Positions 1 to 33,457 of a stretch of 33,457 nucleotides of DNA are shown here, one piece after another (within the stretch, counting starts at the first letter, position 1; each line of letters starts with the position of its first letter). Source of the stretch: Dysgonamonadaceae bacterium (GTDB lineage: Bacteria; Bacteroidota; Bacteroidia; Bacteroidales; Dysgonomonadaceae); assembly GCA_028708095.1 (NCBI GenBank), contig JAQVZQ010000005.1, forward strand, positions 1 through 33,457, given 5' to 3'. Below the pieces are notes generated by a model. That model saw nothing but the letters and a program-made list of their open reading frames with translations, did not search any database and had not been told where the DNA came from. The position numbers and the translations under genes are program-made.

Positions 1-1281
1 TGCTTTAATTCTTCTTGCTTCTCTTACGTAAGGATATTTGGCCATTCCATCTTCTGTGCCCATTATATCTCCTCTTAATCTGAGGCCTGGCCACCCTTGT
101 CCTCCATCAGGTCGTGGAGCTTCGGTTTGTAACCAGTAGAAGAGAGATAGATTTTGCTCTTTAGCTGCAGTGACATGCTTGTTGAACTCTTTTTCTGAAA
201 CATCAATTAAGTTTCCTAACATATAATCATTTTGTGGCCAATTTACAATGGTTATATCACTATCATATGTACCGTTCACAAAATTGTTTTTATTAATAAT
301 TCGTCTGTAATTCCATAAATTGAGAGTGCTTCCTAATCTTTTTCCTTCAGGATGAAATCCTAATTTCTTGGGTTTTAATGTGCGAGGGTCAGAGTATGTT
401 AGATCTAACAACTTACCTGACCATGCTGGCTCCATTTTAGGAACAAGATTACGCCAAAAGTCATAATTTTTTGGACGGTCTGCAACATTGTTCCTCTCTG
501 GTTGATAGTCCATCGCAAAGCAAACAGTAAAAGCTTGATTGTTTTGTGCATCAGCCTTTTCTGGTGCGTGTAGTTCATTTGTCTGGCTTTTTGCTTCAGT
601 GCCTGTTATGTATTCAGTGCCAGTTATTGGCAATAGATCACCGCATTCTGTTGCATCAACAAAATAAGGAGCAGATAAAACCATTGCATTTTCTGTTTTT
701 AGCGATACCACTTCAAGGGCTTTAACTGAATCGCCAACAACATCTGCTTTTCTTATTTTATATTCAGTCAATAATTTTAATCTCCCTGTACTTATATATG
801 GTAATAACATTTCTGTTAAAACCGATACAGCTACTCTGGGTTCGTGGCATAAGCGTGAAACACCTCCATCTCCTGGGTTTAAATTTTCTCTTTTCTTAGC
901 TTCAGCAGTTAATGGATAATTCCTTCTATAGTATTCTCTTACTTTATTTCGAAATTCTCTGTAAGAAGAAGGAGCTCCATGTGTTTCTATCCATTGATGT
1001 TCATCGGGTGGCACACCTTGTTGAGAAAGTTGCCCACCAATCCAATCTGTTTCTTCTGTAAGAATAACTGAAAGACCATTTCTACAAGCTGCTATAGCAG
1101 ATGCACAACCTCCTAATCCACCACCAATAATTACCACATCAGCTGCAGCTTCTTTTTCAATTGATTGATGATTGCTTTTTCTGCTAAATGATTTGTTAGG
1201 TCTTGGCGTTAATGTATTTCCCTTAAGAAGGGTTGAACCTCCAAGCAAAGCTGTATATGTTATGAAGTTACGTCTATTCAT
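1..1281 (-). CDS. FAD-dependent oxidoreductase, 3' end outside the window
   Basis: An open frame of 427 codons runs leftward from an ATG at 1281-1279 to the window edge with no stop, so the C-terminal part is missing. Residues 1-20 resemble a Tat-type signal (MNRRNF followed by a hydrophobic run), which suggests export of a folded flavoprotein. A dinucleotide-binding motif follows at about 48-62 (VVIIGGGLGGCASA), with an acidic residue at the end of the next strand (VILTEE, E76), as in FAD-binding Rossmann folds. The later segment VDATECGDLLP is typical of the FAD_oxidored family (PF12831), often found in Bacteroidota polysaccharide or xenobiotic loci. The substrate is unknown. A minus-strand promoter candidate lies just upstream. 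Family call is firm, function is not. Confidence 0.85.
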   Translation of the reverse strand, partial: MNRRNFITYTALLGGSTLLKGNTLTPRPNKSFSRKSNHQSIEKEAAADVVIIGGGLGGCASAIAACRNGLSVILTEETDWIGGQLSQQGVPPDEHQWIETHGAPSSYREFRNKVREYYRRNYPLTAEAKKRENLNPGDGGVSRLCHEPRVAVSVLTEMLLPYISTGRLKLLTEYKIRKADVVGDSVKALEVVSLKTENAMVLSAPYFVDATECGDLLPITGTEYITGTEAKSQTNELHAPEKADAQNNQAFTVCFAMDYQPERNNVADRPKNYDFWRNLVPKMEPAWSGKLLDLTYSDPRTLKPKKLGFHPEGKRLGSTLNLWNYRRIINKNNFVNGTYDSDITIVNWPQNDYMLGNLIDVSEKEFNKHVTAAKEQNLSLFYWLQTEAPRPDGGQGWPGLRLRGDIMGTEDGMAKYPYVREARRIKA

Positions 1282-1302
1282 GTTAGTCCAGTTTTTTATA
1301 AC

Positions 1303-1310
1303 CAAAGATA
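1303..1310 (-). promoter_or_regulatory. Candidate -7 element for the oxidoreductase gene
   Basis: On the minus strand this reads TATCTTTG, an exact match to the Bacteroides -7 consensus TAnnTTTG. It would give a leader of roughly 15 nt before the ATG at 1281. No good TTTG lies 19 bp further upstream, so the call is tentative. Confidence 0.4.
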
Positions 1311-1391
1311 TGTATGTGTAAATTATAATCGTAAAAAGAGTTCTTTTAAAACTAATTCGGCTTTCTTATGTTTAATTTAAAGTGCGTTTTG

Positions 1392-1405
1392 TACAATATA
1401 TTGTA
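1392..1405. promoter_or_regulatory. 14-bp perfect palindrome, possible operator
   Basis: The sequence tacaatatattgta is its own reverse complement. It sits between the two divergent promoter candidates, a natural place for a dimeric regulator. AT-rich palindromes also arise by chance, and no regulator gene is adjacent. Confidence 0.25.
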
Positions 1406-1612
1406 ACGAGAACATAAATATAGCTTATTAAACACTATTGACACAAATATATAATACAAAACTAAATCTATGACCTAATGGGAACCTTTATTTTTATTTG
1501 CTCAATGTTAAGAGCGGTTTTAGATACAGTATATGTATTTAAAGGATAATATGAGAAGTATATTGATAGTACAAATAATATCTTCTCTCAATTAGTTTCC
1601 ATATATTTTCGT

Positions 1613-1620
1613 TATTTTTG
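1613..1620 (+). promoter_or_regulatory. Candidate -7 element for ptb-buk
   Basis: TATTTTTG matches TAnnTTTG exactly and lies 37 bp before the ptb start codon. The -33 region is poor (no TTTG at 19-bp spacing). Confidence 0.4.
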
Positions 1621-1657
1621 AACAACCATTTCTTTAAACTATACAACTAGACATAGT

Positions 1658-2557
1658 ATGATTCACAAACTGTCAGAGCTAATAGAGAAAGCAAAAAACA
1701 AACCTATCCGTAGATTAGCAGTAGCAGCTGCGGAAGATGAAGCGGTATTGAAATCGTTGAAATCTGCCATAGAGGAAGGCATTGTTACACCTATCTTAAT
1801 TGGAGATAAAGACAAGATTGAAAAGATTGCACGATCAATCGACTTCAACTTGAGTAACATCCAGATTGTTCATAATGAAAATGGAGCAGATGTATCAGCA
1901 AGGATAGCTGTTACGATGATTAAAAATGGAGAAGCTGATATCTTGATGAAAGGTTTTATTAATACAGGATCTTTGTTGAAAGCAGTTCTTGATAAAGATA
2001 ACGGTTTGCGTAAAGGCAATATACTTAGTCATGTTGCCTTTTTTGAATCACCTTGCTATCATAAATTATTATGTGTTACCGATGTTGCTATGAATATAGC
2101 TCCAGATTTCGAAACCAAAGTACATATCCTTAATAATGCAGTTGAGGCATGTCACAATATTGGAATCACAACTCCAAAAGTCGCGGTTGTTGCTGCAGTA
2201 GAAACTGTAAACCCTAAAATGGAAGCGACCGTTCATGCCGCTATGTTGAAAAGCATGAGCGAACGCAAACAGCTTAGTGGTTGTATTGTGGATGGACCTT
2301 TGGCTATTGACAATGCAGTGAATAAACAAGCAGCAAATCACAAAGGAATAGTAAGTGAAGTGGCAGGAGATTGCGATATAATTCTTGTACCCGATATAGA
2401 GGCAGGTAATATTTTTTACAAAACGCTTAACTTTCTCGGAGGTGCTACCTCCGCAGCTGTTGTTATGGGAGCTGCTGTACCTATTGTGCTGACATCTCGT
2501 TCCGATTCAGAAACAAGTAAAATGCTTTCAATTGCTCTTGCCGCTGCAATGGATTAA
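1658..2557 (+). CDS. ptb: Phosphate butyryltransferase
   Basis: This 299-residue protein belongs to the phosphate acetyl/butaryl transferase family (PF01515). It swaps CoA on butyryl-CoA (or branched acyl-CoA) for phosphate to give acyl-phosphate in the cytoplasm. Supporting segments are the N-terminal LAVAAAEDEAVL strand-helix, LMKGFINTGSLLKAV around 97-111, the family's VTDVAMNIAPD around 139-149, and the C-terminal GGATSAAVVMGAAVPIVLTSRSD around 259-281. The length is normal for Ptb and well short of Pta. The gene is followed 24 bp later by butyrate kinase, the usual operon partner, so a butyryl rather than acetyl role is favoured. Natural substrates could include isobutyryl- and isovaleryl-CoA from amino-acid fermentation. 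Confidence 0.93.
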   Translation: MIHKLSELIEKAKNKPIRRLAVAAAEDEAVLKSLKSAIEEGIVTPILIGDKDKIEKIARSIDFNLSNIQIVHNENGADVSARIAVTMIKNGEADILMKGFINTGSLLKAVLDKDNGLRKGNILSHVAFFESPCYHKLLCVTDVAMNIAPDFETKVHILNNAVEACHNIGITTPKVAVVAAVETVNPKMEATVHAAMLKSMSERKQLSGCIVDGPLAIDNAVNKQAANHKGIVSEVAGDCDIILVPDIEAGNIFYKTLNFLGGATSAAVVMGAAVPIVLTSRSDSETSKMLSIALAAAMD

Positions 2558-2581
2558 TAAAAACAACTTAACAAAATAACT

Positions 2582-3661
2582 ATGATTCACAATGCAAGAA
2601 TTCTAGCCATTAATCCAGGCTCCACATCTACTAAAATAGCAGTATATGAATATGACACTGTTGTTTTCTTGAAAACAATTCGTCATTCAGCTGAAGAGTT
2701 GAGTAAATTTGAGAAAATTACTGATCAATGCGATTATCGTAGAGACATTATTTATGAAGAGCTGAAAAATGCTGATGTCAGATTAGATTTGATTAAAATT
2801 GTGATTGGACGTGGAGGATTCGTAAGACCTATACCGGCAGGGGTATATCGTGTAAACGAACTAATGAAGAAAGAATTAATTGAGGGTAAGAATGGTGAGC
2901 ATGCGAGTAATTTGGGTGCTTTAATTGCTGATAATATAGCAAAACAACTGCCCGATGCAAAAGCGTATATTGCTGATCCTGTCGTTGTTGACGAGCTCGA
3001 GCCCATTGCACGTTTTTCTGGGCATCCTCTTTTTCAAAGAACCTCCGCTTTTCATGCACTCAATCAAAGGGCTATTGCACGCACCCATGCCAAATCAATT
3101 AATAAGAAGTATGAAGATTTAAACCTTATTGTTGCACATCTAGGTGGAGGTATTTCAATAGGTGTTCATCGCAAAGGACGTGTCATAGACGTTAATCAGG
3201 CATTAGACGGCAATGGTCCTATTTCACCTGAGCGCTCAGGCTCGCTTCCAGTTGGGTCACTGTTGAAAATGGCATTTAGTGGAGATTATACTTTTGAGGA
3301 AATGAAGTCAATGATAACTGGTAAAGGAGGATTGTTTGCATACACTGGCCTCAACGATGCTTATGAGGTAGAGAAAGCAGCTTTAGCAGGAGATCAAAAC
3401 AGCTACAATGTGATGGAAGCAATGGCTTATCAAACCGCAAAAGAAATTGGTGCTTTTTCAACGGTGTTGAAAGGTGATGTTGATGCCATATTGATAACTG
3501 GCGGAATGGCTAACAGTAAATGGTTTACTAATATGATTATCGAGCGGGTATATAAAATTGCTCCTGTACATATTTATCCAGGAGAAGATGAAATGCGTGC
3601 ATTAGCTGAAAATGCTTTGCTGGTACTTAAGGGAGAGGTCGAAGTAAAAGAGTACAAATAA
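2582..3661 (+). CDS. buk: Butyrate kinase
   Basis: This 359-residue member of the acetokinase family (PF00871) transfers phosphate from butyryl-phosphate to ADP, the energy-yielding last step of butyrate formation. The N-terminal phosphate-binding loop INPGSTSTK is at residues 10-18. HLGGGISIGVH at about 184-194 and GNGPISPERSG at about 207-217 form the actin-like ASKHA core, and LITGGMANSKW lies near 303-313. RTSAFHALNQRA is characteristic of Buk rather than AckA, and the length matches Buk (about 355; AckA is about 400). It is co-transcribed with ptb, and transcription should stop at the hairpin that begins 32 bp after the stop codon. Confidence 0.95.
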   Translation: MIHNARILAINPGSTSTKIAVYEYDTVVFLKTIRHSAEELSKFEKITDQCDYRRDIIYEELKNADVRLDLIKIVIGRGGFVRPIPAGVYRVNELMKKELIEGKNGEHASNLGALIADNIAKQLPDAKAYIADPVVVDELEPIARFSGHPLFQRTSAFHALNQRAIARTHAKSINKKYEDLNLIVAHLGGGISIGVHRKGRVIDVNQALDGNGPISPERSGSLPVGSLLKMAFSGDYTFEEMKSMITGKGGLFAYTGLNDAYEVEKAALAGDQNSYNVMEAMAYQTAKEIGAFSTVLKGDVDAILITGGMANSKWFTNMIIERVYKIAPVHIYPGEDEMRALAENALLVLKGEVEVKEYK

Positions 3662-3692
3662 GTTTGTCAACACAAATCAACTTTACAATATT

Positions 3693-3730
3693 ACCGTTGA
3701 ATGTCTCAATGACATTTGACGGTTTTTTCT
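3693..3730 (+). terminator. Rho-independent terminator of ptb-buk
   Basis: A 12-bp stem (3694-3705 with 3711-3722, two G-T wobbles) encloses a 5-nt loop (tcaat) and is followed by six T. It lies between buk and the next gene's true start, and so also argues against starting that gene further upstream. Confidence 0.85.
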
Positions 3731-3744
3731 TACTTTTACATCCT

Positions 3745-4923
3745 ATGTATCTATTCAATCCCGATAACGACTTGGCACTTGCCAATTTCAATCCTAATTT
3801 CACAGCACCCGCATCGGCGCGCAAATTAAGGAGTGATTTATCGCTGCTCCCAATATGGTATGCTTCAGATGAAGCTTTTGTTATTGCCGAAGGCGGTTTA
3901 AATCTCAAACATCTCCAGTTTTTAAAAGAGAAATTGCCTTTCAATAACACCCTCATCTCTTTTGCCGAATTGACCAAATATACTGGTCGGATAATAAAGC
4001 CTTGGGGGTGGAGCCCCTCTGTAAGAAAACAATTTATTGAAAAGGGTGTGGAAGAACAATTACTGCCATCTATTGGTGATATACAACTTATACGCAATTA
4101 TTCAAGCAGACAAAATGCTGTTAGTTTATTGGCAGAACTTAAGAAATTGAATGCATTTTTCTGTGGTGAATCATACTTTTATTCTGATATTAACACGCTG
4201 CTTGACTATGTCTACTCAACTAAAGTAGATCAAGTGCTAAAGATGCCATACTCGGGTAGTGGTAAAGGAATTGTTTGGATTAAAGGAGCTATCACTGATA
4301 AGCAAATTGATTGGTGCAAGCGGGTAATAAATACCCAGGGTGGGGTAGTGATAGAACCAGTGCTTAATAAAGTGCAAGATTTTGCAATGGAATTTGAAGT
4401 AACAGATAATGGTATTCAATTTGTAGGTTATTCATTGTTTCAAGCAGCTGCATCGGGGGCATATATTGGCAATATACTATTACCCGATTCTGAAATTGAA
4501 AATGTGTTGTCAAAGTATGTTTCTTTCGATGTTTTAAATCAATTGAGAACAGCACTTGAAAAGAAACTGTCCACTTATTTTCCACTCTATCGTGGCTTCT
4601 TGGGCGTGGACATGATGATTTGCAAAACAAATGATTCTACCTATCAATTACAACCTTGTGTTGAGGTAAATGTGCGCATGAATATGGGGATTGTTGCCCA
4701 CCGTGTACATCAAAGATTTGTTCACAAGGGCTCTACTGGTGTGTTCTCTATAAATTATTTCAAGCATGAAACTGAAGCGCAGCAATTTGTACGTACAATG
4801 CAATCTAAGTATCCATTGGCAATAGAGAACGGTAAAATTAAAAACGGTTACTTATCTCTGACTCCTGTTGACAAAGATACCCGTTATATTGCTTGCGTAT
4901 CTATAGCACAGAATCAAAAATAA
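3745..4923 (+). CDS. ATP-grasp-like protein of unknown function
   Basis: This cytoplasmic protein has 392 residues if it begins at the ATG at 3745. The frame is open from 3664, but that would run through the buk terminator, and conserved-looking sequence starts at MYLFNPDNDLALAN. KMPYSGSGKGIVWIKG around 165-180 resembles an ATP-grasp nucleotide-binding loop, and CVEVNVRMNMG around 305-315 resembles the metal-binding E-x-N end of the fold. I recognise it as a widespread uncharacterised Bacteroidota protein but know no substrate. The family suggests ATP-driven ligation of a carboxylate to an amine or thiol. It follows buk but is cut off from it by the terminator, so it is probably transcribed separately. 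Confidence 0.65.
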   Translation: MYLFNPDNDLALANFNPNFTAPASARKLRSDLSLLPIWYASDEAFVIAEGGLNLKHLQFLKEKLPFNNTLISFAELTKYTGRIIKPWGWSPSVRKQFIEKGVEEQLLPSIGDIQLIRNYSSRQNAVSLLAELKKLNAFFCGESYFYSDINTLLDYVYSTKVDQVLKMPYSGSGKGIVWIKGAITDKQIDWCKRVINTQGGVVIEPVLNKVQDFAMEFEVTDNGIQFVGYSLFQAAASGAYIGNILLPDSEIENVLSKYVSFDVLNQLRTALEKKLSTYFPLYRGFLGVDMMICKTNDSTYQLQPCVEVNVRMNMGIVAHRVHQRFVHKGSTGVFSINYFKHETEAQQFVRTMQSKYPLAIENGKIKNGYLSLTPVDKDTRYIACVSIAQNQK

Positions 4924-4966
4924 TTAAGTCTTCGCTCCTGTTTTAATGTTCAGTGTGAATGTTTTA

Positions 4967-5003
4967 TCATTCATTACGTAAGATTATAGTATGTAATGAA
5001 TGA
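4967..5003. promoter_or_regulatory. Palindromic operator candidate for hipBA
   Basis: Two perfect 11-bp arms, tcattcattac (4967-4977) and gtaatgaatga (4993-5003), are separated by 15 bp. The symmetry extends inward by three more positions, one of them a G-T mismatch. It ends 28 bp upstream of the -7 candidate and lacks a T-run, so an operator is more likely than a terminator. HipB family repressors bind such palindromes upstream of their own operon. Confidence 0.6.
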
Positions 5004-5031
5004 AAAGTGATGCATTTTATAAAAGAAATAG

Positions 5032-5039
5032 TATATTTG
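5032..5039 (+). promoter_or_regulatory. Candidate -7 element for hipBA
   Basis: TATATTTG is an exact TAnnTTTG match 40 bp before the hipB start. The -33 site at 19-bp spacing (gatg) is weak, as expected for a promoter that may need or resist a regulator. Confidence 0.5.
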
Positions 5040-5076
5040 TATGAACTTACATTCGCTATAATTAAATAAACATTAA

Positions 5077-5087
5077 GCAATGAATGA
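5077..5087 (+). promoter_or_regulatory. Third half-site overlapping the hipB start codon
   Basis: gcaatgaatga differs at one position from the right arm of the upstream palindrome (gtaatgaatga) and includes the ATG of hipB. It could be a second repressor contact, or a coincidence helped by the Met-Asn-Glu codons. Confidence 0.35.
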
Positions 5088-5436
5088 AATATCACACAAA
5101 AACTGGAATGCCCTGAGTGACGATCAAATAGTCCGACAAATTGGAAAGTTTGTTAGGCATCATAGAATTGAACAAAATAAAACACAGGCATCACTCTCTA
5201 CAGATGCAGGAATCAGTCGTTCAACACTAAGCCTTCTGGAAAGGGGTGAGATTGTGACAGTGGCTACTCTTATTCAGGTGCTTCGTGTATTGGGTCAGTT
5301 ACAGGTGATTGATGGATTTACAATTGTCACTCAACAAAGTCCATTGCTTCTTGCAAGGGCTGAAAGGGAGAAGCGACAAAGAGTAGTTCCACGAAAAGAT
5401 ATATCTAAAGATATTAATGAAGAAATTAATTGGTAA
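5080..5436 (+). CDS. hipB: HipB-like XRE antitoxin / repressor
   Basis: This 118-residue protein has an XRE helix-turn-helix domain at about 20-80. The recognition region TQASLSTDAGISRSTLSLLERGE is typical of Cro/C1-type folds. A basic tail of about 35 residues follows (AREKR-like stretches), as expected for an antitoxin that contacts both DNA and toxin. It ends 3 bp before hipA, the normal order and spacing in this module. Known HipB proteins neutralise HipA and repress the operon. A palindrome and a matching half-site upstream are candidate binding sites. Confidence 0.88.
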   Translation: MNEISHKNWNALSDDQIVRQIGKFVRHHRIEQNKTQASLSTDAGISRSTLSLLERGEIVTVATLIQVLRVLGQLQVIDGFTIVTQQSPLLLARAEREKRQRVVPRKDISKDINEEINW

Positions 5437-5439
5437 AAC

Positions 5440-6747
5440 ATGAATACAGCAACTGTAAAAATATGGGATGAAAAGGTTGGCGCTGTTGCTTGGGATGAAA
5501 GAACAGGAATTGCTTCTTTCGAATATGCTCCTGCATTTAAGAGATTGGGTTGGGAATTGTCTCCTCTGAAAATGCCATTGACTCCTGGACAAAAAATTTT
5601 TTCTTTTCCAGAATTACGTAAAGAAAGAGAATCTGAACATGATACCTTTAAAGGACTTCCAGGGTTGCTCGCAGATATGTTGCCTGACCGTTATGGTAAT
5701 GAGCTAATTAATTTGTGGTTAGCCCAGCAAGGTCGTCCTGAAAACAGCATGAACCCTGTAGAAATGTTATGTTTTATTGGTAAAAGAGGAATGGGAGCTC
5801 TTGAATTTGAGCCGACATTTTTTATAGAAAATGTAAATACCTTCTCCGTCGAAGTAGATAGTTTGGTGAAGATTGCTGGAAAGATGCTTTCAAAAAAAGA
5901 AACTTTCGTTACGAACTTAAGAGATGAAGAAGAAAAAGCAGTTCGTGATATTCTAAAGATTGGCACATCAGCGGGTGGAGCGCGTCCAAAGGCTGTAATA
6001 GCATATAATGAGAGAACAGGAGAAGTTCGCTCAGGACAAACCAGAGTTCCAGAAGGATTTGAACATTGGTTACTTAAACTTGATGGTGTGAGCGAGGTGC
6101 AATTAGGAGCTACTCACGGCTATGGGCGTGTTGAGTATGCATACTATTTAATGGCTTTAAGCTGTGGCATAGAGATGATGCCCTGCAAGTTATTAGAGGA
6201 AAACGAACGTGCACACTTTATGACTAAACGTTTTGATCGAGAAGGCAGTTATACAAAACATCACGTGCAGACCTTTTGTGCCATGAAGCATTTTGATTAT
6301 AACCGGATAAACAGTTATAGTTATGAACAACTATTTCAGACCATGCGAGAATTAAAATTGACTTATCCTCAGGCAGAGCAGATGTTTCGTAGAATGGTGT
6401 TTAATGTTATTGCACGGAACTGTGACGACCATACCAAAAACTTTTCTTTTATCCTTAAAAATGGTGGTCGTTGGGAACTTGCTCCAGCTTATGATATATG
6501 TCATGCTTATCGCCCGGGAAGTGATTGGGTTAGTCATCATGCATTAAGTATTAATGGTAAACGGGATAATATCATCAGAGAGGACTTGTTAACAATAGGG
6601 CGCTCTATCCGCAATAAAAAGGCTGCTGAAGTAATAGATGAAATTAATGATAAAGTTTATAATTGGAGTTTTTATGCAGCAAAAGCTGGTGTGGATAAGA
6701 AAAGGATGAGGGAAATAAGTAAAACATTGGTTTCAATGAATCCATAA
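5440..6747 (+). CDS. hipA: HipA-like serine/threonine kinase toxin
   Basis: This 435-residue protein is full length for HipA. The N-terminal Couple_hipA domain occupies about 1-125 (GLPGLLADMLPDRYGN at 72-87). The kinase core follows: a glycine-rich P-loop IGTSAGGARPK at 174-184 holding the position equivalent to the autophosphorylated serine, an ATP-contacting lysine in HWLLKLDG at 209-216, and the catalytic loop RNCDDHTKN at 326-334. The metal-binding Asp is in LAPAYDI (D352). All key residues are present, so it should be active. The E. coli homologue phosphorylates GltX and induces dormancy; the target here is unknown. It forms a two-gene operon with hipB, and a hairpin lies about 80 bp downstream. 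Confidence 0.92.
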   Translation: MNTATVKIWDEKVGAVAWDERTGIASFEYAPAFKRLGWELSPLKMPLTPGQKIFSFPELRKERESEHDTFKGLPGLLADMLPDRYGNELINLWLAQQGRPENSMNPVEMLCFIGKRGMGALEFEPTFFIENVNTFSVEVDSLVKIAGKMLSKKETFVTNLRDEEEKAVRDILKIGTSAGGARPKAVIAYNERTGEVRSGQTRVPEGFEHWLLKLDGVSEVQLGATHGYGRVEYAYYLMALSCGIEMMPCKLLEENERAHFMTKRFDREGSYTKHHVQTFCAMKHFDYNRINSYSYEQLFQTMRELKLTYPQAEQMFRRMVFNVIARNCDDHTKNFSFILKNGGRWELAPAYDICHAYRPGSDWVSHHALSINGKRDNIIREDLLTIGRSIRNKKAAEVIDEINDKVYNWSFYAAKAGVDKKRMREISKTLVSMNP

Positions 6748-6828
6748 CGTTGAATTTAATTTTTTCAAAATAATACTGAGGAAAGAGTCTTATTCTACTT
6801 CAACAATCATCCTCTGTATCTAAAAACA

Positions 6829-6862
6829 AAATCACGAAGAGAAATCAATCTCCTCGTGATTT
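6829..6862. terminator. Bidirectional terminator between hipA and the peptidase gene
   Basis: A 13-bp stem with one A-C mismatch (6829-6841 with 6850-6862) and an 8-nt loop lies between convergent genes. Read leftward it is followed by a T-rich tract (TTTTGTTTTT), and rightward by a weaker T-rich stretch. It most likely ends the M20 peptidase transcript and helps end hipBA. Confidence 0.75.
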
Positions 6863-6916
6863 GGATTTTGTGGTTTACTGTCTATCTCCTTAAACTCTCA
6901 CACATTATACTTCTAT

Positions 6917-8290
6917 TTATTTCCCCATCTCCTTAGCAAAATAGCCATAAAACAACGGAATGGTCTTTATGCCATTATAGAACTGTTCCAATGGATAATT
7001 TTCATTTGGAGAATGTATGGCATCTGAACCTAAACCAAATCCCATCAAAATGGACTTAATGCCAAGAATTTCTTCAAAAGTAGCAATGATTGGAATACTT
7101 CCTCCCGATCTAACAGGGATAGGCTTCTTGCCATACACATCACTATATGCTTTTTCTGCAGCTCTATATGCAGGAATATCAATTGGACAAACATAGGAGG
7201 GACCGCCATGCAGTGATTTTACTTTCACTTTTACTGTGTTTGGTGCAATCGATTCAAAATATTTCACAAATAGTTCGGCAATCTCTTCGTGCTTTTGATT
7301 GGGAACCAAGCGGCAGCTAATTTTAGCAAATGCTTTTGATGGCAATACTGTTTTTGCACCTTCGCCAGTGTATCCACCCCAAATGCCACACACATCAAAA
7401 GTAGGACGTATTCCAGTACGTTCATTGGTTGTATAACCTTCTTCGCCAAACACTTCATCAATGTCTAATGATTTTTTATAATCTTTGAGATCAAATGGTG
7501 CTTCATCCATCAAAGCACGCTCTTTGTCTGATACTTCCAATACATCATCATAAAAACTAGGAATAGTAATGCGTCCGTTTTCATCAGTAGTTTGTGCTAT
7601 CATTTTCGCCAACACATTTATTGGGTTGGCAACAGCACCACCAAAGATGCCCGAGTGTAAATCAGCATTTGGTCCTGTTACTTCTACTTCCCAATACGCC
7701 AAGCCACGCAAGCCTGTTGTGATAGAAGGTATATCAGGCGCAATCATCGATGTGTCAGATACCAATATTATATCGGCACTCAACATTTCTTTATGTTCTT
7801 CGCAGAACTTAGGTAAATTGGGTGAACCAATTTCTTCTTCTCCTTCAATCAAAAACTTTACATTGCATGATAAATTCCCCGATTGCACCAAATATTCAAA
7901 CGCCTTGGCATGCATAAAACTTTGTCCTTTATCATCGTCTGCACCACGTGCCCAAATCTTACCGTCTTTTATAACTGGTTCAAAAGGTTGGGTATTCCAT
8001 AATTCCAATGGATCAACTGGCATTACATCCATGTGTGCATACACTAATACAGTTGGAGCATTTTTGTCAATTATCTTTTCACCATAAGTAACAGGATTAC
8101 CTTCTGTCTCAAAAATCTCTGCTTTGTCTGCACCTGCAGCCAACAAAAGTTCTTTCCACTTTTCTGCTGCCTTATACATATCTGGTTTATGTTCAGCAAT
8201 TGACGAAATAGATGGAATGCGAATCAGCTCAAACAATTCGTCCAAAAAACGTTGTTTGTGGGTTTCTACGTACTGGTTAATTTCATTCAT
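6917..8290 (-). CDS. M20 family dipeptidase
   Basis: This 457-residue cytoplasmic zinc peptidase of the M20 family (PF01546, with the PF07687 dimerisation insert) hydrolyses dipeptides or removes N-terminal residues. Metal-site motifs are AHMDV at 85-89 (H86, D88), ARGADDDKG at 114-122 with the bridging Asp, EGEEEIGS at 149-156 with the catalytic Glu, and the distal His in DAIHSPNENYP near the C-terminus. The lid domain begins around ITTGLRGLAYWEVEV. No signal peptide is visible. It is closest to the CNDP/PepV-like dipeptidase group with no sign of damage. It is transcribed alone, away from the restriction-modification operon. Confidence 0.92.
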   Translation of the reverse strand: MNEINQYVETHKQRFLDELFELIRIPSISSIAEHKPDMYKAAEKWKELLLAAGADKAEIFETEGNPVTYGEKIIDKNAPTVLVYAHMDVMPVDPLELWNTQPFEPVIKDGKIWARGADDDKGQSFMHAKAFEYLVQSGNLSCNVKFLIEGEEEIGSPNLPKFCEEHKEMLSADIILVSDTSMIAPDIPSITTGLRGLAYWEVEVTGPNADLHSGIFGGAVANPINVLAKMIAQTTDENGRITIPSFYDDVLEVSDKERALMDEAPFDLKDYKKSLDIDEVFGEEGYTTNERTGIRPTFDVCGIWGGYTGEGAKTVLPSKAFAKISCRLVPNQKHEEIAELFVKYFESIAPNTVKVKVKSLHGGPSYVCPIDIPAYRAAEKAYSDVYGKKPIPVRSGGSIPIIATFEEILGIKSILMGFGLGSDAIHSPNENYPLEQFYNGIKTIPLFYGYFAKEMGK

Positions 8291-8310
8291 ATTTAATTTA
8301 AATTTAAATG

Positions 8311-8341
8311 GTTGATTGCCGTAAATTTACAAATACTTTTG
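8311..8341 (+). promoter_or_regulatory. Distal promoter candidate of the restriction-modification operon
   Basis: GTTG (one change from TTTG) at 8311-8314 is separated by exactly 19 bp from TACTTTTG at 8334-8341, which matches TAnnTTTG. The transcript would carry a leader of about 130 nt containing the inverted repeat at 8365-8410. Confidence 0.5.
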
Positions 8342-8364
8342 TAGTTATGGAAATAAAAAAATAT

Positions 8365-8410
8365 CTCTTTGCATTGAATTTTATTTATTCTCTCGCAATG
8401 ACGCAAAGAG
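8365..8410 (+). other. Leader stem-loop upstream of the controller gene
   Basis: ctctttg-cattg (8365-8376) can pair with caatg (8396-8400) and caaagag (8404-8410), leaving a 3-nt bulge. The right arm coincides with two octamer repeats, so this may only be a repeat relic. Confidence 0.3.
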
Positions 8411-8416
8411 TAAAAG
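8394..8416 (+). repeat. Octamer repeat cgcaaaga, two and a half copies
   Basis: cgcaatga, cgcaaaga and gtaaaag follow one another at an 8-bp period. Similar degenerate octamer runs occur at 22869-22892 and 31932-31963. Confidence 0.35.
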
Positions 8417-8430
8417 TTTTATCGAATAAT

Positions 8431-8461
8431 TTTGTTTCTAATATAAATGCGATTAAATTTG
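8431..8461 (+). promoter_or_regulatory. Proximal promoter of the restriction-modification operon
   Basis: TTTG (8431-8434), exactly 19 bp, then TAAATTTG (8454-8461) is a perfect match to the Bacteroides promoter consensus. Transcription would begin near 8468, only about a dozen bases before the ATG at 8480. This supports that start over the in-frame ATG at 8447, which lies upstream of the -7 element. Confidence 0.75.
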
Positions 8462-8475
8462 TCAATAAATGACAA
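8459..8475. promoter_or_regulatory. Operator candidate (C-box-like) overlapping the proximal promoter
   Basis: ttgtca and tgacaa are perfect 6-bp inverted arms around ataaa. The palindrome overlaps the end of the -7 element and the expected start point, the classic position for autorepression by a restriction-modification controller protein. Confidence 0.6.
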
Positions 8476-8479
8476 CTCA

Positions 8480-8806
8480 ATGAAAACATTTGGAGAATAC
8501 ATAAAAAGTTTAAGAAGTAGAAACGGAATGACAATTAAAGAACTTGCTTTTCTGCTTGATTTAGACACTGCAAACTTAAGTAGAATAGAGAATAACAAAC
8601 GAGATTTTGATGAAAGGCGACTTCCAAAACTTGCGGAATTATTTGATCTAAACTTAAAAGAATTAGATGAAGAATACCTAACGGATCAACTTGGTAAAAA
8701 AATATATGAGACCAATTGCTCTAATCAGCTTTTGAAGGTGGCTCAAGAAAAAGCCGAATATCGTAGGACGTTGAGTAAGAAACTTAAAATAGAGGAAGCA
8801 TCATGA
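8480..8806 (+). CDS. XRE-family controller protein of the restriction-modification system
   Basis: This 108-residue protein starts at MKTFGEYIKSLRSRNGMTIKE. A helix-turn-helix spans about 5-62, with the recognition segment DLDTANLSRIENNKRDF, as in small C proteins that time restriction gene expression. A lysine-rich helical tail follows. Its stop overlaps the methyltransferase start (ATGA at 8803-8806), so the two are translationally coupled. An upstream in-frame ATG at 8447 would add 11 residues but lies before the -7 element of the perfect promoter. The palindrome at 8459-8475 is its likely target. It could be an ordinary XRE repressor, but position and coupling favour a controller role. 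Confidence 0.8.
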   Translation: MKTFGEYIKSLRSRNGMTIKELAFLLDLDTANLSRIENNKRDFDERRLPKLAELFDLNLKELDEEYLTDQLGKKIYETNCSNQLLKVAQEKAEYRRTLSKKLKIEEAS

Positions 8807-9855
8807 AAGTAGTATCATTTTTTGCAGGAGCAGGAGGTCTTGATTTGGGATTCCAAAAAGCAGGATTCGACGTTATTTGGGCAAACGAGTATGACAAGGA
8901 TATTTGGGAGACTTATGAAAAAAACCATCCAAATACAATCTTAGACAAAAGAAGTATAACAGATGTGAAATCAGGTGAAGTTCCAGATTGTGATGGGATT
9001 ATTGGTGGACCACCTTGCCAAAGTTGGAGTGAAGCTGGTGCTTTACGTGGAATAAATGATAAACGTGGTCAATTGTTTTATGATTTTATTAGAATTTTAG
9101 AAGCAAAGCAACCAAAGTTTTTCTTGGCTGAAAATGTAAGTGGTATGCTTATAGGGAGACATGGAGAAGCTTTGCAAAACATAAAGGAGTTATTTAAGAA
9201 TGCAGGTGTTGGTTATGATCTTTCTTTCCAATTACTGAATGCTTCTGATTTTAAAGTTCCACAGGATCGCAAGAGGGTGTTTTTTGTAGGTATTAGGAAA
9301 GATCTTGAATTTAATTTTATATTTCCTGACCCAATAAAGCAAAAGATTACCTTAGAACAAGCTATTATTGATCTAAAAGATTCAGTTGTTCCAGCTAAAG
9401 AAGGTAATAAAACGAATAAAGAAAACTGTAAAGTGCCAAATCATGAATACATGACAGGAGGCTTTTCATCTATGTTTATGTCTCGAAATCGGGTTAGAAC
9501 TTGGCAGCAACAATCATTTACTATTCAAGCTGGAGGTCGCCATGCTCCTCTACATCCTCAAGCACCTAAAATGAAGTTTATTGAACAGAATTCGAGAGAG
9601 TTTGTAAAAGGAAAAGAGGATTTGTACAGAAGGTTGAGCGTACGTGAGTGTGCAAGAATTCAAACATTCCCTGATAGCTTCATATTTTATTATAATCATA
9701 TTGCTGCAGGTTATAAAATGATTGGTAATGCTGTTCCTGTCCGACTGGCAAAATATATTGCTGTAAGCTTAAAACAACAAATTATCAACTCGGAAACTAA
9801 AACTGATCAATTAAAAACAAGTATTCTACAACTAGAAAACACAACTTCATACTAA
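8803..9855 (+). CDS. DNA (cytosine-5) methyltransferase, M.HaeIII-like
   Basis: This 350-residue enzyme transfers methyl from SAM to cytosine in DNA. The m5C motifs are in canonical order: I FAGAGGLDLGF (7-17), IV GGPPCQSWS (68-76, nucleophile C72), VI ENV (110-112), VIII QDRKR (154-158), IX RRLSVRECARIQTFP (276-290), X GYKMIGNAVP (303-312). Beyond the motifs, FQKAGF, ANEYDK, CDGIIGGPPCQSWSE and, in the target recognition region, MSRNRVR and LHPQAP look very close to M.HaeIII as I remember it, so GGCC is the probable target. That is recall of the family, not an alignment. It abuts the endonuclease gene with no gap. Confidence 0.95.
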   Translation: MKVVSFFAGAGGLDLGFQKAGFDVIWANEYDKDIWETYEKNHPNTILDKRSITDVKSGEVPDCDGIIGGPPCQSWSEAGALRGINDKRGQLFYDFIRILEAKQPKFFLAENVSGMLIGRHGEALQNIKELFKNAGVGYDLSFQLLNASDFKVPQDRKRVFFVGIRKDLEFNFIFPDPIKQKITLEQAIIDLKDSVVPAKEGNKTNKENCKVPNHEYMTGGFSSMFMSRNRVRTWQQQSFTIQAGGRHAPLHPQAPKMKFIEQNSREFVKGKEDLYRRLSVRECARIQTFPDSFIFYYNHIAAGYKMIGNAVPVRLAKYIAVSLKQQIINSETKTDQLKTSILQLENTTSY

Positions 9856-10815
9856 ATGGCAAATCAAACAATTAATGGTAAAGCTTTTGAATATGCTATA
9901 CTCTTAGAATTCTATGAACGATTAAACTTGATAACAACAGTTTCAATTACTAAGAATGATTTTTATCAAAACGCTAAAAAGTGCTTTGACAACTTTCCTG
10001 ACAACAAAAAAGACACTTTCAGAATAACAGCAAGTGCAGCAATAAATTTTTTGATTGATATTGAACCAAGACTTTCAAATGATATTAACAAAGATGATAT
10101 TTTAGTTCTTGAAATTGTTGGTGATCAGGCTGGTCAAATGGGGGATGTACGAGATGTTTTAATAATACGCTCATTGCAAAAATGGGAAATTGGTATTTCA
10201 GCAAAAAATAATCATAGAGCTGTTAAGCATTCTCGTTTGTCACAGAAGATTGATTTTGGTGAAAAGTGGTTAGAGGTACCTTGTTCTCAAAACTATTTTA
10301 ATGAAATCAAGCCAATTTTTGATATGCTATCTGATTTAAGAGCTCAAGATAAGTCAACCAAATGGAGCTCAATCGGCAATATGCATCAAGTTGTTTATAT
10401 TCCAATCTTAGATGCTTTTAAAAAAGAACTTCTACGACTTGATAAGACCAATCCAAAAATTGTAGCTGAAAATTTAGTTCAATACCTGATTGGAAATCAA
10501 GACTTTTACAAAATTATCAAAGGAGACAAAAGAGTTGAAATACAAGTTTACAATATAAAAGGAACATTAAATCTACCATTCAATCAAATTAAACCTAAAG
10601 CTAACATCCCCAAATTGAAACTACCATCGCGATTAATAGAGGTGGTTTATAAAGATAACTCGACAACAACCTTGTTGGTAGCATTAAATGAGGGTTGGCA
10701 AATTTCTTTTAGAATTCATAATGCCAAATCAACAATTGAGCCCTCTTTGAAATTTGATATAAACCTTGTGAGTGCTCCTCATACGCTTTTCACACAACAC
10801 CTTTTTATTAATTGA
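9856..10815 (+). CDS. Type II restriction endonuclease, HaeIII-like
   Basis: This 319-residue protein begins on the base after the methyltransferase stop. NGKAFEYAILLEFYERL at 7-23 and the block GDVRDVLIIR ... WEIGISAKNNHRAVKHSRLS at about 96-129 match my memory of the HaeIII endonuclease family (PF09556). The likely catalytic residues of the PD-(D/E)XK-like core are Asp97/Asp100 and Lys117. It should cut the unmethylated form of the site the neighbouring enzyme protects, probably GGCC. The frame is intact, so the system looks functional. The gene is visibly more A- and lysine-rich than the flanking peptidases, consistent with acquisition by transfer. Confidence 0.78.
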   Translation: MANQTINGKAFEYAILLEFYERLNLITTVSITKNDFYQNAKKCFDNFPDNKKDTFRITASAAINFLIDIEPRLSNDINKDDILVLEIVGDQAGQMGDVRDVLIIRSLQKWEIGISAKNNHRAVKHSRLSQKIDFGEKWLEVPCSQNYFNEIKPIFDMLSDLRAQDKSTKWSSIGNMHQVVYIPILDAFKKELLRLDKTNPKIVAENLVQYLIGNQDFYKIIKGDKRVEIQVYNIKGTLNLPFNQIKPKANIPKLKLPSRLIEVVYKDNSTTTLLVALNEGWQISFRIHNAKSTIEPSLKFDINLVSAPHTLFTQHLFIN

Positions 10816-10839
10816 AATAACCCCAAAACATTACATTCC

Positions 10840-12912
10840 ATGCTTAAAAAATATGCCTTATTAGCTTTACTTGTAGTGACTGTTACTGTTGTTGTGCAAG
10901 CAACCAAGTCAAATAAAAAAGCACAAAAGAAAGACAATATGACAAACGAGTTGATTATTACCGAAGTTCACGTTAACAACGTTATAGATTCATTATCTAC
11001 TACTATATCACAACCCAACTTGTTTCGTCTTGAACGTGGTGCGCAACAAGTGGCTGACTTGTGGAGACAAGAAGATGGTTCAGCCGAAGAGTATGAATCG
11101 TTTTGCATTGAAAACTTTATGACTGATAGCACAGCAATATCTCAATTATTTAGTAAGTTGGAACGTAACTTTGAATTATTCAATGGTTATTTCCACAACA
11201 TAGATTTGAAGCTAAAAGAACCATTACATCTGGAAGGACCAGCAATAGAGCCCATTGATATGATGTTTGGTGGATATGATGTGTCAGCTCATCTGAATGA
11301 TGATATGTATAGTTCGAAAATCGCTTTTATCACCGCACTCAACTTCCCTTTCTTCTCTTTGGAAGAGAAAACTAAACTGGGGGATAATTGGAGTAGAGAA
11401 GAGTGGGCGTTTGCTCGAATGGGTGATCGATTTATATCTCGTGTACCTGCTCAACTACAACAACATATATCACGCACCTTAACCAATGCTGACGCATACA
11501 TATCGGATTATAATATCTATATGGGCCAATTGCTGAACAAGGAGGGCCAGAGGTTATTCCCTCAAGATATGAAGCTGATTACTCACTGGGGATTGCGTGA
11601 TGAACTGAAATCAAATTATGCCGATGCAAACAATGGATTAGAAAAGCAACGCATGGTGTACAAAGTGATGCAACGGATTGTCGATCAAACTATTCCACAA
11701 CAAGTTATAAATGATGATGCTTATGAGTGGGATTTAGAAAACAATATAATATATTCAAATGGCAAAGAGGTTGTATCAACACCCGAACCAGATACACGTT
11801 ACAAAGTTTTTCTTGACAACTTTCATGCTATGAGGCAACTTGACACCTATTCTCCACACTATCCCACTCAACTATCCAGAGCTTTTGATGGAACAATGGA
11901 GGTGCCACAAAAAGATGTTGAAAAACTATTCAAAGATTTGCTCTCATCTCCTATAGTAAAAGAGGTAGCCTCTTTTATTGAATCAAGATTGAAGCGCCCG
12001 TTAGAACCATTCGATATATGGTACAATGGCTTTAAGTCACAAGAAGGTGTTTCTGAAGACGAGCTCTCAGGCATAACATCAAAAAAATATCCCACTGCCG
12101 CAGCAGTAGAAGCCGATTTGCCACGCATGCTTCGCACATTGGGTTGGTCATCAGAAAAAGCAAAGAAAATAATCTCGCTAATAACTGTAGATGCGTCACG
12201 TGGTGCTGGACATGCTTGGGGAGCAAGTATGCGTAACGATATATCACATTTACGTACACGTATTGGTAAAGAGGGCATGGATTATAAGGGGTATAATATT
12301 GCGGTGCATGAGTTTGGCCACAATGTGGAACAAACCATCACTATGAATGATGTTGACTACTATATGTTGAGTGGAGTGCCCAACACTGCATTTACCGAAG
12401 CCATTGCTTTTTTGTTTCAGAAACGAGATTTGGATTTACTGGGTTTAAAGCAAAGCAATCCTAATGATGATTACTATTTGGCACTTGATAACTTTTGGTC
12501 AAGTTACGAAGTTATGGGAGTATCGTTGGTAGATATTCAAGTATGGGAGTGGCTTTATGCACATCCAGATGCAACCACTTCGCAGCTGAAAGACGCCGTA
12601 ATATCTATTTCCAAAGATGTATGGAACACATATTATTCAGAAGTATTGGGCGGCAAAGACGAAACATTGTTGGGTATATACTCTCATATGATAGACTATC
12701 CACTCTATTTGCCAAATTACCCAATGGGACATCTCATCGATTTTCAAATCGAACAACAAGTAAGAGGTAAGAATATGGCCAATGAAGTTGAGCGAATGCT
12801 GACGCAAGGTAGCATCACCCCACAAAGATGGATGATGGGTGCAGTAGGGCAGAAGATTTCTATCGATCCATTGTTGAATGCTACGGAAGAGGCGCTGAGT
12901 GTGTTGAAGTAA
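10840..12912 (+). CDS. Zinc metallopeptidase with HEFGH motif, M3/M2-like, exported
   Basis: This 690-residue protein has a hydrophobic N-terminal segment (residues 4-21) followed by a Lys-rich stretch, suggesting a signal peptide or membrane anchor. The active site is VHEFGHNVEQTI with HEFGH at 490-494, and a second Glu in FTEAIAFLF (E520) 26 residues later is a plausible third zinc ligand, as in gluzincins. The rest is mostly helical, like M3 oligopeptidases or M2 dipeptidases, but the M3 signature HEFGHxxH is not followed exactly. It starts 24 bp after the endonuclease gene, and I see no clear promoter. Peptide cleavage in the periplasm or at the surface is the likely role; the exact family is uncertain. 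Confidence 0.7.
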   Translation: MLKKYALLALLVVTVTVVVQATKSNKKAQKKDNMTNELIITEVHVNNVIDSLSTTISQPNLFRLERGAQQVADLWRQEDGSAEEYESFCIENFMTDSTAISQLFSKLERNFELFNGYFHNIDLKLKEPLHLEGPAIEPIDMMFGGYDVSAHLNDDMYSSKIAFITALNFPFFSLEEKTKLGDNWSREEWAFARMGDRFISRVPAQLQQHISRTLTNADAYISDYNIYMGQLLNKEGQRLFPQDMKLITHWGLRDELKSNYADANNGLEKQRMVYKVMQRIVDQTIPQQVINDDAYEWDLENNIIYSNGKEVVSTPEPDTRYKVFLDNFHAMRQLDTYSPHYPTQLSRAFDGTMEVPQKDVEKLFKDLLSSPIVKEVASFIESRLKRPLEPFDIWYNGFKSQEGVSEDELSGITSKKYPTAAAVEADLPRMLRTLGWSSEKAKKIISLITVDASRGAGHAWGASMRNDISHLRTRIGKEGMDYKGYNIAVHEFGHNVEQTITMNDVDYYMLSGVPNTAFTEAIAFLFQKRDLDLLGLKQSNPNDDYYLALDNFWSSYEVMGVSLVDIQVWEWLYAHPDATTSQLKDAVISISKDVWNTYYSEVLGGKDETLLGIYSHMIDYPLYLPNYPMGHLIDFQIEQQVRGKNMANEVERMLTQGSITPQRWMMGAVGQKISIDPLLNATEEALSVLK

Positions 12913-12919
12913 ATCACCC

Positions 12920-13069
12920 TTCCAGCATTTTTCGTGTTTCAAACAGGTCAACTTCACTTACTTTCCGAGCAACGGAAAGTGCAAAAAGTCTACATGATGT
13001 ACTTTCGTAGCCTCCGAAAGTGCAAAAAGTCAACTTCATGAGCTTCCGGAGAGATGAAAAAGTAGAAAA
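12920..13069. repeat. Tandem hairpin repeats, exact 41-bp period, three to four copies
   Basis: Two good units start at 12961 and 13002, each with a 19-bp inverted repeat (ctttccg ... cggaaag, then ctttcg ... cgaaag) and a 22-bp linker (tgcaaaaagtc then wACwTSATG-like). Degenerate units flank them at 12920 and 13043. The stems differ between copies but remain paired. The 41-bp layout equals that of the array at 16037-16386. Confidence 0.85.
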
Positions 13070-13119
13070 AAGAAAATTGCCATGAGGATTTTCTGAACAC
13101 AACCTAAAATTAAATCAAA

Positions 13120-13200
13120 ATGAAAATAAAAAATGCTCTAAGTGATACAAAGAGACTGATTTATGATGTTTGCCTCGAGAGCTGCTGCACCCTTTTATAA
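13120..13200 (+). CDS. Possible 26-residue peptide
   Basis: A short open frame begins with MKIKNALSDTK and ends with a cysteine-rich tail (CLESCCTLL). There is no ribosome binding site to judge, which is normal in this phylum. Such frames arise by chance, and nothing but position supports it. Confidence 0.12.
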   Translation: MKIKNALSDTKRLIYDVCLESCCTLL

Positions 13201-13312
13201 GCAGAATTATTTTTAGTTTAAATTACAAATCCCTTCCCTTGCAAAAACTTTTATGCAATAGAAACGTTAAATTAATCTAAGCGCTTTTATGTAATTAAAA
13301 ATATTGTAATTT

Positions 13313-13320
13313 TACTTTTC
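13313..13320 (+). promoter_or_regulatory. Weak -7 candidate for sucCD
   Basis: TACTTTTC matches seven of eight positions of TAnnTTTG, 46 bp before sucC. No TTTG lies at 19-bp spacing. Confidence 0.3.
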
Positions 13321-13365
13321 TAATTGAAACGCAAAAGAAATAAATTAATATAAACAACAGGTCAC

Positions 13366-14499
13366 ATGAAAATTCATGAATATCAAGCTAAAGACATTTT
13401 TGTAAAATACGGAATCCCCATTAATCCAGGTTATTTGTGTCACAGTGTGGACGATGCCATAAAAGCGTATGAGAAAATTGACCACGGCTTAGTTGTCGTA
13501 AAAGCACAGGTTTTGACTGGTGGCAGGGGCAAGGCTGGAGGAGTAAAGTTAGCAAAAGACACCGTCGGAATGCGCAATCATGCAGCCAACATTTTGGGCA
13601 TGGACATCAAAGGTTACACAGTTGACAGGATATTGCTGGCAAAGGCAGAGGATATCGAAGCTGAATATTATGTAAGTTATGTAATTGACCGAAATACAAA
13701 GTCCACTTTGTTGATGTTAAGTAAAGAGGGTGGTGTGGATATTGAAGAAGTAGCAAATGCTACGCCTGAAAAGATTCACAAAATTGTCATAGACCCAACG
13801 ATTGGTGTACCCGATTTCTTGGCACGTCAAGCTGCATTTCTTCTATTCGATGATATTAAGCAAGTGAGACAAGCCGCATCCATTTTGCAAAAACTTTACA
13901 AGTTATTCGTTGAAACTGATGCCTCATTAGCCGAAATCAATCCTTTAATATTGACACCTGATGAAAAAGTAATTGCCATTGATGCTAAAATGACATTTGA
14001 CGACAATGCACTTTATCGTCAAATGAAGATAAATGATCTGTTTGAGCCTACCGAAGAGGAGAGAAAAGAACAAAAGGCAAAAACGAAAGGTTTTAGCTAT
14101 GTTCAGTTAGATGGCGACATAGGTTGTATGGTAAATGGTGCTGGATTGGCCATGACTACCATGGACATGATTAAACTGTATGGTGGAAATCCAGCCAACT
14201 TTTTAGATATTGGTGGTAGCTCAAACCCAACGAAGGTTATTGAAGCCATGAAGCTACTCTTGTCAGATAAGGATGTGAAAGTAGTTTTAATAAATATTTT
14301 TGGTGGCATCACGCGTTGTGATGATGTTGCCAATGGTTTGTTAGCAGCCTTTAAACAAATAGATACCAATATTCCCATCGTGATAAGACTTACGGGTACT
14401 AATGAAGTTGAGGGTAGGGAGTTGCTTAAGGGAAGTAAGTTTCACTTGGCTGAAACAATGGGCGATGCAACACGCCAAGCAGTAGAGTTAGCCAAATAA
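13366..14499 (+). CDS. sucC: Succinyl-CoA synthetase beta subunit
   Basis: This 377-residue ADP/GDP-forming ligase subunit couples succinyl-CoA cleavage to nucleotide phosphorylation together with SucD. The N-terminal ATP-grasp domain begins with MKIHEYQAKDIFVKYGIP, and the nucleotide loop is VVKAQVLTGGRGKAGGVK around 43-60. ETDASLAEINPLI around 183-195 holds the metal-binding region. The C-terminal CoA-ligase domain contains FLDIGGSSNP and NIFGGITRCDDVANG. It is slightly shorter than the E. coli protein (388) but complete. It is followed by sucD 71 bp later. In a fermenter the pair may run toward succinyl-CoA for propionate synthesis, or toward ATP. Confidence 0.96.
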   Translation: MKIHEYQAKDIFVKYGIPINPGYLCHSVDDAIKAYEKIDHGLVVVKAQVLTGGRGKAGGVKLAKDTVGMRNHAANILGMDIKGYTVDRILLAKAEDIEAEYYVSYVIDRNTKSTLLMLSKEGGVDIEEVANATPEKIHKIVIDPTIGVPDFLARQAAFLLFDDIKQVRQAASILQKLYKLFVETDASLAEINPLILTPDEKVIAIDAKMTFDDNALYRQMKINDLFEPTEEERKEQKAKTKGFSYVQLDGDIGCMVNGAGLAMTTMDMIKLYGGNPANFLDIGGSSNPTKVIEAMKLLLSDKDVKVVLINIFGGITRCDDVANGLLAAFKQIDTNIPIVIRLTGTNEVEGRELLKGSKFHLAETMGDATRQAVELAK

Positions 14500-14570
14500 T
14501 AAATGCTTCTTATGCTAACACAATTATTTAATTCAATTACAAAACAACACAGATTCAAAATACATACAAT

Positions 14571-15437
14571 ATGAGCATCCTAATAGATAAAAACACACGA
14601 CTACTGGTTCAGGGAATTACAGGGCGAGATGGTGGATTTCACGCATCAAAAATGATGGAGTACGGAACAAGCGTTGTTGCAGGTACATCTCCTGGCAAAG
14701 CAGGTCAACAAGTTGATGGTATTCCAGTTTTCAATACTGTGCAAGACGCTGTTAACGATACAGGCGCAAACACTTCAGTAATTTTTGTGCCAGCAGCATT
14801 TGCAAAAGATGCTATGATGGAAGCCGCTGCTGCTGGAATAAAGTTGATTATTTGCATTACCGAAGGTGTGCCTACTCAAGATGTTGTGAGTTCCTACAAT
14901 TTTATTAACAACAAGAGAGCCTATTTAATAGGACCAAATTGTCCAGGACTGATATCACCCGATAAAAGCTTGGTGGGGATTATGCCCGCAAAGATTTTTA
15001 AACAAGGAGGCACAGGTGTAATTAGCCGAAGCGGAACACTCACCTATGAAGTTGTTTACAACTTGACAACAAATGGCATGGGGCAATCTACTGCTATTGG
15101 TGTAGGCGGCGATCCTGTGGTTGGGCTCTATTATAAAGAGCTGCTTACTATGTTTGAGAACGATCCAGATACCGACTCCATTGCCCTTATTGGCGAAATT
15201 GGTGGTGACGCTGAAGAGCAAGCTGCAGAATATATAAAAAACAACATCACCAAACCTGTTGCGGTATTCATTGCAGGACAATCCGCACCTCCTGGGAAAC
15301 AAATGGGACATGCTGGTGCTATCATTTCAAGCAGTGGTGGAACAGCCGCAGAGAAGATTGCAGCTTTTGAAGCTGCTGGTATTCCTGTTGCAAAGGAACC
15401 AAGCGAAATTCCAATGTTGTTGAAGAGGAAGAGATAA
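14571..15437 (+). CDS. sucD: Succinyl-CoA synthetase alpha subunit
   Basis: This 288-residue subunit has the N-terminal CoA-binding Rossmann domain ([22 protein letters not shown] from residue 11), [10 protein letters not shown] at 121-130, and RSGTLTYEV at 153-161. The catalytic histidine that carries the phosphate is in [11 protein letters not shown], at H247, matching His246 of E. coli SucD. The length is typical. It forms the sucCD operon, and a hairpin with a short T-run begins 60 bp after its stop. Confidence 0.97.
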
Positions 15438-15579
15438 GGCTCATGACGTTATCTTTGCGTTGTACGCAAATAGCTATAAAACTCATCTATACTTATAAAC
15501 CGCATTCAATTGATTGCGGTTTTATCATTGTAAATGAATGTATTGCATTACATTTCAAAGAGGATGGAAGGATGGGTGG
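15438..15579. other. Start of the 1.57-kb gene-free stretch after sucD
   Basis: Positions 15438-17005 contain no convincing gene. In order they hold the sucD terminator, an inverted hairpin-repeat module (15580-15908), a 41-bp tandem array (16037-16386) and a long AT-rich leader for the next operon. The 64-codon frame starting at 15538 lies across the repeat module and is not credible. Confidence 0.6.
15497..15525 (+). terminator. Terminator of sucCD
   Basis: aaaccgca (15497-15504) pairs with tgcggttt (15515-15522) around a loop that is itself a small palindrome, followed by a T-rich tail. Confidence 0.75.
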
Positions 15580-15908
15580 ATAATGTCACTCCTTACGGAG
15601 TTTTGGTGTAGTTCTACACTATTTGCTATAATAATTTCAGCCCTTGTGGGCTTTAATGCTGAGCTAAATGAACTCTCGCTATCGTCTCTTAATTATTTAA
15701 CAAGTCACAGGTCAGAGACTTGCGCCAGCTAAAGTTTTCCATTGCATTGACCTGTTGAATTTTACAAGCAATACTATAATCAAAATAAGGTTGTTGTTAT
15801 TGTAAGCAAGAACAACAAATAAATCCAGAAACTCCGCAAGGTGTGATATTATTGTAGTAAAGAACATTTAATAGAAACGGAAACACCGCATAGAGGTGAC
15901 ATTGTTTT
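15580..15908. repeat. Hairpin-repeat module A (two minus units, two to three plus units)
   Basis: Minus-oriented units lie at 15580-15601 and 15626-15652 (stems actcc/ggagt and agccc/gggct). Plus-oriented units lie at 15830-15857 and 15882-15908, with a more degenerate one at about 15778-15806. Hairpin starts are 51-52 bp apart within each orientation. Each unit is a 5-bp stem with a 3-4-nt loop followed by TGnnATTATTATAG-like sequence. The same units surround the transposase gene at 32.4 kb, but none is present here. Confidence 0.8.
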
Positions 15909-16036
15909 GATAATTAGTCTCCACTCCTGCCATTGTCTGCCAAAAATCCTCTTTATTTGAGTATTACAAAGACTAAAACACCATAACGAAACAGAAATCA
16001 GAGTTGATAAAGTGGGAAAGTATGGGTGTTAAAAAG

Positions 16037-16386
16037 TCAAAACATGTTAGGAGAAATGCTTTCTCCTCAGTGAAAAACCAGAACTTGTTATGGGAAATGC
16101 TTTCTACCCAGTAGAAAGTTAGAACTTGTTAAGGGAAATACTTTCTACTCAGCATAAAGCCAGAACTTGTTAAGGGAAGGACTTTCTACTCAGTGGAAAG
16201 CCAAAAATTGTTAGAGGAGATGCTTTATACTCAGTAGAAAGCTTGAAATTGTTTGGAAAGGTACTTTCTACTCAGTAGAAAGCAGGAAATTGTTTGGGGG
16301 GGTACTTTTTCAACATGAGAAAGTGTGAACTTTCTAAGTGAAACACTATTTCAGCTTAATATCAGTACGAACTTGTGCAATTTATC
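16037..16386. repeat. Tandem hairpin repeats, exact 41-bp period, about eight copies
   Basis: Units begin at 16059, 16100, 16141, 16182, 16223, 16264 and 16305, each exactly 41 bp after the last. A half unit precedes them and a decayed unit begins at 16346. Each has a 19-bp inverted repeat (best form ctttctactcagtagaaag) and a 22-bp linker resembling ccagaacttgttaagggaaatg. The leading half unit has aaaaagtcaa, as in the array at 12920, linking the two arrays into one family. Confidence 0.92.
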
Positions 16387-17005
16387 ATTTATATAGCACC
16401 GCAATTGTGCAAATTTATTCCAATGAGGTGCTTTTGCAGCTCTCTCAATTATCATTTGTAGTATTTAAGTCAGATATAATAAAGTGTCTTCGATGGTATA
16501 AAGAATAAAAGTAATATTTGCACCTTATTGTATATATAATGCAGGTTGACAAGTAATCAATCGGGAGGAGCTTATGTTAAGAATCTGTTTTCGAGAAATT
16601 TTTCAGACTTCACTTTTTAAAGTCTATTAAAATACTTATCTTAGAATTCTTATTCGATTCTCACAAAATGTTTACGTTGCGATTTGTCAAAAAAATAAAG
16701 AGAAACGCACGAATTAATCGAAGTTGCCTGTAAAAAGTATACTCAAAGGATTATTTAGCATTGAAACAAAAATAAAAAACTTATAATAGTTTTCGTTTTA
16801 TGAGCAGACGTTTGTGCATTTTGAGGGTGTATGTATATTAAAATAACATACATTTGTATTAATGATTTTACATGCACGTCTTAAGTGTTGTTCCATTATA
16901 TGAGATAAAGAGAGTGCAGTAGATATTATGTAATAAATTAATCAAAAGTTGAAATAATATGATGAACAATTAATTGAACTTTTTGCAAGTAAAATAACTT
17001 TAATA
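16387..17005 (+). other. Leader region of the first susCD operon
   Basis: This AT-rich stretch has no credible coding frame. It includes an inverted repeat overlapping a -7 candidate at 16828-16856 and a minor 6-bp stem at 16605-16625. I see no sigma or anti-sigma gene next to the operon. Confidence 0.5.
16828..16856 (+). promoter_or_regulatory. Promoter candidate with overlapping inverted repeat, first susCD operon
   Basis: TACATTTG at 16849-16856 matches TAnnTTTG; the -33 site at 19 bp (ggtg) is weak. Perfect 7-bp arms tgtatgt (16828-16834) and acataca (16846-16852) span the region between, so a regulator dimer bound there would cover the promoter. The leader to the start codon would be about 145 nt. 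Confidence 0.4.
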
Positions 17006-20000
17006 ATGTTGATTATGAATTCTTTTAAAAACAAAAAAACTTTCTCATTCAAAAAGAAGTTTCATAAGTTACCTATGATTATGAAAACTTCTTGTTTGCT
17101 TGCTTTCTTATGTTTGACTCAAGTTATGGCAGGTAAAGATACCCAAGGCAATGGTCTTGAAAATAATCTTATAAAGATTGAATCTACTGCCGATGTGAGT
17201 CAGCAAGGAAGTGTTATCACTGGAACTGTGAAAGACATCAATGATGAACCTATTCCTGGTGTGAATATTGTCATCAAAGGAACCTCCACGGGGGTGGTTA
17301 CTGACATAGATGGAAAGTATTCTATTTCAGTGCCCGACAACAAATCCATTTTGGTTTTTTCATTTTTGGGTTTTGAAACTGATGAGATTTCGGTGGGCAA
17401 TCGTCGCAGCATCAATGTATCATTGGTAGAGTCGAGCACGTTGATTGAAGACCTTGTCGTTGTAGGTTACGGTTCACAGAAAAAAGTAAATCTTACGGGT
17501 GCTGTTTCTGTTGTTGATGGACAGGACATTGCCTCGAAGGGATCTACCGACGTGGTGAATGCACTGATGGGACAGATACCAGGGCTACTCGTTACGCGTA
17601 GAAGTGGAGAACCTGGAGCTGAAACAAGTGGTATACGTATTCGTGGTTTTACATCAGTAAACAATGCTCAGGCACTCGTTTTGATTGATGGTGTGGAAGG
17701 ATCGTTGAGTACCCTTAATGCTGAAGATATTGAATCAGTATCGGTGTTGAAGGATGGTGCATCGGCTTCCATTTACGGATCACGTGCAGCTGCAGGTGTA
17801 GTTTTGGTAACTACTAAAAAGGGTGTTGCACAGCAAACCAAGATATCCTATAAAGGTTCTTTTGGACTCAATGTGCCAGGAGCAATGCCACAACGCCTAC
17901 CGCCATGGGAAGACTATGAGTGGATACATCAATCTTTGTATAATCTTAATCCTGCTTTTGTTATCAACAGAGAAGCAATTGAGTTTATAGCTAATCCTAA
18001 TCATAATTACCGTCCTATGGGAGCACGTTGGGAGGAGTATTATGTTAATAACTGGATGGATTTAGGCATGAGAGATTATACCACTCAGCACGACCATTCA
18101 GTGTCTGTTACCGGTGGAAACGACAAAACGCGTTATTATGTGTCGGGAGGCTTTTATGCAAAAAGTGGTATACTAAAGTACGGTCCTGATGATAATAATC
18201 GAACAAATTTCCGTGCTTCGCTTGATACTGAAATAAATAATTTCCTAGAATTTAAAATGCAAGCATCCTATGAAGGTACCGTGAGAAAGCAAAATACACG
18301 AGGTGCTTCTACATTATTGTCACATATGTACACCAAGCCTGGATATCATGGAATGTTTAATCCTGTTGAGGACACCTATTATGAAATTGACCCATATTCC
18401 AACGGTAGTAATTACAATCCCATCCAAGTTATGAAAGATGGTGGAGAAGTAAGAAATCAAAATCACTATTTTACAGGGTTGGGTAGTTTTCGTGTCAAGA
18501 ATCTAGTAAAAGACTTGACGCTCGATCTTAATTTTTCGAGACGAGCAACCTTCGAAGTTATGGAGGGGGATTATCGTTTTATTAAAGGACATGGAAGAAA
18601 CGGTGCACATCGACCTACAGATATCAACAATCCACAAAGAGTAATCAAAAGAAAAGCTAACTCCTATCAGGACAAACTGGAAGCTTTATTGAATTATGAT
18701 TTTAAGATGAACGGACACAATGTTCATCTATTGGGTGGAGCTTCATACGAAGAATACCTCAGAGACTATATCTCTGGAGAAGCAAGAAATGGAATTTCAA
18801 ATGACTTTTTTAGTTTCAATTATTATGACAATAGTGAGGCAGCTAACTCTATTTTGAGCGATGCTATACAGCCTTGGAAAATGGCATCATTATTTGGACG
18901 TGTCAATTATGATTATGAGGGTCGTTATCTCTTTGAGGCTAATGTACGTTACGATGGTAGTTCAAGATTATCGCCAGGTAATCGTTGGGGGGTATTTCCT
19001 TCAGCTTCTGTTGGATGGCGCATAAGTGAAGAGCCGTTTTTTGAAGAAGCAAAGAATTTTGCTGACAACATCAAACTACGTGCTTCATATGGAAACTTAG
19101 GTAACAGCACTGCGCTCAGCAGCGACTATTATCCGTATTTGGATATGATTTCAAGAACAACATTCTGGAGTATGCCTGTTTATTATACAGGTGCATTAGT
19201 GTCAAAAAATATCAAATGGGAAACGATAACTTCGACCAATGTGGGAGTAGATCTGGGTTTTCTAAACAATCGACTCAATGTAACTGCAGATTATTATTGG
19301 AAAAAGAACAATGATATGTTAGCACGACTGAAAACGGGGAATATTATCGGTATATCCTCTCTTCCGTTAGAAAATGTTGGCGTGTTGAAAACATGGGGTT
19401 GGGAGCTGTCGCTTCAATGGCGTGATCGCATTGGTGATTTTTCCTATGATGTAGGTTTCCATATAGACGACAGCCAGAACGAGTTAGTAGAATATACTGG
19501 TAACAATGTAATAAGTGAAGGTCTTGTACAGTTTTTGGAAGGATATCCTATCAATACTATATGGGGATATGAGACAGACGGTTTCTGGAGTAGCCGTGAT
19601 GAATATTTAGATTATAAGATTGCCAATCCAGGATATGAAACTATTGAACAGGATGGATTGATTTCTGGTGGTGATATTCATTATCTAACGCAGGGGAAAG
19701 CCGACCATAAAGTAGGAGTAGGGGCTGGTAGTCCGGAAGATCATGGCGATTTAATTAACCTCGGTACTGAAACACCACGTTACCTCTATGGTATGAATCT
19801 AGGAGTAGCATGGAAGAATTTTGACTTTTCCATGTTTTGGCAAGGTGTTGGTTATCGTAAATACTATGTAAATAGCGCAAGGTTTGGCCCTATGGTTAGT
19901 ACGAGTCAGACTCCAGTTACAATTCAACGTGACCATTGGAGAGAAGACAATCAGGATGCCTATTTTGCTCGTTTAACTGGTAATCAAGGGTTTAATTATC

Positions 20001-20242
20001 ACTTAACAGACAGGTGGTTACAAAACGGTGCATACATTAGACTTAAAAACATACAATTGGGCTATACGATACCTGTACCCAAAAATATATTACAAAAGTT
20101 GCGTGTCTATGTATCAGGTGTTGATGTATTGGAATTTACCAAAGCGTTTAAAATATTTGACCCTGAAGTAGGCAATAACTCAAGCTCATCCTATTATCCA
20201 TTTTTCCGTACTTGGACTATGGGTGTTAATTTAACTCTTTAA
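17006..20242 (+). CDS. SusC/RagA-type TonB-dependent outer membrane transporter
   Basis: This 1078-residue beta-barrel transporter imports oligomers delivered by its SusD partner, powered by TonB. A long basic leader (FKNKKTFSFKKKFHK) precedes the signal core MIMKTSCLLAFLCLTQVMAG at about 24-43. The carboxypeptidase-like regulatory domain is at 70-145 (GTVKDINDEPIPGVNIVIKG). The TonB-box-like strand DLVVVGYGSQ is at 149-158. The plug then contains VSVLKDGASASIYGSRAAAGVVLVTTKKG in the usual place, followed by the barrel ending WTMGVNLTL. There is no STN domain, so no direct anti-sigma signalling is implied. Translation could instead start at 17015. It is followed by susD 10 bp later. Confidence 0.95.
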   Translation: MLIMNSFKNKKTFSFKKKFHKLPMIMKTSCLLAFLCLTQVMAGKDTQGNGLENNLIKIESTADVSQQGSVITGTVKDINDEPIPGVNIVIKGTSTGVVTDIDGKYSISVPDNKSILVFSFLGFETDEISVGNRRSINVSLVESSTLIEDLVVVGYGSQKKVNLTGAVSVVDGQDIASKGSTDVVNALMGQIPGLLVTRRSGEPGAETSGIRIRGFTSVNNAQALVLIDGVEGSLSTLNAEDIESVSVLKDGASASIYGSRAAAGVVLVTTKKGVAQQTKISYKGSFGLNVPGAMPQRLPPWEDYEWIHQSLYNLNPAFVINREAIEFIANPNHNYRPMGARWEEYYVNNWMDLGMRDYTTQHDHSVSVTGGNDKTRYYVSGGFYAKSGILKYGPDDNNRTNFRASLDTEINNFLEFKMQASYEGTVRKQNTRGASTLLSHMYTKPGYHGMFNPVEDTYYEIDPYSNGSNYNPIQVMKDGGEVRNQNHYFTGLGSFRVKNLVKDLTLDLNFSRRATFEVMEGDYRFIKGHGRNGAHRPTDINNPQRVIKRKANSYQDKLEALLNYDFKMNGHNVHLLGGASYEEYLRDYISGEARNGISNDFFSFNYYDNSEAANSILSDAIQPWKMASLFGRVNYDYEGRYLFEANVRYDGSSRLSPGNRWGVFPSASVGWRISEEPFFEEAKNFADNIKLRASYGNLGNSTALSSDYYPYLDMISRTTFWSMPVYYTGALVSKNIKWETITSTNVGVDLGFLNNRLNVTADYYWKKNNDMLARLKTGNIIGISSLPLENVGVLKTWGWELSLQWRDRIGDFSYDVGFHIDDSQNELVEYTGNNVISEGLVQFLEGYPINTIWGYETDGFWSSRDEYLDYKIANPGYETIEQDGLISGGDIHYLTQGKADHKVGVGAGSPEDHGDLINLGTETPRYLYGMNLGVAWKNFDFSMFWQGVGYRKYYVNSARFGPMVSTSQTPVTIQRDHWREDNQDAYFARLTGNQGFNYHLTDRWLQNGAYIRLKNIQLGYTIPVPKNILQKLRVYVSGVDVLEFTKAFKIFDPEVGNNSSSSYYPFFRTWTMGVNLTL

Positions 20243-20252
20243 AAATTGAAAT

Positions 20253-22064
20253 ATGAAAAAGAATATATTTATTGTCAGTATATTGTGTTTGGCCGTTACA
20301 TGGATAGGCTGCGATGACATGTTAGACGTCACCTCACAAACTGATTTTACTGATGTTAATTTCTGGAAAACAGAAAGCGACCTGAAAGCAGCTTGTAACC
20401 GTTTGTATCAAGAGTTTGTTCCTTTAGAATATGATCTTCGTGCTGACGACCAAGTAGGGAGGTTCGACCCAAACGAAATCAGTAATGGCAGTTGGTCTAT
20501 ACCTACTCAAACTGGTTCAAACTGGAATAACCCATACAGGTATATATTTACAGCAAACAACATTCTCATAAAAGCCGAAAACACTCCTATTAACGAAAGT
20601 ATACGAAATAGGTATCTCAGTGAAGCTCGTTTCTTCCGTGCGTGGCATTATTTTGAACTGGTTTCAAAATATGGTGATGTGCCTTTAGTGCTGGAACCGT
20701 TTGAAGGAACAACCGATCCTGAATTGAAAATGGGACGTACACCACGCGAAACCGTTATACAACAATGTTATGAGGATCTCGAATATGCGGCAACATGGTT
20801 GCCCACACGTGCTGATATGGAAGGTGTAAGTGATGAGTTCGATCGTCGTCGTGTTACACGATCTGCTGCTCTGGGTTTAATACTTCGAATAGGTTTACAC
20901 GAAGGTACCATGCAGAAATACCACAACCTGAGCAGTGAAAGTGTATGGAAAGCTCATTTGCAGAAAAGTCTAGATGCTTACAACAAGTTGAAAACTGAAG
21001 GACATCAACTTTATACAAACCAAGGTGTATCAGAGTCATATCTGGCAATGTTTTTCGATGAAGAAAATAGTAGTAACAAGGAGGTTCTTCTTTCTAAAGC
21101 TTATGGTCCTAATGGAGTTACAGGTTCAAACGCATTACTTCACACCCGTTCATACAGCAGTGACGTGAACTTCACTATTACACGCTCAATGGTCGACTAT
21201 TATCTTTATGCTGACGGATTACCTCGTGAGAAATCTCCACTGGTATATACCCCTGAAACATCATTTAATCATGCACTGGGCTACCAAGCCGATGGTGTAA
21301 CACCAATACCAGGGGGCATGGGTGCTCGCGATCCGCGATTACCCATGAGTGTCCTTTTGGTTAATGACCCTCAACAGAATTTGGATGCAAAGATTTTAGA
21401 TGTGTTAGTATCATATCGTTTGTCAGGACTATCCTACTTTCCACATAATGCATCGAAACCTTCAGGTTATTTGTGTCTGAAAGGTTTTTCTGGACTTCGT
21501 TGGAGTCAGGATTACACAGACCGTATTGCAATTCGTTGGGGAGAAATTTTAATTTCGTATGCCGAAGCATTGTTTGAAATGAATGGATCTATTACTGACG
21601 CACAATTAAACGAAACAGTCAATAAATTGCGTGAAAGAGTAGGTTTTACAGTACCGCTTACCAATGCTTTCGTTGCTGCCAATGGATTGGACATGTTGGA
21701 AGAGATTCGTCGTGAACGTACAGTGGAATTGATGGCTGAAAATCGTCGTTATGCCGATATTATCAGATGGAAAATAGCGGAAAAAGTTTTACCAAAAGCA
21801 GTGGCGGGAGCTCTGTTTAATCAAGATGAAGCATTTAATGGCCCTTCGCAAGAAGCTGATCCAACATTTGTTGATTTATACACTGATCCATCGGGTAAGA
21901 TAAATGGAGTACAAGAATATCCCTATCCAATAGCAAAAATTCGGATTGCAGAAAAAGCCAGTACACGAAAATTTGATCCTGCCAAGGATTATTTCTATCC
22001 AATACCTTCTTACGAAATTTCACAGTCTGACGGAAACATAACTCAAAATCCGGGATGGCAATAA
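20253..22064 (+). CDS. SusD/RagB-type surface lipoprotein
   Basis: This 603-residue lipoprotein has a signal peptide with the lipid-attached cysteine at C20 (WIGC). The tetratricopeptide-like SusD core is visible in YLSEARFFRAWHYFELVSKYGDVPLV around 126-151 and in the C-terminal EIRRERTVELMAENRRYADIIRWK around 486-509, both family hallmarks. SusD proteins sit as a lid over the SusC barrel and bind the substrate. It directly follows its SusC partner. Substrate cannot be inferred; no glycosidase or protease is encoded next to it. Confidence 0.94.
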   Translation: MKKNIFIVSILCLAVTWIGCDDMLDVTSQTDFTDVNFWKTESDLKAACNRLYQEFVPLEYDLRADDQVGRFDPNEISNGSWSIPTQTGSNWNNPYRYIFTANNILIKAENTPINESIRNRYLSEARFFRAWHYFELVSKYGDVPLVLEPFEGTTDPELKMGRTPRETVIQQCYEDLEYAATWLPTRADMEGVSDEFDRRRVTRSAALGLILRIGLHEGTMQKYHNLSSESVWKAHLQKSLDAYNKLKTEGHQLYTNQGVSESYLAMFFDEENSSNKEVLLSKAYGPNGVTGSNALLHTRSYSSDVNFTITRSMVDYYLYADGLPREKSPLVYTPETSFNHALGYQADGVTPIPGGMGARDPRLPMSVLLVNDPQQNLDAKILDVLVSYRLSGLSYFPHNASKPSGYLCLKGFSGLRWSQDYTDRIAIRWGEILISYAEALFEMNGSITDAQLNETVNKLRERVGFTVPLTNAFVAANGLDMLEEIRRERTVELMAENRRYADIIRWKIAEKVLPKAVAGALFNQDEAFNGPSQEADPTFVDLYTDPSGKINGVQEYPYPIAKIRIAEKASTRKFDPAKDYFYPIPSYEISQSDGNITQNPGWQ

Positions 22065-22107
22065 TTATGAGATTAATGTTAATGTGTATTTTAATAAAAA
22101 CAATTTT

Positions 22108-22728
22108 ATGAAAAGAATAATAGAATTTATAATTATAGCAACAGTAACCGTATTATTTTTGACGGGTTGCGATGTTCATGATTCGTGGGGAGATGGACGT
22201 CCTGATTTGGAACACACTTATATTTTATTTGTGGATCAACCAGATAATCAAAATGATTTTTTGTCGTATGAAGTAGCACAAAACGGCGATGCCAGATGGC
22301 GTTATGGCGCAAGTGCTACAAGTGGAACATGGAAACCATATGATGAAAAGTGGGTAGTTAAAATTCCGCTTGAATTCCGAAGTGAAAGGATACGTACGTA
22401 TGATGTTGTGAGTTTCTTTTGGATTGAAAGCACTTTAGAGGCGGGTGTTGACTATGAGGTGTCTCTAGAAGACGGTGTTGTTATAACACCTGATGCCACT
22501 GGTGGTTATAAAATTATTTGGCCTCAAGCCAAAAGAGGTAAAGTCACTGTCAATATAAAACGGATAGAAGGTTCTCCGAACGGCACTATAAGGCTTCAAA
22601 CTTTTAATCGTGCAAAGGGAATACCTGTAATTAGTGATATGGAATCTCTTGTGAACAATAGAACAGACGAATATGAAGTGCGCTGCGCTAGTCTTGATGT
22701 AAACAAAGTTCTTGTAACTTTTAATTAG
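22108..22728 (+). CDS. Small surface lipoprotein of the first susCD operon
   Basis: This 206-residue protein is counted from the ATG at 22108. An in-frame ATG at 22084 would put eight polar residues before the signal peptide. The signal ends in FLTGC, giving lipidation at C21. The remainder is beta-rich with alternating hydrophobics (VVKIPLEFRSERIRTYDVV, GKVTVNIKRI) and no catalytic motif. It resembles in outline the small lipoproteins, such as DUF4843-type proteins, encoded third in many SusCD operons, but I cannot assign the family. It probably is a surface glycan- or peptide-binding accessory. The operon terminator follows. Confidence 0.7.
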   Translation: MKRIIEFIIIATVTVLFLTGCDVHDSWGDGRPDLEHTYILFVDQPDNQNDFLSYEVAQNGDARWRYGASATSGTWKPYDEKWVVKIPLEFRSERIRTYDVVSFFWIESTLEAGVDYEVSLEDGVVITPDATGGYKIIWPQAKRGKVTVNIKRIEGSPNGTIRLQTFNRAKGIPVISDMESLVNNRTDEYEVRCASLDVNKVLVTFN

Positions 22729-22790
22729 TACCTGACAGAAAACTTTTATTTTTAAGTTTTTTCTTGCAAAGACTAATTAATCAATTTATT

Positions 22791-22833
22791 AACGCATTAG
22801 GTAGAAAACCTCTATCTAATGCGTTATTTTTAT
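22791..22833 (+). terminator. Terminator of the first susCD operon
   Basis: A 14-bp stem with one G-T pair (22791-22804 with 22812-22825), a 7-nt loop (aaaacct) and a T-rich tail form a strong intrinsic terminator 62 bp after the lipoprotein gene. Confidence 0.9.
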
Positions 22834-22868
22834 TTCAATTAACCTGTATTATTCACGTTTTTTAGTTT

Positions 22869-22892
22869 TGCTAAGATGCAAGGCGTTGAGCT
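22869..22892 (+). repeat. Degenerate octamer repeat
   Basis: tgctaaga, tgcaaggc and gttgagct follow at 8-bp period, related to the runs at 8394 and 31932. Confidence 0.3.
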
Positions 22893-23365
22893 TCGCCGAC
22901 ATAAACCCCTTTTTCAAAAAGTTTGCAGACGCAGCGAAATACATATCTATTGACAGTTTCAGGGATGGAATAAAAGCGAACAATACCCATTAATTGATAA
23001 TAATATGGGTTTTTATAATTACCCTTGGAAGAGAGAAAGTAGTTTAAAGCTTTGCAAAGTGGTGATGTAGCATTAATATTTTATCAAGTAATTAGTTTTT
23101 CGATGATACAAAAAATACAATTATACTTTGCGCCTTAAATAACACACGGTAATAAAACTCCCTCTTTAATCTTAAATATAGCTGTCTAAACCCCACTATT
23201 GATAAAAATAATAAATAGATATTCTTATATCAGCAATCACACATTTTAATCTGTTTGATTAAATAGAACGACACATAATGCACATTTGGTACGGTTATAA
23301 GGCAAATAAAAGCTATTAATATGAATTTTCATTAGATTCGTATCAATATGTTATAAAAAAACTAT

Positions 23366-23373
23366 TATCTTTG
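23366..23373 (+). promoter_or_regulatory. -7 candidate for the second susCD operon
   Basis: TATCTTTG matches TAnnTTTG; no TTTG lies 19 bp upstream. TATATTTG at 23439-23446 is an equally good alternative. Confidence 0.35.
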
Positions 23374-23752
23374 TCCGTTCATTTGATGATAAAGAGAAAA
23401 CTTATAGTTAAAAATGACAACAGTGTCACAAATTAATATATATTTGTCATACAAGTTAATAGTTGAATAAAGAAATGATGCATTCATATTTGCTTTATAT
23501 GGCCTTAAAACTAAAAAAGCAAGAATAGGAACCATAATGTTTATAACATATCTTCAGAAAATAATTAAAACAGCGAAGTCGAATTCATTTATTGAAATAC
23601 GATCAATAGGAACATTATATGCGTGTGTGTGTGAATTAAACTTCCATTTCACTGTAAAAAATACATGAAGAAAAACCAAGTCATAAATAAACGAGAATAT
23701 AATAACAAAAATGAAATTTAATAGTAAGTGTAATTTAAAAGTAGATTTTTTT

Positions 23753-26700
23753 ATGAAAAGAAAACTAATGCTATTTATGTCCCTACTTTTGATAAGTATA
23801 GGACTTGCAACTGCCCAGTCTCAAGTAAGAGGGGTTGTTGTTGACAATACTGGAGAACCAGTTATTGGAGCGACTATTCTAATAAAAGGAACTTCGCAAG
23901 GAACTATCACCGATTTTGATGGTAATTTTGCGTTGACAGTTCCTGCAAATGCAAGATTAGTTATTTCTTATGTAGGGATGAATACCCAAGAGGTAGCAGC
24001 TACTCCTAACATGAGAATAGTTTTGAGCTTAGATGCAGAATTGTTAGATGAGGTTATAGTAGTTGCATATGGAACCACAACCAAAGGAGCTTATACAGGT
24101 TCTGCAGCTGTTGTAGATGCAAAGACAATTGAAAAAAGACAGGTGTCAAACATCTCTAACGCTTTAGCAGGAGCAAGTTCGGGTGTTCAGGTTTTGAATG
24201 CTAACGGACAGCCTGGAACTTCAGCCACAATTAGAATACGTGGTGTTGGTTCAATTAATGCTGAGATGGACCCGCTATACGTTGTAGATGGTATTCCATA
24301 TGATGGCGATTTATCATCACTTAATGCTGCTGATATAGAGTCGATGACTGTTCTGAAAGATGCTGCTTCTACTTCTTTGTACGGAGCGCGTGGTGCGAAT
24401 GGTATCATTATGATTACTACTAAGAAAGGAAAAGCTGGTGCTGCCAAAATTTCTTTTAACTCAAGAATAGGTGTTAACTCACGAGCAGTTAAAAACTATA
24501 ACGTTCTTGAAAGCGTACAGGGCTACCTTGAAAAATCGTATGAAGCAATTTACAATGCAGGCATTTACAATTTAAACCAATCACCATTAGACGCAAATAG
24601 ATATGCCAACAGAAATCTCATCAGAAACACTGAAGGTGGATCAGGTTATCAGGTTTATACAATGCCTGATGGTGAGCTAATGATTGGCCAAAACGGAAAA
24701 TTAAATCCAAATGCGACGCTTGGTTACAATGATGGCGATTATTATTACACACCAGACAACTGGGCAGATGAAACTTTCCAAAATAATGTGCGTCAAGAGT
24801 ACAACTTATCTATGTCAGGAGCTAATGAAAGAGGTAACTTCTATATGTCATTGGGTTACTTAGATGATGAAGGAGTAGTTTCTGGTTCAGGTTTCACCAG
24901 ATACTCTGGAAGATTAAAAACAGACTACAAATTGAAAGAGTGGCTGAAAGTGGGAGCCAATGTAAGTTATAATCATTCAGATAGTCAATATCCTGGAGAG
25001 CAAACTACAACAAACTCCTCTGCAAATGCGTTCTTTATTGCTAACTATATTGCGCCCATCTATCCTTTGTATGTGAGAGATGCTGAGAACCAGGAAATCA
25101 TGCTCAACAATGGGAAAAAAGTATATGATTATGGTACCAAAAAGTCAGACACTAATTTTGATCGCTCATTTATGTCGATAGCTAATCCAGCTGGCGATTT
25201 AATTCATGACAAAACAAATTACTTAATGGATATCATGAACACCTCTTGGTTTGCAGAAATAACACCTATGGAGGGATTAATGTTGTCGGCACGCTATGGG
25301 CTTAACCTTGATAATACACGCTATAGCAATTTAGGTAATCCTTATATGGGACAGTCAGCCGAGTATGGAGGTACTGCTTATCAAGATCAAACAAGATCAA
25401 TTGGTCTGAATCAACAATATTTTGCTAATTACTCACACTCAATAGATGATATCCATCAACTGGACTACACATTGGGTTATGATGGATATCAGTGGAAAGA
25501 AGAATTTATGTTTGCTTCAGGTCAACAACTTTATGATCCTGATAGCTATTATGTAGGAAATGCCATTGATCAACTTAGAGGTGGTGGTGGTAAAGATACT
25601 TATGCTACAGAAGGTTACATCGGCAGAGTAAATTATTCATATGATGATAAATACTTCGGTAGTCTTTCTGGAAGACGTGATGCTTCTTCAAGATTTAGTC
25701 CTGACAATCGCTGGGGTACTTTCGTATCGCTTAGTGGTGCGTGGCAATTAACAAGAGAATCTTTTATGGAAGATGTTTCATGGGTGGATATGTTGAAGTT
25801 TAAAGCTTCATTTGGACAACAAGGGAACGATAATATTGGTAACTACTATGCATGGTTAGATCAATTTAAAATGACTGGTGCAGATAAGATATTTTCGGAC
25901 GGAGCATTAATTTATAAAGGAAACCCAGATTTAAGTTGGGAGACATCTACTTCTTATAACATTGGTTTTGATTTCGCTTTATTCTCTAACGTTTTGTCTG
26001 GTACAATCGAATATTTCGGTAGAAAATCGGGTGATATGCTATATAATAAACCAGTAGCAGGAAGTAATGGATATAACTCAATACCTATGAATGTTGGTTC
26101 AATGACTAACTCAGGTTTAGAGCTTTCTTTGAATTGGAACATTTTAAAAACCAAAGATATTAGCTGGAATATGTTTGCCAATGCTACAATGATTAAAAAT
26201 AAAATCAATGAGCTTCATCCCGACTTAGATGGACAGTTGATTGACGGTACACGTATTTACGAAGAGGGACACTCTATGTATCGCATGTACTTGACTGAGT
26301 ATGCTGGTGTGAATGAAGAAACAGGGCTTGCCCAATATTACGCAACAGATGATGATGGCGCAAGATATATAACAGATGACTTTTCAGTTGCAGAAAACTA
26401 TAAAATTGCATCTAATGATTTATTACCTAAAGTATATGGTGGATTTGGTACATCTATAGATGCTTTTGGATTTGATGCATCTGTGCAACTATCTTACCAA
26501 TTAGGTGGTGAAATATATGATAGTGGATATGCACGATTAATGCATGGTGGAATAGGAAGTTACGCAGGGAATAACTGGCACAATGACATCCACAAATCTT
26601 GGACACCAGAAAATACAAATACTGATGTGCCACGTGTGAATGCAAATGACAAATATGCAAATAGCACTTCAACTCGTTTCTTGACAAGTTCTGATTACTT

Positions 26701-26914
26701 GAGCTTGAATAATATAACCATTGGTTATACTATTCCTCATAGCTTGTTGAGAAAGATTCAGTTTGAGAGTTTACGTATTTACTTTGCTGCTGACAATGTA
26801 GGCTTAATTACTAACCGTAGAGGGTTAGATCCACGTCAAAGCTTCACTTCAGCTACAACAGCTCGATATACTCCCATTCGTACGATATCTGGTGGTTTGA
26901 GCCTAACATTTTAA
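23753..26914 (+). CDS. SusC/RagA-type TonB-dependent outer membrane transporter
   Basis: This protein has 1053 residues from the ATG at 23753, where a clean signal peptide starts (MKRKLMLFMSLLLISIGLATAQ). The frame is open from 23711 but the extra 14 residues look non-native. The regulatory beta-sandwich domain (GVVVDNTGEPVIGATILIKG) is at about 25-95, then the TonB-box-like DEVIVVAYGT around 100-109. The plug contains IESMTVLKDAASTSLYGARGANGIIMITTKKG and the barrel runs to the terminal SGGLSLTF. It lacks an STN domain. It differs clearly from the transporter upstream, so the two are not a recent duplication. Its SusD partner begins 13 bp downstream. Substrate unknown. Confidence 0.95.
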   Translation: MKRKLMLFMSLLLISIGLATAQSQVRGVVVDNTGEPVIGATILIKGTSQGTITDFDGNFALTVPANARLVISYVGMNTQEVAATPNMRIVLSLDAELLDEVIVVAYGTTTKGAYTGSAAVVDAKTIEKRQVSNISNALAGASSGVQVLNANGQPGTSATIRIRGVGSINAEMDPLYVVDGIPYDGDLSSLNAADIESMTVLKDAASTSLYGARGANGIIMITTKKGKAGAAKISFNSRIGVNSRAVKNYNVLESVQGYLEKSYEAIYNAGIYNLNQSPLDANRYANRNLIRNTEGGSGYQVYTMPDGELMIGQNGKLNPNATLGYNDGDYYYTPDNWADETFQNNVRQEYNLSMSGANERGNFYMSLGYLDDEGVVSGSGFTRYSGRLKTDYKLKEWLKVGANVSYNHSDSQYPGEQTTTNSSANAFFIANYIAPIYPLYVRDAENQEIMLNNGKKVYDYGTKKSDTNFDRSFMSIANPAGDLIHDKTNYLMDIMNTSWFAEITPMEGLMLSARYGLNLDNTRYSNLGNPYMGQSAEYGGTAYQDQTRSIGLNQQYFANYSHSIDDIHQLDYTLGYDGYQWKEEFMFASGQQLYDPDSYYVGNAIDQLRGGGGKDTYATEGYIGRVNYSYDDKYFGSLSGRRDASSRFSPDNRWGTFVSLSGAWQLTRESFMEDVSWVDMLKFKASFGQQGNDNIGNYYAWLDQFKMTGADKIFSDGALIYKGNPDLSWETSTSYNIGFDFALFSNVLSGTIEYFGRKSGDMLYNKPVAGSNGYNSIPMNVGSMTNSGLELSLNWNILKTKDISWNMFANATMIKNKINELHPDLDGQLIDGTRIYEEGHSMYRMYLTEYAGVNEETGLAQYYATDDDGARYITDDFSVAENYKIASNDLLPKVYGGFGTSIDAFGFDASVQLSYQLGGEIYDSGYARLMHGGIGSYAGNNWHNDIHKSWTPENTNTDVPRVNANDKYANSTSTRFLTSSDYLSLNNITIGYTIPHSLLRKIQFESLRIYFAADNVGLITNRRGLDPRQSFTSATTARYTPIRTISGGLSLTF

Positions 26915-26926
26915 ATCGATAAAAAA

Positions 26927-28555
26927 ATGAAGAAATATATGAAAAATAAAAACTTACTTTCGATAATTGCTTTTGTTAGCTTTGTGTTGATGTTCGCCGG
27001 ATGTAGCGATTTAGACACATTGCCAGGAGGTGATGAAGTTACTTCTTCTCAAAAAGAAGATGTTTACGACCGCAATCCCGATAGAGCTGAAGCAGGTGTA
27101 AACGCAATTTTTGCTCAGTTCAATCAATTTACACCCAATAAAGATGCATTTGGCGACGTTGAACGACACAATGACATAGGATATCCATCCATTATGCTTT
27201 TTACGGATGCTAATGGTAACGACGTTGTATCAGAGGACAATGGATATAATTGGATGGGATTTAACTTGGAATTTACTGATAGATCCTATACTTCAAGAGA
27301 AGTTCAAATTGTTTGGAATAATTTTTATTCTATGATCTATACAGCAAATAGTGTGATTGGTGCTAATGATCCTGAAACAGAAGACCCAACCAGCCAGTAT
27401 TACTTAGCGCAAGGTTTATCTGCTCGTGCTTTTAGTTACTTTGGACTTGCTCAATTGTTTCAATTTAATTACAAAGGAAATGAGTCAAAACCAGCTGTGC
27501 CTTTGGTTACAGATAAAAATGCTGATGAGATAGGTTTAGTGGGAGGAGCTCCACGTGCTACTGTTGAAGAAGTGTATACTCAAATTCTTTCTGACCTTAA
27601 CTTAGCTATCGAACTACTTGAGTCTGCTGAAAAAGGTGGAGTTACTCCTAAAGACAAAAGATATGTAAGTTTAGCAGTTGCTTATGGATTGCGTGCGCGT
27701 GTTCATTTAACTATGCACAAATACCCTGAAGCTGGAAATGATGCAAGCAGTGCAATTACTGAATCTGGTGCAGAACCATCGAGTTTGGATGAAGCTAGCA
27801 AACTATCTTTTATTGATGCTAAAGAAGAAGACAACTGGATGTGGGGTATTATTATAGCAGAAACAGACCGTGTTGTTACTTCAGGTATTGTTAACTGGTA
27901 TTCTCACATGGGTTCATTTAATGGGAATGGTTATTCAACTGTTTCAAAAGGTCTTCAAATAAATAAGAAACTTTATAAATCAATACCCGATTCAGATGTG
28001 AGAAAAGGATGGTGGATAAATGAGAATAAAGTATCTTATAACCTAACAGAAGAGCAACAAGATTTTATAGATGGTATTGGTTACGCACCTTTCACGCAAG
28101 TGAAATTTGGACCTTATAAGAATGAAGTAGGTACATCTACAAATGCAAGTGATATTCCATTGATGCGTATCGAGGAGATGTATCTTATCAAAGCAGAAGC
28201 TGATGGTATGAACGGTAATAGTGGCTCCCTTGAAAGTTTTATTCAAGAATATCGCGATCCAGATTATACCTTTAGTGGAACAGCTGCACAAATACAAGAA
28301 GAAGTTTTTCGTCAACGCAGAATTGAACTGTGGGGTGAAGGATTGAGCTGGTACGATATTATGAGACTAAATAAAGGAGTTGATCGTCGTGGTGGAGGAT
28401 ATCCAAATGCGACAATGATATTCAACATTCCATCTGGAAGTGATATTTTACTTTGGAGAATACCTGAAGCTGAAATTCAAGCAAATCCTGTTATTTCAGA
28501 AGCAGATAATAACCCATCGGCTCCAGCTCCCAGTCCTGTAGCTGATAATTCTTAA
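26927..28555 (+). CDS. SusD/RagB-type surface lipoprotein
   Basis: This 542-residue lipoprotein has lipidation at C26 (LMFAGC); a start at the Met four residues in is also possible. Family signatures are LAQGLSARAFSYFGLAQLFQF with PAVPLVTDKN about 20 residues further on, and the C-terminal RQRRIELWGEGLSWYDIMRLNKG. It is the substrate-capturing lid of the preceding SusC. The C-terminus ends in a Pro/Ala/Ser-rich stretch (PSAPAPSPVADNS) that looks disordered. It is followed 21 bp later by a third lipoprotein gene. Confidence 0.94.
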   Translation: MKKYMKNKNLLSIIAFVSFVLMFAGCSDLDTLPGGDEVTSSQKEDVYDRNPDRAEAGVNAIFAQFNQFTPNKDAFGDVERHNDIGYPSIMLFTDANGNDVVSEDNGYNWMGFNLEFTDRSYTSREVQIVWNNFYSMIYTANSVIGANDPETEDPTSQYYLAQGLSARAFSYFGLAQLFQFNYKGNESKPAVPLVTDKNADEIGLVGGAPRATVEEVYTQILSDLNLAIELLESAEKGGVTPKDKRYVSLAVAYGLRARVHLTMHKYPEAGNDASSAITESGAEPSSLDEASKLSFIDAKEEDNWMWGIIIAETDRVVTSGIVNWYSHMGSFNGNGYSTVSKGLQINKKLYKSIPDSDVRKGWWINENKVSYNLTEEQQDFIDGIGYAPFTQVKFGPYKNEVGTSTNASDIPLMRIEEMYLIKAEADGMNGNSGSLESFIQEYRDPDYTFSGTAAQIQEEVFRQRRIELWGEGLSWYDIMRLNKGVDRRGGGYPNATMIFNIPSGSDILLWRIPEAEIQANPVISEADNNPSAPAPSPVADNS

Positions 28556-28575
28556 ACAACTTAAATTTACAAATT

Positions 28576-30123
28576 ATGAAAATAATGAGAAAAATATACT
28601 TATTGGGATTTTTGATTGGCTTGATTGCTTTCGTAGGCTGTTCTGAAGACGATCTTGTAACGCCCACTCCATCGCCCGAAGCACCAGCTGGAACACAAGG
28701 TGTTTATTTCCCAACTTCAAACAAATCAGCAGTGGAGTTAATGCCTGTTGATCCTACTGAGTTTGAAATGACAATTGCTCGTACAGTTTCAAGCGGTGCG
28801 GTTGATGTTCCAATTAATGTAGAGGTAAATGATGACGATGTTTTTGTAGTTCCTTCATCCGTTAGTTTCGCAGAAGGTGAAACAGAAAAGACTTTTAAGA
28901 TTACTTTCCCTACCGCTGCAGAAGGTATAACATACAACTTGAAATTGAACGTTGAAGGGGAAGAGTTTGTTAATCCATATATTACAGGTCTTTCTTATGT
29001 ATCAACTAATGCAACCAGAGTTAAATGGGAAGCTGTTGAAGAGCCAATGGTGTATATGGATGGTTCTTTTTCTGCGGGTTGGGGTATATCACATATTCCA
29101 ATGTATGTGCATGCTGAAAAAGCAGTACTTGGTAGCGTAGTGCGTTATCGATTTAAAAATGCTTATAAAGTACCAACAGGTGCAGATGATGATGGTATTT
29201 ATGACGGTTTCCCTTTTAATGATCCAGGAGATTTTATTGAAGGTGAGTACTTAACTATTGTTGAAATTGGTGGAGAAAATGGAAAGGCTGATGAAGTTTT
29301 TATGCCTGCTCATGATATAGGTGTTGATTGGGGATATGGTATGATTTCTACTGGTTCTGTTTTTGGTAATCTTTCTGAAAAGAAAGAGGATTTTCCATTA
29401 GGGATATTAAAAGATAGTATAATCACTTTCCCAGAAAACTCATTGTTTCATGGCGATAATGATGGAAAATACCCTGCTCCTTTACCAACAATTATTTATC
29501 TTTCAAAAAATGTGTACATAGCTGCAAATCTAAAAATAGAGAGCTTCAATGACATTGAATATGAAGATGATGCTGTTGAAACAGGAACATTTATATCAGC
29601 GGCTACAAGCGATACTACTTTGCTACAGATAATGGTGAAAGCGATTGATATAGATGAAGAGAACAAGGATAGTGAATATAAAGATTTATTCTATCTCCCA
29701 AATCTGTATGAAGAAGACTTTGGTCTCGCTTTTTATTACTCAGAAGAAGCAGGTATTTCTATACCAAAGGACCAGCCAACAGGTATGAGTTTTTTAGGAA
29801 AAAAAGTATTCGTTTCTATGAGTCGTGATATCAAGTCTGGTCTTATTATAGGATCTGAAGAAGTGTATGATGAAGATTTGGATGAAGATGATGATGATTA
29901 TGATCCAAATGCAGGCAAAGATAGATATGTATTTGGGTTAAACTTCCATTATAAAGATGGTACAAATCTTGGTAATTTTAAAGAAGTTCTGCTATTATCA
30001 AACGAAGATGAAATTACTCCAATGATGCTTGGAAGAAAAGGTGTTGACTATCGCTTTGAAATTCAAAGTAAAGTATCACCAAAATCCTTGACAAAGAACG
30101 TTCAAAGAGATATCTTATTTTAA
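28576..30123 (+). CDS. Large surface lipoprotein of the second susCD operon
   Basis: This 515-residue protein has a lipoprotein signal ending in FVGC (C22), then a Pro-rich linker (TPTPSPEAPAG). A beta-sandwich of the Calx-beta/immunoglobulin-like type covers about 40-140, with the typical VPSSVSFAEGETEKTFKITFP. The remaining 350 residues are beta-rich and unfamiliar. A strongly acidic run around 428-443 (DEDLDEDDDDYDP) could bind calcium or be a flexible spacer. Position third after susCD suggests a SusE/SusF-like surface binding protein. No catalytic motif was seen. The operon terminator follows 32 bp later. Confidence 0.75.
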   Translation: MKIMRKIYLLGFLIGLIAFVGCSEDDLVTPTPSPEAPAGTQGVYFPTSNKSAVELMPVDPTEFEMTIARTVSSGAVDVPINVEVNDDDVFVVPSSVSFAEGETEKTFKITFPTAAEGITYNLKLNVEGEEFVNPYITGLSYVSTNATRVKWEAVEEPMVYMDGSFSAGWGISHIPMYVHAEKAVLGSVVRYRFKNAYKVPTGADDDGIYDGFPFNDPGDFIEGEYLTIVEIGGENGKADEVFMPAHDIGVDWGYGMISTGSVFGNLSEKKEDFPLGILKDSIITFPENSLFHGDNDGKYPAPLPTIIYLSKNVYIAANLKIESFNDIEYEDDAVETGTFISAATSDTTLLQIMVKAIDIDEENKDSEYKDLFYLPNLYEEDFGLAFYYSEEAGISIPKDQPTGMSFLGKKVFVSMSRDIKSGLIIGSEEVYDEDLDEDDDDYDPNAGKDRYVFGLNFHYKDGTNLGNFKEVLLLSNEDEITPMMLGRKGVDYRFEIQSKVSPKSLTKNVQRDILF

Positions 30124-30154
30124 GAAGCTTTATAAAAACGTTTATTTATAATTG

Positions 30155-30187
30155 AAAGGGAATGTCTTAATTGGCATTCCCTTTTTC
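30155..30187 (+). terminator. Terminator of the second susCD operon
   Basis: A 12-bp stem with one wobble (30155-30166 with 30173-30184), a 6-nt loop and a run of five T overlapping the stem end form a strong terminator. Confidence 0.92.
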
Positions 30188-30285
30188 AATAAATAGCTGT
30201 AGGTTATTTTTAATAATCTCGATTCATAAAGTCTTTCATTATTCAAAAATACCTCTCTACTTTCGTCTGATATCCTATAATTTCG

Positions 30286-30293
30286 TATTTTTG
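30286..30293 (+). promoter_or_regulatory. -7 element for cysS
   Basis: TATTTTTG matches TAnnTTTG, with TTTC about 21 bp upstream as a near -33 element. The leader would be about 80 nt. Confidence 0.5.
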
Positions 30294-30378
30294 TAAAGCA
30301 ACAGGAATTGCAGCAACATTTGATGCAGTTAATTGTTTACAAAGCAACTACAACACAAACTATTAAGAAACAATCAAC

Positions 30379-31854
30379 ATGGTTCAACAACAACTGGTAA
30401 TATACAATACACTTAGTCGCGAAAAAGAAGTTTTTAAACCCTTGCATGCTCCTCATGTAGGATTGTATGTGTGTGGACCTACTGTATATGGCGATCCGCA
30501 TCTGGGACATGCACGTCCAGCCATTACGTTCGACTTACTGTTTCGTTACTTGCAACACATTGGTTACAAAGTGCGATATGTACGCAACATTACCGATGTG
30601 GGACATTTGGAAAACGATGCTGATGAGGGTGAAGACAAAATTGGTAAGAAAGCACGTTTGGAAGAGTTAGAGCCAATGGAAGTAGTGCAATTTTACACCA
30701 ATAGCTATCACAAAGCAATGGACAAGCTGAATGTGTTGCGTCCTTCAATAGAGCCAAATGCATCGGGCCATGTGATGGAGCAAATAGAGATGACTCAAGA
30801 GATATTAGACAAAGGATTTGCTTATGAGAGCAATGGTTCGGTCTATTTTGATGTAGAGAAATATAACAAATCTCACCACTATGGCATATTATCAAGACGA
30901 GACATTGATGAGATGCTCGAAAATACACGTCAGTTGGATGGTCAAGACGAAAAACGAAAGAGTGTAGATTTCGCACTATGGAAGAAAGCCGCACCCGAGC
31001 ACATCATGCGTTGGAAATCTCCATGGAGTGAAGGCTTCCCCGGTTGGCACATAGAGTGCTCAGCGATGAGTACACGCTATTTGGGTGATCAGTTTGATAT
31101 ACATGGTGGAGGTTTAGATCTTTTGTTTCCTCATCACGAGTGTGAGATAGCACAAAACACGGTTACAAAAGGAGAACACGCTGTAAAGTATTGGATGCAC
31201 AACAATATGATTACGGTGAACGGCACAAAGATGGGTAAATCGATGGGCAACTTTATCAATTTGGATGAGTTCTTTGAAGGTACACATCGACTATTAGACA
31301 AACCATATTCACCGATGACAATTCGTTTCTTTATTCTTCAATCGCACTATCGCAGCATGGTTGATTTTAGTACAGACGCTATGCACGCTGCCGAAGTGGC
31401 AAAGAAAAGATTGTTGGATGCATCAAATCATATTGATAATATCCCAGTGAGCGATAGCTCAACAGTTGAAGTAAAATCATTGAAGCAGAAATGTTATGAT
31501 GCGTTGAATGATGATTTGAATACACCTATATTGCTATCTCACCTGTTTGAAGCTACACGTATAGTTAACTCTGCCATTGCGGGAATTGAGAAATTGTCGC
31601 AAGAAGACATAGATGAATTGAGCGATCTGTTTGAGATATTCTTGCACAACTTATTGGGCATCGAAGACGAATCGGCACTAAAAGACAGTAGCTACGAGGC
31701 ATTTGAAAAGGCCGTGGATATGCTTTTGGAAATGCGACAAGAAGCAAAAAAACAAAAGGATTGGGCTACGTCTGATAAAATTCGCAATCAATTGACTGAG
31801 GCTGGGTTTGTGATTAAGGACACTGCGGATGGGTTTGAGTGGAGTTTGGCTTAA
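30379..31854 (+). CDS. cysS: Cysteinyl-tRNA synthetase
   Basis: This 491-residue class I aminoacyl-tRNA synthetase charges tRNA-Cys. The HIGH motif is HLGH at 41-44, preceded by [11 protein letters not shown]. The zinc ligands correspond to C32, C227 (HIECSAM), H252 and E256 (PHHECEIAQ). The KMSKS loop is KMGKS at 284-288. A C-terminal helical DALR-type domain contains the anticodon-binding part ([10 protein letters not shown]). Length and all motifs are normal. It stands alone between the susCD operon and the transposon region. Confidence 0.98.
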
Positions 31855-31856
31855 TT

Positions 31857-31884
31857 GACAATGGACAAGTGACAATTGACAACT
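31857..31884 (+). repeat. Heptamer tandem repeat, four copies
   Basis: gacaatg, gacaagt, gacaatt, gacaact follow without gaps two bases after the cysS stop codon; the first five bases are invariant. Confidence 0.7.
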
Positions 31885-31931
31885 ATAAGCACAGTGATTG
31901 CGGTGTAAACCTTCGTTGTTTATTTTTTTCT

Positions 31932-31963
31932 CGCTAAGGTGCAAGGGTGTAAAGATGTTAAGT
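31932..31963 (+). repeat. Degenerate octamer repeat, four copies
   Basis: cgctaagg, tgcaaggg, tgtaaaga and tgttaagt run at an exact 8-bp period and resemble cgcaaaga runs at 8394 and 22869. Confidence 0.45.
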
Positions 31964-32011
31964 GTAGTGAGTGGTAGGAGATTATTTTGAAATTAAAGTG
32001 TAGATAGAGAG

Positions 32012-32371
32012 ATAATGCCACCCCTTTCGGGGTTTTAGGTGCTTTCTAATGTCATTAACTATAATAATTTCAGCCCTCCGGGCTTTAATAAATGCTATTT
32101 ATACTATTGAGGAAAGTTATATTGATTACTGATAAAAATAAAATTGTAACCTATTAAAGTTGAATAGACATTTTATTAATTGCTTAACTTCGCAAGAGAT
32201 GTTTTTTATTAATGAAATGATTTTATATAACGAATGCAATCACGCCGTGAATGGTTTTTAATAATTGCAATGATTTTGTATACAACAAACCCAACTCCGT
32301 AAGGAGTGCAATTATTATAGCACGAAATAATATAGTAACAACAGAACCCCATATGGGGTGGCATTATTTTA
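32012..32371. repeat. Hairpin-repeat module B, upstream of the transposase gene
   Basis: Two minus-oriented units (32012-32033, stem acccc/ggggt; 32059-32084, stem agccc/gggct) face plus-oriented units at 32293-32320 (actcc-gtaa-ggagt) and 32345-32371 (acccc-atat-ggggt). Two decayed plus units begin near 32186 and 32238. Starts step by 52-55 bp. The tails of the last two plus units point toward the transposase start at 32416. Confidence 0.85.
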
Positions 32372-32415
32372 AACAGATAATTATCTATAACTGATATCAA
32401 AAAAACAACCAAAAT

Positions 32416-32877
32416 ATGTCCAGAACATTCTCTCAAATTTATATACAAATCGTTTTTGCTGTTAAAGGACGTCAAAACCTAATTAGTGAAAGCTGGAAAT
32501 ATGATGTAAATAAATATATATCTGGTATTATTACCAATAAGGGACAGAAATCAATAATCGTGAACGGAATGCCAGATCATATTCATGCTTTTATCGGACT
32601 GAAGCCCTCTATGGCTATTTCAGATTTGGTTAGGGATATAAAAAACAATTCATCTAATTTCATTAACAAAAATAGGTTCGTAAAAGGTAAGTTTTCATGG
32701 CAAGAAGGTTATGGGTCATTTTCATATTCCCAATCTCATATTGAACAGGTTTACAATTACATATTAAATCAAGAGCAACATCATCACAAAAAGACATTTA
32801 AAGAAGAATACATCGAAATCCTTCAAAAGTTTCAAGTTGATTTTGATGAAAAATATTTATTTGAATGGATAGAATAA
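32416..32877 (+). CDS. HUH-type transposase (Y1_Tnp; IS200/IS605 or RAYT-like)
   Basis: This 153-residue protein has the single-tyrosine HUH nuclease fold (PF01797). The metal-binding HUH motif is PDHIHAFIGL with H55 and H57. The catalytic tyrosine is in VYNYILNQEQHH, most likely Y115 (YIxNQ). The sequence FSWQEGYGSFSYSQS is the usual intervening block. Such enzymes cut single-stranded DNA next to short hairpins. The gene has no TnpB partner. It sits between hairpin units whose tails point inward from both sides, and the first downstream unit overlaps its stop codon (32874). This layout fits a RAYT-type domesticated transposase with its repeats; a plain IS200-like element is the alternative. 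All key residues are present. Confidence 0.88.
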   Translation: MSRTFSQIYIQIVFAVKGRQNLISESWKYDVNKYISGIITNKGQKSIIVNGMPDHIHAFIGLKPSMAISDLVRDIKNNSSNFINKNRFVKGKFSWQEGYGSFSYSQSHIEQVYNYILNQEQHHHKKTFKEEYIEILQKFQVDFDEKYLFEWIE

Positions 32878-33138
32878 TGTCACCTCTCCGAGGTTCATGA
32901 AGCCTTTCATTATCCCGCATCTATAATAATTTCAGCCCTCCGGGCTTTAATAAAACAAGAGTAATCCCGAAGATGACATATTTGCAGAATATCAAAATAA
33001 TAGTATCACTAACCCCGCAAGGGGTGCTATTATTATAGTATATTGCAATCAAGTGTACACTAAACCCCGCAAGGGGTGACATTATTATTGCATATTCTTT
33101 TATTACTAAAAAAACCCATAAAGGTGATATAAATCAAC
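32874..33138. repeat. Hairpin-repeat module C, between transposase and deleted copy
   Basis: Minus units are at 32874-32894 (acctc/gaggt) and 32921-32946 (agccc/gggct). Plus units are at 33011-33038 and 33063-33090 (both acccc-gcaa-ggggt), with a decayed plus unit near 33113. Hairpin starts are 52 bp apart in both orientations. Positions 32868-33022 recur at 33178-33332 with seven mismatches. Confidence 0.9.
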
Positions 33139-33144
33139 TAAAAC

Positions 33145-33187
33145 ATGCCAAGAACATTTTCACAAATTTATATACAAGATAGAATAA
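33145..33187 (+). pseudogene. Internally deleted copy of the HUH transposase gene
   Basis: The first 11 codons (MPRTFSQIYIQ against MSRTFSQIYIQ) are joined directly to the last bases of the gene (gatagaataa at 33178). About 420 bp of coding sequence, including the HUH motif and catalytic tyrosine, are missing. In the new frame the gene's own stop is bypassed and reading continues into repeat sequence, so no function is expected. It keeps the flanking repeat units, as a non-autonomous derivative would. Confidence 0.85.
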
Positions 33188-33332
33188 TATCACCTCTCCG
33201 AGGTTCAGGAAGCCTTTTATTATCCAACAACTATAATAATTTCAGCCCTCCGGGCTTTTATAAAACAAGAGTAATCCCGAAGATGACATATTTGCAGAAT
33301 ATCAAAATAATAGTATCACTAACCCCGCAAGG
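33184..33332. repeat. Hairpin-repeat module D, truncated
   Basis: Minus units are at 33184-33204 and 33231-33256; a plus unit starts at 33321 and stops after aaccccgcaagg, inside its own hairpin. Together with the bases before it, this segment is a near copy of 32868-33022. Confidence 0.88.
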
Positions 33333-33457
33333 TAGGGTGTCCAATATAGTGTTCCTAAATTGAGGCTTTTTCCTGTGTTCTTTTCTTTGTTTTTCAACAA
33401 CTAATTTATTAATATAAACTTGTGTTTTATATGTAAAATAACTTGTGTATATTGCTG
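33333..33457. other. Unrelated sequence beyond a sharp repeat break
   Basis: From tagggtgtccaatatagtg onward the sequence no longer follows the repeat module. It contains no coding frame I trust. It could be the end of an insertion sequence whose body lies outside the window, or simply the native flank at a deletion joint. Confidence 0.35.

Follow-up and report, generated by a model that had tools for sequence, protein, structure and literature searches.

The locus described here is probably a REPtron-like system with an IS200-like HUH transposase of class 1 (TnpA_Y1 subclass 1.2). Its repeated unit is a pair of hairpins spaced by about 50 nt in the same orientation, a polar direct doublet, which the enzyme is predicted to bind and cleave. 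Sequence analysis supports the anatomy of the unit, the conservation of its stems and tail, its fixed spacing, its dispersal, its sharp ends, the existence of empty sites and the occurrence of lineage-specific hairpin types. The doublet is a likely substrate for a group of enzymes reported without a hairpin partner; no DNA partner was previously known for subclass 1.2, and a lineage-specific doublet makes the activity of these enzymes directly testable. This reading would place a class 1 enzyme in a REP-like lifestyle, with a bearing on the origin of REPs from insertion sequences, and the doublets would explain a dispersed, phased class of repeats in Bacteroidota and Ignavibacteriota genomes of which no description was found in the open literature.

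The window, that is, the whole stretch of DNA analyzed, is the entire contig C224 (33,457 nt) of a 454-contig genome that is 92% complete. Its units follow the formula A-[A NNN C]-loop of 3-4-[G NNN T]-GNNATTATTATAG, a 5-bp-stem hairpin with a conserved tail, and lie 51-52 bp apart within one orientation, with plus units starting at 32293/32345 and 33011/33063 (each pair 52 bp apart) and minus units located at 32034/32084, 32894/32946 and 33204/33256. Compensatory changes are seen in three of the five stem pairs of the window units, and covariation reaches 0.394, against 0.163 in shuffles. The units surround both an intact HUH transposase gene and a second copy with an internal deletion (Table 1), and the anatomy, coordinates and 52-bp spacing of tailed hairpins proposed in the initial annotation were all borne out. 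The deleted transposase that it placed between modules C and D is likewise real: positions 33131-33177 are identical to the start of the gene at 40 of 47 sites, and this part directly abuts the gene end and module (149/160 identical). The proposed succession of module B, transposase, module C, deleted transposase and module D also holds, with the qualification that the plus units at 32186, 32238, 32962 and 33272 are decayed.

Table 1. Hairpin modules and transposase sequences identified in the window.
Feature	Position	Strand	Evidence
Module A (without transposase), whole	15573-15912		
Module A, minus doublet	15573..15654	-	Covariance model and doublet model
Module A, plus doublet, second unit decayed	15829..15912	+	Covariance and doublet models, inspection
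Module B, minus doublet (U1 32057-32086, U2 32005-32035); top doublet-model score of the genome (65.8 bits)	32005..32086	-	Covariance matches
Module B, two decayed plus units, 52 bp apart	32186..32275	+	By eye, repeat family D7
Module B, plus doublet directed towards gene	32292..32374	+	Covariance and doublet models
HUH (Y1) transposase gene, 153 aa, TnpA_Y1 subclass 1.2 by motifs	32416..32877	+	Pfam Y1_Tnp 90 bits; DHIH/WQ/YILNQEQHH
Module C, minus doublet directed towards gene; U2 tail overlaps transposase stop codon region	32867..32948	-	Covariance and doublet models
Module C, decayed plus unit	32962..33007	+	Weak doublet-model match at 32962-33034
Module C, plus doublet, hairpins 52 bp apart	33010..33092	+	Covariance and doublet models
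Internally deleted transposase, first codons fused to last codons	33131..33189	+	Alignment to intact gene
Module D, minus doublet, 95% copy of module C	33177..33258	-	Covariance and doublet models
Module D, plus units; last hairpin interrupted by IS at 33333	33272..33332	+	

The genome search with a covariance model of the unit that had been proposed in the initial annotation identified 68 units, and a focused search 73, at about 33 sites in the window's genome, nearly all of them as direct pairs. Further modules, the absence of which would have spoken against that annotation, are therefore present, and 31 of 33 neighboring same-strand units are 51-52 bp apart. Paralogues of the transposase on contigs C285, C250 and C427 are each accompanied by their own hairpin type, and transposase copies within this genome are 35-61% identical, except for a tandem array of identical copies on C250. 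This head-to-tail array (L177) comprises at least three copies of a paralogue of 35% identity together with its own hairpins; the genes lie at C250:27863, 28736 and 29570, with periods of 873 and 834 bp, and the array runs off the contig end. A second dispersed hairpin family (GCTGGTGCRGAT..ATCTG and GACTTGCGCCAGC), located at L149, L156, L159, L163 and positions 15700-15730 of the window, shows nesting with the doublets in the window's genome. Element ends could not be established from that genome, in which repeat families are nested.

The transposase presents a DHIH motif followed by WQ and by YILNQEQHH, which conforms to Y---Q--HH. Among 68 aligned homologues, the second H of the HUH motif, the W and the Q are invariant, as are the Y and HH of the Y motif, the Q of which is conserved in over 90%, and a C-terminal stretch (FKEEY...KYLFEW) is also conserved. 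In the survey by Quentin et al. 2018 (PMC6006769), TnpA_Y1 subclass 1.2 is characterized by DH[IV]H, WQ and Y---Q--HH motifs, a length of about 148 aa and a conserved C-terminal stretch, and is scored as 'no' in the REP column and as generally devoid of terminal IS200 structures. Motifs and length assign the protein to class 1, TnpA_Y1 subclass 1.2. The protein scores 68.7 bits against the NCBIfam IS200 model NF033573 (cut-off 55) and 28.6 bits against the RAYT/REP-associated model NF047646, far under its cut-off of 80, and its predicted structure (pLDDT 94) matches the hairpin-DNA complexes of ISDra2 and IS608 TnpA and shows a weaker match to E. coli TnpA_REP. A RAYT identity is ruled out by the Y---Q--HH motif, which is not Y---NP, by the NF047646 score, by the lack of a 5' GT[AG]G in the repeats and by their arrangement in direct, not inverted, pairs.

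Hairpins were sought, without using the tail, beside 80 homologues at 68-79% identity from the Bacteroidota, Ignavibacteriota, Chlorobiota, Chloroflexota and Planctomycetota, 78 of which were testable. Up to 300 bp from the gene, hairpin density in this set was 8.84/kb; it fell to 1.06/kb at distances of 1.5-4.5 kb, and shuffled sequence gave 0.58/kb. Hairpins were present on at least one side in 78/78 testable loci and on both sides in 60, with a spacing peak at 47-53 nt. The usual order is convergent (U1>U2>-tnp-<U2<U1), with the outer unit U1 carrying the full tail and the inner unit U2 only GAYAT; the 3' tail of U1 ends in TRTAG about 13 nt from the hairpin foot, and U2 ends about 6 nt past its foot. 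Compensatory changes affect 8 of 10 pairs in 51 aligned doublets, a set selected for hairpins and hence biased, and an unbiased search that used only the tail as anchor found perfect 5-bp stems for 191 of 286 sites with the fixed offset and for 1 of 286 once the offset was shifted. The TRTAG offset is fixed at 8 nt in close homologues and ranges over 5-9 nt at 45-65% identity, where the 50-nt phase persists and hairpin and tail sequences differ (GCTCC stems with a TGTTTGTAG tail, for example); homologues at 33-44% identity still have hairpins but no longer show the 50-nt phase. Control genes of subclass 1.1, from related genomes of the same order, show a single hairpin on each side, a density of 3.5/kb and no 50-nt phase. 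In the protein tree, phyla are mixed within the window's clade, which suggests that gene and hairpin type have been transferred horizontally together, and a simple tail label is clustered on this tree, but not as one clade per label. Density, architecture, lineage-specific types and the subclass 1.1 control thus lend strong comparative support to the link between HUH protein and hairpins drawn in the initial annotation, with the exception of the RAYT-type identity. In Pseudochryseolinea flava (L143), the transposase lies beside an array (4057-4983) in which about 19 hairpin units follow one another head to tail every 47-48 bp.

Twelve further genomes contain 4-40 doublets and 1-10 genes each. 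In an alignment of 25 solo copies from four genomes, the conserved segment begins 1 nt ahead of the U1 hairpin and ends some 6 nt beyond the U2 hairpin; the spacer of 22 nt and the flanks on either side are at background level, the sole conserved 5' position being an A at -1. No target-site duplication of the doublets was seen (mean shared flank word of 4.29, against 3.96 in shuffles), and a TRTAG target was looked for on their left flank and not found. One 145-bp insertion in Flavobacterium soli, made up of two doublets tail to tail, lies between two genes, and about 145-220 bp are missing between the same genes in 19 of 23 other species, as resolved to the intergenic region and not to the base. 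The empty-site comparison suggested in the initial annotation, run across species, hence revealed empty orthologous sites for one Flavobacterium insertion. Higher-order layouts vary, with << >> in the window's genome, >> << in G128 and head-to-tail arrays in Pseudochryseolinea, and the dispersal units differ among genomes, as solo doublets, divergent << >> arrangements or >> << inside longer repeats. Some genomes also contain pairs of paralogous gene-bearing units, the homology of which stops close to U1; the pairs tested span 75-87% identity, including Ancylomarina L070/L071 (87% over about 990 bp) and L090/L095 (80%). Doublet-model matches in G046 were considered as a recent burst and rejected, their alignment being that of a TIR MITE; this 205-bp terminal-inverted-repeat element (TTGGACTTTGGACAAA ... 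TTTGTCCAAAGTCTAA) is present there in six near-identical copies with internal hairpins (L188-L193).

Doublets and genes tend to occur together. Among 61 relatives, a subclass 1.2 gene was found in 14 of the 15 doublet-bearing genomes, against 30/61 overall (p = 7e-5), and among 61 Flavobacterium genomes 21 carry doublets, 20 a close gene and 15 both (p = 6e-6); with gene-flanking doublets and the MITE artefact excluded, the association yields p = 0.003 in the relatives and p = 0.005 in Flavobacterium. The initial annotation had regarded modules in genomes devoid of any such transposase as evidence against its proposal, and this objection applies in part: orphan doublets with no close gene detected do occur in G002 and in six Flavobacterium genomes (G076, with 8 doublets, G084, G089, G104, G121 and G126). 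Orphan repeats following gene loss are also known for REPs.

The most serious alternative is an ordinary IS200/IS605 insertion sequence, with the hairpins as its left and right ends and the solo doublets as short, PATE-like non-autonomous derivatives. The score above the IS200 cut-off and the predicted IS200 fold would fit this interpretation, as would the paralogous gene-bearing pairs with homology that stops close to U1 and, at 24 of 63 loci, the position of the stop codon 8-11 nt away from the following hairpin. Nonetheless, it appears improbable, since class 1.1 elements of the same order have one hairpin per end, in contrast to the two direct hairpins per end and inverted ends observed here, the copies are far from near-identical (35-61% in the window's genome, 75-87% in the tested pairs), and the conserved tail is internal to the doublet.

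Two further explanations detach the hairpins from the transposase. Were they RNA-level elements, such as terminators or mRNA 3' stabilizers found near any gene, their association with the transposase would be passive; their intergenic location, including one studied site between convergent genes, is compatible with such a role, but their density drops eightfold away from the gene, hairpin and tail types vary with transposase lineage, phase (50 nt) and polarity are fixed, and no Rfam family was found in the window, all of which make this reading very unlikely. Scarcely any weight can be given to the doublets being MITEs of an unrelated DDE transposase that lie near the gene by chance: the TIR family caught by the doublet model in G046 does represent such an element, but it scores only about 36 bits and has no tail, and true doublets have neither terminal inverted repeats nor target duplication.

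As in the REPtrons, REPs and REPINs of class 2 TnpA_REP/RAYT proteins (PMC8266576, PMC3116915), an HUH-Y1 gene stands between hairpin repeats that are also scattered over intergenic positions, hairpin types are specific to gene lineages, and tandem clusters occur; unlike them, the repeats described here lack a 5' GT[AG]G and the protein bears the class 1 motif Y---Q--HH, not Y---NP. Whereas the REPIN is an inverted pair that replicates as a unit, the solo units reported here are direct doublets, and inverted doublet pairs appear only as a higher order. With IS200/IS605 elements of subclass 1.1 (IS608, ISDra2) the system shares the catalytic core, the fold, direct hairpins on one strand and a conserved 3' tail after one hairpin, but it differs in having two phased hairpins per side in an inverted layout, instead of one per end, and diverged copies in low number, instead of multiple near-identical ones. 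Relative to the TnpA_Y1 survey (PMC6006769), the protein resembles subclass 1.2 in motifs, length, host phyla and low copy number, but hairpins accompany every close homologue tested here, in contrast to subclass 1.2 as surveyed. The same survey describes REP-type structures in the Bacteroidota for subclasses 2.4 and 2.6, not 1.2 (PMC6006769); subclass 2.6 has atypical non-GTAG hairpins copied elsewhere in the genome, but its protein carries Y---NP and no phased direct doublet is reported for it in the available text. Both tandem REPs and REPs of Bacteroidota had been described before; for a REP-like partner of subclass 1.2, and for the direct phased doublet as a unit, no earlier description was found in the open literature.

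IS200 enzymes are described in that survey as dimers acting on two hairpins of one strand (PMC6006769). In the REPtron-like system proposed here, the doublets framing the gene convergently, and those dispersed singly through intergenic DNA, would be bound by the protein as hairpins in single-stranded DNA at the replication fork, probably by a dimer with one hairpin per subunit. A cut near TRTAG, between the two hairpins, would then copy or move doublets and, occasionally, the whole gene-bearing unit, and repeated joining at the same site would also explain tandem arrays. In IS608, cleavage takes place about 10 nt past the hairpin of the right end and about 19 nt ahead of the left-end hairpin. 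The doublet, in which the tail runs about 13 nt to the TRTAG end and a further 24 nt or so lead to the next hairpin, resembles by these distances a right-end/left-end joint. By analogy, we tentatively consider it possible, though not the likelier case, that the doublet is laid out as an IS200 right-end/left-end joint, and that one dimer could accommodate a single doublet and carry out strand exchange at its central TRTAG; a cut inside the doublet would account for the conservation of the tail there and not outside. If true, the joint-like doublet would add a third type of arrangement to IS200 ends and REPINs, and would be a generator of self-extending arrays that explains the 50-nt tandem phase.

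Other repeats were also observed in the window. A separate CTTTCTACTCAGTAGAAAG hairpin array with conserved spacers spans positions 16020-16360, and is found as well at L172, L173 and L176. At 33333-33457, the contig ends within the end of an unrelated IS (GGGTGTCCAATATAGTGTTCC). Of its four genomic copies, each located at a contig end, three (in the window, C333 and C249) are inserted into a REP-like hairpin, in its 3' arm at ..GG|TA, and the IS hence seems to target such hairpins.
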